From Mycolicibacterium moriokaense (GTDB lineage: Bacteria > Actinomycetota > Actinomycetes > Mycobacteriales > Mycobacteriaceae): a stretch of 64,000 nt of DNA. The DNA lies in assembly GCF_010726085.1 (NCBI RefSeq), contig NZ_AP022560.1, positions 3,472,001 to 3,536,000 on the forward strand, given 5' to 3'. Shown here piece by piece: positions 1 through 64,000 of this stretch. The notes under the pieces are model-generated. The model was given only the letters and a program-made list of their open reading frames with translations, was not told the DNA's origin and searched no databases. Numbering within the stretch: position 1 is the first letter of the stretch; each line of letters starts with the position of its first letter. The position numbers and the translations under genes were made by a program.

Positions 1-46
1 TTGGCAGGGTGTATTTCCATACTTTGTGACGTTAAGTGACGACCCG

Positions 47-63
47 CCGCCGAGTGGCGGTTT
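47..63 (+). terminator. weak terminator-like hairpin at left edge
   Basis: A 5-bp perfect stem, CCGCC (47-51) and GGCGG (56-60), encloses a 4-nt loop and is followed by only three T residues. It could end transcription of a plus-strand gene to the left of the window. The stem is short, and GC-rich DNA makes such stems by chance, so support is weak. Nothing else is recognisable in bases 1-89. Confidence 0.25.
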
Positions 64-89
64 CGCCCGATAGCCGTGTCCGGCGCGTC

Positions 90-458
90 TCAGCCACCCA
101 CCGCCATCACGTAGCCGACGCCACCGAGGAACACCGTCCCCACGCATAACAGCAGGGTGGCGACGGCGAACGGCCAGCCGCGCTTGCGCCGGAAGAGTTG
201 CACCACCGTCACAACAAGTCCCACAACGCCGATGACAAAGGCGATGCCGAGCGACGTCATCACCGCGGTGACAGCCCCGTCCACGCTGCAGGTCGCCGGC
301 GGGCAATGGTCGAGGAACGCGAGCGAGAAGATTCCGAAGAACGCCGCGGCCGCACCGAAGACCGCCGTCAGGATGAGGACGGTGGCCGAGATGGCGATGT
401 CCGCGCCGGAGACCGGCGGCTTCGGGGGCGGATACATCGGATAGCCGGGCTGGACCAT
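90..458 (-). CDS. small proline-N-terminus integral membrane protein
   Basis: This 122-residue protein opens with a short proline-rich cytosolic segment (YPMYPPPKPP) and then has three hydrophobic helices at about residues 21-50, 64-86 and 95-120. The layout is common among small mycobacterial membrane proteins of unknown role. Two cysteines (CPPATC) lie between helices 1 and 2 and could form a disulfide or metal site outside the membrane; that is inference. It is transcribed divergently from the fatty acid-CoA ligase, whose start is 99 nt away. The ATG at 458 precedes the first helix naturally. No enzymatic motif is visible and no function is assigned. Confidence 0.7.
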   Translation of the reverse strand: MVQPGYPMYPPPKPPVSGADIAISATVLILTAVFGAAAAFFGIFSLAFLDHCPPATCSVDGAVTAVMTSLGIAFVIGVVGLVVTVVQLFRRKRGWPFAVATLLLCVGTVFLGGVGYVMAVGG

Positions 459-557
459 GGCACGAGATGCTATCGGCCACCTTGGTCGATTCCCGCCGAA
501 CAGCCGCGCGAGTCGGCGATCATGAGTGCCTGCTCACTCACACGCTTGGGGGTGCAC

Positions 558-2189
<1,632 letters not shown>

Positions 2190-2248
2190 CGCCGGCGACC
2201 CCGCTGGATTCGCCCAACTCGACGCTGATCGGTGATTTACTCGGGACT

Positions 2249-2758
2249 ATGGGGCAGACGAGACGGATTTTGATGCTGGCGACTGCGTTGGTGCTGGCGG
2301 CACCTCCCGCGGTCGCGCACGCCGACGGCGTCGGCACCACGGGAGCGGCCGCTGCGACAGGCGGCACCGTGCTCCCGTTCTCGCAGCTTTTGCGGCGATG
2401 CGATTACAGCGAGACCGACTACAACGGCCCGTCGGGGAACGCGCGGGTCACGGGCACCCTGCGGTCGGACGGATCGACGCTGACGGCCGATATCCAGATC
2501 GCCACCGCTCCGCCTGGCATGCATTACGACGTCCGGCTGATCCAGGTGCCGCGAACATCCGCGGCCCACTGCTGGGGTGCGGACCCCGGTGTCGCACAGG
2601 GTTCGTTGAACGCCGACGGGGCCGGAGCCGCGGCGGTGACGCTGACGGACAACATCGAGCCGTGGGCGACGGGCGCATGGGTGTTCGTCAGTCGCCCGGA
2701 CAGGTTCTCCCAGGTTCCCGCGGAGTTCTACACGACGGACCTGATCGCCCCGATCTAG
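2249..2758 (+). CDS. secreted protein of unknown function
   Basis: This 169-residue protein begins with a clear Sec signal peptide: MGQTRR, a hydrophobic stretch to about residue 20, then an AHA-type cleavage site near residue 25. The mature part is rich in beta-type sequence and has two cysteines, LLRRCDY and AAHCWGA, that could pair. Its overall look resembles the small exported domains common in mycobacteria, but no named family is recognised. It starts 59 nt after the ligase gene and ends 4 nt before the convergent yaaA stop. ATG 2249 is chosen because it begins the signal peptide; the frame is open upstream but antisense-like there. Confidence 0.75.
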   Translation: MGQTRRILMLATALVLAAPPAVAHADGVGTTGAAAATGGTVLPFSQLLRRCDYSETDYNGPSGNARVTGTLRSDGSTLTADIQIATAPPGMHYDVRLIQVPRTSAAHCWGADPGVAQGSLNADGAGAAAVTLTDNIEPWATGAWVFVSRPDRFSQVPAEFYTTDLIAPI

Positions 2759-2762
2759 CGAG

Positions 2763-3509
2763 TCAGGCGGTCACGACGATCGTCAGGCGGTCGCCGTCCC
2801 GTTCCACGCGCATACCCGCGCGCCGCGCGATGGTGGCGACGGCACCCGCGTCGTCGGGCTCGGAGCGAGTGGACGCCAGGACGCGTGCCAGCCGTCCCTT
2901 GTGCGCCTTGTTGAAGTGACTCACGACGGCGCGCTTTCCGTCGGCGCGCTCGGAGACCACCTCGACCTGGACGGCTCCCGGCAGCCTGCCCAGCGCCGCG
3001 TACGAGCCTGACCGCAGATCGACGACCAACTCTTCTTTCGCCAGCTGAGCCAGGAGCGGCTCGAGCAGCGGCCGCCATCGGGTGGACAGACCGGGCTGTC
3101 CGGGCAGTTTCGAGGTCGCGGAGAGCCGGTACGCGGGAATGGCGTCGTCGGCACGCACGACACCGAAGAGCGCCGAGCCCACCGCAAGCCGACTTCGGGC
3201 CCGGTCCGCGGCGGCGCCCTTGAGCGATTGGATGTCTAGCGCGTCGTACAGCACGCCGGTGTAGCGGTTGATCGCAGGCAGTGTAGGGGCATTGCGCAGC
3301 GCGGCGTTGCGTTCGATCTCCGCGCGTTGCGACTTCGACAGCCCGAGCGCTTTCATACACGCCGACTCGTCGGCGGCCAGCTTCACCAGCTCGTCGACCA
3401 GCGCGGCGCGCAGCGGCGTGAGCTCGGGTAGGGACAGGGTGTCCAGGCGCAACGGTGGTCCGTCGCCGCCGGGATGCTTCGTCTCCGACGGTGGCAGCAG
3501 AACGATCAC
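2763..3509 (-). CDS. yaaA: peroxide stress protein YaaA (UPF0246/DUF328)
   Basis: The N-terminus MIVLLPPSETK, the central NRYTGVLYDALD block and the C-terminal SHFNKAHKG segment are hallmarks of the YaaA family. At 248 residues it matches the usual length. In Escherichia coli YaaA is induced by hydrogen peroxide and limits intracellular free iron and oxidative DNA damage, and the fold binds DNA; that knowledge is from the family. It lies 31 nt downstream of the NlpC/P60-like gene on the same strand and could be co-transcribed with it. KatG and FurA, also peroxide-related, sit 20 kb away, so no operon link is implied. Confidence 0.9.
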   Translation of the reverse strand: MIVLLPPSETKHPGGDGPPLRLDTLSLPELTPLRAALVDELVKLAADESACMKALGLSKSQRAEIERNAALRNAPTLPAINRYTGVLYDALDIQSLKGAAADRARSRLAVGSALFGVVRADDAIPAYRLSATSKLPGQPGLSTRWRPLLEPLLAQLAKEELVVDLRSGSYAALGRLPGAVQVEVVSERADGKRAVVSHFNKAHKGRLARVLASTRSEPDDAGAVATIARRAGMRVERDGDRLTIVVTA

Positions 3510-3540
3510 GCCGGAGACGTTATCCGGCGCTGCCGTGAGG

Positions 3541-4203
3541 TCAGGCCGGAGGCATCGGCGCCGGCGGTGCGCCCGGTGCCGGCGGCGGAGCCATCGGGTC
3601 GACCGGGGGCGGCGGCGCGAACGGATCGGCCGGCGGCGGGGGCGGAGGCGGCGCCAGCATCGGGTCCGGTCCGACCGGCGGAGCGGGCGGCGGAGGCGGT
3701 GCCATCGGCGGAGCGGGTGCCGGAGGTGGAGCCAGCATCGGATCCGGAGCCGGAGGCGGGGCCATCGGCGGCGGGGGCGCCTCTCCGGCCATCAACACGA
3801 CTGGGGCGCCAGGGGGTGGCGGCACCTGATCGGCAGGCATCGGCAGGAACATGTGCTTGGTGAACTGCGACTGGAACGCGCCGCCACCACCGACCTTCAC
3901 ACCGCCGCCCTCACCGGAGGACACCGGAGTGCCGTCGGGCAGCGTCGCGGCCGTGTGGCCGCCGTTCCAGCCGACGTTGAGGGCACCGGGCTGCGTGCCG
4001 TACTGGAAGCCACGCGAAAGCAGCGCCTGCTCGATGTTTCCGGTGTGGAATCGGTCCCCGTAGATGGGCCGGCCGGTGGCGGCGTTGGTGACCCAGGAGA
4101 CCAGACCCGAGCAGTCGGTGCCGGCCGGGGAATCCCCACCGCTGATGTACGGCGTGCCCGACACCGAGTTGACAAGCGTCAAAAGGGTTGCGACAGCAAA
4201 CAT
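3541..4203 (-). CDS. NlpC/P60-like protein with long proline-rich tail
   Basis: The N-terminal part (about residues 1-115) resembles NlpC/P60 cysteine-peptidase-like domains: TDCSGLVSW carries the expected nucleophile cysteine, and WNGGHTA a histidine. This core is common in mycobacterial and mycobacteriophage proteins. After about residue 140 the chain becomes roughly 80 residues of Pro/Ala/Met with two PDPMLAPPP copies, probably an extended cell-wall-spanning or protein-binding tail. No signal peptide is visible, so export would need another route. ATG 4203 (MFAVATLL) is preferred; an in-frame ATG at 4284 would add 27 residues, but that stretch is far less GC-rich than the gene and reads like leader DNA. 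The catalytic role is inferred. Confidence 0.7.
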   Translation of the reverse strand: MFAVATLLTLVNSVSGTPYISGGDSPAGTDCSGLVSWVTNAATGRPIYGDRFHTGNIEQALLSRGFQYGTQPGALNVGWNGGHTAATLPDGTPVSSGEGGGVKVGGGGAFQSQFTKHMFLPMPADQVPPPPGAPVVLMAGEAPPPPMAPPPAPDPMLAPPPAPAPPMAPPPPPAPPVGPDPMLAPPPPPPPADPFAPPPPVDPMAPPPAPGAPPAPMPPA

Positions 4204-4497
4204 GTGGCCGGACGTTAACAGAGCGTTTTGGGGGCCTCCAAAATCTGTGACCACCTTCACGCAAAATGGAGTGACGCCCATCATACCATGTGTAATCCAT
4301 GGACTGATTCACTGAAAATGCCACAGAAAAGGGCATATTGACGAGGGGGTTTGCCGAGCTGTGTGAATGGGATGACGATTTCGATTGGCTGAAGCGCATA
4401 TTCAAAATCAGGGCGTGTATCGGATACAAGCTATAGGCGCGAAATATATTGCAGTACAGGGAATTACAACCGCTGCCATGGCATGTTTGCGTCGGCA
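4204..4497. other. AT-rich intergenic region, probable promoter of NlpC/P60-like gene
   Basis: By eye this stretch of just under 300 bases is much richer in A and T than the genes on either side, particularly 4300-4480. It separates the 5-prime end of the NlpC/P60-like gene from the 3-prime end of the phosphodiesterase gene, so it should hold the promoter of the former on the minus strand. I could not single out a convincing -35/-10 pair. No gene, RNA or repeat is supported here. Confidence 0.4.
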
Positions 4498-5634
4498 TCA
4501 TCCGTGTGCGAGCAGCAGCGGGATGTTCTGCTCGGCGGTAGTGAGCGATCCGTGCTGGCCGATGAGCGACGATTCGAGGGGCTCGGCGGTTCGTCTCAGC
4601 AAACCTATGGACCCGCGAGCGGCGGCCACGACATCACCGATGCGGCGCCGCGTCTCGTCGGTCACGCGCTCGCCGAACCACCCCGCGTCGATCGCCTCGT
4701 CGCGCGACACCACCCACGCCCGTTCGGCGACGGTGTCCCGCCACGCGGCCAGGACGTCGTCGACGGCGCCGGGGGCTACATATATATGTCTCGCGCGCGC
4801 CTCGCCCCCGACATCCGTCACCCCCTCGGTCAGCGCGGGCTCGCTGTCGATGTCGACGGCCTCGGAGCTGTCCACCCAGACCATCCCGTGGTCGGCCACC
4901 ACCGCGAGCAATCCACCCGGCGGCAGGCCCTCTACCACCGATTCCACCAGGCGATCGACCTGGCGCAGCTGCAGTCGCCACGCGGGCGACCCGGGTCCGT
5001 AGAGGTGCCCCATCATGTCGAGCTCGCTGTGGTACGCGTAGCACAACCCGCCGTCGGCGACGGCCTCCTGGACACGTGCGGCCAGGTCGCCGAGCGCCTG
5101 CACGCCGATGTACCGACCGCCCCGCAGAACGGCACGCGTCATGCCGGATTCGGTGAATTCCGCGCCGGAGATCACGCTGACCTTGGCGCCGGCAGCGACG
5201 GCGCGTTCGAACGTCGTAGGCATGGGCTGAACCTGCTCGGGCGGCGCGGCTTTTCGGAGGTCGTCGCCCCACGGGTGCATACGCCACCGCAAAGGGTTCA
5301 CGACCCCGACATCCGGTAGTCGGAAGGAGTAGCCGACCAGGCCGTGCTCGCCGGACCGGCAGCCGGTGCCCAGCGACGCGAGCCCGGCGACGGTGGTGGC
5401 GGGAAAACCGACCTGCAGCGTGCGGCCACGCAGGCCCGCCATCACCGGAGCGTCGTCTGCGTGGGCATCGAGCAGTTCTGCGCCCAGCCCGTCGATGAGC
5501 AGTACGCACGCTCCGGCCACGTCTACGGGTAGCGGGATTCGGCCATCGAAACCCTCCACACCCATGGCCGTGAGAACCGACGGAATGACGTCCGCGAGGT
5601 GTGGGCTCTCCGGATCGGGTTTGGGTAGCTCCAC
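4498..5634 (-). CDS. nucleotide pyrophosphatase/phosphodiesterase (alkaline phosphatase superfamily)
   Basis: This 378-residue protein has the metal and nucleophile pattern of type I phosphodiesterase/nucleotide pyrophosphatases: VLLIDGLG (metal Asp 48), FPATTVAGL (nucleophile Thr near 80), a DMMGHLYGPGS block carrying Asp and His ligands, and ADHGMVWVD carrying the final Asp-His. Such enzymes hydrolyse phosphodiester or pyrophosphate bonds with two zinc ions. The substrate is not predictable. No signal peptide is seen, so it is likely cytosolic. The gene is divergent from the giant SARP-like gene; 79 nt separate the starts and contain an 11-bp-period direct repeat. A short alternating palindrome, ACATATATATGT, lies inside the coding region near 4780 and is unusually AT-rich for this genome. 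Confidence 0.85.
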   Translation of the reverse strand: MELPKPDPESPHLADVIPSVLTAMGVEGFDGRIPLPVDVAGACVLLIDGLGAELLDAHADDAPVMAGLRGRTLQVGFPATTVAGLASLGTGCRSGEHGLVGYSFRLPDVGVVNPLRWRMHPWGDDLRKAAPPEQVQPMPTTFERAVAAGAKVSVISGAEFTESGMTRAVLRGGRYIGVQALGDLAARVQEAVADGGLCYAYHSELDMMGHLYGPGSPAWRLQLRQVDRLVESVVEGLPPGGLLAVVADHGMVWVDSSEAVDIDSEPALTEGVTDVGGEARARHIYVAPGAVDDVLAAWRDTVAERAWVVSRDEAIDAGWFGERVTDETRRRIGDVVAAARGSIGLLRRTAEPLESSLIGQHGSLTTAEQNIPLLLAHG

Positions 5635-5663
5635 GATTCGAGCCTGCCACAGAACGAAGCGGT

Positions 5664-5681
5664 CTTTACCAAACCTTTACC
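5664..5681 (+). promoter_or_regulatory. SARP-type heptamer direct repeat (CTTTACC x2, 11-bp period)
   Basis: The exact heptamer CTTTACC occurs at 5664-5670 and again at 5675-5681, separated by AAAC, giving an 11-bp period. Streptomyces antibiotic regulatory proteins bind such tandem heptamers with 4-bp spacers on one DNA face. The site lies 32 nt upstream of the start of a gene whose N-terminus is a SARP-type DNA-binding head, and 30 nt upstream of the divergent phosphodiesterase start. Autoregulation is inferred. Only two repeats are present and no strong -10 follows. Confidence 0.45.
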
Positions 5682-5713
5682 GCTCATTGAATCCGCGTCC
5701 TGACGATGGTCAC

Positions 5714-8700
5714 GTGACTACGCTTCAACACGTGGAGCTGGGGGTTTTGGGACCTCTGCAGGTCCGGCAGCACGGTCTGCCGGTCGCAGTTCCCGGCGCC
5801 AAACCTCGGGCCATCCTGACAATGCTCGGCCTGCACGGCGGCTCCGTCGTCTCCGCCGACACCCTCGCCGAGCTTCTCTGGGGCGCTGATCCACCGCGCA
5901 CCGCGGCCAAGGCGTTGCAGACTCACATCTCCTCTCTGCGGCGCGCCCTTGGTGATGGCTTCGTCCTGACCGAGGGCTCGGGCTGGACCCTGAGCACGAC
6001 GGAGATCGACGCCACCCGCTACAAGGTGGCGGCCAGGCTGGGCCGCGACGCGATCGCGGCCGGGGATGCCGGTCAGGCGGTCGCCCGCTTCGACGAGGCG
6101 CTGGCCCTTTGGCGCGGAGTTCCCGAGCTGCCCGAGGGGCCGCGCGCTGATTCGGAGAGGACGCGCTGGATCGAGGGGCACGCCGCGCTGGTGGAGGACC
6201 GCGCCGACGCGCTGCTCGCGACGGGTCGCGCGGCGGAAATCATCGGTGAGCTGGAGGCGGCGATCGCCGACGCGCCGCTGCGCGAGCGGCGCTGGGGACA
6301 GTTGATGCTTGCCCTGTACCGCGCGGGACGGCAGGGTGAGGCGCTGGCCGCCTTCCAACGCGCACGGTCGCTGCTCGGCGACGAGCTGGGGGTAGATCCG
6401 GGTCCGAACCTGCGCCGGCTGGAGGCCGCGATTGTCGCTCAGGATCCCGCACTGGAAATCCCTGTGTCGCAGCAGCTTTCGGCGGTCACCAAAGCGGTGA
6501 CGTTCCTGCTCACCGACATCGAGGGGTCGACGGCGGCGTGGGAGGCGCAACCGGATGCCATGGCGGTGGCGCTGGCCCGCCACGACGAGATCGTCGAACG
6601 AGTCGTCACCTCCCGTGGCGGGCGGCTGGTCAAGACGCGGGGCGAGGGCGATGCAACCTTCTCGGTGTTCGACCGGCCGTCAGCGGCGGCCGCGGCGGCG
6701 ATTCAGTTGCAGGAGGCGATAGGTCACGAGCCGTGGGCGTTGGCGCAGCCGATGCGGATCCGGATCGCGCTGCACACCGGCGAGGTCGAACTGCGCGACG
6801 GCGACTACTTCGGCCGGGCGGTCAACCGCGCCGCGCGGCTGCGATCGCTGGCCGCCGGCGGACAGATCCTGTGCTCGGGCGCGACGGCGGAGCTAGTCAT
6901 CGACTCGCTCGCCGATGATGTCGTCCTCGCCGATTTGGGGATTCGTCAGCTGCGCAACCTCGCGCGTCCGGAGCACGTGTTCGAACTGCGTCTGGAAACC
7001 ACCGAGGAAGCGCCCGCTCAGCCGAGTGAGCCGCCGATCCAGCGACCCGCGCTGCCCGCGGTGCTGACCGGGGCGGGGCCGTTCGTCGGGCGCGGTCGAG
7101 AGCTTGCGGGGCTGTTGGCGGCCTGGCAGTCCACGCTCACGGTCGGGACGCAAGCGGTGCTGGTCGCTGGCGAGCCGGGGGTGGGGAAGACGCGGCTGGC
7201 CGGCGAATGGTCGCGTCAGGCGTACGAGCAAGGTGCGGTCGTCCTCTATGGCCGCTGCGACGAGGATCTCGGTGCGGCTTACCAGCCGTTCGCGGAGGCG
7301 TTGCGCTCGTTGATGCCGTGTCTCGGCGCCAAGCGGCTGCGCGCCCTGCGAGGTGTCGAAGCGCTGCTACCGTTGGTTCCCGGGCTCACCGAAGTCGTTC
7401 CCGATCTGCCGACGCCGCCGCGTTCGGACCCGGACACCGAACGTTATGCACTATTCGACGCGGTGGTCGCGCTGCTGGCGGCGGCGTCGGCGAGTGCGCC
7501 CGTCGTACTGATCCTCGACGACCTGCACTGGGCGGCCAAGCCCACGCTGCTGCTGTTGCGGCATCTGCTCCGCTTCGGCGAACACGCCCGAGTGCAGATC
7601 GTCGGCACGTACCGCAGCACCGACCTCGATCGCTCGCATCCGCTGGCGGCGATGCTGGCCGACCTGCATCGCGACGGCTCCGCCACGCGCCTTGCACTCA
7701 GCGGCCTCGATGAGGACGACGTCACCGCCTACGTTGCCGAGGCCGGTTACGACGACGAGGAGTTGGCCCGTGCGTTGGCGTCGGTAACGGGCGGCAATCC
7801 GTTCTTCCTCATCGAGGCGCTGCGGCATGTCGACGAAAGCGGCGGCCGGTGGGATCCGAGCACCCTGCCGCAGGGCGTTCGGGAAGCGGTGAGCCGCAGG
7901 CTTTCTCGACTGCCGGAGGAGACCAACAAGGCGCTGGCCGCGGCGGCGGTTGTCGGCAGCCGGTTCCCGCTGGCTTTGGTGGAAAGTGTCGTCGGCACGG
8001 ATTTGATCGACGCATTCGACGAGGCGTGCAAGGCGGGCATCGTCATCGAGGAGCCCGGTGGACGTTATCGGTTCAACCACGCTTTGGTGCGGCAGTCGTT
8101 GCTCGCCGAGCTTGCGTCGGTGCGACGGATGCGGCTGCATCAGAGGATCGCCGCGACTCTCGAGGCCGAGGCCGGCGCGGACGACGACGAGCTGTTGGCC
8201 GAATTGGCGTACCACTACTTCGAGTGTGCGTGGGCGGGCAACGCGGCCAAGGCAGTTGAGTACTGCCGGCGCGCCGCAGATCAGGCGATGGCGCGGCTGG
8301 CCTACGAGGGTGCGGCCGATCTCTTCGACAAGGCGTTGCACGCGTTGGAGGAGCTTGACGAGGAACTGCCGGATCGCGACGCCCTGCAGGCTGAACTGTT
8401 GGTTGCGCGATGTGAAGCCCTGTTGGCCGCGGGCGATGTGGTGTCGGCGGCGGGTGCGGTGGCGCAGTTGCAGCGAGCCGCGGGTGATTCGGTGCGTCTG
8501 GCGGCCTGGGGCGCGTGTTTCGATGGCGAGCTTTCGATGCTGACCGAGCCCGAACGCTTGGATGAGATCGAAGCCGCGGTGGCTGCGGCGGCCGAAAAGC
8601 TGGCCGGTTTGGAGGATGCGGCGGGGGAGGCCAAGGCACACACCGTGCGGGCGATGTGCCTGGCTCGGCTGGGCAGGATCGGCGACGCGGAGACCGCGCT

Positions 8701-11700
8701 GGACCAGGCGCTGACGGCGGCGCGGCGGGCGCATGAGCACCGACGCGTGAACGCCGTGCTGGCAGGCGCACCGTTGGCGGCGCTGTGGGGGCCGAATCCG
8801 GTGCCGCGCGCGGGCGGGCGGTGTCTCGATGTCGTTCGGCTGCTTCGCATCACGACGGGATCGCCGGTGGTGGAGGCGACATCGACGAGGTGTCAAGGTG
8901 TGCTGGATGCGCTGCGTGGGCGGGCCGCCGCGGGGCGTGCGTTGATCGACTCGGCTCGCAGATCACTCACGGAACTCGGCATGCGGCATGCGCTGCTGGA
9001 GGTGGATCAGTTCGCGGGCATCGTCGAGTTGGTTGCCGACGATCCCGCGGCCGCGGAGCCGCTGCTTCGGCGCGCGTATGACGGTTTTCGACGGATGGGG
9101 CTGGACGCGGATACTGCGGAGACCGCGGCGTTGTTGGCGCGAGCGTGCTTGGCGCTCGACCGGGATGCCGAGGCTGACGAATTGTGTGCGGAGAGTGAGC
9201 GTCTTGCGGGCCATGCGCTGAAGCCGTCAATTGCTTGGCGAACTGTTCGTGCACAACTGCTGGCGCGCAATGGCACCCATGATGAGGCGAGGCTGGTGGC
9301 GCAGGAAGCCGTTGCGGTCGCCGAGCGCACCGATCTGCTGGTCGACCACGGTGATGCCTGCCTCGCACTGGCGACGGTGTTGGACATGGCTGGTGACGCC
9401 GCCGGAGCGCGGGCGGCTGCGGAGCGAGCGGCTGAACTGTATGAACTGAAAGGCGCTGCCGCACTTGCGGGGAAGGCGCGCCAGCTCGTGGGCACGAGAA
9501 TCCCGCCCGTCCGATCAGAGCCGGAGATACCGGACCGCGAACTGGACAACGAGTGTATGCGCACACTTCGCCGCGTCGATGCTGCCGTCCAGAACTCAGA
9601 TCGAGCCGCGATGGAACGAGAGTATGCACCGCTTGGCTCGATCGAAAGCCGCCGCAAGATCGTCGGGTTCACACGGGTCGCGTATCGACCACACGAATTC
9701 GTAAGTGAAACTGAAACCTTTGCTCATGGACTGCATGCGACGCGTTCGCGCCGTTCGATCCTGGCCTTGCGGGGCGAGCGTTTGTCTCTCTCCAGGTTGG
9801 AGGTCGGTACCCCAGACGTGAGTCCTGGGGCGCCACAGGACGAGTGGCTGCAGGTTGTCGGACTCGACGAGAACGGTCGAATCGTGGTGCAGGTGTGGTT
9901 CGACGTCGAGGACCTCGAGGCCGCGATGGCAGAGCTCGACGCCATGCATGCCGACGTCGAACTGGAAAACGAGTGTGTGCGCGTACTCCGCCGGGTCGCG
10001 GACGCGGTGAGCCGTCGCGCATTGAGCGAAGTCGAGCGCGAGCATGCATCAATCGGGTCGATCGAGAGCCATCGAAAGATCGTCGGCTTCGAGCGGATGG
10101 ATCTGCCTGCCCGCGAAATGGCACGTGGAGCAGACAGGTTCATCCGCGATATGCGCGCCGTGCAGAGGCATCGCTCCATCATCGCCATCCGGGGAGAGCG
10201 CCTCGCGTTGGCGCGAAGCGTGGTGGGCACTGCAGACGCGACTCCTGGGGCGCCGCAGGACGAGATGCTGCAGCTCGTCGGCCTCGACGACGACGGTCGA
10301 ATCGCGCTGCAGATCTGGTTCGACGTCGAGGACATCGACGCCGCGATAGCTGAAATGGAAGCGACGCACGCCAGGTTCGAACACGGCAGGCCGACAAGGC
10401 GACTCGAGAATGCGGCAAGTCGAGTCGAGGACCAGTGTTACGCCCTCTTCACGCAAGGCCGCGCTGACGAGATCGCAGCGCTGCTCGCGGTTGATCACTT
10501 CAATGAAGACCGGCGCCGGGGACTGCGTCGTGTGACGCGCGATCGCGCGGCGGCGCTGGAGAATATCCGGGCAATCGCCGACCTGGGTGTCGGGGCCACA
10601 AATGTGCCGATTGCTCTGCGCGGAAATCGGCTATGCCTCAGTCGTATCCAGTGGGAGCAGCGCCAAGCTGGACCCAACCCCTTTACTGCCGAGACGCTGG
10701 AACTGAGTGAAGTCGATGCGGAGGGGCTTGAGACCACAAGGGTGGTATTCGACCCGGACGACGTCGAGGCCGCCTTCCAGGAACTCGACGCGCGATATCT
10801 CTCGGGCGAAGCGGCCGCGCACGCGCACACGTGGTCGGTCATCGCAGGCACCTTCGCGGCCGTGAGCCACGACGAGGTTCCACCTATGTCACCCGACTGC
10901 GTCACGCTGGATCACCGCCGGACGAGAAATTTCGCTCCCGGCGACCTCGAGGCGTATGTCCAGGCCGGACATGACCTAGATCAACACATCGAGACCCACG
11001 TCCAGGTCGTGCATCGCCTAAACGACCTCGGGGCTGTCGTCGGTTACGTGGCGTATACGAGGTCGAAAGAGGGCTTCGACGCCGAATGGCGCGAAGTCAG
11101 CCTCTCGATAGTCGATGGTGACGCAGTCACCCGTTGCGAGCTCTTCGAGGACACCGATCTCGACACCGCGGTCGCGAAGTTCGACGCGCTCACCCGATCG
11201 GCAGTGCAACTGGAAAACGCGGCGACCCGGGTCAACAACCGCTTCGACGCGTGTCTGGCTGACCGCGATTGGAAGTCAATGGCCGCCGTGGTGGCCGCGG
11301 ACATGTGCCATGACGACCGTCGGCGGGTCGTAGGCGCCGGAATCCGGCGCGGTCGGAATGCCGAAATCTCGGACATGCAGGCCATCGCCGGATTGGGTGT
11401 TGTGAGTGCGAAGTCCACCGTGGTCGCGACCCGCGGCGAGCGTCTTGCCCTTCTGCGGACTCGCTTCTCGGGGCGAGAGGAAGGTCCAGATGCCTTCCAT
11501 ACCGACATCGTCGACATCATCGAGATCAACGCCGACGACCAGATCACGAGGCGGATCGCATTCGACGCCGACGATATTGAGGCCGCGTTCGAGGAGCTCG
11601 AGGCCCGGTATCTCGCAGGCGAGGCGGCCGCGTATGCGCAGACCTGGTCCGTCGTCGTCGGTGTCTTTGCAGCGTTGGCTCGTCACGAGATGCCGGACGT

Positions 11701-14700
11701 AACGCCGGAGTGGACATCTGTCGATCACCGGCGAGGGACGCCGCTCGCGGATGCGGACCTCAGAGAAATCGTCAGCACCCTCAACGACCTCACGCCAAAT
11801 CTCACCAATCGCGTTGAGTCGGTGCATGCATTGCGCGATCACGCGGCGCTTTTCACTCAGGTGTCGCGCGGAACATCGCCGGAGGGCTTCGATGCCGAAT
11901 GGCGAATGATCAACCTGATGACGGTTGACGGCGACGAGGCAAGTCGCTGTGAACTATTCGACGAGGCGGACCTCGATGCGGCGCTCGCCCGGCTCGACGA
12001 ACTCACCCGCCCCACACCGCGACTGGAGAATGCCGCGACTCGGGTCATCGAGCAGTTCAGTGCCAGCGTCTCGGCGCGTGACTGGGGTGCCGTGGCGGAG
12101 CTGCTGGCCGACGACTTCTGCGATGACGATCGACGGCGGGTGGTGAGCAGCGCCATCCAACGCGGCCGGGATGCCCAGATCGCAAACTTGCGGGCAATCA
12201 CCGATCTCGGAATGGGAAGTTTCGAGCCAGTTGTCATTGCGATCCGTGGGCAGCGCCTGGCGCTTACCCGCACTCGGGTTACGGGCGGCGCGGGCAGTCC
12301 CCATATGTTCGGCCTCGAACCGCTGACGGTCGGTGAGATCAACGGGGATGGCCAGCTAGTGGCGGCGGTCCACTTCGACGATCTTGATGCCGCATTCGAA
12401 GAGCTCGACGCCCGGTATCTCGCAGGCGAGGCAGTCCCGTATGCGCAAGCGTGGTCGGTGCTCACCCAGGGATACGCGGCGGTGAGGAGGCATGAGCTTC
12501 CGGAGTGGACCCCCGATGCGGTGAATGTCGACCACAGACGGGGAGCCGCGTTCGCCCCAGGTGAACTCTCTTCGTATGTGCGCGAAATGTGGCACCAAAC
12601 GCCAGACGTCAGCATCTACATCGAGGCGGTTCATCGACTGAGCCCTGTCGGCGCGGTCGTCACTCATGTCGCGACCGGAACCTCCCAACATGGATTCGAG
12701 GGGGAGTGGCGAGTAATCACCCTTACGAAGATCGACGGCGACCGAATCAAACACAGCGAACTCTTTGACGAGAAAGACCTCGGTGCGGCGCTGGCGCGGT
12801 TCGACGAACTTTGTCGCCCCGCAACGCGATTGACGAATACGGCCAGCCGGGTTGAAGCACGCTGTCAGGCGCAGATCGCCGCGGGTAACTGGGACGCGGT
12901 GGCTTCGGTGATGGCTGACGACATTGTGATCGACGATCGCCGGCGGGTGGTCAACGCCGGTCTTCGGCGCGGTCGAAGCGCCGTGGTCGACGACCTACGA
13001 GTAGGGGCCAAGATCGGTCTCACAGAGATAGCACGAACTGGCATTGCGACCAGGGGCGAGCATCTGACCCTCAGCCACATCCGCTACGGGAGCGGGGCGC
13101 AGCGACCCGAGTCGAGTGTGATCGAGCTCGCTCAACTCGTCGAGATCGATGCGGACGAGCGGATCGCTGCGCTCGTCCTTTTCGATCCCGAGGACATTCA
13201 TGCTGCATTCGAAGAACTCGATGCGCGGTACCTCGCCGGCGAAGCAGCTGCGCATTCGCAGACGTGGTCGGTGGTCGTGAAGGCTTATGCCTTGATGAAT
13301 CAGCGCGGCTTACCGGCGACCACGCCGCGATGGGTGAACATCGACCACCGCAGGGGAGCTACCTTCGCATCAGGCGATATGACCGCGTACGTAGAAGCGG
13401 CGTGGGCTGACCTCGAGCAGAACCTCCGCATTTACGTCGAGGCTGCGCATCGACTCAATGAATCCGGAACCGTCGTCACCCAGGTTCTGAGAGGCACCAC
13501 GCGCGAAGGCTTTGACGCTGAATGGCGGACGATCAACCTCTTTACCGTCGAGGGCGAGCTATTCAGCCGGTGCGAGTTGTTCGACGAGGCTGATCTCGAC
13601 GCCGCACTTGCCCAGTTCGATGAACTCAGTCGGCCGAAACCTCCGATGGAGAACGCGGCGAGCCAATTGGGCGTTCGTTTCCGGGCATCATTCGCTGCCC
13701 GCGATTGGGACGCGATGGCTGAGATGTTGGCAGACGACCTGCAGAACGAGGACCGCCGCCGAGTCGTGAACGGTGGGATTCGACGCGGCAAGTACTCGCT
13801 GTTGCATGACATGCGGCCTGCCGCCAGCTTCGGGATCCAAGAATTTGCGACCGACGTGATCGCAACGCGCGGTGAACGTCTCGTCCTGGCTCGGGCAGAG
13901 TCGCGTTACGAAGCGAGACCCGGGGCGTTTTACGTCGAGAACGTTGTACTAGGCGAAATCGATGGTGACGGTCGAATGACGGCCCAGATCATTTTCGATG
14001 TCGACGACATCGATGCTGCCTTTGAAGAACTCGACGCCCGGTATCTCACCGGTGAGGCGGCCCCGTACGCAGACATATGGTCGGTCATCGCAGCGGGCTA
14101 TGCCACGCTCAACCGACACGAGCTGCCTCCGACCCCACCAGACTTCGTCAACCTCGACCACCGAAAGGGTGGAGGTACTTTCGCGGTGGGCGATCTGCTC
14201 CCATTTATCCATGCTTCGTGGGAGGACACGCCAGACAACAAGATCCGCGTCGAGGTTGTCCATCGACTGAACATGTTTGGGGCTGTCGTCACCAGCGCGA
14301 CGCAGGGTACGTCTAGAACGGGCTTCGCCGCCGAGTGGCGACAGATCGATCTGGTGACCGTCGATCGCGGCATGATCAATCGCACTGAATTGTTCGATGA
14401 GGTAGACCTCGACGCAGCATTAGCCAAGTTCGACGAACTCAGCGGACCAGCGCGAATCGAAAACACCGCGACCCGCGCGGAAGCGCGCGCCTTGGCGTGC
14501 TTTGCGACCCGCGACTGGGCGTCCATGGCGGAGTACTTGGCGGAGGATCTTTCGCTTGACGATCGTCGCCGCATCGTGAACGCCGGGACGCGGCGTGGTC
14601 GAAGTGCTGCGATCGCCGATGCGCGGGCCGTGGCGGGTCTGGGCGGCACTGAGATCACCTCGGATGTCATCGCCACGCGCGGCGACCGTCTCTTCCTCGC

Positions 14701-17700
14701 ACGTTCCCACCTGTCCAGCCGCGGCCAAGGGCCCGAAACGTTCAACACCGAGTCGCTGTGCGTCGCGATGAGCGATGACGACGGGCGGATTGCCGCCAGA
14801 GTGGTGTTTGATCCCGACGACATCGATGCGGCGCTAGCGGAACTCGATGCCCGATACGTGGCGAGCGAAGCGTTGCCATATTCCCGGGTGTGGTCCGTCA
14901 TCACCGATACATATGCCGCGCTAAACCGCCACGAGCTCGCGCCGATACCGCCGGACTGGGTCTATGTCGACCGCCACAGTCCCGCACTGTTCCACGGTGA
15001 CTTCGCTGCAAACATGCGCGCCGCGTGGGAAGTCATGCCCGATTGGCACATCGATATAGTCGCGGTCCACCGCCTCACTCATATCGGGGCAGTACTCACT
15101 GCTGTCGCTCGTGGAACCTCGCGGCAGGGCTTCGGCGGTGAAGAGCCGGGCATTGCAGTGGTGACCGTTCGAGACGACGGGATTAATCGCTTCGAGTACT
15201 TCGACGACGCCGATCTCGACGACGCGCTCGCGAGGTTCGATGAGCTCAGTAGGGAAACAGGTCGGCCGCAGAACCAGGCGAGTCGACTGCATGAACGGCT
15301 CGATGCAGCCTTCTCTGCCCGTGACTGGGCCGCGATGGCAGAGCTGTTGGCGGATGACACGTCCACAGACGATCGACGTTCCATTGTCGGTCTGGGGCTT
15401 CGACGCGGCAGGGATGCCGCGATCGGCGATTGGCGTGCGATTGCGGACGTCGGTGTCAAGGACATCACTGCCACCGTGATCGCAACTCGCGGAGAACATC
15501 TCGTACTCAGTCGCTACCGATTCGGCGGGCACGATCAGAGGTCGGAGGCATACCGCACGGAGGTGCTCGGCATCGTCGAGATCGACGACGAACAGCGGAT
15601 CACGGCCTGCGTGATGTTTGACCTCGAAGAGATCACTGCTGCGTTTGAGGAACTCGACGCTAGGTACGCAGAAGGTGAGGCGGCGTCGCGCTCCCATACC
15701 TGGACACTGGTCAAGGGAATATTTGCCGCGATGAACCGGAGCGAATTGCCTGCGGCGACACCGGATTGGGTGGTTGAGGATCATCGTCGCCTGCCGATGA
15801 TCCAAGATGCGTCGCGCGACGCGTACCTGGCGGCTGCAATAGAGGTCCCGCGAACCGCCGTGTACATCGAGTCGGTGCATCGGCTCGGCAACTCGGCGGC
15901 CTTACTGTCCTGGCAGGGGGATTGGACGACACCGGACGGGTTCGATGCTCAGTGGCGGGGGATCAGTCTCACGATATTCGATGGCGATTTGATCGACCGC
16001 GTCGAGATTTTCGACGAGGACGATCTGGACGCCGCGCTTGCGCGGTTCGACGAACTCATGGTCCCAGCAAGCCAACTGGCGAATATGGCGAGCCGTGTGG
16101 CCGACAAGTATGAGGAGTCTTTGGCGGCGCGCGATTGGGCGGCGATGGCGGAGGTACTGGCCGAGGACATCGTCGCCATAGACCGGCGTCGGGTCGTGAA
16201 TGCCGGCGTCCGCCGAGGGCGAGATGTGCAGATCGCGGATATGCAAGCCGCTGTCGAGGTCGGGTTCGAGCATATGACATTTCGCCTCATCGCGACCCGG
16301 GGCGAACGCCTGGTCCTCAAACGTGTCCATACAAGGAACCGTGGTCAGTTGCCCGGTGAAGTCAGCGCGGAGATGCTCGGCATCATCGAGATCGATGCGG
16401 ACAATCGAATTGCCGCGACGGTCGCATTCGACCTCGACGACGTCGACGCTGCGTTCGCCGAGCTCGATTCTCGTTATCTTGCTGGGGAAGCCTCGGCTCA
16501 CGCAGAGGTCTGGTCCGTCGTGGCTGATATCTACGCAGCCCTCAACCGTCGTGAACTGCCGGCTACGACACGTGATTGGGTCAATGTCGACCATAGGACG
16601 GGGGTCTGCATTCCGGCAGGTGAGATGACAGCGTTCCTTCATGCCGCGGGGGAGTTGACTCCTGACGCCAGAATCCATGTTGAAGCGGTGCATCGGGTGA
16701 CCGATCTCGGAGCAGTGCTCACGCAAGTCCAGCGTGGTACGTCAAGCGAAGGCTTCGAGGCGGAGTGGCGAGAGGTCGTCATCTTCGCGGTCGACGGCGA
16801 TTTGATCAGTCGCGTAGAGATCTTCGACGAAGCAGACCTTGACGACGCGTTGGCGCGGTTGGAGGAATTGACACCCGCAGCGCCCCAACTGAATAACTCC
16901 GCGATCCGCGGGGATACCCAAGCCGCAGACGCATTCAACACTCGGGATCTGGACAGCTACCTCGCCGCGTTTGACCGCGATGCGCGTTATGAGGACCGGC
17001 GAAAAGGCCTGCGCAACGAGGGCCCAGTGGACCATGAACTCGCACATGGACTGTTGTTCACCGGAGCGCCGACTTGGCGTGTCGAGATCGCGCCAGTCGC
17101 GATCCGAGGGCCTCGTCTGGCACTAGTTCGCCATATCTGTCGCGACAACGGCGAGGCCGATCGCCCGGTCGTTGCAGAGGTGCTGGCGCTTGTAGAGGCC
17201 ACCGAGGACGAATTGCTTTGCCGCAGTATTCTTTTCGATCCCGAAGACATCGAAGCTGCCTTCGCGGAACTGGACACCCGCTGGATAGCGTCGGGGGATT
17301 GCACCCACACAAAGGTCGACGCTGTCCAGACCACCCATCTCGAGACGTTCGCACCTCTGCTGAAGAACGCAGCAACCCGCATCCTCACACGCGTAATAGA
17401 TGCATTCAGCAGACGCGACCCTGATGGGTATCTCGCACTTTTCGCCAAGGACTGCATGTACGAAGATCGGCGAAAAGGGCTGCGCGACGCGGGTTCAATC
17501 AGGCCGGAATACGCGCACACAGTGACATTCGGTGCGGCCGCCGGGTGGCGTGCGGAGTTTGAGCCCATCGCCGTCAGGGGCGAGCATCTGATGCTGAGCC
17601 GCGTGACATTCCGCGATCTGAGCGAGACCGGTAGTCCTATCGCTGTCGAGGCTTTGAACCTCGGCAGTCTTGACAACGACGAATTGATCTCGTGGTTCGC

Positions 17701-18181
17701 GATTTTCGACCCCGAAGACATCGACTCGGCCTTCGATGAGCTCCATGCTCGGTGGATCGCGTCGGGTGAGGTAGACCATCCAGAAGTCATCGAATCGATG
17801 CGCCAAGTGATCGAATGCGCCAACCGTCAAGACTGGGATACGTTGGCCGCTCGCGAATCCGGCGCCACGTTCGTCAACCACCGACAGCTCGGGACTGGGG
17901 ACAAGATCGGTGACCACTGGACATCCCTCCGCGCGATGGCGTCACTGATTCCCGACATCCGCGTAGACGTCGCCGACATTCCCAAGCACTCCGCGAAGGG
18001 GGTCGTCATCAGCGTTGTCGTCAGAGGCGCGACGGCCGAGGGCACTGCGATCGAACTGCCGACCGTCATTCTTCTCCACTTCGACGGACCTCGCGTGACG
18101 CGGATGGAGGCCTTCGATCACAACCAACGCGATCAGGCACTCGCTCGCTTCGACGAACTCGACCATATTGGCGCGGTCTAG
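5714..18181 (+). CDS. giant SARP/BTAD - adenylyl cyclase - STAND ATPase - SnoaL/NTF2-array protein
   Basis: One continuous frame of 4,155 residues. Residues 7-93 look like an OmpR/SARP winged helix and 96-245 the BTAD helices. Residues 257-435 are a class III cyclase with metal aspartates D268 (TDIEGST) and D313, K307, and the transition-state pair N371/R375, so catalysis looks possible. Residues 455-800 are an AAA/STAND ATPase with Walker A GEPGVGKT (486-493) and Walker B ILDDLHW (600-606). Residues 800-1260 are helical/TPR-like. From about 1276 to the end lie roughly 21 SnoaL/NTF2-like units: two A-like copies 140 residues apart, eight A-B pairs with A starts at 1564, 1833, 2104, 2373, 2645, 2915, 3185 and 3455, then two A units and a last B. 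The array is visibly less GC-rich than the head. GTG 5714 is chosen; GTG 5732 is possible. It is inferred to be a cytosolic one-component regulator; its ligand is unknown. Confidence 0.88.
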   Translation: MTTLQHVELGVLGPLQVRQHGLPVAVPGAKPRAILTMLGLHGGSVVSADTLAELLWGADPPRTAAKALQTHISSLRRALGDGFVLTEGSGWTLSTTEIDATRYKVAARLGRDAIAAGDAGQAVARFDEALALWRGVPELPEGPRADSERTRWIEGHAALVEDRADALLATGRAAEIIGELEAAIADAPLRERRWGQLMLALYRAGRQGEALAAFQRARSLLGDELGVDPGPNLRRLEAAIVAQDPALEIPVSQQLSAVTKAVTFLLTDIEGSTAAWEAQPDAMAVALARHDEIVERVVTSRGGRLVKTRGEGDATFSVFDRPSAAAAAAIQLQEAIGHEPWALAQPMRIRIALHTGEVELRDGDYFGRAVNRAARLRSLAAGGQILCSGATAELVIDSLADDVVLADLGIRQLRNLARPEHVFELRLETTEEAPAQPSEPPIQRPALPAVLTGAGPFVGRGRELAGLLAAWQSTLTVGTQAVLVAGEPGVGKTRLAGEWSRQAYEQGAVVLYGRCDEDLGAAYQPFAEALRSLMPCLGAKRLRALRGVEALLPLVPGLTEVVPDLPTPPRSDPDTERYALFDAVVALLAAASASAPVVLILDDLHWAAKPTLLLLRHLLRFGEHARVQIVGTYRSTDLDRSHPLAAMLADLHRDGSATRLALSGLDEDDVTAYVAEAGYDDEELARALASVTGGNPFFLIEALRHVDESGGRWDPSTLPQGVREAVSRRLSRLPEETNKALAAAAVVGSRFPLALVESVVGTDLIDAFDEACKAGIVIEEPGGRYRFNHALVRQSLLAELASVRRMRLHQRIAATLEAEAGADDDELLAELAYHYFECAWAGNAAKAVEYCRRAADQAMARLAYEGAADLFDKALHALEELDEELPDRDALQAELLVARCEALLAAGDVVSAAGAVAQLQRAAGDSVRLAAWGACFDGELSMLTEPERLDEIEAAVAAAAEKLAGLEDAAGEAKAHTVRAMCLARLGRIGDAETALDQALTAARRAHEHRRVNAVLAGAPLAALWGPNPVPRAGGRCLDVVRLLRITTGSPVVEATSTRCQGVLDALRGRAAAGRALIDSARRSLTELGMRHALLEVDQFAGIVELVADDPAAAEPLLRRAYDGFRRMGLDADTAETAALLARACLALDRDAEADELCAESERLAGHALKPSIAWRTVRAQLLARNGTHDEARLVAQEAVAVAERTDLLVDHGDACLALATVLDMAGDAAGARAAAERAAELYELKGAAALAGKARQLVGTRIPPVRSEPEIPDRELDNECMRTLRRVDAAVQNSDRAAMEREYAPLGSIESRRKIVGFTRVAYRPHEFVSETETFAHGLHATRSRRSILALRGERLSLSRLEVGTPDVSPGAPQDEWLQVVGLDENGRIVVQVWFDVEDLEAAMAELDAMHADVELENECVRVLRRVADAVSRRALSEVEREHASIGSIESHRKIVGFERMDLPAREMARGADRFIRDMRAVQRHRSIIAIRGERLALARSVVGTADATPGAPQDEMLQLVGLDDDGRIALQIWFDVEDIDAAIAEMEATHARFEHGRPTRRLENAASRVEDQCYALFTQGRADEIAALLAVDHFNEDRRRGLRRVTRDRAAALENIRAIADLGVGATNVPIALRGNRLCLSRIQWEQRQAGPNPFTAETLELSEVDAEGLETTRVVFDPDDVEAAFQELDARYLSGEAAAHAHTWSVIAGTFAAVSHDEVPPMSPDCVTLDHRRTRNFAPGDLEAYVQAGHDLDQHIETHVQVVHRLNDLGAVVGYVAYTRSKEGFDAEWREVSLSIVDGDAVTRCELFEDTDLDTAVAKFDALTRSAVQLENAATRVNNRFDACLADRDWKSMAAVVAADMCHDDRRRVVGAGIRRGRNAEISDMQAIAGLGVVSAKSTVVATRGERLALLRTRFSGREEGPDAFHTDIVDIIEINADDQITRRIAFDADDIEAAFEELEARYLAGEAAAYAQTWSVVVGVFAALARHEMPDVTPEWTSVDHRRGTPLADADLREIVSTLNDLTPNLTNRVESVHALRDHAALFTQVSRGTSPEGFDAEWRMINLMTVDGDEASRCELFDEADLDAALARLDELTRPTPRLENAATRVIEQFSASVSARDWGAVAELLADDFCDDDRRRVVSSAIQRGRDAQIANLRAITDLGMGSFEPVVIAIRGQRLALTRTRVTGGAGSPHMFGLEPLTVGEINGDGQLVAAVHFDDLDAAFEELDARYLAGEAVPYAQAWSVLTQGYAAVRRHELPEWTPDAVNVDHRRGAAFAPGELSSYVREMWHQTPDVSIYIEAVHRLSPVGAVVTHVATGTSQHGFEGEWRVITLTKIDGDRIKHSELFDEKDLGAALARFDELCRPATRLTNTASRVEARCQAQIAAGNWDAVASVMADDIVIDDRRRVVNAGLRRGRSAVVDDLRVGAKIGLTEIARTGIATRGEHLTLSHIRYGSGAQRPESSVIELAQLVEIDADERIAALVLFDPEDIHAAFEELDARYLAGEAAAHSQTWSVVVKAYALMNQRGLPATTPRWVNIDHRRGATFASGDMTAYVEAAWADLEQNLRIYVEAAHRLNESGTVVTQVLRGTTREGFDAEWRTINLFTVEGELFSRCELFDEADLDAALAQFDELSRPKPPMENAASQLGVRFRASFAARDWDAMAEMLADDLQNEDRRRVVNGGIRRGKYSLLHDMRPAASFGIQEFATDVIATRGERLVLARAESRYEARPGAFYVENVVLGEIDGDGRMTAQIIFDVDDIDAAFEELDARYLTGEAAPYADIWSVIAAGYATLNRHELPPTPPDFVNLDHRKGGGTFAVGDLLPFIHASWEDTPDNKIRVEVVHRLNMFGAVVTSATQGTSRTGFAAEWRQIDLVTVDRGMINRTELFDEVDLDAALAKFDELSGPARIENTATRAEARALACFATRDWASMAEYLAEDLSLDDRRRIVNAGTRRGRSAAIADARAVAGLGGTEITSDVIATRGDRLFLARSHLSSRGQGPETFNTESLCVAMSDDDGRIAARVVFDPDDIDAALAELDARYVASEALPYSRVWSVITDTYAALNRHELAPIPPDWVYVDRHSPALFHGDFAANMRAAWEVMPDWHIDIVAVHRLTHIGAVLTAVARGTSRQGFGGEEPGIAVVTVRDDGINRFEYFDDADLDDALARFDELSRETGRPQNQASRLHERLDAAFSARDWAAMAELLADDTSTDDRRSIVGLGLRRGRDAAIGDWRAIADVGVKDITATVIATRGEHLVLSRYRFGGHDQRSEAYRTEVLGIVEIDDEQRITACVMFDLEEITAAFEELDARYAEGEAASRSHTWTLVKGIFAAMNRSELPAATPDWVVEDHRRLPMIQDASRDAYLAAAIEVPRTAVYIESVHRLGNSAALLSWQGDWTTPDGFDAQWRGISLTIFDGDLIDRVEIFDEDDLDAALARFDELMVPASQLANMASRVADKYEESLAARDWAAMAEVLAEDIVAIDRRRVVNAGVRRGRDVQIADMQAAVEVGFEHMTFRLIATRGERLVLKRVHTRNRGQLPGEVSAEMLGIIEIDADNRIAATVAFDLDDVDAAFAELDSRYLAGEASAHAEVWSVVADIYAALNRRELPATTRDWVNVDHRTGVCIPAGEMTAFLHAAGELTPDARIHVEAVHRVTDLGAVLTQVQRGTSSEGFEAEWREVVIFAVDGDLISRVEIFDEADLDDALARLEELTPAAPQLNNSAIRGDTQAADAFNTRDLDSYLAAFDRDARYEDRRKGLRNEGPVDHELAHGLLFTGAPTWRVEIAPVAIRGPRLALVRHICRDNGEADRPVVAEVLALVEATEDELLCRSILFDPEDIEAAFAELDTRWIASGDCTHTKVDAVQTTHLETFAPLLKNAATRILTRVIDAFSRRDPDGYLALFAKDCMYEDRRKGLRDAGSIRPEYAHTVTFGAAAGWRAEFEPIAVRGEHLMLSRVTFRDLSETGSPIAVEALNLGSLDNDELISWFAIFDPEDIDSAFDELHARWIASGEVDHPEVIESMRQVIECANRQDWDTLAARESGATFVNHRQLGTGDKIGDHWTSLRAMASLIPDIRVDVADIPKHSAKGVVISVVVRGATAEGTAIELPTVILLHFDGPRVTRMEAFDHNQRDQALARFDELDHIGAV
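9541..10395 (+). repeat. tandem 420-nt duplication inside the giant gene
   Basis: Two adjacent segments of about 140 codons begin near 9541 and 9961. Their 3-prime halves (about 9820-9953 and 10240-10373) are nearly the same at the DNA level, with shared blocks such as cctggggcgcc and tggttcgacgtcgagga. They are the first two units of the C-terminal array and look like the most recent duplication in it. Both lack the DDRRR motif of the later units and carry RRKIVGF or HRKIVGF instead. Confidence 0.7.
10403..16888 (+). repeat. eight-copy A-B domain repeat, period about 810 nt
   Basis: Successive A units start at 10403, 11210, 12023, 12830, 13646, 14456, 15266 and 16076, with the next A at 16889. 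The intervals are 807, 813, 807, 816, 810, 810, 810 and 813 nt. Each A unit carries a DDRRRVV-like motif, an ATRGERL motif and a closing FEELDARYLAGEA. Each B unit carries WSVV, VDHRRG, VEAVHRL, EGFDAEWR and closing ELFDEADLDAALARFDEL. Protein identity is high but DNA identity is moderate, so these copies are old and kept in frame. They probably represent SnoaL/NTF2-like ligand-binding folds. Confidence 0.8.
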
Positions 18182-19434
18182 TTGTTGTTGGGTGGTTGGG
18201 GTTCGAAGGGGTTGTACCACCACCATTGGGCGCGTTCGCCGAGGGGACCGGGGCAGGGTGGGACGTTGGGTGGGGGTGTGGTGGGTGGTCGGGCTAGTGA
18301 TGCGGGGCTCAGTATTTGGCCGGTGTCGTCGGTGACGGTGAGGCGCTCGGGGGGTCCGGTGATGGTGATCTCGCCACGGTGATGCATGCGGTGGTGATAC
18401 GGGCACACCAGGACGAGGTTGTTCATTTCGGTGAGGCCGCCGTCTTCCCAGTGCCGTAGGTGGTGGGCGTGCAGGCCGCGGGTGGCGCCGCATCCGGGCA
18501 CGGCGCAGGTGGGGTGGCGGAATTCCAGGGCGCGGCGCAGTCGGCGGTTGATCAGCCGGGTGGTGCGCCCGGCGCCGATGACGTTGCCGTCCCGGTGGAA
18601 CCAGACTTCGGCGGTGGCGTCACAGGTGAGGTATTGGCGTTCGGCGTCGGTCAGCAGCGGCCCCAAGTGCAGTGAGCCGAGGCGTTCTTTGACGTCGAGG
18701 TGCACGAGGACGGTGGTGTGTTGGCCGTGGGGTCGGCGCGTGACGTCGGCGTCCCAGCCGGTCTGGATCAGTTGCAGGAACGCGTCCAGGGTGGTCGGAA
18801 ACGGCGGCCGCAGCGGGGAAGCCTTTTTGTGGGGGTCGTGGTCGGCGGGATTGTCGTCGGTGTCGTCGAGATTGTGGTCGCGTTTGTATTGGGCGATCAG
18901 CGCGTCGTGATGGGATTTCAGCGCGGCGTCGAACATTGCGGCTTCGGGGTGGGCGAGTCGGATGCGCCAACAAGTGAGGTTGTCGTCGCTGGTTTTGGTG
19001 ATCGAGGGTTGGGGGGCCCAGGGGCTGGGTTCCGGGCGTGGTTCCAGTCGTACCGCGGTGCGCAGTTGGGTGACGGTGGCCACGGCGGCCAGTGGGGCGT
19101 AGTGGTCATCGGAGCCGTCGGCGGCGCGTGCGGCGATGACGCCGACCTGATCCAGTGAGAGCCGGCCTTCGCGCATCCCGGCCACACAGCGGGGGAACTG
19201 GGCGAGTCGGCCGGCTATGGTGGCGATGGTTTTGGCGTTGGTCGGGGAGGTGCCGGTCTTCCAGGCCATCAGCGCCGCCAGCGACCGTGCGCCGGTGATC
19301 CCCCTGAGCCGGTCGTTTTCGATCTCGGCGGCGATCTCCACGATGCGCGCATCGATGGCGTTGCGTTGACCGCTTAACTCCGCCAACTCGTCGAACAACA
19401 CCTCAAGACGCTCTTTCGGTGCGATCGCCAACAT
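18178..19434 (-). CDS. 13E12 repeat family HNH endonuclease-like protein (DUF222 + HNH)
   Basis: Residues 1-300 are the DUF222 region typical of mycobacterial 13E12 (REP13E12) proteins, and residues near 315-360 form an HNH nuclease core: CAVPGCG, then HAHHLRHWEDGG, then N and CPYHHRMHH. The cysteine pairs probably bind structural zinc. Length, 418, is usual for the family. Such genes occur in many copies in mycobacteria and some serve as phage integration targets; their cellular role is not settled. The C-terminus is proline-rich and ends with three Asn. Its TAG stop shares the CTAG at 18178-18181 with the TAG of the convergent giant gene. The divergent ArsR-type gene begins 94 nt from its start. 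Confidence 0.9.
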   Translation of the reverse strand: MLAIAPKERLEVLFDELAELSGQRNAIDARIVEIAAEIENDRLRGITGARSLAALMAWKTGTSPTNAKTIATIAGRLAQFPRCVAGMREGRLSLDQVGVIAARAADGSDDHYAPLAAVATVTQLRTAVRLEPRPEPSPWAPQPSITKTSDDNLTCWRIRLAHPEAAMFDAALKSHHDALIAQYKRDHNLDDTDDNPADHDPHKKASPLRPPFPTTLDAFLQLIQTGWDADVTRRPHGQHTTVLVHLDVKERLGSLHLGPLLTDAERQYLTCDATAEVWFHRDGNVIGAGRTTRLINRRLRRALEFRHPTCAVPGCGATRGLHAHHLRHWEDGGLTEMNNLVLVCPYHHRMHHRGEITITGPPERLTVTDDTGQILSPASLARPPTTPPPNVPPCPGPLGERAQWWWYNPFEPQPPNNN

Positions 19435-19471
19435 GACCCCATCAAAACAACAGGGTCCGACAAGTTGACCA

Positions 19472-19501
19472 TTGACATGCAGCCCAGCGGCTGCCTATGT
19501 T
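19472..19501 (+). promoter_or_regulatory. sigma-A type promoter TTGACA-N18-TATGTT of ArsR-SRPBCC operon
   Basis: A consensus -35 hexamer TTGACA lies at 19472-19477 and a -10-like TATGTT at 19496-19501, with an 18-nt spacer. Transcription should begin near 19508, about 20 nt before the chosen start codon. The TTG of the -35 is in frame with the gene, so a start there would be a misannotation. The spacer contains the first inverted repeat and the region just after the -10 contains the second. Confidence 0.6.
19479..19494. promoter_or_regulatory. operator 1: GCAGCC-N4-GGCTGC inverted repeat
   Basis: GCAGCC (19479-19484) and GGCTGC (19489-19494) form a perfect 6-bp inverted repeat lying inside the promoter spacer. 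It shares the ATGCAGCC sequence with operator 2. Binding of the adjacent ArsR-type regulator is inferred from position and shared sequence. Confidence 0.55.
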
Positions 19502-19504
19502 AAA

Positions 19505-19526
19505 CATGCAGCCAATCAGCTGCATG
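19505..19526. promoter_or_regulatory. operator 2: CATGCAGC-N6-GCTGCATG inverted repeat
   Basis: CATGCAGC (19505-19512) and GCTGCATG (19519-19526) are a perfect 8-bp inverted repeat that covers the expected transcription start and ends 2 nt before the ATG at 19529. Together with operator 1 it would block both polymerase binding and escape, as expected for an autorepressed ArsR-family gene. Confidence 0.6.
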
Positions 19527-19528
19527 AA

Positions 19529-20323
19529 ATGGATATGGCAGAGATGGACGAGGTATTCAGGGCGCTGGCGGATCCAAACCGGCGTCTGCTGCTCGACAGC
19601 CTCAACACCCGCAACGGTCAGACCCTGCGCGAGTTGTGCGCGGGTCTGTCCATGGCGCGGCAGTCGGTCAGCAAGCATCTGGCGGTGCTCGAATCGGCGA
19701 ACCTCATCACGACGGTGTGGCGGGGCAGGGAGAAGATGCACTACCTCAACGCCGAACCGATCAACGCCATCGCCGACCGCTGGATCAACCAGTACGACCG
19801 TGCGCGTGTACAGGCACTCGCCGATCTCAAAATCGCATTGGAGACCGAACCGATGAGCAGTAGCCCCGAATTCGTCTACACCACCTACATTCGGACCACC
19901 CCGGAAAGACTTTGGCAGGCGATCACCGATCCGGCGTTCTCGCACCGCTATATGGGCCACGCAATAGCGTCCGACTGGCAGAAAGGCTCGACCTACGTCT
20001 GGGAGGACCGAGAGCTGCGGATCGAGCACCCGGAACAGGTGATTCTCGAAGTCGATCCCTATCGCAGGCTTGCCTTTACCTTTCACACGTTCGTCCCAGA
20101 GCTGACCGAGCTCGGTCTCGACGAGGACGTGATCGCCAAAGCGGCCGCGGAGCGGCGCTCGAAGGTGTCGTTCGACATAGAACCAGTGGACGACGGCCAG
20201 GTGAAGCTCACCGTCATCCATGACGACTTCCCGCCGGAAAGCACTGTGCGCGAGCTAATCTCCGGTGGCTGGCCATGGAAGCTGGCCAACCTCAAGAGCG
20301 GACTGGAGGAGGACGCGCGATGA
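19529..20323 (+). CDS. ArsR-family HTH regulator fused to SRPBCC/AHSA1 domain
   Basis: This 264-residue protein combines two modules usually encoded by adjacent genes. Residues 5-95 are an ArsR winged helix (DEVFRALADPNRRLLLDSL, then the recognition helix region ARQSVSKHLAVLE). Residues about 115-264 are an SRPBCC/AHSA1-like ligand-binding domain (FVYTTYIRTTPERLWQAITD). No metal-binding cysteine motif is seen in the HTH, so a small hydrophobic ligand sensed by the SRPBCC part is more likely than a metal; this is inference. Start choice: ATG 19529 follows a promoter and operators that rule out starts further upstream; ATG 19535 and 19544 are alternatives. The stop overlaps the next ATG (ATGA), so the DUF899 gene is translationally coupled. 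Confidence 0.85.
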   Translation: MDMAEMDEVFRALADPNRRLLLDSLNTRNGQTLRELCAGLSMARQSVSKHLAVLESANLITTVWRGREKMHYLNAEPINAIADRWINQYDRARVQALADLKIALETEPMSSSPEFVYTTYIRTTPERLWQAITDPAFSHRYMGHAIASDWQKGSTYVWEDRELRIEHPEQVILEVDPYRRLAFTFHTFVPELTELGLDEDVIAKAAAERRSKVSFDIEPVDDGQVKLTVIHDDFPPESTVRELISGGWPWKLANLKSGLEEDAR

Positions 20324-21084
20324 AGACGCCACCGATCGTATCCGCCGGGGAGTGGGACCAAGCTCTCATGGGCATGCTCGTCAAGGAGAAGGAGGTTCAA
20401 CGAGCCCGCGACGCGTTAGCCGCCCAGCGCCGACGGATGCCATGGATGCGTGTCGACAAGGACTACGTATTCGACGGTCCTGACGGGAAACTGAGTCTGC
20501 CAGATCTTTTCGATGGCCGACGCCAACTGATCGTGTACCGTGCGTTCATCGAACCCGGCACCGGTGACTGGCCCGAACATGGTTGTACCGGTTGCTCTTT
20601 GATGGCCGATCACGTGCCAAACCTGGCTCATCTCAACGCGCGCGACACCACGTTTGTCTACGTATCGCGTGCAGCCCAATCCGATCTTGCTCGAATGAAA
20701 GAGAAGATGGGCTGGCGGCACCCGTGGTTCACCATCACCGACACGTTCGACGAGGACTTCGGCGTCGAAGACTGGCACGGGACCAACGCGTTCATCCGCG
20801 ACGACGAGGAGCGCATCTACCGGACTTACATGATCAACGGGCGCGGTGATGAGATATTCGTCAACACCTGGAACCTGCTCGACATGACTGCGCTTGGGCG
20901 ACAGGAAGATTGGGAGGACTCACCGGAGGGTTACCCGCAGACCCCGCCCTACGAATGGTGGTCTTGGAACGACACGTACGCGCAGCACACCCCGTGGCGA
21001 TGGTTCGGCGACCCCGACCCCGACGACCCGAACGACCAACGGCCACCACGTAAGGACGACGCCACCCACGGCGCGTGCTGCTAG
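20320..21084 (+). CDS. DUF899 family thioredoxin-like protein
   Basis: This 254-residue protein shows the DUF899 pattern: a YRAFIEPG segment, the HGCTGCSLMADHV block with a CxxC pair at about residues 89 and 92, SRAAQSDLARMKEKMGW, and the tail FVNTWNLLDMTALGR. DUF899 proteins have a thioredoxin-like fold; the exact reaction is unknown. It ends with ACC, a Cys-Cys tail. The start ATG at 20320 overlaps the upstream stop and has a strong GGAGGA Shine-Dalgarno inside the upstream gene, so the two form one operon under the ArsR-type operators. Its TAG shares a CTAG with the convergent MBL gene stop. Confidence 0.85.
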   Translation: MKTPPIVSAGEWDQALMGMLVKEKEVQRARDALAAQRRRMPWMRVDKDYVFDGPDGKLSLPDLFDGRRQLIVYRAFIEPGTGDWPEHGCTGCSLMADHVPNLAHLNARDTTFVYVSRAAQSDLARMKEKMGWRHPWFTITDTFDEDFGVEDWHGTNAFIRDDEERIYRTYMINGRGDEIFVNTWNLLDMTALGRQEDWEDSPEGYPQTPPYEWWSWNDTYAQHTPWRWFGDPDPDDPNDQRPPRKDDATHGACC

Positions 21085-21740
21085 GACGGCACGCTAGCCA
21101 ACGCGTGCTCGAGCATCTCTGACCACCGCGCAGCGTCGACCTCCTCGATCGCCGACGAGCCGCCAAACGCGCTGGAGATAACCAGGTTGGGCGCGACCGT
21201 GCCCAGTAACTCGATGCTCTCTCGCATCGCCGCGGCGTCGCCCCGGCCCGGCACCACGAACGTCGACCAGGTGCCGTCGCCGGTAGGGAAGACGGTGTCG
21301 CCGGTGAACAGATACCGTTCGCCACTCACACCCGTCACGAGGTAGCAGGTGCTTCCCGGCGAATGGCCAGGCGTGGGAAGCGCTTCGACATCATTGTCGT
21401 CGACGTGTCTGACGGCATCTACCACTACGTCGACACGACCATGCTTGGCGATCGACTCCAGTTCGGCTGCGGGAGCATGCAACTGACGGCCGAACCGCTC
21501 GGCGATCCGGGCCAGGTTCGGGCCCGCCTCGTCGAGATGCGACAGGTACTGAGCGCTGACACCGCCCAATTCGTCGATCGCATCGAAGTCTGCATCTCCA
21601 GCTGGACTGTAGAACAGCACATTGCCGGCAGGCCGTCGCCACAAGTAGGAGTGCGTCGTCAGGCCGGGAAACGGCGAGTCGGTGCGAGTCTGATAGAGGT
21701 CCTCGCGGACCTGGGTCAAAGCGGACAATTCAATGGTCAT
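21081..21740 (-). CDS. metallo-beta-lactamase fold protein with degenerate metal motif
   Basis: Residues 1-219 show a metallo-beta-lactamase arrangement: THSYLWRRP, LSHLDEAG, PTPGHSPGSTCYLV (His metal ligand after strand) and FTGDTVF (Asp ligand). The canonical HxHxDH is reduced to SHLDE, so the first metal site is altered or absent; similar MBL proteins with an HxDE variant exist. The reaction is unknown. ATG 21740 (MTIELSAL) is chosen; TTG 21776 and ATG 21764 are in frame but fall on or before a palindromic operator. It follows the alpha/beta hydrolase gene directly and probably shares its transcript, with an extra control point between them. Confidence 0.75.
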   Translation of the reverse strand: MTIELSALTQVREDLYQTRTDSPFPGLTTHSYLWRRPAGNVLFYSPAGDADFDAIDELGGVSAQYLSHLDEAGPNLARIAERFGRQLHAPAAELESIAKHGRVDVVVDAVRHVDDNDVEALPTPGHSPGSTCYLVTGVSGERYLFTGDTVFPTGDGTWSTFVVPGRGDAAAMRESIELLGTVAPNLVISSAFGGSSAIEEVDAARWSEMLEHALASVPS

Positions 21741-21754
21741 ACCCCAGCCTGCTT

Positions 21755-21772
21755 CCTCAACCATTGTTGAGG
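21755..21772 (-). promoter_or_regulatory. SoxR-like box CCTCAA-N6-TTGAGG
   Basis: An 18-bp palindrome with half-sites CCTCAA and TTGAGG spaced by 6 nt matches the architecture of the SoxR operator (MerR family). The perfect arms extend to CCTCAAC/GTTGAGG. On the minus strand it directly follows TTGACC, a possible -35, as MerR-type operators do, but no good -10 is visible 19 nt later. It sits between the hydrolase stop and the MBL start. No MerR gene is in the window. Confidence 0.4.
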
Positions 21773-22444
21773 TCAAGCCACAGCCGCAATCCGAGCCGCC
21801 ACCTCGTCGGCGATCTTGAGCGCATCCGGGTCGTCAGCCGCCGAATAACGCCCGGCCACCGCGTCATATGACGCCCCTGCGATCGTCGCGTGGTCGGCAG
21901 GCAGCTCGGCAAGCGATACCGGCCAATCGTGCTGCCGAAGCATCGCGGCAAATTCCCGACTCGCCGCGACCGGGATGACGTCGTCGTCCACACCGTGCAG
22001 CAGCGTGAACGGCACACGAACGCCGGAGTCCGCCACCAGCGGTTCGCCGAAGACGGGGTCGGTGACCATGAACGCCCCTGCCAGACAGACGGTGTGCTTC
22101 AACCTCGTATCAAGCCGCGCGGCATGAAGGGTCACGCCTGCCGCAGCAAGTCCACCCATTGACCAGCCGACGAGCACCATGGCGTCCGGTTCAGCGCTGG
22201 CCTCTCGGGCGAACTGCAACGACCTCAACAAATCCGCCCGCCCGCGGTCGTCGGCCTGCGAGTTCCAGTCGGGGACCACGACGCCGTGCCCCAACTCGAC
22301 CAACCGCGAAGCCAACGGCCGCATGCTGGCTCGGGCATCGGTCTGGGCGCCGTGCCACATCAGGACACCGCCTCCCTTCAGCTCTCCGAAGACATCGGCG
22401 TTGCGGCCAGGCGCGTATTCGACGGTATCCACGTATCGAGGCAT
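21773..22444 (-). CDS. alpha/beta hydrolase (dienelactone hydrolase-like)
   Basis: A 223-residue alpha/beta hydrolase with the nucleophile elbow GWSMG (Ser 95), an acid in LLHGVDDDVIP and a histidine in LPADHATIAG. The early HGAQTD segment could provide the oxyanion hole. The size and order suggest a small esterase or acyl hydrolase; the substrate is unknown. The gene is first of a two-gene minus-strand unit with the MBL protein; 32 nt separate its stop from the MBL start. The start at 22444 begins the first beta strand and fits the family; no upstream extension is needed. Confidence 0.8.
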   Translation of the reverse strand: MPRYVDTVEYAPGRNADVFGELKGGGVLMWHGAQTDARASMRPLASRLVELGHGVVVPDWNSQADDRGRADLLRSLQFAREASAEPDAMVLVGWSMGGLAAAGVTLHAARLDTRLKHTVCLAGAFMVTDPVFGEPLVADSGVRVPFTLLHGVDDDVIPVAASREFAAMLRQHDWPVSLAELPADHATIAGASYDAVAGRYSAADDPDALKIADEVAARIAAVA

Positions 22445-22509
22445 TCCCGCGAACCGCCCTTCCTAACGCAGCGGCCGCTTACAGTTGAAGAAGGGAGGTT
22501 CGAATCACG

Positions 22510-22888
22510 ATGCGGCGAAAATGGCTGGGGTCGGCGTCATTGGCCGTGTCCCTGTGCGTCGCAACCCCTGCCACTCGCTGGACCGGCATCGGCGGTCTGC
22601 TACTCAGCCGACTGTGTGCCCAACTTCGCCCGCAACGTCATTTCCGGCGCTCCGTGCAGACCAGGGAAGTACTTCAACTACGGCCTCGACGCCAACGGCG
22701 GCACCTTCGTTTGCAACAAGATCGGTGTGTGGACCGCCGCCGGCCCGCTGATCGGCGTCTACAACGTCGCGCTGCCCTGCAAGATCGAGGGCACCTCGGC
22801 GCAGGGGTCCGACGGTGTCGCGTTCCAGTGCGCCGACATGGGCGGCGGGCAGCTGAAATGGGCACACCGCGTTGACACCCTCGAGTGA
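22510..22888 (+). pseudogene. secreted small protein gene with a 1-nt frameshift in the signal peptide
   Basis: ATG 22510 starts a good signal peptide (MRRKWLGSASLAVSLCVAT), but this frame then reads an arginine-rich non-protein sequence. The +1 frame continues at once with LPLAGPASAVCYSADC and a convincing mature domain with six cysteines down to WAHRVDTLE at 22888. Removing one C from the CCCC run at 22565-22568 restores a 126-codon gene with an ASA cleavage site. So either this copy is mutated or the assembly has one extra base. The mature domain looks like a small disulfide-rich exported protein; function unknown. It has a GGAGG-type Shine-Dalgarno near 22495 and is convergent with the amidotransferase gene. 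Confidence 0.65.
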
Positions 22889-22895
22889 CACCCCG

Positions 22896-23642
22896 TCACC
22901 GTCGGATGTACCGCTCCACGAACAGCCGTAGGATGCTGTGCGGGTAGCGGACATTCCATTGCCGCGCTTCAATTTTCAACTGCTCCGCCGACTCGGGAGC
23001 GAAGTACCCGTGGTGTTTGTAGACATCGAGCCGGGTATCTATGCCGATCAGGTCGAGCTCAGGGTGAAACTGCGTGGCGTACACGTTATGGCCCACCCGG
23101 AACGCCTGCACGGGGCACTGCGGTGAGGTGGCCAGGCACAACGCGTCGGCCGGCAGCGTCGCCGCCGACTCCTTGTGTCCGCCGTACGCATCGAAGGCAT
23201 CCGGCACCTCCGCGAACAGCGGATCCTCGCGTCCGGCGTCCGTGACCGTGATCTTCATGCCGCCCACCGGCTCCGGATACGTGCGGTCGATGACCGCCCC
23301 GATCACGGTGCCCAGCGTGCCCACGCCATAACAGCAGCCGAGGAACGGGTAGTCCTCGTCGACGATGCGCTCGATCAACGCAAACAACTCAGACTCGACC
23401 CGTTGCTGCGTCGCCGATTTCGATTCCGGTGCATCACTGACGTTGTAGGGTCCGCCGCCGAGGATGATGCCCGACCAGTCGGCGAAACCGATGTCCCCCA
23501 ATGATTCATGGGTCAGGCGGATGCGATGCATCCCCGTCGTATCGAGCCCCCCGAAACGCATCATCGCGCCGTATTCGTCGTCGGCCGCCTCGTCCTCGCC
23601 GCGAATCGACAGCAGCAGGAAGGGTAAGGCGCCCCGACGCAC
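22896..23642 (-). CDS. class I glutamine amidotransferase-like protein
   Basis: The 248-residue chain has the GATase1 features: LGGGPYNVSD, the nucleophile elbow FLGCCYGVG (Cys 104) and the His-Glu pair in YATQFHPELD. It resembles stand-alone GMP-synthase-like amidotransferases, which release ammonia from glutamine or gamma-glutamyl compounds. No synthetase partner is adjacent, so a gamma-glutamyl hydrolase role is possible. GTG 23642 is the only sensible start; further upstream the frame runs through the hairpin after katG. The Shine-Dalgarno would lie in the right side of that hairpin. Confidence 0.8.
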   Translation of the reverse strand: MRRGALPFLLLSIRGEDEAADDEYGAMMRFGGLDTTGMHRIRLTHESLGDIGFADWSGIILGGGPYNVSDAPESKSATQQRVESELFALIERIVDEDYPFLGCCYGVGTLGTVIGAVIDRTYPEPVGGMKITVTDAGREDPLFAEVPDAFDAYGGHKESAATLPADALCLATSPQCPVQAFRVGHNVYATQFHPELDLIGIDTRLDVYKHHGYFAPESAEQLKIEARQWNVRYPHSILRLFVERYIRR

Positions 23643-23678
23643 AACACCCCGCGAGCCGTCGGAGCCCGCGGGGTGTTG
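23642..23678 (-). terminator. katG terminator hairpin, overlapping next start codon
   Basis: CAACACCCCGCG (23642-23653) and CGCGGGGTGTTG (23667-23678) form a perfect 12-bp stem with a 13-nt loop. It lies 15 nt after the katG stop on the minus strand, where a terminator is expected. There is no U-tract, which is common in mycobacteria. The stem also contains the likely ribosome binding site and touches the GTG start of the amidotransferase gene. Confidence 0.65.
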
Positions 23679-23693
23679 CACGTCGCTATTAGA

Positions 23694-26421
<2,728 letters not shown>

Positions 26422-26428
26422 GCACACC

Positions 26429-26456
26429 ATCATGCCCCTTTTTTGGAATGAGTCAA
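26429..26456 (-). promoter_or_regulatory. furA promoter, TTGACT-N16-CATGAT, leaderless
   Basis: On the minus strand TTGACT (26456-26451) and CATGAT (26434-26429) are 16 nt apart and place the transcription start at about the GTG codon 26421. The ATTCCAAAAAAGGGG spacer is AT-rich next to the -35 like the FurA operator described upstream of mycobacterial furA genes. FurA binding here follows from family knowledge, not from data in the window. Confidence 0.7.
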
Positions 26457-26564
26457 GAGTAGGTTTGTCGGCGTTTCGGGCGTGTCGGAGCCCAGCAGAG
26501 CGGGCTGTCCCCGGGATGACACCAGAGTGGCTGGTTAACAACGATTTTGGTAACACACAGGGGA

Positions 26565-26593
26565 TTGACAGCGTGTCTGAACGTGCCTATGCA
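26565..26593 (+). promoter_or_regulatory. sigma-A type promoter TTGACA-N17-TATGCA
   Basis: TTGACA at 26565-26570 and TATGCA at 26588-26593 are separated by an ideal 17 nt. Transcription would start near 26600 and leave an untranslated leader of about 110 nt before the acyltransferase GTG at 26709. No riboswitch-like structure was recognised in this leader. Confidence 0.5.
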
Positions 26594-26708
26594 GTGGGAC
26601 CGCTGCTACCCTGCCGAAAGCCGCAAGGACGCGCGTGAGGCGTACGCCCTGCAGACGAATGCGTGTCGCCTGAACGAAACCGATCGAGTCCCTCACGAAG
26701 AGAGTGTT

Positions 26709-27932
26709 GTGCGTACCGGAGAGATCAAGGCCCTATCCGGACTGCGCATCGTCGCTGCCGTGTGGGTCGTGCTCTTCCACTTCCGTCCGCTACTCGAGCA
26801 GGCTTCCCCCGGATTCCGCTCGGCGCTCGCGCCCGTCCTCGACTGCGGCGCGCAGGGCGTGGACCTCTTCTTCATCCTCAGCGGCTTCGTCCTGACCTGG
26901 AACTACATGGACCGCATGGGCGAGTCCTGGTCGTGGCGGGCCACCGTGCACTTCCTCTGGCTGCGGCTGTCCCGCGTGTGGCCCGTCTATCTGGTGACGA
27001 TGCACCTCGCCGCGCTGTGGATCATCTTCACGTTGAACGTCGGCCATGTGCCCTCCAAGGTCGCCGACCAGCTCACCGCGATGAACTACGTCAAGCAGTT
27101 CCTGCTCGTGCAGCTGTGGTTCGCGCCGTACTTCGACGGCACCAGCTGGGACGGTCCAGCCTGGTCGATCAGCGCCGAATGGTTGGCTTACCTGCTGTTC
27201 GGGGCTTTGGCGCTGGTGATCTTCCGCATCGCTCGGGCGACGCGAGCGCGCGGGCTGATCTACCTCGCCGTGGCGGCCGCGCTACCCCCGGTCCTGCTGC
27301 TGATGGCGACCGGCCTCTTCTACACGCCGTGGAGCTGGCTGCCGCGCATCGTCATGCAGTTCACCGCAGGCGCGCTGGTGTGTGCTGCGGTCCGCAAGCT
27401 GCAGCCCAGCGACCGTGCCCGTACCGGCGCCGGCATCGCGGCGCTCCTCATCGCGGCCGCCATAGTCGGCATCCTGTACTGGCTCGACGCCCACCCCATG
27501 CCGTCCATCTACGATTCGGCCGGGCTGGTCGACGTGCTGTTCGTCCCGCTGGTGTTGACCCTGGCGATAGGCGCGGGCACCCTACCCGCCCTGCTGGCTC
27601 TGCGCCCCATGGTCTACCTCGGACACGTCTCGTTCAGCCTCTACATGGTTCACGAGTTGGTGCACACGACGTGGAATTGGATGGTCGAGCAGTTCGAGAT
27701 TCACCTCGGATCGGATCTCGCGGGCAAGGCGGTGCTCGTCGGGCTGCTCGCGGTCGCATTCGGGGGGGCCGTGTTCCTCTATCACTTCGTCGAGGAGCCT
27801 GCGCGTAAGTGGATGCGCGGCATGATGACCCCGCCTCGCGACACCCGGATCGAGCACGGGCGCGGCAAGCTTCAGACGATCGACGGCCAGCGTGAGGAGC
27901 GCACACCCGTGGTTTCGGCACGTGCCGGATGA
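26709..27932 (+). CDS. acyltransferase 3 family membrane protein
   Basis: This 407-residue integral membrane protein has about ten hydrophobic helices and the acyltransferase-3 signature: ALSGLRIVAAVWVVLFHF with the conserved catalytic-type histidine, FFILSGFVLTW, RLSRVWPVYL, and WSISAEWLAYLLFG. Such enzymes O-acylate cell-surface glycans or glycolipids; the acceptor cannot be predicted. The C-terminal 45 residues after the last helix are polar and cytosolic. GTG 26709 is chosen because it sits directly before the family start and has a purine-rich GAAGAGAG sequence; upstream in-frame codons belong to the leader. It is divergent from furA. Confidence 0.85.
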   Translation: MRTGEIKALSGLRIVAAVWVVLFHFRPLLEQASPGFRSALAPVLDCGAQGVDLFFILSGFVLTWNYMDRMGESWSWRATVHFLWLRLSRVWPVYLVTMHLAALWIIFTLNVGHVPSKVADQLTAMNYVKQFLLVQLWFAPYFDGTSWDGPAWSISAEWLAYLLFGALALVIFRIARATRARGLIYLAVAAALPPVLLLMATGLFYTPWSWLPRIVMQFTAGALVCAAVRKLQPSDRARTGAGIAALLIAAAIVGILYWLDAHPMPSIYDSAGLVDVLFVPLVLTLAIGAGTLPALLALRPMVYLGHVSFSLYMVHELVHTTWNWMVEQFEIHLGSDLAGKAVLVGLLAVAFGGAVFLYHFVEEPARKWMRGMMTPPRDTRIEHGRGKLQTIDGQREERTPVVSARAG

Positions 27933-27983
27933 GTTTGCGCGTCACCGGCATCGGTTTGGTCGATTGAGCCCTAGGCTGGTCCG

Positions 27984-28676
27984 GTGAGTCGGTTGGTCAC
28001 GGCCATGGTCGCGCTTGCGCTCCTGGTCTGCGGGTGCGGTGGACGCCCAATAGAGGTGCGTCACAACGATATCGTGGTGCTGAATGTTGCCGTGAATCGC
28101 ATCGCGGTGATCGGTGATTCCTACACGACGGGTGGAGAGCTCGGTGGTCTCGGTCCCAACGCATGGACCGAACATGCCTGGCGCGACCTTGCTGAGTATC
28201 GGACTCCGATCACCGCCGATGTCGGCGCCGAAGGGGGCGCGGGGTATGCCGTCCGGGGCAACCGCGGGAGCCTGTTCGAGGATCTGGTCGGCCGAACGGT
28301 CAAGCCAGACGACGCGCTCGTGCTGTTCTTCGGGTCGCGCAACGATCAGCACATCGGAACCGCGCAGTACTCGCTGCTGACCTACGGCACCTTCCAATTG
28401 GCCCGTCGCATCGCGCCTTCGGCGACGTTCCTGGTCATCGGGCCGCCGTGGCCGACGGCCGATCCGCCCGCGGACATCGTGCGGATTCGCGATGCGCTGC
28501 GCTACCAGGCGGGCCTTGCCGGCGCGACGTTCATCGACCCCATCGCCGAACGTTGGTTCGTGGGTCGACCCGAATTGATCGGCGCCGACGGCGTGCATCC
28601 GACCGATGCCGGCCATGAGTACATGGCCGAGAAGATCGCGCCGCTCATCGCCGCGGAACTGCCTACCCGCATATGA
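27984..28676 (+). CDS. SGNH/GDSL-type lipoprotein hydrolase
   Basis: This 230-residue protein starts with a lipoprotein-type signal (MSRLVTAMVALALLVCGCGG), with Cys 18 the likely lipidated residue. Block I is AVIGDSYTTGG (catalytic Ser), GSRND could be the oxyanion block, and DGVHPTDAGH carries the catalytic Asp and His. It is probably an extracytoplasmic esterase or acyl hydrolase. The start codon is GTG at 27984. It is followed after 31 nt by the histidine kinase gene on the same strand, so the two may be co-transcribed. The substrate is unknown. Confidence 0.85.
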   Translation: MSRLVTAMVALALLVCGCGGRPIEVRHNDIVVLNVAVNRIAVIGDSYTTGGELGGLGPNAWTEHAWRDLAEYRTPITADVGAEGGAGYAVRGNRGSLFEDLVGRTVKPDDALVLFFGSRNDQHIGTAQYSLLTYGTFQLARRIAPSATFLVIGPPWPTADPPADIVRIRDALRYQAGLAGATFIDPIAERWFVGRPELIGADGVHPTDAGHEYMAEKIAPLIAAELPTRI

Positions 28677-28707
28677 ACGCCGATAACGCTCGCTATGGTC
28701 TCCGGTG

Positions 28708-30054
28708 ATGGGACTCCTCGAGCGGTTGTACGAATGGCTGGCGCGCGTGCTGTCGCTGCGCGTGATCGTCATCGTCGCAGCGCTTTCAGTCGTCGCGCTT
28801 GTGATCACGCTGGGCGCGTGGGTGTGGTTCGGCGTGACGAACGATCAGTACAGCCAGCTTGACCGGCGACTCGATTCGGTGAGCAGTCTCGGCGACATCA
28901 GCATGCTGCTGCGCGCCGCCCAGGGCGCCGGCCAATCCCAGGCCCCGGACGGCAACCTCGTGCGGACCGCCCGCATCGACGGCATCACGGTGTCCATCCC
29001 CAAGGAAGTGGTGCTGCCCGAGTTCGACGTCGGCTACGCGAACACCACCATCGACGGGGTGGAATACCGCGTCCGCACCTTCACCGCCGGTGAGGCGAAG
29101 ATCGCGGTGGGTGCGCCGGTCGCCGAAACCCAGCGCCGCATCAACGAACTCCACCGGCGCGTCCTGTTGATCTGCGGCGGCGTCATCATCGGCACGGTTC
29201 TGGTCGGCTGGGTGATGTGGTCGATCATGATCAATCCGTTCCGGCTGCTCGCACAGCAGGCGCGGGCGATCAACGCGCAGTCCAATCCCGACGAGGTCAA
29301 GGTGCGCGGCGTACAGGAAGCCGTCGAGATCGCCGAGGCCGTCGAAGGAATGCTCGCCCGCATCGGCGACGAACAACAACGCACCAAGGCGGCGCTCGAA
29401 TCGGCTCGAGACTTCGCCGCCGTCGCCTCCCACGAACTACGTACGCCGCTGACGGCCATGCGCACCAATCTCGAAGTGCTTTCGACGCTCGAGATGCGCG
29501 ACGACCAACGGCAGGAAGTGATCGCCGACGTGATGCGCACCCAGTCGCGGATCGAGGCGACGCTGACGGCGTTGGAGCGCCTGGCGCAAGGCGAATTGAC
29601 GACCGTCGACGACTTCGTCCCGGTCGACATCACCGAACTGCTGGATCGCGCCGCCCACGACGCGATGCGGAACTACCCCGGACTCAAAGTGTCGCTGGCA
29701 TCGTCGACCACGGTACTGATGGTGGGTCTGCCCGCAGGCTTGCGACTGGTCATCGACAATGCCATCACCAACGCGGTCAAGCACGGCGGGGCGACCGAGA
29801 TCCGGCTCAGCGCAGAGAGTTCCGGCGACGGGGTGGAGATCGCCGTCGACGACAACGGCAGCGGGGTGCCGGAGGAGGAGCGGGCCGCCGTCTTCGAGAG
29901 GTTCTCCCGAGGGTCGACGGCCGCACGGTCCGGTTCGGGGCTCGGCCTTGCCCTGGTCGCCCAGCAGGCCGACCTGCATGGCGGTATCGCGGCCATGGAA
30001 GCCAGTCCGCTCGGGGGTGCCCGGCTGGTTCTGCGGTTACCGGCACCGAGTTAG
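28708..30054 (+). CDS. PrrB-like sensor histidine kinase, no adjacent response regulator
   Basis: This 448-residue membrane kinase has a first transmembrane helix at about 19-41, an extracytoplasmic sensor of about 110 residues, a second helix near 151-175, HAMP, then the H box ASHELRTPLTAMRTN, N box DNAITNAVKHGG and G boxes DDNGSGVP and GLGLAL. The cytosolic half is extremely close to mycobacterial PrrB (for example ARDFAAVASHELRTP, RIEATLTALERLAQGEL), while the sensor region diverges. PrrB normally pairs with PrrA in an operon; no response regulator gene is present here, so this is probably an orphan paralogue. ATG 28708 is used; GTG 28705 adds one residue. Its stop overlaps the convergent dehalogenase stop by 4 nt. 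Confidence 0.88.
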   Translation: MGLLERLYEWLARVLSLRVIVIVAALSVVALVITLGAWVWFGVTNDQYSQLDRRLDSVSSLGDISMLLRAAQGAGQSQAPDGNLVRTARIDGITVSIPKEVVLPEFDVGYANTTIDGVEYRVRTFTAGEAKIAVGAPVAETQRRINELHRRVLLICGGVIIGTVLVGWVMWSIMINPFRLLAQQARAINAQSNPDEVKVRGVQEAVEIAEAVEGMLARIGDEQQRTKAALESARDFAAVASHELRTPLTAMRTNLEVLSTLEMRDDQRQEVIADVMRTQSRIEATLTALERLAQGELTTVDDFVPVDITELLDRAAHDAMRNYPGLKVSLASSTTVLMVGLPAGLRLVIDNAITNAVKHGGATEIRLSAESSGDGVEIAVDDNGSGVPEEERAAVFERFSRGSTAARSGSGLGLALVAQQADLHGGIAAMEASPLGGARLVLRLPAPS

Positions 30055-31010
30055 CGTGTGGCGCCGACAAATTCGGCGATCACGGTACCCAGCTCCTCGC
30101 CCTTTTCCTCGGCGACGAAGTGCTTGGCACCCGAAATGATGGTGTGTGGCTGACCTTTGGCGCCGGGAACGAGCTCCTGCAAATATCTCTCCCATCCGCG
30201 GGTCGCGGGATCACCTTCGGAGTAGGCGGTGAGGAAAGGCCGTTCCCAGCGTCGAAGCGCGGCCATGGTCTCCCTGTTGATCGCCACGCACGGGTCGTTG
30301 GGCGTGAGGGGAATCAGCAGAGTCAGTTGGCGAAACCCGGCCTTGTACCGGCGATCCGGATAAGGCGCGTCGTAGGCGGCGCGCACGTCGGCGTCGAGGG
30401 GACCGGCCTCCGCGTCGAGGAACAAGCTCGGGTTGATGTCGGGGGAGCGCTGAAAGAAGGTGACGTAATCGAGCAGCGCCTCCTGCACGACCACCCGCTC
30501 ATCACCGACGCTTTGGTGTGCCCACACGAGCTTGCCCACCTCCGCCGGATCGAAGGCGTACATGGCCGTGTTCGTCACGACCACCCGCGCGAACCGGTCG
30601 GGTTCGCGGGCCAACACGCCCAACCCGATCGGCCCGCCCCAGTCCTCGGCGACCACTGTCACGTCGCGCAGGTCGAGCCCGTCGACGAGACCCTGCAACC
30701 AGTCGATGTGCCTGCGAACGGTGTAGGCCGTGGCCTCGGCGACCTTGTCTGAGCGCCCGAATCCGATGTGATCGGGTGCGATGACCCGCAGCCCCGCGTC
30801 GGCGAGTACACGGATGACGTTGCGGTACATGAACGACCACGTCGGCTGCCCGTGCAACAGCAGGACGACCGGCGCGTCGGCGGGCCCGGCGTCGACGTAG
30901 TGCATCCGTACCGGTGGCACCCTCGGCGTCTCGACGACGACATAGTTGGGCGCGAACGGGTAGTCAGGCAGTTTGTCGAATCGCTCGTCGGGCGTTCTCA
31001 GGACGTCCAT
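30051..31010 (-). CDS. dhmA: haloalkane dehalogenase (HLD-I type)
   Basis: This 319-residue alpha/beta hydrolase carries haloalkane dehalogenase features: HGQPTWSF (oxyanion and halide region), nucleophile Asp in AEDWGG with the following halide-binding Trp, the acid in SEGDPATRG, and catalytic His in GAKHFVAEEKGEEL. The opening MDVLRTPDERF and PDHIGFGRSDK are typical of the mycobacterial DhmA group. These enzymes convert haloalkanes to alcohols plus halide, though natural substrates are unclear. It is cytosolic. The gene lies 21 nt after ICL2 in the same direction. The TAA stop overlaps the kinase TAG within TTAG at 30051-30054. Confidence 0.9.
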   Translation of the reverse strand: MDVLRTPDERFDKLPDYPFAPNYVVVETPRVPPVRMHYVDAGPADAPVVLLLHGQPTWSFMYRNVIRVLADAGLRVIAPDHIGFGRSDKVAEATAYTVRRHIDWLQGLVDGLDLRDVTVVAEDWGGPIGLGVLAREPDRFARVVVTNTAMYAFDPAEVGKLVWAHQSVGDERVVVQEALLDYVTFFQRSPDINPSLFLDAEAGPLDADVRAAYDAPYPDRRYKAGFRQLTLLIPLTPNDPCVAINRETMAALRRWERPFLTAYSEGDPATRGWERYLQELVPGAKGQPHTIISGAKHFVAEEKGEELGTVIAEFVGATR

Positions 31011-31031
31011 GGCCGTGCGGTGCGAACGATG

Positions 31032-33320
31032 TCAGTCTTCCTTCCGGATCAACCGCTTGAGTGCTTCTCGGTCGGGTGCCAGCAGCTCGTCGATGCGCGG
31101 CTGGTTGACATCGGCGACGATGATCTCGCCGACCTCCTGATACACATTGCTGAAGATGCCGTGCGATTTCATCTTCTCGGTCTGATAGATGTTGTCCTCC
31201 GTCGGCGTCACGTAGTACACGATCTCCGGCTTGAACCGGTGGATCAGCCACAGGTGGATGACGTCCATCAGACGCTTCTTGCGCATCTTCTCGGAGAACG
31301 TGTTCTGGTCACGCACCGTGAGGATGTTGCGGCCGTGCCGGTCCTTGATCGGGTCGACGACGACGTTGGCCAACGCTTCCTCACCGTCGCCGAGGATTTG
31401 CAGATCGAGCACGTCCGAGCCGGCGCGGCGCGGACGCAGCTGCACCCGCAGCTTCTCGCCTATCTTGTAGTGGTCGCTCCACAGCGCCAGCCATTCCTCC
31501 AGCAGCTTCTTGGGCACCTCGGTCTGCACGAGGTGCTGGTGCTGCGTCGAACCCTCGCCCATGGCCTTGGTGGTCGCCGTGCGTCCGGACGATGCGGCCA
31601 GCGCCGCGTCGCTGCGCGGTCCACCAACGAGGGTTTGCGGTGTGCGGTAGGGAGATTCGACCAGTCGCATCTTGCGTTGCAAGCGGGCCAGCGCGAGCAT
31701 GCCCTCCTGCCGCAGCGAGGTGGCGAACTCCTCGCAGGCGACGCCGTCGACCTGATGGCCGCCGTAGGTGATGAAGTTGAAGACGAACCCCATCTTGCCG
31801 AGTTCCTCAGGGAACGCCCGCATCTCGTCGTCGGTCATGCCGGTGGTGTCCCAGTTGAACGACGGCGACAGGTTGTACGCCAGCATCTTTTCCGGGTACA
31901 CGGCGTGGATCGCGTCGGCGAACTGCTTGGCGTCGGCGAGATCGGCTGTCTTGGTCTCCATCCACAACAGATCGGCGAACGGTGCGGCGGCCAGCGACTT
32001 CGCGATCGCGTAAGGGATGCCGCCGCGAATCTGGTAGTAGCCCTCCGGCGTCTTCGCCCGCTCGCAGTCCCATGCCACGTCGGCGCCCAGCTCCTTGGCC
32101 TTCTCGCGCGCGGCGTACAGCGAGGCCTTGGCGGCGAATTCGCGCCAGTCGGCGGCGCTCATCTCGGACGGCTCGCCCTCGGACTCGCGGAAGTCGAGCA
32201 GATCGCCGACGGCCTCGCCGTAGGTTTGTAGACCCGCGTCCACCTGCCAGAGATCGACGAACTTCGACTCGATCTTGTCGAACACGTCGTCGACCGAATC
32301 GTCGGTACCGTCCTGCCAGGCCTTGGCCGCTTCTTCGATCGCGGCGGTGAGGCCGTGGCGCTGCAGCCATGCGTCGGCGGCGGCGTACTCACCGTCGGGC
32401 AATGCGTAGAGCAGGTGCCCTTTGAGGTCTGTGACTCCGGCGTTGTAGAACTGGCGCATCATCGCCAGGAAGCAGGACTTGTAAGACGGGATCTTCAGGT
32501 TGGTGACGCCCAGCAGGAAGGGCTGATCCCGTTCGTCGGCGCGGCTGTCGAGCAGGTTGGCCGCTTCGGCGTCCGTGCGCGCCACAATGATGCCCGGCAC
32601 CTTCATGATGTCGAGCTGGAAGCGGGCGGTGTTGAGACGCTTGATCTGTTCGTCGGATGGCACCAGCACCTTGCCGCCCTGGTGGCCGCACTTCTTCGTG
32701 CCGGGGCGCTGGTCCTCGATGTGGTAGCCGGGCACGCCGGCCTCGACGAATCGCCGAATGAGGTTGCGCACGTGGGGATCACCGCCGTGGCCGGTGTCGG
32801 CGTCGGCGATGATGAACGGACGGTAGTCGATGGCCGGTGTCGCCTGGCGCTGTTCGTCGGTCATCTGCAGCCGCAGGTACTGCTGGTTGCGGTCCGCGGT
32901 GAGCAGGGCGCGCACCAGGCCCGCGGCCTCGTCGGGCACCTGGCTCAGCGGGTAGCTGGCCAGGTCGGGTCCTGGATCCTCATGGATCGAGCCCTTGGCC
33001 GACGTCGCCCAGCCGCCGAGGTAGATCCCCTCGATGCCCATCCGCTTCATGACCACGGCCTGGCCCGGCGAGTATGGGCCGAACGTGGTGATGCTCTTCT
33101 TCTGGGCGAAGAGCTCGCGCAGGCGCGGGTAAAAGGCCTCCGCCGCCTCGCGCGCGATGGTGTAGTCGGTCGGGATGGTGCCGCGCTGCTCGACTACCTG
33201 CCGGGCGGTGTAGAGACGAATGATCCCGTCGAACCGCGGGCTGTCGAAGTACCGCTGGGTTTCGGCGACCTCCCGCTCGAACGGTGTCTGGGGAGCTGCA
33301 TCCGCTTCGATAATGGCCAT
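31032..33320 (-). CDS. aceA2: isocitrate lyase 2 (long form)
   Basis: At 762 residues this is the long mycobacterial isocitrate lyase that cleaves isocitrate to glyoxylate and succinate, and methylisocitrate in the methylcitrate cycle. The catalytic loop KKCGHQGG with the active Cys is present, as are ADADTGHGG and IEDQRPG. The C-terminal domain, after about residue 600, is the extra region that distinguishes ICL2; in the studied homologue acetyl-CoA binding there activates the enzyme. It supports growth on fatty acids and fits the many FadD and crotonase genes around it. A remnant of an AraC-type regulator lies just upstream. The start [11 protein letters not shown] is clear. Confidence 0.96.
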
Positions 33321-33364
33321 GACCCAACACTACGACCGACACCCGGCAGTCGATGGGGAATTAG

Positions 33365-33709
33365 CTACGGCCGACCCCGCCAGGCCCGGGGCGAGGTGCC
33401 GTGGGTCCGGCGAAAAAGCCTGCTGAAGTAGCCGGGGTCGGCGATTCCGACCCGCCGCGCCACCTCCTGGATGGGCAGGTCGGTGTCGGCGAGGAGTCGA
33501 CGGCTTTCGGCCATTCGGCGGTCGATGATCCATTCCTGCACGGTGCGACCGGTCCGACGCCGGACGACGGTCGTCAGGTGCCCTGGCGTCATGCCGACCT
33601 CCCGTGCGACGTGGTGAAGGGAGAGGGGCTCAGAGTGCCGGCGCTCGATCACGTCGTACACGTCGGCGGCGATATGACGTATTCCGACGGATTCCTGGCG
33701 AAGAGATTC
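33365..33709 (-). pseudogene. AraC-family regulator remnant (C-terminal DNA-binding domain only)
   Basis: The frame encodes the two helix-turn-helix motifs of an AraC/XylS DNA-binding domain (SLHHVAREVGMTPGHL and PIQEVARRVGIADPGYFSRLFRRTHG). Homology-like sequence continues upstream of the ATG at 33661 to ESLRQESVGIRHIAADVYD, where an in-frame TAG at 33712-33710 stops it. The N-terminal effector/cupin part usual for AraC proteins is absent. It could still be translated from ATG 33661 as a 98-residue DNA-binding protein. It faces away from a methyltransferase remnant, which suggests one deletion removed both 5-prime ends. Confidence 0.65.
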
Positions 33710-33853
33710 CTACGCAGTGAGCACGCAGCAGGCAATCTCGGTGACGCGATTCCGTCGCTGTTGCGCGAAGCGGGTCTCGAATGCACGCAGGTCGCCACGC
33801 ATCGCCATCGCGGAGTCGGACGGCTCACGTACTACCGAGCGATCCGCCCGTAG
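33674..33853 (+). pseudogene. C-terminal fragment resembling a SAM-dependent methyltransferase
   Basis: About 60 codons from 33674 read MTYSDGFLAKRFLRS, then IPSLLREAGL and GRLTYYRAIRP to a TAG at 33851-33853. The pattern of a helix followed by a final pair of strands ending in FYRARRP-type sequence is typical of the C-terminal end of class I methyltransferases. No N-terminal SAM-binding part is present. It overlaps the AraC remnant on the other strand. The family call is by eye and modest. Confidence 0.4.
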
Positions 33854-34084
33854 CTACAGAACGGGGTTGGTCAGCGCTGCGAGCCCATCGCCGAGTTCGC
33901 AGCGCACCACGTCGCCGGGCACGATCTCGACCGCGCCCGGGGTCCCGGTGGACAGGACGTCGCCGGGGTAGAAGGGCATGCCCTGGCTGTGGAAGCTGAG
34001 CAGTTCGGCGGGGGAGAACGTCATGCCCGACACGGTGTCCTTGCGGTGGACGGCGCCGTCAAACGAGACTGTGCGGAGACGCAT
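33854..34084 (-). pseudogene. truncated fumarylacetoacetate hydrolase family protein
   Basis: Seventy-six codons encode the C-terminal end of a FAH-family fold: MTFSPAELLSF, PGDVLSTGTPGAVE and PGDVVRCELGDGLAALTNPV. Full-length members have about 220-290 residues; the metal-binding and catalytic N-terminal part is missing. The ATG overlaps the TGA of the upstream SDR gene (sequence TGATG on the minus strand), so the fragment may still be translated by coupling. Its stop abuts the methyltransferase-fragment stop. Probably a decayed gene; a functional small protein is not excluded. Confidence 0.6.
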
Positions 34085-34872
34085 CAGGCGACGCCGGGGA
34101 TCAGCCCGCCGTCGACGCGCACCACCGAACCGGTGACGTACGAGGCCCGTTCGCTGCAGAGAAATGCCGCGACGTCCGCGTACTCCTCGGGGCGCCCGTA
34201 TCGTCCGACGGCCATCGTCGCCTCGCTGTCGCGCCTTACCTCGTCGACGGAGCGGCCCTCCCGTTCGGCCCTGCGTTCGTCGAGGAACCGCGTCCGGTCG
34301 GTCTCGATCCGGCCCGGCACAATCACATTCGACGTCACACCATCGGCACCGACCTCGTCGGCGAGCGTCTTGGACCACGCGTGCAGGCTGGCCCGCAGCG
34401 TGTTCGACAACCCGAGGTTGGGGATCGGGGCGAGCGCGCCCGACGACGTCGACGTGAGGATCCGACCCCACCGCCGTTCGCGCATCCCGGGCAGGGCGCG
34501 GTCGGTCAGCATGATCACCGACAGGACCATCTGGTCGAAGCTGGCCCGCCAGATGACGGCCTCCTGGCCCGTCACCGTCGTCGGTGGCGGGCCTCCGGTG
34601 TTGTTGACCAGGATGTCGACGGGTCCGAGGGTGCCTTCGATTTCGGCGACCACCGACTCCATGCGATCCAGGTCGCCGAGGTCCCATGAGATGGGCAACG
34701 CCCGCACACCGGCCGCGGTCACCCTGGCGGCGGTCGCGGCGAGAGCGTCGGGTGAGCGCCCCGCCACCGCGACGTTCACCCCTTCTGCGGCCAGTCGCGC
34801 GGCGATCGCACTGCCCAGACCGCCGCTCGCGCCGAGCACCAGGGCGGTACGTCCGGAAATACCGAGATCCAT
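34084..34872 (-). CDS. SDR family oxidoreductase with atypical active site
   Basis: This 262-residue protein has a normal cofactor motif GASGGLG (14-20), NNTGG (90-94) and the C-terminal TGSVVRVDGGL typical of FabG-like enzymes. Where the YxxxK catalytic motif should be, it reads LSNTLRASLHAW (residues 155-166), so tyrosine and lysine are replaced by a Ser-Asn and Arg pattern. A branch of SDR proteins shares this feature; whether they reduce 3-oxoacyl substrates is unclear. It starts 12 nt after the lhgO stop and its stop overlaps the FAH fragment start, so the three form one transcript. Confidence 0.85.
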   Translation of the reverse strand: MDLGISGRTALVLGASGGLGSAIAARLAAEGVNVAVAGRSPDALAATAARVTAAGVRALPISWDLGDLDRMESVVAEIEGTLGPVDILVNNTGGPPPTTVTGQEAVIWRASFDQMVLSVIMLTDRALPGMRERRWGRILTSTSSGALAPIPNLGLSNTLRASLHAWSKTLADEVGADGVTSNVIVPGRIETDRTRFLDERRAEREGRSVDEVRRDSEATMAVGRYGRPEEYADVAAFLCSERASYVTGSVVRVDGGLIPGVA

Positions 34873-34884
34873 TGTGGCGCTCCT

Positions 34885-36096
34885 TCAGTGGTCCATTTGA
34901 GAGATGGTCGATACGACGTGTTCAGCGATCGCGAGCGAGGATGTCGCGGCCGGCGACGGGGCATTGCGTAGCACGACGATGCGGTCGCGGACGCTGATCC
35001 GGAAGTCGTCGACCAACGTTCCGTCGGACTCGAGGGCCTGGGCGCGAATCCCCGCCGGCCCCGGTACGACGTCATCGTCACTCAGTTCGGGAATATAGGC
35101 GCGGGCCGCCGCGACGAACTTCCGCTTGCTCAACGAGCCGTGCATCTCACGAATCCCTGTGCGCCAATGCCGACGCGCGAACCGCCAGAACGCCGGTGTC
35201 CGAGCGATTTCCGTGACGTCGCGCACCGAGACCATACGCCAGGTATAGCCTTCGCGGGCCAACGCCAGCACCGCGTTGGGGCCGACGAGCACCTCGCCGT
35301 CGACCCGCGGCGTGATGTGGACGCCGAGGAACGGGTACCGCGGATCGGGCACCGGATACACCAGCCCGTTGACCAGGCTTCTGCGCTCCGGTTTCAGCGT
35401 GTAGTACTCGCCTCGGAACGGCATGATCACGGGATCCGGTCCGTCCCCGATGATTTCGGCGAGACGGTCGCTCTGCAGTCCCCCGCACGCAACGACCTGA
35501 TCGAACGCGCTCTGATAGGTGCCGCCCGCCGTGCGAGCGGTGACGACGACCTCGGTGCCAGTGGATCGGAGGCCGATGACCTCATGGCCAAGAAGGATTT
35601 TCGCCCCGCATGCCACGGCGTCGGCGGCGAGGGCTTGGGTCACCTCGGCGAAATCGACGATCGACGTGGACGGTGAATGCAGGGCCGCGATGCCCCGGAC
35701 GTGCGGTTCGAGTTCACGCAACTCCTCGGGGCCGATCGTGCGGACACCGGGGACGCCGTTGGCAAGTGCGCGCTGTTCGATATCAGCCAGTCGGGCACGT
35801 TCGGCGTCGTCGAGCGCGACCAACACCTTGCCGCATTCGACCCGTCGGATGCCGCGCTGCGCGCAGAACTCTTCGAGCAGACCGACACCGCGGCGGCAGA
35901 GTACGGCCTTGTTCGAACCGGGCTGGTAGTACAGGCCTGCGTGGACGACGCCGCTGTTGCGTCCGGTTTGGTGGGCGGCGAGGCGGTTCTCCTTCTCGAA
36001 CAATGTCACTTGGGCGTCCGGCCGGCGGGCGAGGAGTTCACGCGCGATGGCGACACCCAAGATGCCCCCACCGACAACGGCGACCCGGTCAGTCAT
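34885..36096 (-). CDS. lhgO: L-2-hydroxyglutarate oxidase (LhgO/YgaF family)
   Basis: This 403-residue FAD enzyme carries the GGGILG dinucleotide motif at residues 8-13, the family block QTGRNSGVVHAGLYYQPGS, and RAQALESDGTLVDDF near the C-terminus. LhgO oxidises L-2-hydroxyglutarate to 2-oxoglutarate, passing electrons to the respiratory quinone pool in the characterised bacterial enzyme. ATG 36096 is chosen just before the FAD motif; ATG 36114 would add six residues and neither has a good Shine-Dalgarno. It heads the minus-strand unit lhgO-SDR-FAH fragment and is divergent from ripD across about 300 nt. Confidence 0.92.
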   Translation of the reverse strand: MTDRVAVVGGGILGVAIARELLARRPDAQVTLFEKENRLAAHQTGRNSGVVHAGLYYQPGSNKAVLCRRGVGLLEEFCAQRGIRRVECGKVLVALDDAERARLADIEQRALANGVPGVRTIGPEELRELEPHVRGIAALHSPSTSIVDFAEVTQALAADAVACGAKILLGHEVIGLRSTGTEVVVTARTAGGTYQSAFDQVVACGGLQSDRLAEIIGDGPDPVIMPFRGEYYTLKPERRSLVNGLVYPVPDPRYPFLGVHITPRVDGEVLVGPNAVLALAREGYTWRMVSVRDVTEIARTPAFWRFARRHWRTGIREMHGSLSKRKFVAAARAYIPELSDDDVVPGPAGIRAQALESDGTLVDDFRISVRDRIVVLRNAPSPAATSSLAIAEHVVSTISQMDH

Positions 36097-36393
36097 CGGC
36101 CGTGGGTACGTCATTACGGGCGAAATACGGCAAGGTCAGCACCATCGATTCGTGTGAGTGGTTTCGATCGTAGACCCTCGAGATGCTGTGACCGGTGACA
36201 CCCGACATCAGGCTCGGCTAACTACCCTTCGACCTCTCTGATCACCGTTCGATCACGGTACGACAACTCATTGGCCATGTCCCATACGGGAATTGGGCAG
36301 ATGCGCATTCCGCAGGTACAAGTGGAGTAGCGAACGGTTGATCGCCGTGGATCACGCCTGTTCGCATGACATTTCGAGAGAGTAGAAAGACCG
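36097..36393. other. intergenic region between lhgO and ripD
   Basis: These 297 nt separate divergent genes and should contain both promoters. I looked for a c-di-AMP (ydaO-type) riboswitch, which precedes some actinobacterial cell-wall hydrolase genes, and saw no matching conserved blocks. A weak stem ACCG-N8-CGGT lies near 36246. A purine-rich AGAGAGTAGAAAG precedes the ripD ATG. Nothing else is supported. Confidence 0.4.
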
Positions 36394-36936
36394 ATGAGAA
36401 GCATCTACGCGTTGGTGATCAGCCTGGCCCTGTTGGTGACGACGGCCGGCATAGCGACCGCTGCGCCTTACCCACGCTCCGCCACCCAGCAACAGGCCGT
36501 GCAAACGGTCATCGCCCGTGCGTTGTCCCAACGCGGCGTTCCGTTTTCCTACGGCGGCGGTGACGTCAACGGGCCGACCCGCGGTAGCGGCCCGCAGGCC
36601 AACGCGCTCGGACTCGACCCCGAGGGCAGGGTGGTCGGACTCAACCCGGTCGCGGACGTGGTCGGATTCGACGCGTCCGGTCTGATGGTCTACTCCTTCG
36701 CCGGGGTCGGCGTGAAGCTGCCGCGGTCCTCGGGTGAGCAGTACAAGGTCGGGCAGAAGGTCACTCCCGCGCAGGCTCTGCCCGGCGACCTGATCTTCTA
36801 CGGCCCGGACGGTACGCAGAGCGTCGCCCTCTTCATCGGCAACGGAAAGATGGTCGAGGCGACCGACGCCGGTGTCGCGGTGTCGGCGGTGCGCACGAAC
36901 AACATGGCACCGTATCTGAGCCGCATCATCGCGTAG
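36394..36936 (+). CDS. ripD: RipD-like non-catalytic NlpC/P60 cell-wall protein
   Basis: This 180-residue exported protein has a signal peptide ending in IATAA near residue 24 and an NlpC/P60 domain close to RipD of Mycobacterium tuberculosis (VIARALSQRGVPFSYGGG, LPRSSGEQYKVGQKV, GDLIFYGPDGTQSVAL). The nucleophile Cys is Ala 94 (FDASGL) and the catalytic His is Ser 143 (TQSVA). RipD is known to be non-hydrolytic and to bind peptidoglycan, so this protein is predicted to do the same. The proline-glutamine C-terminal tail of tuberculosis RipD is missing, and a GLDPEGRVVGLNPVADVVG insert precedes the active-site region. Confidence 0.88.
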   Translation: MRSIYALVISLALLVTTAGIATAAPYPRSATQQQAVQTVIARALSQRGVPFSYGGGDVNGPTRGSGPQANALGLDPEGRVVGLNPVADVVGFDASGLMVYSFAGVGVKLPRSSGEQYKVGQKVTPAQALPGDLIFYGPDGTQSVALFIGNGKMVEATDAGVAVSAVRTNNMAPYLSRIIA

Positions 36937-36991
36937 CCGTCGCGGCGAAAACCACGCGACTGCGGCGGTGCGCCGCACGTAGGGTCGGGCG

Positions 36992-38398
36992 ATGGCGGTA
37001 CTGGCTGCTCAACACGACGACTTCCCGCGCTGGTATCAGGACGTCCTGACCAAGGCGAAACTGGCCGAGAACGGTCCGGCCCGCGGAACCATCGTCATCA
37101 GGCCCAACGGCTACGCGGTGTGGGAGCGCATGCAGGCCGAGATCGATGCTCGGATCAAGGCCGCAGGCGCGGTCAACGCGTACTTCCCGCTCCTGATCCC
37201 GATGAGCTTCTTCGAGCGGGAGGCCGAGCACGTCGAGGGGTTCAGCCCCGAGCTGGCCGTCGTGACCCACGGCGGCGGCAAAGAGCTGTCCGAGCCGCTG
37301 GCCATCCGTCCGACGAGCGAAACCGTCATCGGCGAGTACATGGCCAAGTGGATCGACAGCTATCGCGACCTTCCGCTGCTGCTGAATCAATGGGCCAACG
37401 CGGTGCGTTGGGAGATGCGGCCGCGAATCTTCCTGCGCACCACCGAGTTCCTGTGGCAGGAGGGCCACACCGCGCACGCCACGCAACTGCAGGCACGCGA
37501 GTACGCCCGCCGCATCCTGCGTGAGGTCTACGAGGACTTCATGCGCAACGTGCTGGCCATCCCTGTGATCGTCGGACGTAAGACCGTACGGGAGCGCTTC
37601 GCCGGCGCCGCGAACACCATGACGTGCGAAGGGATCATGCGCGACGGCAAGGCGTTGCAGATGGGCACATCGCACGAACTCGGCCAGCGGTTCAGCCGCG
37701 CCTTCAGCATCACGTACACGACCGCCGACGGCACCGTCGAAAACTGCTGGACCACGTCCTGGGGCTCCTCGACGCGCATGCTCGGCGGACTGATCATGTG
37801 TCATGGTGACGACCACGGCCTCGTCTTGCCGCCTGCTGTCGCACCGGTACAAGCCGTGGTCGTGGTGGTGAAGGAATCCGACGGCGCTGTCGCCCGCACC
37901 GCATCCGTCCTCGTAGACGAGCTCGTCGCAGCGGGGATCCGAACGCGACTGGACGACAACGCCTCTCAAGGCTTCGGCTGGCGTGCCACCGAATGGGATC
38001 TGCAGGGTGTGCCGATCCGCATCGAGATCGGCCCACGTGACGTCGCAGACAACGCAGCCACGTTGTACCGCCGTGACACGCGGGAGAAGAGCACGGTGGC
38101 GCTCGACCGCGTCGCCGACGAGGTGCGTCGGTTGACGGAGGACATCCAGGCGCAGCTGCTCGCGGCAGCCACCGCGCGGCGCGATGACGTCATCGCCGAG
38201 TGCGCAACACTCGAGGACGTGCGCGAGGCCGGACAGACCGGCGTCGCCAGGGTGCCATGGGAACTCGTCGGCGAGGCAGGGGAGGTAGAGCTCGCCGCAA
38301 GTGGGCTCACGGTGCGGTGCCTGCAGCACAGCAATGGATCGCTGCCCGAATCCGACGATGACGCAGGGGTTCTGGCGTACATCGCCCGCGCCTACTGA
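36992..38398 (+). CDS. proS: prolyl-tRNA synthetase, archaeal/eukaryal type (type 3)
   Basis: This 468-residue enzyme charges tRNA-Pro. It contains class II motif 1 and 2 regions (RPTSET, FLRTTEFLWQEGHTAH), the GTSHELGQRFSRAF block, an anticodon-binding domain, and a C-terminal end in Tyr (ARAY). These identify the short archaeal/eukaryal-like type rather than the bacterial type of about 570-580 residues with an inserted editing domain that mycobacteria normally use. The zinc-binding cysteines found in some type 3 enzymes are not evident. It may be a second synthetase or a replacement; the window cannot tell. It starts 55 nt after ripD and overlaps the convergent ligase gene by 7 nt. Confidence 0.93.
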   Translation: MAVLAAQHDDFPRWYQDVLTKAKLAENGPARGTIVIRPNGYAVWERMQAEIDARIKAAGAVNAYFPLLIPMSFFEREAEHVEGFSPELAVVTHGGGKELSEPLAIRPTSETVIGEYMAKWIDSYRDLPLLLNQWANAVRWEMRPRIFLRTTEFLWQEGHTAHATQLQAREYARRILREVYEDFMRNVLAIPVIVGRKTVRERFAGAANTMTCEGIMRDGKALQMGTSHELGQRFSRAFSITYTTADGTVENCWTTSWGSSTRMLGGLIMCHGDDHGLVLPPAVAPVQAVVVVVKESDGAVARTASVLVDELVAAGIRTRLDDNASQGFGWRATEWDLQGVPIRIEIGPRDVADNAATLYRRDTREKSTVALDRVADEVRRLTEDIQAQLLAAATARRDDVIAECATLEDVREAGQTGVARVPWELVGEAGEVELAASGLTVRCLQHSNGSLPESDDDAGVLAYIARAY

Positions 38399-39942
38399 GC
38401 GGGGGTCAGCGTCCCGTCCATCACCATCGTCCGCAGTGCCCTGCGGTTGAACTTGCCACTGGCGAGGGTCGGCATCTGCTCACTGGTTGCGAGAACCCAG
38501 CGGGTCGGAACCTTGTAGGCGGACAACTGCTCCCGCGTACGCGCCGCAAGGGAGCGCACGTCGAGCGACCCGTCGCTGGGCACGACGACGGCGCACACCT
38601 CTTCGCCCCGCACCGGATCGGCGATCCCGACGACGATGCATTGCGACACATCGGCGAACTGCTCGATCACCGACTCGACTTCCAGCGGTGAGACATTCGC
38701 ACCCGCGGCCTTGATCAGCTCGCTGGTGCGGCCCACATAGAACAGCCGCGGATCGCCCGCTTTTCGGTAAACCCGGTCGCCGGTGTGATACCAGCCGTCC
38801 TCATCGAACGTCTCGGCACGTTCGCGTTTGTTGTAGCCGGCCATCACGCCGGTGCCGCGGACGAGCAACTCGCCGATCTCGCCGTCGGCGACGGGGTTGC
38901 CGTCGTCGTCCACGATGCGCATGTCCGTGTACACGAAGCCGCCCGCGGTCTCAGACATGGTGCGGTGCACGGGAAAACCGTCGGGCACATCGGTCATCGC
39001 GATGTCGAGCGGACCGTCGCGCAGCATCGGCACACTGGACAGGTCGCGGTCGGCGTACGTCGGATGCTCGCGCAGGCGTTGGGTGAACGCCGGCCACCCC
39101 ACGAGCCCTGTCACCCGCTCGCGCTCGATGAGATCCAGCGCCGTCTCGGCGTCGAGTCGCGGCATGACCACCACCGTGACGGGTTCGTGCAGCGCACCCG
39201 TAGTCGCCAGCAGCCCACCGATCCAGAAGAACGGCATCGCACACAGTATCCGCGGGTCGGCATCCGACCCCGTCATCGCACGGATCGCCTCGGGCCACGT
39301 CGACGTCTGCCGGACCAGCGTGCCGTGGGTGTGCAACACTCCCTTCGGGTCCGCCGTCGAGCCCGACGTATGGATCATGACGGCCAGATCCGCGGGAAAC
39401 ACCTCGTCCTCGACCGCCGCCAACAGACTCTGCGGCACAATCGGCGCGGTCTCGTCGTACCGCGTCGCCCAGCCTCGGTCGGAGTCGCCCGTAAGCACGA
39501 TCCGGCGCAGGTACGGCGCCGCGGTCAGCGTGATTTGGTTGGTCGGCTGACCTGCCAGCTCGGGAAACGCCGCCTCGAAGCGTTCGGCGACGTCGATCGT
39601 GAGCACCTTGGGAGGGGCGATCACCAGCGCGACATCAGCCAGCCGCGCCACTTTGGCGATCTCCGCCGGCGCGTACAGCGTGCTCAGCGGCACCGCTAGG
39701 GCGCCGATCCGGGACACCGCCAGCCACCAGACGACCCAGTCGACGCCGTTGGCGAAGAACAGTCCGACGCGCGTGCCCTTGCCGACGCCTTCGGCCAGCA
39801 GCCAGCGGGCCAGCTGGGCCGAGCGCTGTTCCGCCTCGCGATAGGTGAGTCGGTCCGTCGGCGTCACCAGATAGGTCTGGTCGCCGAACTCGCGCACGCT
39901 GCGCTGCAGGAGCGAGGGCACGGTCAGTCGCGGCTGATCCAC
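38392..39942 (-). CDS. fadD: acyl-CoA synthetase / AMP-dependent ligase
   Basis: This 516-residue adenylate-forming enzyme has the P-loop HTSGSTADPKGVLHTH, the MSETAGG core motif, WYHTGDRVYR and the C-terminal SGKFNRRAL lysine motif. It likely activates a carboxylic acid to its CoA thioester. The substrate is not predictable; the core motif YGxTE is replaced by MSETAG, which suggests an unusual acyl pocket. The start is GTG at 39942, and a TAGACT hexamer six nt upstream hints at a leaderless mRNA. It overlaps proS tail-to-tail. Confidence 0.88.
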   Translation of the reverse strand: MDQPRLTVPSLLQRSVREFGDQTYLVTPTDRLTYREAEQRSAQLARWLLAEGVGKGTRVGLFFANGVDWVVWWLAVSRIGALAVPLSTLYAPAEIAKVARLADVALVIAPPKVLTIDVAERFEAAFPELAGQPTNQITLTAAPYLRRIVLTGDSDRGWATRYDETAPIVPQSLLAAVEDEVFPADLAVMIHTSGSTADPKGVLHTHGTLVRQTSTWPEAIRAMTGSDADPRILCAMPFFWIGGLLATTGALHEPVTVVVMPRLDAETALDLIERERVTGLVGWPAFTQRLREHPTYADRDLSSVPMLRDGPLDIAMTDVPDGFPVHRTMSETAGGFVYTDMRIVDDDGNPVADGEIGELLVRGTGVMAGYNKRERAETFDEDGWYHTGDRVYRKAGDPRLFYVGRTSELIKAAGANVSPLEVESVIEQFADVSQCIVVGIADPVRGEEVCAVVVPSDGSLDVRSLAARTREQLSAYKVPTRWVLATSEQMPTLASGKFNRRALRTMVMDGTLTPAQ

Positions 39943-40028
39943 GGTCGAAGTCTATGAGCACGAAAAATTACGATCCGATCAGTATCGAAATTCCCGCCGA
40001 GGGGCGGCCCGGCGGTTACTGTCTGGGC

Positions 40029-41213
40029 ATGACATCGACAGTCGAAACGGCTGACCGGGTTGTCGGGCTCGCGCGGGGGATGCGTGAGCTCGTGCAGGCG
40101 CAGGCACCGGAGTCCGAGCGGGCGCGCACGTTGACGACCGCGATCGTCGACCAGATGTGGGCCACCGGGCTCATCACGGCGTTCAATCCCGTCGAGGCCG
40201 GGGGAGTCGAGCCGTCGTTCGCCGAGATGATCGAGACCTGGATCGAAATGGCTTGGCAGGACGGCTCGTTCGGGTGGATCGGTATCGCGAACCTGCCGTC
40301 GTCCTTCGCCGCCGCGGCGTATCTGCCCGATGAGGGGTTCGCGGAAGTGTTCACCGCGCACCGCAATCGCGTGACGATGGGTGGTCAGTTCTTCCCCAAC
40401 GGGCAGGGCCACGTGGTGGACGGCGGCTACACGCTGAGCGGGTCGTGGAGCTTCGGGTCGGGAACCGGTCACTCGGAGTACGTCGCCGCGGGGTTCTTCC
40501 CTATGTCCGACGGCGAGATGCGCTGGATCAGCGAGGGCGTGCCAGAGATGCGGGTGGCCGTGATTCCCCGCGAGCAGATCAACTTCACCGACGGCTGGTT
40601 TGTGCAGGGGCTCAAGGGAACCGGGTCCTATGACTACAACGTCCAGGAGCTCTTCGTCCCCGAGTATCGGACATTCGATTTGTTCTCCCGCGATCCGTTG
40701 CGGGGCACGTCGCCCGCCATGCGGATGGGGTTGATGCCCGTCACGGCGGCGGGTCACGCGTCGTGGGCGCTGGGCGTCGCCAAAAGCATGCTCGACGATG
40801 TCGCGGAACTCGCGGCGACCAAGTTCCGGATGAGCGATATGGCGTCGCTGGCCAGCCGCCCGACGTTCCAAAAGGGCCTCGCGCACCATGTGGCAGCCTG
40901 GCGCGCCGCACGACTCCTCGTGCTGGAGGCATTCACCACAGCAGAGACGGCCGTCGCATCGGGAGAGGCGTTGACCCCGACGCTGCGTGCGGATATGCGC
41001 GTGGCGGCGGTCTATGCCACCGATGTCGCGCGGGAGTGCGCCGAATGGGCGCATCTGGTCGCGGGCACGAGTTCGATCCGGGAAGGCAGCCGCCTCGAGC
41101 GAGCGTTCCGGGACATGTACACCGGCACCCAGCACGCGTTCATCAGCGAGAAGGTGGCGATGGACGCGGCGCAGATCTGGCTCGGCATCATCGAGGATCA
41201 GTTCGGCCTCTGA
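40029..41213 (+). CDS. acyl-CoA dehydrogenase family flavoprotein (group D hydroxylase-like)
   Basis: This 394-residue protein is related to acyl-CoA dehydrogenases but has the short N-terminal helices and the GSWSFGSGTGHSEYVAAGFF block found in flavin-dependent monooxygenases and hydroxylases such as the HsaA/DszC group. TGSYDYNVQELFVPE is the middle-domain signature. A true dehydrogenase glutamate is not clear. It could oxidise a CoA ester or hydroxylate an aromatic substrate with reduced flavin. ATG 40029 is chosen; the in-frame ATG at 39954 lies in AT-rich, non-coding-like DNA. Confidence 0.82.
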   Translation: MTSTVETADRVVGLARGMRELVQAQAPESERARTLTTAIVDQMWATGLITAFNPVEAGGVEPSFAEMIETWIEMAWQDGSFGWIGIANLPSSFAAAAYLPDEGFAEVFTAHRNRVTMGGQFFPNGQGHVVDGGYTLSGSWSFGSGTGHSEYVAAGFFPMSDGEMRWISEGVPEMRVAVIPREQINFTDGWFVQGLKGTGSYDYNVQELFVPEYRTFDLFSRDPLRGTSPAMRMGLMPVTAAGHASWALGVAKSMLDDVAELAATKFRMSDMASLASRPTFQKGLAHHVAAWRAARLLVLEAFTTAETAVASGEALTPTLRADMRVAAVYATDVARECAEWAHLVAGTSSIREGSRLERAFRDMYTGTQHAFISEKVAMDAAQIWLGIIEDQFGL

Positions 41214-41322
41214 GTCTTGGTCGGCATGACGAGATGGTGACCTGGCGGCGGTTCTGGCGCGGCGGGCGCCCGTATTCGATAGTGTCAGAGCCGAGTTCAG
41301 TCCGAAGCTCGAGGCGAGACCG

Positions 41323-42525
41323 ATGACGCAGCACTTTGACCTGGCGATTTCTGGTGGTGGACCCGCCGGCGCTGCGGCGGCGTGGCAGGCCGTCCAGGCC
41401 GGCGCGCGAGTCGTGGTGCTCGACAAGGCGCAGTTCCCGCGCGACAAGCCGTGCGGCGACGGGCTCACCCCGCGTGCGGTGAGCTATCTCCAGAAGATGG
41501 GACTCGCCGAGCGGGTCAACAACTTCCATCGCGTCAACGGTGCGCGGATCTTCAGCCCGAGCGAGTGGAATCTGTCGTTCCCGCACCGCCCGGGAATGCC
41601 CGACCACGGCCACGTCGCGCGGCGTACCGAACTCGACACGATGCTGCTCGAACACGTCGGGGCGGCAGGCGCCGAGGTGCGTCAGTCCGCCGAGGTCGTC
41701 GGGCCCGCGCTCGACGACAACGGCCGTGTCGTCGGTGTGATTCTGGCCAACGGCGAGCGGATCAACGCCGACGCCGTCATCGCCGCCGACGGTGCGTACT
41801 CGCCACTGAAGCGGGTGATGAAACTCGAATCGCAACGTAACGGATACTCGGCCATCGCAATTCGCGCCGAGATGCCGGTGCGGTGGTTGGACACCGACAC
41901 GCTCGACATCCATTTGAAGCTCGTGTTCAACGGAGACCAATTACCGGGTTACGGCTGGGTCTTCCCGCTCGGCGGGGGACGGGCCAACATCGGTCTCGGC
42001 TACTGCACGAGTTACAAGCATTGGCGCGACATCAACGCGGCCGAACTGTTGAAGGAGTTCCTCGCGACGTTGCCCGCGGAGTGGGAGCTGCCACCGGTTA
42101 GCTCGCTCAGGGAGTCCAAGGCGCTGCAAGCATGGCGGCTGCCAATGGGATTCACGACGTGGCCGCCGTGGCGGCCCGGCATCCTGTTCGCAGGCGATGC
42201 GCTGGGTGCTGCGAGACCTGTGTCGGGGGCGGGCATTTCAAAGGCGCTGCAATCGGGGCTCGCGGCGGGTGAGTGTGCGGTTGCGAGCCTGACCAACGGC
42301 GGGCCCGACGATTTCACCAACTATGAGCAGGTTGTGGAAGCCACCTGGGGCAAGGAGTATCGCCGCGGCAGGTTCTTCCACAAGCTGGTCGGGATACCGG
42401 CCGTCGCGAACGCGGGTGTCAAGGTTCTGGACACGGTCAGTCACCCGGGAATTCGGTCGCACCTGCTCTTCTGGGAGGCGTGGCGCGACCCCAAGGCAGC
42501 GGAGAAGACGCACCAGCACAGTTAG
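41323..42525 (+). CDS. geranylgeranyl reductase family FAD oxidoreductase
   Basis: This 400-residue flavoprotein has GGGPAG (11-16), the family motif DKPCGDGLTPRAV, an AADGAYSPLKR block and the second FAD motif FAGDALGAARPVSGAGI. It is related to mycobacterial MenJ, which reduces one isoprene unit of menaquinone, and to prenyl reductases in general. No menaquinone genes are nearby, so a different polyprenyl or lipid substrate is possible. It follows the dehydrogenase-like gene by 109 nt. Its TAG overlaps the TAA of the DJ-1 gene within TTAG. Confidence 0.87.
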   Translation: MTQHFDLAISGGGPAGAAAAWQAVQAGARVVVLDKAQFPRDKPCGDGLTPRAVSYLQKMGLAERVNNFHRVNGARIFSPSEWNLSFPHRPGMPDHGHVARRTELDTMLLEHVGAAGAEVRQSAEVVGPALDDNGRVVGVILANGERINADAVIAADGAYSPLKRVMKLESQRNGYSAIAIRAEMPVRWLDTDTLDIHLKLVFNGDQLPGYGWVFPLGGGRANIGLGYCTSYKHWRDINAAELLKEFLATLPAEWELPPVSSLRESKALQAWRLPMGFTTWPPWRPGILFAGDALGAARPVSGAGISKALQSGLAAGECAVASLTNGGPDDFTNYEQVVEATWGKEYRRGRFFHKLVGIPAVANAGVKVLDTVSHPGIRSHLLFWEAWRDPKAAEKTHQHS

Positions 42526-43121
42526 ACGTCGCGGTGCCACACGTCGTCCGGCATCGGGTAGGCGATCGCTCGTGCGACCTTCTCGGCCACGTCGTCGCCG
42601 ACCTCGCGCCGGACCAACCACAGTGCGACGTCGATGCCTGCGGTGACGGCTCCCGCGGTCACCACGTTGCCGTCGTCGACCACGCGGTTCTGCTTCACGG
42701 AGGAACCGTATCGCGAAAGCTCTTCCAGTGCAGCGGGATTGGTGGTGGCGTTGCGATTGCGCAGAATCCCAGCCCCGCCGAGCAGCAGGGCACCTGTGCA
42801 CACCGATGCCACCCACCGAACCGAGGTCGACAACTCGGCGATGATGCTGGGGAGTGCGCCGCGGCGAATCTCGCGCGGCACGCCGGTGTCGTTTCCGTCC
42901 ACCCAGCTGCCACCCGGCACGAACAACGCGTCCGGCGTGCCGAGCTCGTCGTCGACATGTAGCTGCAGGCCGTTGGCGGCGGATTTGAGCGGGGGACCGT
43001 CGGCGCGCACCAGGGCGACGTCGAGGTCCGGATCGATGGTCGAGGCACGGGCGAACACCTCCCACGGTGCGACGACGTCGAGGGCGTCGAACCCGTCGAA
43101 GACCACGATCTCAATTCGCAT
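42522..43121 (-). CDS. DJ-1/PfpI family protein
   Basis: This 199-residue protein has the DJ-1/PfpI fold: IEIVVFDGFDALDVVAPWEVF, DALFVPGGSW and the nucleophile elbow VASVCTGALLLGGAG with the conserved cysteine. The DALDVVAPWEVF pattern is shared with isonitrile hydratases and with the N-terminal domains of GATase1-like AraC regulators. There is no DNA-binding domain. The reaction is unknown; isonitrile hydratase or stress-related deglycase-like activity are options. It is divergent from the DUF4267 gene with 34 nt between starts. Confidence 0.85.
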   Translation of the reverse strand: MRIEIVVFDGFDALDVVAPWEVFARASTIDPDLDVALVRADGPPLKSAANGLQLHVDDELGTPDALFVPGGSWVDGNDTGVPREIRRGALPSIIAELSTSVRWVASVCTGALLLGGAGILRNRNATTNPAALEELSRYGSSVKQNRVVDDGNVVTAGAVTAGIDVALWLVRREVGDDVAEKVARAIAYPMPDDVWHRDV

Positions 43122-43155
43122 CTACTCAGTCTGGTCCTGCCTTAGGCTGCACGCC

Positions 43156-43545
43156 ATGCCTTTGGACCGTGCAGCACTCGCCGTGGGCGGTATCCGCCTT
43201 GCGTCGGGTATTTCGTTCCTCGTCGATCCGCTTGGCGCCAACCGGCTGTGGGGAGATTCTGAGAAGCCCGCCCCGACGGCGCAGCTGCTCCTGCACTCGA
43301 TGGGTTATCGAGATGCGCTCATCGGCGCGTTGATGATGGCTGCGGCGGTACGTGGCAAGGAGACCCGCGGCTGGTTCCTGGCGTCGGGAGGCGCCGACGC
43401 GGCCGACCTGTTGGGCGGGTTGCGGGTCCACGACGAGATGTCGCGCTCACAGCAGATCATCGGGCTCGGGGGCGCTGTCGTCGGCATCGGCGTCGCACTC
43501 TGGGGGGCGACACGTCGGACGAAGAAGGCGCCCGCGTCCGACTGA
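43156..43545 (+). CDS. DUF4267-like small membrane protein
   Basis: This 129-residue protein contains three to four hydrophobic segments (about 6-25, 50-66, 74-90 and 98-114) and the GYRDALIGALMMAAAVRG block typical of DUF4267-type membrane proteins. A basic tail RRTKKAPASD ends it. Function is unknown. ATG 43156 starts the family sequence; longer frames upstream are antisense to the DJ-1 gene. A strong hairpin lies just after its stop. Confidence 0.75.
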   Translation: MPLDRAALAVGGIRLASGISFLVDPLGANRLWGDSEKPAPTAQLLLHSMGYRDALIGALMMAAAVRGKETRGWFLASGGADAADLLGGLRVHDEMSRSQQIIGLGGAVVGIGVALWGATRRTKKAPASD

Positions 43546-43552
43546 GCGCGTG

Positions 43553-43605
43553 GCGATTTCGGCGTGCTGGGTCGCGCTGAGCGTGACTAAGCACGCCGAA
43601 ATCGC
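43553..43605. terminator. bidirectional terminator hairpin with 16-bp perfect arms
   Basis: GCGATTTCGGCGTGCT (43553-43568) is the exact reverse complement of AGCACGCCGAAATCGC (43590-43605), with a 21-nt loop. It fills the gap between the convergent DUF4267 and MOSC genes, so it can terminate both. Its core ATTTCGGCGT reappears in a second hairpin at 45221-45254. Confidence 0.7.
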
Positions 43606-43612
43606 AAGAAGA

Positions 43613-44278
43613 TCAGCCCGCAGTCCGAAGCCGCTTGCGCACATATGCCTTCAGCTCTGCGGATAGTGCATCGGCGGCCAACAACTGCGGAAGCAGATCG
43701 GGATCTGACATTCGGGCGCGGAACACCAGGTTGATCGTCACGTCATGGCCCGGGCGGTCTTCAATTGAGATGGTGTCGCCGGCTTGCACCGGTCCCGGCG
43801 AGAGGACCCGCAGATACGCGCCGGGTTTCGCTGCTTCGGTGAACGTCTTCATCCAACCTTTGAGGTTGAGGAACGCAGAGAAGGTTCGGCACGGAGTGCG
43901 CGGCGCGGATACCTCGAGCAGCAGGCCGCCCGTGCCGATGCGCCAACGTTCACCGATCCGTGCGTGCGTGACGTCGACGCCGGAGGTCGTGAGATTCTCG
44001 CCGAACATGCCATGCGTGAGCGGACGTCCGAGTCGCTTCTCCCACTCGTCGAGATCCTCGCGCGCATAGACGTAGACCGCTTGATCGTCGCCGCCGTGGA
44101 GCTTCTGGTTGCCGATGGCGTCACCGACGAGGCCGCTTCCGAGCCCGCTGCGCATCGGTCCCGGCGATCGGACCATGACGGATTCCGTCGTCGCGGACTT
44201 GTCGATGCCTGTCTGCCGCGACGGCGCATCGGGATTCGCGCGGACACGCGCCAGGTTGACCGACAACACATTTGCCAC
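43613..44278 (-). CDS. MOSC domain protein (YiiM-like)
   Basis: This 221-residue protein has MOSC features: GDAIGNQKLHGGDDQAVYVYAREDL, the GMFGENLTTSG block, and the conserved cysteine in RTPCRTF. MOSC proteins handle sulfur or the molybdenum cofactor; YiiM-type members with mARC-like partners reduce N-hydroxylated compounds. No partner is adjacent. The start is GTG at 44278; a TACCCT hexamer just upstream suggests a leaderless mRNA. It ends before the 43553-43605 hairpin. Confidence 0.88.
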   Translation of the reverse strand: MANVLSVNLARVRANPDAPSRQTGIDKSATTESVMVRSPGPMRSGLGSGLVGDAIGNQKLHGGDDQAVYVYAREDLDEWEKRLGRPLTHGMFGENLTTSGVDVTHARIGERWRIGTGGLLLEVSAPRTPCRTFSAFLNLKGWMKTFTEAAKPGAYLRVLSPGPVQAGDTISIEDRPGHDVTINLVFRARMSDPDLLPQLLAADALSAELKAYVRKRLRTAG

Positions 44279-44309
44279 GCGTACAGGGTAGTGGCGCGAC
44301 CGTGGTGGC

Positions 44310-44720
44310 CTAACCGGCAGGGGCGAACGCGGGATCCGGCGGCGGCGGTGGACCCATCGGCATCTGCCGCACCGGGGTGTAGGGCGCCGACGGGTTGGGG
44401 AAGAGCTTGGTCATGATGTCATTCGGATTGGTGAAGTTGCCGATGATGTCTCCGAAGGACCCGAGCTCGCCGCTCTGCTGCAGCTGTTCGGCGGTTATCG
44501 CGGGCACGGTCGGCGCTCCGGGTGGCGGAGGGGGAGACGCAGGCATCGGCCCGCCCGCGTCCACGATCCCCGTCACCACGCCCGGAATCGGCGGCACGAC
44601 GGGGTCGACGGGTACCGGCTGCGCGGGCGCGACACCGGTGCCCGCGATGACGCCCACCGCCACCGCGAACCCGCCGACACCGATTGCCCAACCAGCCGAC
44701 GTGCGCAGACATCCGCTCAT
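44310..44720 (-). CDS. exported proline-rich protein
   Basis: This 136-residue protein starts with MSGCLRTSAGW and a long hydrophobic segment to about residue 33 ending APAQP, a signal peptide or N-terminal anchor. The rest is Pro/Gly-rich with a short conserved-looking core AITAEQLQQSGELGSFGDIIGNFTNPNDIMTKLFPNP. ATG 44720 has a GAGG Shine-Dalgarno 8 nt upstream; a longer frame to 44852 is less likely. Similar proline-rich exported proteins are common in mycobacteria. Function unknown. Confidence 0.7.
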   Translation of the reverse strand: MSGCLRTSAGWAIGVGGFAVAVGVIAGTGVAPAQPVPVDPVVPPIPGVVTGIVDAGGPMPASPPPPPGAPTVPAITAEQLQQSGELGSFGDIIGNFTNPNDIMTKLFPNPSAPYTPVRQMPMGPPPPPDPAFAPAG

Positions 44721-44869
44721 GACTGTGCCTCGATTCTGGAACTGGCCCTGTCCCGTTGAGTTTCCCACGTGATGACGCGTGCGCGCTACTGGCCGAACAG
44801 GCTGCGGGAGAGCCGCATTGATGCGCTCGAGACAAGACGCGGGTGGAATCACCTGCAGTGCAGGCGAAT

Positions 44870-45151
44870 TCAGCAGTCGAGTTCGACGACGGCGGCGCTG
44901 ACGATCTCTCCGGCGGCGGAAATCGAGACGCCCAGATCATTACGCACCATGACGACCGCGTCCGACGCCGGCGTCCCGCTCCTGAGGACGCTGCAGATCT
45001 TGGCGCCTTCGGACCGCAACTGTTGGTCGGTGAGGAAGGCGTAAGTGGTCTGCATCGTCTCGACGAATTCGTCCTCGCTCGCTGCTGCGGGAGCCGCCAA
45101 CGCGACTCCAGCGGCGACGACGGATACCGGGACCCCGACCCTGTACTTCAA
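44870..45151 (-). CDS. DUF732 family secreted protein, TTG start
   Basis: This 93-residue protein has a signal peptide (KYRVGVPVSVVAAGVALAAPAAA) and a mature DUF732 domain (FVETMQTTYAFLTDQQLRSEGAKICSVLRSG, ending VVELDC). Its two cysteines probably form a disulfide. The start is TTG at 45151, supported by an optimal GGAGG 8 nt upstream and by the signal peptide beginning right there; longer in-frame starts would bury the signal. DUF732 proteins are abundant exported mycobacterial proteins of unknown role. Confidence 0.8.
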   Translation of the reverse strand: MKYRVGVPVSVVAAGVALAAPAAASEDEFVETMQTTYAFLTDQQLRSEGAKICSVLRSGTPASDAVVMVRNDLGVSISAAGEIVSAAVVELDC

Positions 45152-45220
45152 CTGCGCACCTCCGATAGACGCGTGATTTCGCCACACTCACGAGGAGCGT
45201 TGGCGAGAAACACTGGTTCC

Positions 45221-45254
45221 ATTTCGGCGTCCGTCCAGGTCGAGACGCCGAAAT
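45221..45254. repeat. hairpin related to the 43553 element
   Basis: ATTTCGGCGTC (45221-45231) pairs perfectly with GACGCCGAAAT (45244-45254) across a 12-nt loop. It shares the ATTTCGGCGT core with the 43553-43605 hairpin. Here it lies between divergent genes, upstream of both, so it is not simply a terminator. A weaker stem TCGCCA/TGGCGA lies beside it at about 45178-45206. Confidence 0.55.
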
Positions 45255-45382
45255 CTTTGCCTAAGTAAGCACAGCTTAGATGGTCTATCGGTCTCGGGCC
45301 GAATCGTCGAGGCCTTGTGACCGACTACTACCGAGCGTAGTACTTGATGCGATTCCGGCGACTTTCGACGGAGGTATCCCTC

Positions 45383-45574
45383 ATGAGGTGGAGTTTCGCC
45401 CAGTTCGGACTGTTGATCATCTGCGTGTTCCACGTCGCGCCGACCGTCCAGATTCTGGGGATGGACTACAACGGCTGGCATGCGGTCGCGGGCCTCGCGC
45501 TCTTCGGGCCGGGCCTGATCTTCGCGATGCGCAAGTCGTGGTCGAGCGCGATAGACCGGCTTCGCTCACACTGA
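45383..45574 (+). CDS. small two-helix membrane protein
   Basis: Sixty-three residues form two hydrophobic segments (FAQFGLLIICVFHVAPTVQIL and HAVAGLALFGPGLIFAM) with a basic C-terminus (RKSWSSAIDRLRSH). ATG 45383 has an excellent GGAGG Shine-Dalgarno 8 nt upstream. Function unknown. It overlaps by 9 nt, tail to tail, with the glycine-rich small frame on the other strand. Confidence 0.65.
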   Translation: MRWSFAQFGLLIICVFHVAPTVQILGMDYNGWHAVAGLALFGPGLIFAMRKSWSSAIDRLRSH

Positions 45575-45742
45575 CCCGTCGCCCTTGAGGCCGGGCGGCG
45601 GATTCAACCCCTGCGAGGGGTTCAGCACGGGCAACGTCGCGTCGAACATCTTCGAGGGCGAAGTGCCCCCGCCGCCGCCGCCTCCGCCACCGCCTGGATT
45701 CACGCCGCCTCTGCCGCCGGGGTGGTGCTGGTCGCTGTTCAT
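45566..45742 (-). CDS. possible small glycine-rich protein
   Basis: A 58-residue frame reads MNSDQHHPGGRGG, then a run of ten glycines, then SKMFDATLPVLNPSQGL and NPPPGLKGDGSV. The non-glycine end looks protein-like, but the middle is low complexity and could arise from GC-rich DNA. ATG 45742 is preferred; ATG 45784 lies within a hairpin arm. No function is proposed. Confidence 0.4.
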   Translation of the reverse strand: MNSDQHHPGGRGGVNPGGGGGGGGGGTSPSKMFDATLPVLNPSQGLNPPPGLKGDGSV

Positions 45743-45771
45743 TCCGACGACGGCCTGCCCGTAACCCGGGC

Positions 45772-45820
45772 GATTTGTGTGCATTTAAGAGCGCTCACCG
45801 CAACGGAGCGCACACAAATC
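45772..45820. terminator. terminator-like hairpin after the Ser/Thr kinase gene
   Basis: GATTTGTGTGC (45772-45782) pairs perfectly with GCACACAAATC (45810-45820) across a 27-nt loop. The right arm abuts the stop codon of the minus-strand kinase gene (45821-45823), so it should end that transcript. The arms have the same GATTT...GTGC layout as the 43553 hairpin but a different core. Confidence 0.6.
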
Positions 45821-47743
45821 CTACGAACCGGTGCGTTCGAACGTGTCGGTGAAATCCCCACCGCCGGCGCACGCGCCTCCGGCCACGACGGTCTGCTTTC
45901 CGCGTCCGGTGAGCAGCGCGATGGGATCGTCCAACTGCTTCGGCATCGGATACTCGGCGGTGATCGTCACCTGCGCCGTGCCGCCGCCGGGGCACGTCGT
46001 CGTGCCCGCTTCGTCACGCGTCCACTTGTCGTCGGCGAAGATGAGGGTCACGACCCCGTCGGATGAGTGGAACAGGCTCATGCACCGGTCCCCGGTCCGC
46101 AGGCAGTAGGTGTTGGCGGACAGCACATTTCCCGGTACGACGTTGCCGTTGGTGAACGTCGTCGTCTGGCGATAGCTGCCGTGCAGCGCCTCCGCGGGGC
46201 TGACGGCACGCGGCGGAAGAACCGCGGGATCCGGAACCTTCGTCGGGTCGGGATCGCCGGTACGGGTGAACTTCACCGTGCGCTTGGCGGCGCAGGCACC
46301 GTTGGTGGACGCCCGGATCGTTTCGCCGGTCAGGGTGCCGTCGGATTGCGGTTGCAGCGTGAAGATCACCCAGAGTTCGACGGGCTGGTCGCCACCGCAC
46401 TGCGCTGACGACAGGCCTACCGCGGCCCAGGTGCCGCCCAACTGATCGAAGGTCAGGTTCGACAACAGGGCCATACCCGCGCCGCTGACGTTCGCCGCGG
46501 TCGCGACACAACCGGCGGATCCGCATTCGGAGCGGACGGCCCAATTGCTCGTCGTTGCAGGCGCATTCGGAACGGGATTGCCTTCGAGGTCTGTTCCGGG
46601 GCCGTAGTCGGCGGTGTAGGTGCCGCTGAACTGAGCCTCGTTCGCAGCCGGTGGGCCGGCGGGGGTCTTGTCGCGCCCGATGAACTCCACGATGGCGATG
46701 ACACCGGCGACCAGGATCAGGGTCGCGACGAACACCAGGGCGCCGACGAGGAGACCGTGCTTTCGTCGGGGGCGCGGAGGCGCCGCCATCGTCGGCGGCG
46801 CCTGCAGATTGGGGACACTGTGCGGCGGGTAGGAAAACACCGGCGGTGTGCCGCCGCTGGGAGGTGGTTGCCCGCCGGGTGGCGGCGCCCACTGCGGCGG
46901 GGGCGGTGGTATCGGAGGGTTCGGCGAATAACTTGGCCGGCTGATGACTTCCTTTGCGGCGGAAGCCATCTCGATGGCAGACGGGTAGCGCTCCGAGGGC
47001 TGCTTGGCCAGCCCCTTTGCGATGACCCCGTCCAGTGCCGTCGGGACGGTGCGGCTGACTTGAGACGGTCTCGGCGGCGGAGTGAAGATGTGGCCGCTGG
47101 CGACCTTCTCAAAGGTGTTGCCGGGGAAGGGTTGTTCGCCCGTGAGGCATTCGTAGAGCACACAGGCCAGCGCGTAGATGTCGGAGCTGGGGTTCGTCTG
47201 GTCGGTGCTGAAGCGTTCCGGCGCCATGTACGCCCAGGTGCCGATGGCCGAACCGGTCTGCGTCACGCCGTCCTCGGCGGTGCGCGCGATACCGAAGTCG
47301 ATGAGGTAGGCGAAGTCGTTCGGCTCGAGCAGAATGTTGGAGGGCTTAACGTCGCGATGGACGAGCCCCGTTCGGTGCGCGTTCTCCAACGCGTTGGCGA
47401 TCTGCTCGATGATCGCCACGGCGCGTTCCGGTTCGAGGGGGCCCCTGTCGAGCAGCGCGTGCAGATCGGTGCCGTTGATCAGCCGCATGGTGACGTACAG
47501 CCGGCCGTCGATCTCGCCTACGTCGTAGATGGGTACGACGTGGCGGTCATCGAGGCGGGCGGCCGCGCGGACCTCGCGGCGGAAACGCTTCTCGAACTCG
47601 TCGTCTTCGCTCAGGTGCGGCAGCAGCATCTTGAGCGCGACGACGCGGTCGATCTCGGTGTCGTAGGCGCGCCAGACCTCGCCCATCCCGCCGCGACCCA
47701 GCAATTCGAGCAGCCGGTAGCGACCGAATGGCGTGCCTTCCAC
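45821..47743 (-). CDS. transmembrane serine/threonine protein kinase with extracellular sensor domain
   Basis: This 640-residue kinase has a cytosolic catalytic domain with GRGGMGEVW (P-loop), VALKML (Lys 38), HRDVKPSN, DFGIA and GTWAYMAPERF. A proline-rich linker with several PPPP runs (about 275-350) precedes a transmembrane helix (GLLVGALVFVATLILVAGVIA). The extracellular part of about 260 residues has eight cysteines and beta-type sequence, resembling the PknF/PknJ-type sensor arrangement. It probably transduces envelope signals. GTG 47743 begins the family sequence VEGTPFGRYRLLELLG; GTG 47752 is an alternative. A terminator hairpin follows its stop. Confidence 0.92.
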   Translation of the reverse strand: MEGTPFGRYRLLELLGRGGMGEVWRAYDTEIDRVVALKMLLPHLSEDDEFEKRFRREVRAAARLDDRHVVPIYDVGEIDGRLYVTMRLINGTDLHALLDRGPLEPERAVAIIEQIANALENAHRTGLVHRDVKPSNILLEPNDFAYLIDFGIARTAEDGVTQTGSAIGTWAYMAPERFSTDQTNPSSDIYALACVLYECLTGEQPFPGNTFEKVASGHIFTPPPRPSQVSRTVPTALDGVIAKGLAKQPSERYPSAIEMASAAKEVISRPSYSPNPPIPPPPPQWAPPPGGQPPPSGGTPPVFSYPPHSVPNLQAPPTMAAPPRPRRKHGLLVGALVFVATLILVAGVIAIVEFIGRDKTPAGPPAANEAQFSGTYTADYGPGTDLEGNPVPNAPATTSNWAVRSECGSAGCVATAANVSGAGMALLSNLTFDQLGGTWAAVGLSSAQCGGDQPVELWVIFTLQPQSDGTLTGETIRASTNGACAAKRTVKFTRTGDPDPTKVPDPAVLPPRAVSPAEALHGSYRQTTTFTNGNVVPGNVLSANTYCLRTGDRCMSLFHSSDGVVTLIFADDKWTRDEAGTTTCPGGGTAQVTITAEYPMPKQLDDPIALLTGRGKQTVVAGGACAGGGDFTDTFERTGS

Positions 47744-47806
47744 GGGGCACACGATAACCGGCGGATTGTGGGGTGCGTGACTCGATCGCGGGCCCACCCG
47801 CGCCGA

Positions 47807-48460
47807 TCAGCTCGACGCGTCGAGAATCTTGATCGCGAAGACGAGCGTGTCGCCGGGCAGGATTCCTGCGGCGGGCTGACCGTCGGCGTAGCCGTCGGCC
47901 GAGGTCATCGCCACCGCGACCGTCGATCCGACCTTCTGGCCCGCAATGGCCTTCTGGAAGCCCGGCACGACGCCGTTCAGCGGGAATTCCTCGGGGTAGC
48001 CGCGCTGGTAGCTGCTGTCGAACACAGATCCGTCGCGGCCGTTGACGCCCATGTAGCAGACCGACACCGTCGCCGTATCGGCGACGACCGGGCCGTCACC
48101 GGGCTGCAGCGTCTGCACCGTGGTCTCGCTCACGCTGAACGGCGTGTCCACCTTGATGTTTGGCGCCGTCGTATCCGTTGAGCCGGTGACGGAGACACTG
48201 CCGGTGTCGCCGGGCAGCGTCCACTCGGGGGTTCCGGTGTCGGCGGGCGCGGCCGTCGGGCACGTGCTGGCGGCCGCAGGCGCTGCGGGTGGTGTCTGCG
48301 TCTCGGTGACCGAGAACGGGTCCGCGGCGCTGGTGGTGGTGGTCGTGCTCGTCGATGACGCGGCTGAGTCGGAGTCGGAGCCGCATGCGGCCAACGTCGT
48401 CACCAGCAAGGTGGCACCGGCTGCGAGGGCAACGGTGGAGGACACGCGAGAGAAATTCAC
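47807..48460 (-). CDS. FKBP-type peptidyl-prolyl isomerase lipoprotein
   Basis: This 217-residue lipoprotein has a signal peptide with lipobox LAAC (Cys 26) followed by a long Ser/Thr linker including an STSTTTTTS run. The C-terminal domain from about 100 has FKBP features: GDGPVVADTATVSVCYMGVN, VFDSSYQRGYPEEFPLNGVVPGFQKAIAGQKVG, and ILPGDTLVFAIKILD. It should assist folding of exported proteins at the membrane surface. GTG 48460 or GTG 48469 may be the start; the difference is three residues. It lies 63 nt upstream of the kinase gene on the same strand, so they may be co-transcribed. Confidence 0.87.
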   Translation of the reverse strand: MNFSRVSSTVALAAGATLLVTTLAACGSDSDSAASSTSTTTTTSAADPFSVTETQTPPAAPAAASTCPTAAPADTGTPEWTLPGDTGSVSVTGSTDTTAPNIKVDTPFSVSETTVQTLQPGDGPVVADTATVSVCYMGVNGRDGSVFDSSYQRGYPEEFPLNGVVPGFQKAIAGQKVGSTVAVAMTSADGYADGQPAAGILPGDTLVFAIKILDASS

Positions 48461-48538
48461 GCTCGCCACGCTACATAACGATGAGTTTGCCGCGTCCTGC
48501 CGGTCTGGTGGTGCCGAGGCAGCAGGTCGGATGGCGCG

Positions 48539-49450
48539 TCAGTAGTCCCAGGTGGCCGGTACGCACCGGAAGACGTCGCCCGCCGTCGCCACGTGGCAGA
48601 CGGACGGGAACGGTAGGTGGGTGGCCACCATCGCCTCGCCCGTCGCCGCCAGCTCCCGAAGGAGTTCGATCCGGACGCGCGCGGACTCCTCGGGGTCGTG
48701 TTCAAAACCGTTGTGCCATTCGGGGTTGTCGAAACCGGGGGCGAACACGGAGTCGCCGGCGAATGTGAGCGCGTCGCCGCCGGACGCGAGGCGGACAATG
48801 CTGTGCCCAGGGGTATGGCCGCCGTTGCGGGCGACGAGCACGCCCGGCGCGATCTCGTACTCGGTCTCGAAAGTCTTTATGTAGCCGCGATATTCGTTGA
48901 GGAAGCGCGTGGCGATCGACCGCAGTGCGTCGGGCACGGGTGCCGGCATGTCGGTGCGGGTGAAGTCGGGGGCTTCCCAGAATTCGGCTTCGCGGGTGGC
49001 CACATGGACCCGCAGATCCGGGCGCAGCCGTTCCTTCAGGCCCTGGCTCAGCAGTCCGCCGACATGGTCCATGTGCAGGTGAGTGAGCACGACGTCCGTC
49101 ACGGCCGAGGGGTCGATGCCGGCGGCTTCCAGGCGGTGGACAGTCTGCCCGGCCCGCGGAAAGTCGGGGAACTCCACCCCCAGGCCCGCGTCGACGAGGA
49201 TGGTCCGGCCGCCGCTACGGACGACGACGACGTTCAGCGGCCAGTCGAGCACGTCCCGCGGCAGGAACATGTCGTCGAGCCATTGGCCGTACTCGGTCGG
49301 GTCGGCGTTGGTCGCCATCGTTCGGGCCGTGATCGGCAGTACGCCGTCGCTGATCACCAGGATCTCGATGTCGCCGACCTGTACCGCGTAGCGCGACGGA
49401 ACCAACTCGTCGAGTCCCGTGCTACCGAGGGAAATGCTGTCCACGCTCAT
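48539..49450 (-). CDS. MBL fold metallo-hydrolase
   Basis: This 303-residue enzyme carries the full metal motif THLHMDHVGG, NGGHTPGHS, and FAGDSVF, so it should bind two metals. The layout resembles quorum-quenching lactonase-like and related MBL hydrolases, though substrate is unknown. ATG 49450 follows an AAGGAG Shine-Dalgarno at ideal spacing; a longer in-frame start at 49573 is rejected. An imperfectly understood palindrome lies 50 nt upstream. A paralogue-like MBL protein occurs at 56523-57437. Confidence 0.88.
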   Translation of the reverse strand: MSVDSISLGSTGLDELVPSRYAVQVGDIEILVISDGVLPITARTMATNADPTEYGQWLDDMFLPRDVLDWPLNVVVVRSGGRTILVDAGLGVEFPDFPRAGQTVHRLEAAGIDPSAVTDVVLTHLHMDHVGGLLSQGLKERLRPDLRVHVATREAEFWEAPDFTRTDMPAPVPDALRSIATRFLNEYRGYIKTFETEYEIAPGVLVARNGGHTPGHSIVRLASGGDALTFAGDSVFAPGFDNPEWHNGFEHDPEESARVRIELLRELAATGEAMVATHLPFPSVCHVATAGDVFRCVPATWDY

Positions 49451-49500
49451 GTTTTCTCCTTGACCGACGTGCCCGAAATGACCCTGTCGTTTCGTGGAAC

Positions 49501-49516
49501 GCCGCCCAAGGGCGGC
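49501..49516. promoter_or_regulatory. palindrome GCCGCCC-AA-GGGCGGC
   Basis: A perfect 7-bp inverted repeat with a 2-nt centre lies between divergent genes, 51 nt upstream of the MBL gene start and 173 nt upstream of the secreted-protein gene. The tiny centre makes it a better protein-binding site than an RNA hairpin. No regulator gene is adjacent. Confidence 0.35.
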
Positions 49517-49688
49517 ACTTATCCCTCGTGCAGGACTGCGCCCCTTACCCAGCGGATAGCAAACCCTTCCCATTCGGAAGTGGAATCTGTCGTCCCAGCG
49601 ATTCCGGGGTGATAGCCGGCCGCCACAGACTTATCTCCACCACCGAAGAAAGCGGCATCCGCCGGACGCCGAGTCAGGAGACACCATC

Positions 49689-50114
49689 ATGAAACTTTCG
49701 ACCACCGACCACCCCGTGACAGTTTCAGCGCCTTCGCGTCGGATGGCGCGCACCACGCTGACCGCAGGTGTGCTTGCCCTTGCCGCAATACCGTTCGGGG
49801 CTATCGCCGTCGCGAATGCCACCTACAAAGAATCCGACTTCGCCTCGTGTCTGGAGCGCGACATGCCGACCGACTACTGCTGCGAACATGCCGGCGGCGT
49901 TATGCGCAACGGCGCCTGCATCAATCCGGACGATCTCCTGCAGCCAAGCGGAGGAGCCGTCCTCGAGACGCAACCGGATCCGCCGAAGAAGTTTCCGCCG
50001 ATCGTGAACACCGATTTGTCCTCGGGAACTTTTGTGGAAGTCAAGCCCACACCGCCGACGAGGGTTCCGTCACGCGGAGTCGTCGATGCGCCTGTGCTGA
50101 CCACCTCGCGGTAA
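49689..50114 (+). CDS. exported cysteine-containing protein
   Basis: This 141-residue protein has a polar basic start, a hydrophobic segment at about 24-43 (LTAGVLALAAIPFGAIAVANA) and a mature part with the block SDFASCLERDMPTDYCCEHAGGVMRNGACINPDD. The five cysteines suggest disulfides after export. The C-terminal half is proline-rich. ATG 49689 has an AGGAG Shine-Dalgarno. Function is unknown; similar small exported proteins occur in mycobacteria. Confidence 0.72.
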   Translation: MKLSTTDHPVTVSAPSRRMARTTLTAGVLALAAIPFGAIAVANATYKESDFASCLERDMPTDYCCEHAGGVMRNGACINPDDLLQPSGGAVLETQPDPPKKFPPIVNTDLSSGTFVEVKPTPPTRVPSRGVVDAPVLTTSR

Positions 50115-50159
50115 GCGGAGCGCGGGAAACCGATCCTGCAGCGCAGGTAGTCGCGGTGC

Positions 50160-50492
50160 TCAGCAGAACTGGTACTCGACGTCCCAGGACTGGCCGTTCC
50201 ATGTGGCCGCGAACTGTCCACCAAGCGCGTCGTTGGCGTCGTGGATCATTCCGGTGCCGCCCTCGGGCGTGAACCCCGGCGGATCCCAGGTGATCGATTC
50301 GAAAAACGGGGTGAGCTCAGGAGTGCAGGCATTCTGCTTCGCGATGTAGCCGTCAGCAATGGCGTACACCGCGTTGTCCTGCGTCGGGACAGGTTCGTTG
50401 TCAGCGCCCGCCGGGGGTGCGCTCACAACGAGTGCACATAGGCCACCCGCGACCATGGCGGCAGCGGCCCTGGAATGGAACGGTTTCAACAT
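50160..50492 (-). CDS. small secreted protein
   Basis: This 110-residue protein has a signal peptide (MLKPFHSRAAAAMVAGGLCALVVSAPPAGA) and a mature part with AVYAIADGYIAKQNACTPELTPFF and a C-terminal YQFC, giving two cysteines that may pair. ATG 50492 has an AGGGG Shine-Dalgarno. The longer upstream frame is not coding. It is convergent with the preceding gene; a short CCTGC/GCAGG stem lies between them near 50133. Function unknown. Confidence 0.72.
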   Translation of the reverse strand: MLKPFHSRAAAAMVAGGLCALVVSAPPAGADNEPVPTQDNAVYAIADGYIAKQNACTPELTPFFESITWDPPGFTPEGGTGMIHDANDALGGQFAATWNGQSWDVEYQFC

Positions 50493-50580
50493 GATTCCCC
50501 TTGAATTCATTGTCTGGGGGAAATTATGTACCGCCACCGCCGTCGCTATCAGGGGAATGGGCTCTGGGCATGAGTCTCGT

Positions 50581-51540
50581 TCACAGCGCGAGTACAAGGC
50601 GCCCGCGTACCCCGCCGGCTTCCAGACGTCGGTGTGCTTCGCTCGCATTCTCAATGGGCAGGACATCGGCGATGCGAGCGGTAAGCAGTCCGTCCTCGGC
50701 TTGTTGACGCAACCGGTCGAGCTCCGTGCGAGCACGCAGATAGTCCATGACATGGACCGGATGCCAAGTGATTTCGCGCTGATGACCACCGGTGAAGCTA
50801 CGCAGGGTGGCTATCCTGCCGCCGTCGCGAACGGCAGCAGTCACTTTGTCGTCGAGAAGTGCGCCATCGGCGAGGCCGTGCACCCCGTCGGGTACCGCCT
50901 CGCGGATGCTCCTGGCGACGTCGTCACCGCGCGGCACCACCACGTCGGCGCCCAATTTGGTGACGAGAACACTGTCGGCCTCTGAGGCGTCGGCGATCAC
51001 CCGCAAGCCGTCGGCCTTCGCCAGCTCGATGGCATACCCGCCGAAGGCACCCGCCGCCCCGGTGATCGCGACCGTCGACCCTGGCGGCAGCGCCATGAGG
51101 TCGAGGGCCCGACGCGCCGTCAGCCCGTTGAGTGGCAGCGTGCTGGCGGCGACGTCATCCCACCCCGCCGGAGTGTGCACAACGGAATTCGCCGAGACCA
51201 CCAAATACTCCACGTAGGCACCTCCGGTGCCTACTGGCAGAGTCACAGCCATGACATGGTCGCCGATTGCGAGATCATCCGGTGTGTCCTCGCCGATCTC
51301 GTCGATCACCCCGGCCGCATCCCAGCCCACAACGTAGGGACCGGGCGGGTACTGCAGGTTCGGGTCGGCCTTCTGCATCAGTGCCTTCGCCTGGCCTGAA
51401 CGGGACACGGTGTCGGATGGATTGACTCCGGCGGCGGTCACTTTGATGCGGACCTCGCCGCGACCGGCGTGCGGTTCGGGTAGATCGAGTACCTCAAGCA
51501 CCTCTGGCCCGCCGAAGCGGTGGAATCCGACTGCCTTCAC
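50581..51540 (-). CDS. zinc-type/quinone oxidoreductase family NADP-dependent dehydrogenase (MDR)
   Basis: This 319-residue MDR protein has KAVGFHRFGGPEVLEVLDLP, AAGVNPSDT, GWDAAGVIDEIGE and the cofactor region ITGAAGAFGGYAIELAK. The catalytic zinc cysteine is absent, so it belongs with quinone oxidoreductase-type enoyl or quinone reductases. GTG 51540 is the start, with a strong GGGAGGG Shine-Dalgarno; upstream in-frame codons are antisense. It is divergent from the enoyl-CoA hydratase-like gene across 215 nt, in which I found no clear operator. Confidence 0.86.
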   Translation of the reverse strand: MKAVGFHRFGGPEVLEVLDLPEPHAGRGEVRIKVTAAGVNPSDTVSRSGQAKALMQKADPNLQYPPGPYVVGWDAAGVIDEIGEDTPDDLAIGDHVMAVTLPVGTGGAYVEYLVVSANSVVHTPAGWDDVAASTLPLNGLTARRALDLMALPPGSTVAITGAAGAFGGYAIELAKADGLRVIADASEADSVLVTKLGADVVVPRGDDVARSIREAVPDGVHGLADGALLDDKVTAAVRDGGRIATLRSFTGGHQREITWHPVHVMDYLRARTELDRLRQQAEDGLLTARIADVLPIENASEAHRRLEAGGVRGRLVLAL

Positions 51541-51755
51541 TACGCCCTCCCACGTTGGTCGATCCGCATGCAGGCGGACGGACACGGCATTACCCGTCAT
51601 CGGCAACAGCTCGCGGCGGCGATTTATGTCAGCCCCAAGTAGAGGAGGTGATGCCCGGATGGCGGGGCTGAAGTGGTTTCATGTTCCGCTGCGTTGAAGT
51701 AGGGAAGACGTCGTCCCGACGGCTGGCGCGTCGTCAACAGAGAAACGAGACGCGG

Positions 51756-52580
51756 ATGACAACGCAGCACTGGACCCATTTCTCGGTATCCGCTGACGAC
51801 GAGCGCCTCTGGCGGGTCACCTTCGACAACCCCTCGATCAATCTCGTGACCCCGGAGATGCTCGTGGAACTGCCCGAGTTGATCAACCAGATGGAGGCGG
51901 CGCCCGAACTGCGCGTCGTGGTGTTCGACTCGGCCAACCCGGACTACTTCCTGAACCACTACGACACCTCTCGCGTCGCTGAGACGCCCAAGGAGCCCGG
52001 AGTGACCGGCTATCCGCTGACCATCGACGCGAGCACCCGCCTCTCACGACTACCTGTCGCATCCGTCGCCAAGATCCGGGGGCGCGTGCGCGGGATCGGT
52101 AGCGAGCTCACCCTGGCGATGGATATGCGCTTCGCCAGCGATCGTGCGCTCTTCGGCCAGCCCGAAACCGCCAGCGGCAATCTGCCCGGCGGGGGCGGAT
52201 TGGAACATCTCCCGCTGTTAATGGGCAGGGCCAGGGCGTTAGAGGTCGCGCTCTCCAGCGACGACTACCCGGCCGATCTGGCCGAGCGCTACGGATGGAT
52301 CAACCGCGCTGTCGACGACGCCGACCTCGACGAACTTGTGGACACGCTCGCTCGACGGATCGCCTCCTACGACAAAGAGTCGATCGCCGCCGTCAAGCAG
52401 CAGACCAACCGGCACACGCTCCCGTCACCGGAGGACATGTTGTCCTCACTGCAGATCTACCTGCAGTCCTTCCAGTGGTCCGGCTCGAAACGCCGTCTCG
52501 CCGCCGCACTGGCTGCGGGCCGCAATCAACCCGGCGACTACGAGATGCGCATGGGCTACTACCTGGGCACTCCAATTTAA
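51756..52580 (+). CDS. enoyl-CoA hydratase/isomerase family protein (divergent)
   Basis: A 274-residue crotonase-fold protein with LWRVTFDNPSINLVTPEML, AKIRGRVRGIGSELTLAMDMRFASDRALFGQPE and a C-terminal helical region. The oxyanion-hole segment RGRVRGIGSE differs from the usual GxAxGGG, and the glutamate pair of hydratases is not obvious, so it may be a hydrolase- or isomerase-like member, or act on non-CoA substrates. ATG 51756 begins the family sequence. The acyl substrate is unknown. Confidence 0.8.
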   Translation: MTTQHWTHFSVSADDERLWRVTFDNPSINLVTPEMLVELPELINQMEAAPELRVVVFDSANPDYFLNHYDTSRVAETPKEPGVTGYPLTIDASTRLSRLPVASVAKIRGRVRGIGSELTLAMDMRFASDRALFGQPETASGNLPGGGGLEHLPLLMGRARALEVALSSDDYPADLAERYGWINRAVDDADLDELVDTLARRIASYDKESIAAVKQQTNRHTLPSPEDMLSSLQIYLQSFQWSGSKRRLAAALAAGRNQPGDYEMRMGYYLGTPI

Positions 52581-52602
52581 GAGCCCTGAGAGGCCGCAGA
52601 TC

Positions 52603-53040
52603 TCAAGTCGTGAGCCGCATTTCCGCGCCGGGATGGGAGCTGACTGTGACGACGATCGTGCCGCCGCCCGTGTCGAAGGTGGTGTTGGCGTAGCCGATGA
52701 AACCGTAGTGCCCATCGATCGTCGACACCGCGGTGATGTCACCACTGCCGGAGGCCCCCGTGTCGAGGTTGGTCCAGTCGGCGGTCACGGTCAGCGAGCA
52801 GGAGCCGTCGTACACGCCGGCGTCATAGTGGATCGCCACCCGGACGCCATCACCGACTTGGTCACCGACCTGCGCCGGCGTCACCTGGGCCTCCGCGCTC
52901 ACAGTGCCACCGCAGGTGGGGGAGGCGACCACGGGAACGGCCGGAAGGTCAGCGAAGGCGTCGGCGTGAGCGACGGCGGCCCACAACCATGGCGCGATCA
53001 GGGCGGCGGCGGCAGCGCTCGCGGTACGGAACGGAGTCAC
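52603..53040 (-). CDS. secreted beta-rich protein
   Basis: This 145-residue protein begins with a signal peptide (MTPFRTASAAAAALIAPWLWAAVAHA) and continues with beta-strand-rich sequence and two cysteines (SPTCGG and DGSCSL). GTG 53040 is the start; a TTG at 53046 is in frame. Its look is that of small immunoglobulin-like exported mycobacterial proteins. Function unknown. It lies 22 nt from the end of the convergent crotonase gene. Confidence 0.72.
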   Translation of the reverse strand: MTPFRTASAAAAALIAPWLWAAVAHADAFADLPAVPVVASPTCGGTVSAEAQVTPAQVGDQVGDGVRVAIHYDAGVYDGSCSLTVTADWTNLDTGASGSGDITAVSTIDGHYGFIGYANTTFDTGGGTIVVTVSSHPGAEMRLTT

Positions 53041-53083
53041 GCCCAATTATCGGCGGTTCGGACCATAGCGTTAGCGCTTGTGG

Positions 53084-53899
53084 TCAGGCTCGATTAGCCC
53101 GCCACTTGAGCAGTCGCTCCAGCTCGGTGAAGTCAAAGCCCTCCGCGGTCGGTCGGATCTCCGTGGTGATCAGGGTGGCTCCGGCGTCGAGGTACTGGTC
53201 GGCGCTGCGTTCGTCCTCCCACACGACTGACCGCTCGATGTCGCTGTCGGAACGTCCGAACTCGGCAGCCAGTTCAGCGACACGGGCAGAGGCCTGCCGG
53301 TACAACTCGATCGGCAGGAACGTATGCCAGATGTCCGCGTGGCGCGCGACGGCGGGCAGCGTTCGCTTCTGGCCCGCGCCGCCGATCAAGATCGGGATCT
53401 TGCGTAGCGGCGCGGGATTGAGCTGACTCAGCCGGCTTTCGATCCGCAGCAGGCCTTCGTCGAAGAGGTCGGCTCGCGACTTCACCGTCCCGAAGTCGTA
53501 ACCGTAAGTGGTGTAATCCTTTTCGTACCATCCCGCGCCGACACCGAGAATGAGGCGGCCACCGCTGATGTGGTCGACGGTGCGGGCCATATCGGCCAGC
53601 AGATCGGGATTGCGATATCCGATGCCGCTGACCAATAGCCCGATCTCGGCGCGGGTGGTGATCTCACCCCACGACGCCAGCGCGGTCCACCCTTCGAAGT
53701 TCGGCACATCGGGTTGGTCGTCGGCCAGAATCGGCTTCGCATCGACGATGCCGGCGAAATTCGGGGCGTGGAAGTGGTCGTAACCGAAGACGATGTCGGC
53801 ACCCAGGTCCTCAGCGTGTAGCACCGCCTGGCGCCACGTCCGGTAGTCGGGTGTTCCGCCGGGGCTTATCTGCACGCCGATGCGAAGGGGTCGCGACAT
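53084..53899 (-). CDS. F420-dependent LLM-class oxidoreductase
   Basis: This 271-residue protein has the luciferase-like monooxygenase fold: RIGVQISPGG, DHISGGRLILGVGAGW (a family hallmark), and KIPILIGGAGQKRTLPAVARHADIWH. In mycobacteria most such short members use coenzyme F420 rather than FMN. The substrate is unknown. ATG 53899 has a GAGGAG Shine-Dalgarno 7 nt upstream. It stands alone between a secreted protein gene and a crotonase gene on the same strand. Confidence 0.88.
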   Translation of the reverse strand: MSRPLRIGVQISPGGTPDYRTWRQAVLHAEDLGADIVFGYDHFHAPNFAGIVDAKPILADDQPDVPNFEGWTALASWGEITTRAEIGLLVSGIGYRNPDLLADMARTVDHISGGRLILGVGAGWYEKDYTTYGYDFGTVKSRADLFDEGLLRIESRLSQLNPAPLRKIPILIGGAGQKRTLPAVARHADIWHTFLPIELYRQASARVAELAAEFGRSDSDIERSVVWEDERSADQYLDAGATLITTEIRPTAEGFDFTELERLLKWRANRA

Positions 53900-54001
53900 G
53901 GGTCATCTCCTCAGGAAAGTTGGACTCTCCTGGGCACAAGCGGAGTTCTGGACCGATTATTCCGATATAGCTGATTAATCCCACTGCGATTCGAAGAAAC
54001 A

Positions 54002-54814
54002 CTAGCCTTCGGGCTTCGCCAGGGCTGAGGGGAACCGTGGTGGGCGCTTCTCGCGGAGAGCGGTATAGCCCTCGACGACATCGGGGCCGAGGAAGGTCAA
54101 CATCTCGTATGCCGCGGACTGGTCGAAGGTCGGCCCCGCGGTGCGCAGCCAGTTGTTCAGGGTCCGTTTGGTGAGACGGATCGCCTGCTGAGATCCCGTC
54201 GCGAGCGCGTCGGCGATACGCAGTGCTTCGTCCAGAACCTCCTCGCGGGGAAGGGCTTTGGCGACCAGCCCGATGCGCTCTGCTTCGGCGCCGGTGACCA
54301 TCTCACCGGTGAGCAGGTAGTAGCGGGCCTTGGCCATGCCGATCAGAAGAGGCCAGATGATCGCCGCGTGGTCACCTGCGGCCACGCCGAGTTTCACGTG
54401 TCCGTCCCCGATGCGGGCATCTTCGGCGGCAATGGCGACATCGGCCAGGAGGGCGGCGACGGTTCCGGCTCCGACGGCGACTCCGTTGATGGCCGACACG
54501 ATCGGCTTGTCGCAGTTGATGATGTTGTAGACGAGCGCACTCATCTCGTCGAGCATGTGCGAAACCCGCTCATAGTCGCCGGCCATGCGTTCAACCATGG
54601 CCAGGTCGCCACCGGCCGAGAAGGCCTTGCCGGCGCCGGTGATCACGGCGACGCGGGTCTGCGGGTCGGTGGCCACGTCGACCCAGATCCTGGCGAGCTC
54701 AGTATGCATCTGTTCGTCGGCGGCGTTGTACTTCTCCGGCCGGTCGATGGTGATCAGCAGAACGCCGTTGTCGCGGCGGGACAGGGTCAATTGCTTGTAG
54801 TCGTCAAAGTTCAT
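54002..54814 (-). CDS. enoyl-CoA hydratase/isomerase family protein
   Basis: This 270-residue crotonase has the CoA-binding motif [13 protein letters not shown], the oxyanion segment [22 protein letters not shown], and the late [12 protein letters not shown]. The first catalytic glutamate position is occupied by Gly-Thr rather than Glu, while the second region reads GVAAGDHAA, so it may not be a standard hydratase. ATG 54814 has a GGAG Shine-Dalgarno. It is divergent from an SDR gene and a palindrome lies between them; a TetR gene is close, so a small catabolic cluster is likely. Confidence 0.87.
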
Positions 54815-54918
54815 GCGTGCTCCGCTCGCTCCGTCATCGACGCTGCCGCGGCGAGAACCCGTCGCCAGCCTGTAGCTAGACAACCATATCCACCGTAACT
54901 CGACCACCAGTCCTAAAG

Positions 54919-54936
54919 TTCGACCCTAGGGTTGAA
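54919..54936. promoter_or_regulatory. near-palindrome TTCGACCC-TA-GGGTTGAA
   Basis: An 18-bp inverted repeat with one mismatched pair and a perfect CCCTAGGG core lies between the divergent crotonase (54814) and SDR (55021) genes. The TetR regulator at 55774-56403 is a candidate binder. It does not match the KstR motif. Confidence 0.4.
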
Positions 54937-55020
54937 CAAACTGGCCGCTCGCCGGAGTACCTTCAGGGGACCGCACTTCAGGCCGGGCACCCACGGGCGC
55001 TGCCGACACACGGGAGGACC

Positions 55021-55761
55021 ATGCAGTTCGCGAACAAAACGGCGATCGTGACGGGAGCCGCCTCAGGCATCGGTCGCGCGATCGCCGTCCGTATGGCCGA
55101 TGCCGGCGCCGTCGTCGCGGCGTTGGACCGTGATGCCGCCGGGCTTGCCGCGACGGTAGCGGCGATCGGCGAGAGCGCCCGTGCCTATGGGGTCGACCTC
55201 GCCGACGCGTCGGCGATTTCCGTAGCTACCGATGCAATCGTCAAAGACCTCGGCCTGCCACACGTATTGGTCAATGCCGCGGGATTCGATCGGGTCGAGC
55301 CGTTCATGAGTAACGACGACGACTTGTGGCAAGCACTGGTCGCGGTGAATTTCCTAGGTCCGGTTCGGCTCACACGCGCTGTGCTGGACGTCGTCGTTCC
55401 CGAGGGTGCGCCCCTCAAGATCGTCAACATCGCCAGTGACGCCGGACGGGTAGGGAGTCTGGGGGAGACGGTGTACGCCGGCACCAAGGGCGGGGTGATC
55501 GCCTTCACCAAGTCGCTCGCACGCGAGATGGCCAGGTATCAGATCAACGTCAACTGTGTGTGCCCCGGCCCCACCGATACGCCGCTGTTCGCCTTGCTAC
55601 CTGACAAAGTCAAAGATGGCCTCATCCGGGCGATTCCGTTCCGCCGGTTGGCGACTCCCGAAGAGATCGCCGACTCAGTGCTGTTCTTTGCCTCGGACAG
55701 AGCCAATTACGTGACCGGCCAGGTGCTCAGTGTCAGCGGCGGTTTGACCATGGCGGGGTAG
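55021..55761 (+). CDS. SDR family oxidoreductase (FabG/2-hydroxyacyl-CoA dehydrogenase-like)
   Basis: This 246-residue classical SDR has the cofactor motif TGAASGIG (12-19), NAAG, the catalytic NIASDAG and YAGTKGG (Ser, Tyr, Lys all present) and TGQVLSVSGGLTM. It should oxidise a hydroxyacyl or alicyclic alcohol with NAD(P). It resembles BadH-type 2-hydroxycyclohexanecarboxyl-CoA dehydrogenases, but substrate is uncertain. ATG 55021 has a GGGAGG Shine-Dalgarno. The tail-to-tail TetR gene lies 12 nt away. Confidence 0.9.
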   Translation: MQFANKTAIVTGAASGIGRAIAVRMADAGAVVAALDRDAAGLAATVAAIGESARAYGVDLADASAISVATDAIVKDLGLPHVLVNAAGFDRVEPFMSNDDDLWQALVAVNFLGPVRLTRAVLDVVVPEGAPLKIVNIASDAGRVGSLGETVYAGTKGGVIAFTKSLAREMARYQINVNCVCPGPTDTPLFALLPDKVKDGLIRAIPFRRLATPEEIADSVLFFASDRANYVTGQVLSVSGGLTMAG

Positions 55762-55773
55762 ACCGGCAGGCGC

Positions 55774-56403
55774 TTACTTTCCGAACATTCGCGAAGCTGT
55801 CGCCACCACGGCCTCACGCAGTTGCGCCTTCTTCCTGGCGGGCATGTCTCTCCTGATCCACAGCGACGAATGGTTGAGGACTCCGTGGAGACATTGCACG
55901 GCGACATCGGCGTTGGGACAGTCGAATTCGCCCGCTGCGATGCCCGCGAGCACCACCTTGCGGAACAGTGCGTCGTGGCGGCGGCGACTGTCCTTGATGA
56001 TCGGCTCGAAGGCATCCGGCCATGACTTGGGCCACGCGAAAACCGCGCCGACCTCCGGTGCGGTCTCGGTCAGGATGCGGATCTGCTCGCGAATGAGTGT
56101 CTGCAGCTGCTCGAGGTGGCTGCGGTCGCCAGCCTCATCCAATGCCGTCTGCAACCGAGTGTTGACATCGGTGGTCAACTCTTCCAGCACCGCTTTGACC
56201 AGCTCGTCCTTGCTCGAAAAGTAGTGATAGAGAGTGGCTTTGGCGATGTCCGTGTGTTCGGCGACGTCCTCGAGGTTCATCCCCTGGTATCCGCGAGATG
56301 ACAACAGTTGGGTAGCGGTCGCGACGATCTCAGCTTTGCGTCGATCACGCCGCCGTTCGACGCGACTCGACGGACGCCGTGTCGCCTTCGAAGGCTCAGT
56401 CAT
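55774..56403 (-). CDS. TetR-family transcriptional regulator
   Basis: This 209-residue regulator has a basic N-terminal extension and a TetR HTH at about 24-70 (RKAEIVATATQLLSSRGYQGMNLEDVAEHTDIAKATLYHYFSSKDEL). The C-terminal part is helical and probably binds an acyl-CoA or similar ligand. It is convergent with the SDR gene and may control the SDR/crotonase pair through the palindrome at 54919-54936. I saw no operator in its own upstream 119 nt. Confidence 0.9.
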   Translation of the reverse strand: MTEPSKATRRPSSRVERRRDRRKAEIVATATQLLSSRGYQGMNLEDVAEHTDIAKATLYHYFSSKDELVKAVLEELTTDVNTRLQTALDEAGDRSHLEQLQTLIREQIRILTETAPEVGAVFAWPKSWPDAFEPIIKDSRRRHDALFRKVVLAGIAAGEFDCPNADVAVQCLHGVLNHSSLWIRRDMPARKKAQLREAVVATASRMFGK

Positions 56404-56522
56404 GAGTACCTTCCCTAACCGCTCGGCTCCGGCATCAACTGTCGCAGAACTCGACCCATCGTACTGTTCTTCGACCGCAGAGTCTGGCTTTGCCCCGAAG
56501 CCACTGGTGTCATCGGTCCGAG

Positions 56523-57437
56523 CTATAGGGCGTCTATTTCGAGCCAGTCGTCGATCATGAATGCGTCGCCGCGCGCCACTACGGTGGCCCCGCCACGCCC
56601 TGGATAGTGCGCAGGGATGACGGTGGCGCGTCGCATGGACGCCTCGGCGAGCACCCGCCGACGGGTCACCGCCGCCTCGACGAAGTCCTCATCGAGTACG
56701 CAGGAATCCGATGGTCTGTGCAACTGCATGGGGCTGTGGGTGAGGTCACCGACGAACACCGCGGGACTGCCCGCGTCCAGCCAGAGCACAGACGAGCCAG
56801 GGGTGTGGCCGGGAGCGGGCCGCAATCTCAACGAGTCGCTGACCCGATAGTCGCCCGACCAGAGCTCGATCTGGCCCGTTGCATCAACGGGAAGAACGCT
56901 GTCGGCGAACAGGATTCGGCTCGCGTCCAGTCGCGCCTGATGTTCCTCGGACCGACCGGGGCCCCGCGCGTCGGCGTTGTCGGGGTGGTAGTAGCGGTAG
57001 TCGGCTTCCGGCACGAGGTAGCGCGCATTGGGAAACGTCGGAACCCATTCATCGTTGTCGCGCCTTGTGTTCCAGCCGACGTGGTCGGTGTGGATGTGGG
57101 TGTTGACCACGACGTCCACCGAGTCGGGTGAAACGCCCGCGGCGTGAAGGGAGTCCAGGAAGTCGGTGTCGAGATTGGCCAGGAACGGCATTGCCGGGCG
57201 GTCGCGGCCGTTACCGACGCCGGTGTCGACCACCACCGTGAGCCCATCCACCTCGATCACCCACGTCTGTACGACGGCGTGCCAGTTGTCGGAGTCCCAG
57301 AACGTGGGGCTCAGTTCGGGTGCCAGTTCGTGCCATACGGTGGGCGGCGTCTCGGGAAACATCGTGAGCGGCAGGTCGAGCCGCCATTCGACCACCCGCG
57401 TGACGGTCGCAGCACCCAATTGCGTGCGGTCGGCCAT
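56523..57437 (-). CDS. MBL fold metallo-hydrolase
   Basis: This 304-residue enzyme has NTHIHTDHVGW (metal motif), PAPGHTPGSS, FVGDLTHSP and IPAHYPGRGG, so the two-metal site is complete. It resembles AHL-lactonase-like and related bacterial MBL hydrolases and is similar in plan to the MBL gene at 48539. The substrate is unknown. It lies between two TetR genes on the same strand: its start is 63 nt from the stop of the TetR gene at 57501 and its stop is 119 nt from the other regulator. Confidence 0.9.
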   Translation of the reverse strand: MADRTQLGAATVTRVVEWRLDLPLTMFPETPPTVWHELAPELSPTFWDSDNWHAVVQTWVIEVDGLTVVVDTGVGNGRDRPAMPFLANLDTDFLDSLHAAGVSPDSVDVVVNTHIHTDHVGWNTRRDNDEWVPTFPNARYLVPEADYRYYHPDNADARGPGRSEEHQARLDASRILFADSVLPVDATGQIELWSGDYRVSDSLRLRPAPGHTPGSSVLWLDAGSPAVFVGDLTHSPMQLHRPSDSCVLDEDFVEAAVTRRRVLAEASMRRATVIPAHYPGRGGATVVARGDAFMIDDWLEIDAL

Positions 57438-57500
57438 AGTCGAACCCTACGGCCTGTGCGCAGACCCGAATCCGGTTGGGGCTTCGCCAGTCCGCGGCAG

Positions 57501-58061
57501 TCAGCCCCTTGTCACCGATTTGAGCTCCGCCAACGCCTCTTGGAGGTGCACCGCGATGCTGCGGTCCGTCGGATCGTCGAGCCAGCGCTCGAACGCGACC
57601 TTGAATACGGCAGTTCCTGCCTCAGCCGCCAAGCCGGCCGCGGGTTCCGAGACTCCACGATCGCGAAGCGCCTGGCCGACCGCCTCGGCCATAGTCGCGA
57701 GCTTGATCAGTTCTCGTTCTCGCAGCGCTGGATGGGCGTCGATGACGCCTTGGCGTGTTCTCGAATGCGCTCGCCTGCCGTCGAAGAACTCGGCGGTCGA
57801 TTCGAACGCGGCGACGACGGCATCGAGAGGGGACAGGTTGCCGCGCGCTTCCCGAAGCGCGTCGGCGACGCGTTCGGCCAGCTCGTTGCCGCGAAACAGC
57901 ACCTCGCGCTTGTCGGAGAAATGCCGGAAGAACGTGCGCTCGGTGACGCCCGCCCGCTCGGCGATCTCGGCAACCGTGGTCTCGTCGAACCCGCGTTCGG
58001 CGTAGAGCTCGAGCGCCGCGCGCTCGAGGCGGCCCTTCGCGTCCGGCTCCCATCGACCCAT
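57501..58061 (-). CDS. TetR-family transcriptional regulator
   Basis: This 186-residue regulator has a TetR HTH at residues 8-54 ([48 protein letters not shown]). It is divergent from an NAD(P)-dependent SDR gene; between them are two related palindromes, one starting 17 nt from its ATG. Such placement is typical of a TetR repressor that controls itself and the neighbour. The inducer is unknown. Confidence 0.92.
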
Positions 58062-58077
58062 GAGGGAATAGTACGGG

Positions 58078-58096
58078 GATGACAGTCGCTGACATC
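58078..58096. promoter_or_regulatory. operator O1 of TetR/SDR divergent pair
   Basis: GATGACAGT-C-GCTGACATC is an imperfect copy (7 of 9 pairs) of the perfect palindrome O2 located 31 bp to the right. It lies 17 nt from the TetR start codon and probably blocks TetR transcription when bound. Confidence 0.6.
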
Positions 58097-58108
58097 AGGT
58101 GTAAATCT

Positions 58109-58127
58109 GATGACAGTCACTGTCATC
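58109..58127. promoter_or_regulatory. operator O2, perfect 19-bp palindrome GATGACAGT-C-ACTGTCATC
   Basis: The arms are 9 bp and fully complementary around one central base. It ends 20 nt before the SDR start codon ATG 58147 and shares its left arm exactly with O1. Two operators three helical turns apart suit two TetR dimers. Confidence 0.7.
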
Positions 58128-58146
58128 CCAGGGGAAGGATATGCAG

Positions 58147-59043
58147 ATGCATGTTTTCGTCACCGGCGCGTCGGGCCATATCGGTTCATTGGTCGTGCGC
58201 GATTTGCTCGACAACGGTCATCAGGTCTCGGGTTTGGCCCGCTCAGACGAAGGGGCCGACGCGGTGGAGCGGGCCGGAGCGCAGGTGGTGCGGGGCACCC
58301 TTGACGATCTCGACGTGCTGACGAAGTCGGCGGGGGAGTCCGACGGGGTCATCCACCTAGCCTTCAAGCACGATTTCGGCGACTACGTGGGCGCCGCCGA
58401 AGCCGATCTTCGGGCTGTGCGAGCCATCGGGACAGGGTTGACCGGCTCGGGTAAGCCGTTCGTCAACACATCCGGCACCGCTGTGCTTGCCACCGGTTCG
58501 TCGAGCGCGTTAGCGACCGAGGAAACCATGCCGCCGTCGGAGGGTCCCCGCGTACCGTCGGAGAACGCCGCCCTTGCGCTGGCGGACCAGGGCGTGCGTG
58601 CCTCGATCATCCGGTTGGCGCCCACGGTCCACGGGTCCACCGACCGTCGCGGGTTCATCCCGACGATCATCGAGAATGCGCGAAAGACCGGGCAGTCCGT
58701 CTACGTTGGCGATGGCGCCAACCGCTGGCCCGCGGTGCACAACGTCGATGCCGCACGGTTGTACCGATTGGCGTTGGAGGCCGCACCTGCCGGGTCCCGT
58801 TTCCACGGTGCCGCCGAGGAAGGGATTCCGTTCCGGGACATCGCCGAAGCCATCGGCAAGCAACTGAACGTACCGGCCGTTAGCGTCTCGCTGGACGAAG
58901 CGACGGAACAGCTTGGCTTCATCGGATGGGTTGCGTCGCTGGATAATCCCACATCCAGTGCGATCACTCGAAAAGTGCTTGGCTGGACCCCCGAGCAAGC
59001 GACGCTGCTCGAAGACCTGAATGCCGGACACTACTTCGCCTGA
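58147..59043 (+). CDS. NAD(P)-dependent extended SDR / epimerase-like protein
   Basis: This 298-residue protein has an N-terminal Rossmann motif TGASGHIG and the fold of extended/atypical SDRs (LARSDEGADAVERAGAQVVRG, RLAPTVHGSTDRRGFIP). Mycobacterial relatives are often annotated as NAD-dependent epimerases but lack proof of activity; the YxxxK motif is not obvious here. ATG 58147 is preferred over ATG 58141 because the GGGGAAGG Shine-Dalgarno then has 8-nt spacing. It is divergent from the TetR gene with two operators between. Confidence 0.85.
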   Translation: MHVFVTGASGHIGSLVVRDLLDNGHQVSGLARSDEGADAVERAGAQVVRGTLDDLDVLTKSAGESDGVIHLAFKHDFGDYVGAAEADLRAVRAIGTGLTGSGKPFVNTSGTAVLATGSSSALATEETMPPSEGPRVPSENAALALADQGVRASIIRLAPTVHGSTDRRGFIPTIIENARKTGQSVYVGDGANRWPAVHNVDAARLYRLALEAAPAGSRFHGAAEEGIPFRDIAEAIGKQLNVPAVSVSLDEATEQLGFIGWVASLDNPTSSAITRKVLGWTPEQATLLEDLNAGHYFA

Positions 59044-59054
59044 CAAGCGAGCAC

Positions 59055-60731
59055 TCATTTTAGGATCGCCCGCGCGGCGCGCTCTGCGATCAGCATCACC
59101 GGCGCATTGGTGTTCCCAGAAGTGATGGTGGGCATCGCCGACGCGTCAACCACTCGAAGGCCGGCGACACGAAACACGCGGAAGTCGGTGTCGAGCACCG
59201 TGGTTGGCGACCGGGGCGAGCCGTGTGAGTCGAAAGCTCCCATCGCACAGGTGCCTACCGGGTGGAAGATGGTGGTGCCCAGTTCACGGGCCGCCTGCAG
59301 CAGATCCTCGTCGCTCTCAAGTTGGGGGCCGGGCAGAAACTCCTCCGGGGAGTAGCGGGTCAGGGTCGGCGCTGCCATGATCTGCCGGGTCATCCGGAGA
59401 CCTCGCACGGCGATTTCGCAGTCGTCCTCAGTGGACAGGTAGTTGCAGAAGATCTTTGGCTTGGACAGCGGATCCGCATCGGCGATTCGCACATGGCCGC
59501 GCGAGCTGGGTCGCAGATTGCAGACCGAGGGAGTGATGGCGCCGAAGGGATGCAGTGGTTCGCCGAACTTCGGCAGAGACAACGGCTGCACATGCCACTC
59601 CAAATCGGGGCTGGCGAGCGCGGGGTCGCTCTTGGCGAAGGCGCCCAGCGTGGACGGCGGCATGGTCATCGGTCCTGATCGCAGCAGCAGGTACTGAATT
59701 CCCATGCCTGCGCGGGTGATCCAGTTCCGGTACAGCGTGTTGACGGTTCGCGCGCCCCGGATGCGGTAGACCATTCGCAGCTGCAGATGGTCTTGGAGGT
59801 TTTCACCCACTCCAGGCAGGTCGACGGCCACCGGTACCTGATGCTGGTTGAGTAGCTCGGCCGGGCCCAGGCCCGAGACCTGCATGAGCTGCGGCGAGCC
59901 GATGGCTCCAGCGCTCAGGATCACCTCGCGGCGGGCTCGAACGTCGACGATCTGGCCGTCTTTGAGCAGACGCACGCCGGTGACGTGATGCTGCGCCGTG
60001 GTCCAGGCACCGCGACGCTGATCGTCGCGGACCTCGTCATCCATCAGCAGTTTTAGCGCCTGCGTCTGGGTGTAGACGGTGAGATTGGGCCGGTGGGAGA
60101 CGGGGTGGAGGAACGCGTCGGCCATCGACCAGCGCCGGCCGCGCCGTTGATTGACATGGAAGTACGCGCTGCCGGAGTTGTCGCCGCGGTTGAACTCATC
60201 GATCGGCGTGATGCCGAACTCGGCAGCGGCGGCCTGCCAGGCGTCCAGAATCTTCCAGCGGACCCGCGGCCGCTCGACGCGGATCTCACCATCTTCGCCG
60301 TGCCAGTCGTCGGCTCCGCCGAAGTAGTTCTCCAACCCCTTGTATATCGCCAGCGTCTCGCCGGGACGATGCGGGCCACCCCAGAGCCACCGCTCGTCAC
60401 CGGTGGCTTTCGCCCAGAGTTCGTAATCGCTTGCCTGCCCGCGCATGTGGATCATTGCGTTGATCGATGAGCAGCCGCCGACGACGCGGCCGCGCGCGTA
60501 GATGATGCTGCGGCCGGCCAGGCCCGGGTCGGGCTCGGTGTTGAAGCACCAGTCGGTGCGGGGGTTGGCAATGGTGAACAGATAGCCCACCGGGATCTTG
60601 ATCCAGAACCAGTTGTCCTTGCCGCCGGCCTCGATCAAGAGCACACGGTGGTCAGGGTTGGCGCTGAGCCTATTGGCGAGGAGGCAACCCGCGCTGCCTG
60701 CGCCCACGATGATGTAGTCGAATTCGGCCAC
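59055..60731 (-). CDS. GMC family flavin oxidoreductase (choline dehydrogenase-like)
   Basis: This 558-residue flavoprotein shows GMC hallmarks: IIVGAGSAGCLLANRL, ARGRVVGGCSSINAMIHMRG, SAGAIGSPQLMQVSGLGP, and the C-terminal FHPVGTCAMG catalytic His plus GNTNAPVMLIAERAA Asn. It should oxidise an alcohol to an aldehyde; the substrate is unknown, and choline is only one option. GTG 60731 follows an AGGAAC ribosome site; frames further upstream are not coding. It ends 12 nt from the convergent SDR gene. Confidence 0.92.
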   Translation of the reverse strand: MAEFDYIIVGAGSAGCLLANRLSANPDHRVLLIEAGGKDNWFWIKIPVGYLFTIANPRTDWCFNTEPDPGLAGRSIIYARGRVVGGCSSINAMIHMRGQASDYELWAKATGDERWLWGGPHRPGETLAIYKGLENYFGGADDWHGEDGEIRVERPRVRWKILDAWQAAAAEFGITPIDEFNRGDNSGSAYFHVNQRRGRRWSMADAFLHPVSHRPNLTVYTQTQALKLLMDDEVRDDQRRGAWTTAQHHVTGVRLLKDGQIVDVRARREVILSAGAIGSPQLMQVSGLGPAELLNQHQVPVAVDLPGVGENLQDHLQLRMVYRIRGARTVNTLYRNWITRAGMGIQYLLLRSGPMTMPPSTLGAFAKSDPALASPDLEWHVQPLSLPKFGEPLHPFGAITPSVCNLRPSSRGHVRIADADPLSKPKIFCNYLSTEDDCEIAVRGLRMTRQIMAAPTLTRYSPEEFLPGPQLESDEDLLQAARELGTTIFHPVGTCAMGAFDSHGSPRSPTTVLDTDFRVFRVAGLRVVDASAMPTITSGNTNAPVMLIAERAARAILK

Positions 60732-60884
60732 GGGGTTCCTATCTGGCACGTGTCCTAGTGTGCGTGATGGCCGCGTCCTGCAAGCGCATTCCGCGGTGCT
60801 CACGTTGGGGACTAGGTGTGAGAGTGCGATTCGCCGAGCGCGAAGCCGACAAGGAAGTCGGTGGTCGCGCGATACCGTCAGTAC

Positions 60885-61667
60885 ATGGTCGTGGTACGGG
60901 AAGTCAGTTACCACGTCGACGGACTGACAATGATCGCCCACCTGGCTCATCCCGACGGCGAGGGCCCGTGGCCGGCTGTGCTGATCGGCCACGATGGAGT
61001 CGGTCTGGAGCATTATCAACGCAGCCGTGCCGACATCCTCGCCGAGCGGGGATACGTCGCGTTCGCGTTGGACTACCACGCGGGCAAAACGTATTTTGGC
61101 CAGCCGCAGGCAATGCTGGACCGGGTCATGCCGCTACTGGCCGACCCCGAGCGTATGCGCGCGATAGGGCGTGCGGGGCTCGACGCTCTTCTAGCCGTTC
61201 CGGGCGTCGACACGGGGCGTCTCGCGGCGATCGGATACGGCGCCGGTGGCCGCATCGTTCTCGAACTTGCCCGAATGGGAACGCCGTTCGCGGCGGTCGC
61301 GGTCGTGCACCCGGCCTTGCCGGCTTCTCGCGCCGAGGACTGGACCGACGTCGGCGCCGCCTTTCTGTTGTGCACGGGTTCCGAGGACCCCTTGTGTACC
61401 CCTGAGCAGCTCATGGCGTTCGCATCCGTATTGCAGGGGGCTGGACGGGACTGGCGCGTCAACATCTACGGTGGCGCTCAACACGCCTTCTGGGCCGCTC
61501 CGATGTCATCGGCCGATGCACTGTCCGATGGTGGCACCCCGGACCGCCCAGCGGCCACAGTCCCCGGAGTAGGTCACCACGCTGCCCACGCGCGACGGGC
61601 GTGGCGGGCGGTGCTAGATCTGCTCGACGACACTCTGCGCCGATCCGACGGCGACGAAAAGCTGTGA
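60885..61667 (+). CDS. dienelactone hydrolase family protein lacking the nucleophile cysteine
   Basis: This 260-residue alpha/beta hydrolase follows the dienelactone hydrolase plan (VLIGHDGVGLEHYQRSRADILAERGYVAFALDYH, TGSEDPLCTPEQL with Asp, AQHAFWAAP with His). At the nucleophile elbow, where family members read GYCFGG, it reads GYGAGG (Gly 119). Catalysis by the usual mechanism should be lost, unless another residue serves. ATG 60885 is preferred; GTG 60861 would add eight residues. It is divergent from the GMC gene. Confidence 0.82.
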   Translation: MVVVREVSYHVDGLTMIAHLAHPDGEGPWPAVLIGHDGVGLEHYQRSRADILAERGYVAFALDYHAGKTYFGQPQAMLDRVMPLLADPERMRAIGRAGLDALLAVPGVDTGRLAAIGYGAGGRIVLELARMGTPFAAVAVVHPALPASRAEDWTDVGAAFLLCTGSEDPLCTPEQLMAFASVLQGAGRDWRVNIYGGAQHAFWAAPMSSADALSDGGTPDRPAATVPGVGHHAAHARRAWRAVLDLLDDTLRRSDGDEKL

Positions 61668-61752
61668 CAACGCACCACGGATCGCCAAATTCGATTCCTG
61701 CATATATCCGAAACCTGCAGCCGTGCAATGACTATAGGACGGCGAGTCCCGG

Positions 61753-62355
61753 TTAAGCGGGTCGTTCGACGAGCAGTCGCAGAGTTGTCACAAGCGACGC
61801 GATAGTGTGCTTGTTGCGAGTGGATAGCGCCAACACGAATGTTCCCTGAATGAGCGACAGCACCGCCTCGGCGATCTCCCGTGCCGAGCGGTCGGTCCGG
61901 ACGTCGTCCTGCTCCTGGCCGGTCGCGAGCAGCGTCGTGAGGTCCGTAGTCCACGCTTCGATATGACTGCTCAGCTGCTGGCGGAACACGTCGGACGTAG
62001 CGGCGACCTCCGTTGAGAACTTGCCTACCAAGCACCCGCGTTGAAACCCGGACTTGACGCACATCTGCGACATCTCTTTGGCATAGCCGACCAGCTTGTC
62101 GGACGTCGAGAGGTCCTTCTTCGACGACCACTTGTGGAACAGATTGCGTTGGAACTCCATGTAGCGGTCGACTACGGCTTGGCCGAACGCGTCTTTGGAG
62201 CCGAAGTGGTGATAGAACGAGCCTTTCGGCACACCGGCGTCGGCGAGTACCGCATCGACTGTCGTGCCGTGGAAGCCGTAGTCGTAGAACAGCTTCGTTC
62301 CGCTACGCAGGAGAGCCTCCTTATGGGGGAGAGCAGTCTTCTGCGAAATCGCCAT
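61753..62355 (-). CDS. TetR-family regulator (NemR/AcuR-like)
   Basis: This 200-residue regulator has the HTH ALLRSGTKLFYDYGFHGTTVDAVLADAGVPKGSFYHHFGSKDAF at about residues 12-60 and the C-terminal GCLVGKFSTEV block with a cysteine, typical of the NemR/AcuR branch, in which a reactive Cys near here senses electrophiles in some members. ATG 62355 and ATG 62370 are both possible. It is divergent from a crotonase gene; the promoter region between contains a tandem TAGAC-N6-GTCTA element resembling NemR boxes. Confidence 0.9.
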   Translation of the reverse strand: MAISQKTALPHKEALLRSGTKLFYDYGFHGTTVDAVLADAGVPKGSFYHHFGSKDAFGQAVVDRYMEFQRNLFHKWSSKKDLSTSDKLVGYAKEMSQMCVKSGFQRGCLVGKFSTEVAATSDVFRQQLSSHIEAWTTDLTTLLATGQEQDDVRTDRSAREIAEAVLSLIQGTFVLALSTRNKHTIASLVTTLRLLVERPA

Positions 62356-62435
62356 CTTCCCGCCTTTCATGGGTTCCCATGCCCGTTCCCGAGTGTAGGG
62401 CGACCGCCCTCGGGAGCATTCCCTGGATTCGATTG

Positions 62436-62465
62436 TTGACGATTCAGTCTAGACGATTTAGTCTA
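62436..62465 (+). promoter_or_regulatory. promoter with tandem GACGATTYAGTCTA operator
   Basis: Two direct copies, GACGATTCAGTCTA (62438-62451) and GACGATTTAGTCTA (62452-62465), differ at one base. Each is also a GAC-N8-GTC-type half of an overlapping palindrome; TAGAC-GATTTA-GTCTA (62450-62465) is complete. A -35 TTGACG (62436-62441) and a -10 TAGTCT (62459-62464) 17 nt apart overlap the copies, so a bound regulator would block initiation toward the crotonase gene. Confidence 0.6.
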
Positions 62466-62578
62466 GCATTTGTTGACCAAACCGCCTCGAATTTCCACCC
62501 GCCAGATCGGGGAACTGCTGAAGAGAGTCATGAAACGTCTTCTCGGTCGCAGGGACCATCCGAAAGTAGGTACGTCGC

Positions 62579-63370
62579 ATGAGCATTGACAGTTACGAAA
62601 CCCTGACCGTGAAGCGTGACGGCGCTGTCTTCGTCATCGGTCTCAACAGGCCCGACAAGCGAAACGCATTCAACAGGGCGATGATCAGCGAGCTCGCCGA
62701 CGCTCTCGGCAAGCTCGACAGTGACGACGGTCTGCGCGCCGGGGTGCTCTACGGCGAGGGGAAGGGGTTCACCTCCGGACTCGACCTGCCCGATGTCGTC
62801 CCCAGCCTGCAGGATGGCTCACTGCAGGTCCCCGAAGGGGGGATCAACCCCTGGCTGGTGGACGGTCGGCGGTTGACGAAACCGCTCGTCGCCGCCGTGC
62901 ACGGCAAGTGCCTCACGCTGGGGATCGAGTTGCTGCTGGCTTCCGACATCGTTGTGGCGGCAGAAAGCGCGACGTTCGCGCAGCTCGAGATTGCCAGGGG
63001 CATATACCCGTTCGGCGGTGCGACGCTGCGCTTCCCGCGCGCTGCCGGGTGGGGGAACGCGATGCGCTGGATGCTGACTGCGGAGGAGTTCGACAGCGCG
63101 GAAGCACATCGTATCGGCATCGTCCAGGAGGTCGTGGCCGACGGCGCACACGTCGCACGCGCGGTTCAGCTCGCGCAGGTGATCGCCGCGCAAGCACCGC
63201 TAGGAGTCCAGGCCACTCTTTATAGCGCCCGGCTGGCCCAGCGGGAAGGTGAAGCGGCAGCCGCAGCCGAACTCGTCCCAACCGTCGTCAAGCTCTTCGG
63301 TACCGAGGACGCGCGCGTCGGCCTGGAATCCTTCCTCACCCGTCAGCCGGCGCAGTTCGTCGGTCGCTGA
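62579..63370 (+). CDS. enoyl-CoA hydratase/isomerase family protein
   Basis: This 263-residue crotonase has LNRPDKRNAFNRAMISEL, GEGKGFTSGLDL, AAVHGKCLTLGIELLLASDIVVAAESATFAQLEI and FPRAAGWGNAMRWMLT. The usual GxCxGGG loop is KCLTLGIE, with Glu in the first catalytic position, so hydratase or isomerase activity is plausible. It is transcribed from the TetR-controlled promoter at 62436-62465 with a leader of about 110 nt. The next gene starts 26 nt later in the same direction and is probably in the same operon. Confidence 0.9.
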   Translation: MSIDSYETLTVKRDGAVFVIGLNRPDKRNAFNRAMISELADALGKLDSDDGLRAGVLYGEGKGFTSGLDLPDVVPSLQDGSLQVPEGGINPWLVDGRRLTKPLVAAVHGKCLTLGIELLLASDIVVAAESATFAQLEIARGIYPFGGATLRFPRAAGWGNAMRWMLTAEEFDSAEAHRIGIVQEVVADGAHVARAVQLAQVIAAQAPLGVQATLYSARLAQREGEAAAAAELVPTVVKLFGTEDARVGLESFLTRQPAQFVGR

Positions 63371-63396
63371 AGTCGCCGAGCCGAACGGAAGCCACT

Positions 63397-64000
63397 ATGC
63401 CGTACAAGACCCCAGTCACTGTCGAGGAAAAGATCGCCGATGCGCTGCGTGCGGCGCCTCCACACATTGCCGCGTCGGCGACCGTGGTCGACTACGACAT
63501 GACTGTCCTGCGTGAAGGCAGCTCGGAGTGGACATGCATGCCAACTCTTCCCGGCGCCCCCTGGCCGGCACCGATGTGTGGCGACCCGACCACAATGCAG
63601 TGGTTCAGTGATTGGTTCGCAGGCAAAACGCCGGACATCGACCGAATCGGAATCTCCTACATGCTGCTGGGTGAGGCCGGAGCCGACTTCGATCATCCCG
63701 AGGCGACTGTTCCGCCTGAAGGCAAGGACTGGTTCCGCGCAGGGCCACACCTGATGATGGTGTTTCCCGCCAGCGCCGGTGACCTGACCAAGGGCATCGG
63801 ACACGACACGACGACGGGGATGCCGTACATCAGACCGTTTCGCGGCGCGCAGCCGCTACTGGTCATGCCGATAGCGTTGCCCACACAAAGGATCGCGTGG
63901 TTGCCAGAAGCAGCGGCCGACGATCAGCGCCACGCTGGAGACCGCTACCAATGCACGCACTGCGATACGTCTCTGGTCTACGAGGTGACGTGTTCATGCG
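63397..64000 (+). CDS. uncharacterised protein with Cys-rich tail, cut by the right edge
   Basis: An open frame of at least 201 codons begins at ATG 63397 and has no stop before the window ends. It reads MPYKTPVTVEEKIADALRAA, then TWTCMP-like core segments, GRDWF-type hydrophobics and, near the end, a YQCTHCDTSLVYEVTCSC run with CxxC pairs that may bind zinc or iron-sulfur. I do not recognise the family. It lies 26 nt after the crotonase gene and so shares the TetR-controlled transcript. The true C-terminus is outside the window. Confidence 0.6.
   Translation, partial: MPYKTPVTVEEKIADALRAAPPHIAASATVVDYDMTVLREGSSEWTCMPTLPGAPWPAPMCGDPTTMQWFSDWFAGKTPDIDRIGISYMLLGEAGADFDHPEATVPPEGKDWFRAGPHLMMVFPASAGDLTKGIGHDTTTGMPYIRPFRGAQPLLVMPIALPTQRIAWLPEAAADDQRHAGDRYQCTHCDTSLVYEVTCSC

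Follow-up and report, generated by a model that had tools for sequence, protein, structure and literature searches.

A mycobacterial SARP-STAND protein with a mosaic array of NTF2-like units and a putative operator at its own promoter

In a 64,000-nucleotide stretch of the Mycolicibacterium moriokaense genome (the window, to which coordinates refer unless another locus or genome is named), one gene joins the head of a transcriptional regulator to a long repeated tail, raising the question of what such a protein senses and what it controls. The initial annotation had read it as one unbroken 12.5-kb frame of 4,155 residues encoding, in order, a SARP head, a cyclase, a STAND ATPase and about 21 tail units of SnoaL/NTF2-like fold. 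This outline held: the frame runs from 5714 to the stop at 18181 and its order recurs in 196 entries, Pfam matches give the same succession of domains, unit models count 21 units, and structure prediction with fold search matches both unit types to that fold. To this we add the alternating grammar of two unit types (A and B), the exchange of single units and a self-directed operator, none of which was part of the earlier description. We favour, with a probability of roughly 0.55, the reading that the gene encodes a PimR-class SARP-STAND self-regulating switch whose sensor is a modular and hypervariable array of NTF2-like units.

Reading frame and constant head

The gene and the parts of its head are as follows.

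5714..18181, + strand: whole array gene, 4,155 residues, GTG start, single unbroken frame to the stop at 18181
5801..5956, + strand: winged helix DNA-binding domain (Trans_reg_C, Pfam), residues 30-81; PDB matches to AfsR and EmbR over residues 4-256
6005..6433, + strand: BTAD (Pfam, E 3e-37), residues 98-240
6488..6895, + strand: class III nucleotide cyclase (Guanylate_cyc, Pfam), residues 259-394; PDB matches to Ma1120 and others
7079..7597, + strand: AAA_16/STAND ATPase (Pfam), residues 456-628
7634..9523, + strand: helical TPR-like region, residues 641-1270, with TPR_12 at 1179-1244 below the Pfam cut-off

The mechanical open reading frame begins at 5366; the start that we chose, GTG 5714, is supported by an alignment of 50 sequences (the window and 49 loci), in which this position holds GTG in 48 and ATG in 2 and is directly preceded by a conserved block. 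The frame is intact in 65 of 70 related loci, some of these 65 being cut by contig ends. Homologues split at the head/array boundary, which the initial annotation had named beforehand as evidence against a fusion, were not seen in the 70 loci, the five breaks all lying inside the array. The array genes of L042, L044, L056, L068 and L075 are each split within the array into two overlapping frames, by sequencing error or decay.

Relative to the orthologue in M. barrassiae, dN/dS is 0.07 for the head and 0.18 across 18 tail units, indicating purifying selection on both, and these values together with the existence of relatives led us to reject the array as a chance open frame. Scans for promoter-like and terminator-like signals gave no excess over shuffled sequence and no convincing internal terminator, and Rfam gave no match in window 4000-20000. 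The gene is flanked by an AMP-binding enzyme, YaaA, a DUF222/HNH gene and others with no evident link to it; the DUF222/HNH gene (18178-19434, - strand) converges on the array gene, their stop regions sharing 4 bp.

The head is strongly conserved, with a median identity of 83% among 159 proteins (79-89%, 5th-95th percentile). In its cyclase, none of D268, K307, E311, D313, D364, N371 and R375 varies among 151 heads compared. At the second metal site, where Ma1120 has GDG, the sequence is GEGD and longer by two residues, and this motif, too, is the same in all 151. Synthesis of cAMP, as put forward in the initial annotation, would be a possible further activity. Walker A (GEPGVGKT) and Walker B (LDD) keep their core residues in all 151 heads, and by these two motifs the central part is a STAND ATPase.

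Order and exchange of the tail units

Models of the units, derived from this protein and then rebuilt on its relatives, divide the tail (residues 1277-4150) into 21 units, 12 A and 9 B, in the order AA(AB)8 A AB.

9542..10369, + strand: leading A units 0 and 1, residues 1277-1412 and 1417-1552
10400..16879, + strand: eight A-B pairs, units 2-17, residues 1563-3722
16886..17287, + strand: unit 18 (A), with no B after it
17360..18163, + strand: terminal A-B pair, units 19 and 20

Pfam finds SnoaL_2 in the tail (whole-protein E 1.4e-33), identity-lag peaks fall at 270-271 and 540 residues, and the A-B pairs of this protein are mutually 44-50% identical. Tandem Repeats Finder did not report the array, its units being too diverged at the DNA level. 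In Foldseek comparisons, the predicted structures of both A and B units have the cone-shaped alpha+beta NTF2/SnoaL/ketosteroid-isomerase fold, placing both types, as modelled, in the NTF2/SnoaL-like superfamily. The best rows were the tandem epoxide hydrolases MonBI/MonBII and Lsd19, which we rejected as templates for the arrangement of a pair, as their alignments run across two A units, with rmsd 12-24; a six-unit model reached a pTM of only 0.50. Sequence searches of the PDB gave no match at E 0.01 with an A-B profile and only values above 0.3 with A or B alone, save for one designed TIM barrel, a repeat artefact. Each unit type has its own motif: D-R-R in A (90%, 93% and 99% of 1613 units, with the Arg of ATRG at 99.9%) and D-H-R in B (95%, 93% and 98% of 1462 units). 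Variability between units is slightly higher in strands than in helices for A (2.23 versus 2.00 bits) and does not differ for B (1.78 versus 1.72), a pattern that does not place the diversity in the pocket.

Order and number were compared in the 196 entries (120 proteins plus 76 frames from loci, some of them duplicates, and including the own-genome paralogue L009). The order A+(AB)n holds in 140 of 152 complete entries, meaning those with a head and a natural end, and in 128 of 139 distinct tails; B-B neighbours occur in none of the 196, duplicates and fragments included. The 12 complete entries that depart from it are this gene, two M. barrassiae records, eight that end in A, and L009, and, within the 196, internal A-A neighbours are confined to this gene and the orthologue from M. 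barrassiae. Counting units in homologues, a check proposed in the initial annotation, gave between 2 and 21 A-B pairs in complete entries and at least 25 in one open-ended locus. Each added pair lengthens the protein by 269.9 residues (residual sd 10.7), which together with the A+(AB)n order identifies the pair as the unit of growth. For the unit alignments, ABABAB comprised 64 of 68 locus rows and six window rows, with four split-frame loci left out, and A4 used 39 of 77 A references; the units of the five split-frame loci were compared as separate pieces. L012 (1-20452), the longest array encountered, has at least 50 units (25 pairs) and is open at the end of its contig, which belongs to the genome of an uncultured actinobacterium.

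Within an array, identity between units is mostly near 50%. Compared part by part with its M. barrassiae counterpart (L010), the head shows 96-98% identity, and 18 of the 21 tail units are 82-99% identical, leaving three exceptions.

12020..12421, + strand: unit 6 (A), replaced relative to M. barrassiae, 53% amino acid identity, dS 1.21
13235..13636, + strand: unit 9 (B), replaced relative to M. barrassiae, 54% amino acid identity, dS 1.25
14861..15256, + strand: unit 13 (B), partly diverged from M. barrassiae, 74% amino acid identity, dS 0.62

The drops in identity at units 6 and 9 fall at unit borders, and their jump at silent sites above a background dS of 0.23 (head) and 0.24 (the remaining 18 units) argues for recombination of whole units rather than fast change in place. 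Values far under the background were found in units 10, 11 and 20 (dS 0.07, 0.03 and 0.01). Units 11 (14051-14452) and 20 (17771-18163) are far closer to M. barrassiae than the gene average of 0.24, suggesting recent exchange between the two species.

The same pattern recurs in 16 isolate pairs (all with head identity of 93-99.9%, plus P0001 and P0088), where 8 of 197 internal aligned units (five A, three B) were replaced between well-kept neighbours. Thirteen of the 16 pairs also differ in unit number, and one, L047/L053, shows no change at all; L074 and P0088, for instance, match at 97-100% except at the start (A 59%, A 40%, B 57%) and at one inner A-B pair (46% and 85%). A further 17 pairs were picked by hand and added mosaic examples. 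Unit identity reaches at least 88% despite heads below 88% in 93 unit pairs, mostly from metagenome entries and with duplicates kept, several of them at other positions in the array, as with unit 15 of P0030 and unit 19 of P0077, which are 95% identical. Single units are thus exchanged and A-B pairs gained or lost, the head remaining constant while the tail is a mosaic.

Two other sources of this mosaic were considered. Many of the examples among the hand-picked and cross-head pairs come from metagenome assemblies, for which short-read misassembly is possible; as a general cause of the swaps it is less likely in isolates, since units are only about 60% identical at the DNA level. Paralogues of one genome feeding each other were also rejected as a source: five of six same-genome pairs share no unit at 80% and one shares a single unit at 0.80, four of these comparisons involving cut contigs.

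Distribution of the family and a putative operator

The initial annotation had called so long and regular a tail unlike that of any known regulator, a view that comparison did not support as worded, the head belonging to a known class of PimR-type SARP, cyclase and large-ATPase proteins and the tail having hundreds of relatives. A tail search matched 827 of 1,795 scored proteins; all 120 listed are long array proteins and, where a source is named, it is nearly always Mycobacterium. The protein lists cover the best 120 of 827, 2539 and 1301 matches, and the genome-contig scan, which yielded 70 loci, the best 80 of 206 relatives. In sampled genomes, A-B pairs are found in 50 of 118 from the genus (E 1e-40), in 15 of 249 from the order (1e-25; all in the same genus, one of 68 genera) and in 4 of 296 from the phylum (1e-18), the fourth of these coming from another class (L173). 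A few uncultured genomes carry an array match under names outside Mycobacteriaceae (Acidimicrobiaceae P0085, Sericytochromatia P0141, Acidothermaceae P0229, Ilumatobacteraceae P0296 and Cybelea P0275), assignments that are putative and may reflect mis-binning. Nine pattern matches in viral contigs included no relative.

Two members lack the SARP part. L173 combines a cysteine-rich, zinc-ribbon-like start with a cyclase, an ATPase, a TPR part and five units (AABAA), and its cyclase-to-TPR part, aligned with this head beyond residue 250, shows 39% identity (1,091 aligned columns). L009, the paralogue in the same genome (5599-12951 of its locus; G000:C1 about 4011598-4018950), is a protein of 2,450 residues with a Pfam double zinc ribbon, cyclase, AAA_16, TPR and five A-B pairs; its cyclase gives weak PADLOC matches to PycC, the Pycsar cyclase. 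A likely history, inferred from these architectures, is that an older zinc-ribbon cyclase-STAND protein had few units, and that the SARP head was joined and the array grew in mycobacteria.

What the SARP part might bind is suggested by the sequence in front of the gene, where a triple box lies about 50 bp 5' of the start codon.

5664..5692, + strand: putative SARP operator, CTTTACC (5664-5670), CTTTACC (5675-5681) and ATTGAAT (5686-5692), 11 bp from start to start with 4-bp spacers
5702..5707, + strand: possible -10 element GACGAT (A at position 2, T at 6), 9 bp past the third repeat and 6 bp before the GTG

SARP operators are described as repeats 11 bp apart with the 3' repeat 8 bp from the -10 (PMC10936776), and the PimR operator as three heptamers with 4-bp spacers (PMC3367932, PMC5930380), as given in the portions of these papers that we used. 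Here 9 bp, versus 8 in SARPs, separate the third repeat from the -10-like hexamer; a register shift of one gives 8. The position of GACGAT, 6 bp before the GTG, means that the message is possibly leaderless. Across the family, the common upstream pattern CTTTAC-N5-CTTGAC-N6-TTGAA is exact in 42 of 50 start-aligned regions and present in a looser form in 44. After the looser box, GACGAT follows in 31 of the 44 and GA[CA][GC]AT in 39, at a constant distance of 10 bp past the last A.

Of 297 genomes of the genus, 101 contain the exact triple box, all as a single copy except G102, which has two; a reversed-pattern control gave 0. Among the first 118 genomes the box is present in 39 of 50 with arrays and in 2 of 68 without, 11 array genomes lacking the exact form. 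Nearly all of the sites examined (31 of 32; 30 listed loci plus G047) precede the head of this gene, the frame of L143 looking shifted near its start. In G045 (L150 15014-15041, - strand) the box is kept, tblastn finds no trace of the array protein within 17 kb, and 0.2 kb past the box lies a gene found downstream of the array gene in 14 other loci; with this usual neighbour so close and the array gene missing, we read the locus as a deletion scar.

Searches of the window's own genome yielded no second exact triple box. The triple pattern with up to 3 mismatches gave 5 sites versus 2 in the reversed control, the two-repeat pattern with up to 1 mismatch was not enriched (25 sites versus 53), and the contexts of six near-match triple sites were in no case convincing as a further target. 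One further site, G000:C1:2502348-2502375 (- strand; L153), has only 2 mismatches to the triple box. The simplest reading of these patterns is that the SARP part would act on its own promoter, and self-repression would fit as well as self-activation.

Possible roles and comparison with known systems

In the mechanism that we propose for a self-regulating switch, the ATPase/TPR part would restrain the SARP part at rest, by analogy with what has been reported for AfsR and with STAND proteins. Ligands bound in the pocket of a single tail domain, or of several, might shift the state of the ATPase and free a SARP dimer, which would then bind the triple repeat 5' of its own gene and raise its expression; the cyclase may be a second output. 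Such ligands would most likely be small and hydrophobic, of steroid, polyketide or lipid type, because the nearest solved folds bind those. Exchange of units would alter the ligands sensed while the switch is kept. A more speculative extension, less probable than the switch itself, is a receptor with constant and variable regions, in which one switch gene per genome is served by recognition units (up to 50 per protein) that would circulate as cassettes among mycobacterial strains and species, forming a combinatorial chemical or non-self repertoire gated through the self-directed SARP operator.

The serious rival is a protein-sensing, immune-like role, which we consider clearly less probable than the switch: variable unit surfaces would bind phage or competitor proteins, and the SARP/cyclase head would sound the alarm, as an analogue of fungal NLRs. 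A STAND core with an exchangeable C-terminal repeat sensor, a constant head, a mosaic tail and the gain and loss of units all speak for it, as do, in the excerpts consulted, accounts of fungal het-d/het-e repeats that are gained, lost and shuffled (PMC12222747) and of antiviral STAND proteins with variable C-terminal sensors (PMC10907252). However, PADLOC places the array protein (P0001) in none of its families of known anti-phage defence, and no conserved partner or effector gene accompanies it, the commonest neighbours recurring in 14 of 58 regions downstream and 10 of 47 upstream. NTF2-like pockets are, moreover, classic sites for small molecules, and units of one array are about 50% identical, versus the 80-100% quoted for fungal repeats in the part of that account available to us (PMC12222747).

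If the pockets are instead catalytic, the tail could be a chain of enzymes or a sequestering scaffold, with regulation secondary. The conserved D-R-R and ATRG Arg of A units, the D-H-R of B units and the epoxide hydrolases MonBI/MonBII and Lsd19 at the head of the Foldseek rows all suggest this. The Asp kept in the units, with an Arg after it, presumably sits close to where ketosteroid isomerase has its base, but the equation of the two comes from a weak profile alignment (E about 1). Fusion of the tail to a DNA-binding ATPase argues against an enzymatic role, as does the poor superposition of the long Lsd19/MonB rows (rmsd 12-24), which do not share the arrangement of the pair, and we regard chained enzymes as improbable. 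Less probable still is largely neutral repeat expansion, in which unit number and identity drift and few units matter: the same head carries anything from 2 to at least 25 pairs, and frame-broken copies and gene loss occur, yet a dN/dS of 0.18 over 18 tail units, the strict A-B order and motifs kept in thousands of units all oppose drift.

Should the self-regulating switch with its sensor array be borne out, mycobacteria would possess a family of regulators that is large, widespread and apparently undescribed, with sensing made modular by whole ligand-binding domains and evolving through the exchange of single domains. The tails would amount to a natural collection of NTF2-like binding sites that are under selection, and the family to a bacterial counterpart of NLR receptors with variable repeats. 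It would also be ready material for finding out how many sensors a single STAND switch can integrate, with the gene's own promoter as the first candidate target. The head belongs to a known class, whereas the long alternating array, its single-unit exchange and the one-box-per-genome pattern appear undescribed: among the matches listed from the open-licence PMC literature, we found no description of them.

By sequence, the protein has the defining features of PimR-class SARP-LAL regulators: an N-terminal winged helix and BTAD, a cyclase-like and AAA ATPase part, and heptamer repeats with 4-bp spacers. The relation to PimR was drawn by description, from architecture and from parts of the published papers. 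In those parts, the PimR class (PimR and, by the paper's account, PteR, SanG and PolR) resembles the array protein in having an N-terminal SARP followed by cyclase-like and large-ATPase parts. The same descriptions of PimR include no such tail and state that its C-terminal half lacks the N-terminal cyclase signature, whereas the array protein has the tail and invariant cyclase motifs. The heptamers also differ in sequence, and the box of the array gene lies at its own promoter, while the functional target of PimR, as described there, is the pathway regulator gene pimM, its own promoter not being reported as a sole target.

AfsR (SARP-NOD-TPR) shares the SARP domain (PDB E 3e-35 to 7e-34), the ATPase, the TPR part and the 11-bp repeat spacing; unlike the array protein, it has neither the cyclase nor the NTF2-like array. 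L009 and L173 are homologous from cyclase to TPR and use the same unit types, but begin with a zinc ribbon (L009) or a zinc-ribbon-like part (L173) in place of the SARP and have shorter arrays. Lsd19, MonBI-MonBII, Rv0760c and SnoaL2 share the NTF2-like fold of the units, yet are stand-alone or two-domain proteins, mostly enzymes, rather than a long chain. Fungal HNWD NLRs (het-d/het-e), from what the cited excerpt relates (PMC12222747), parallel the array protein in their STAND core and in a repeat sensor altered by gain, loss and shuffling, with WD40 repeats of high mutual identity and a cell-death output where the mycobacterial protein has NTF2-like units.
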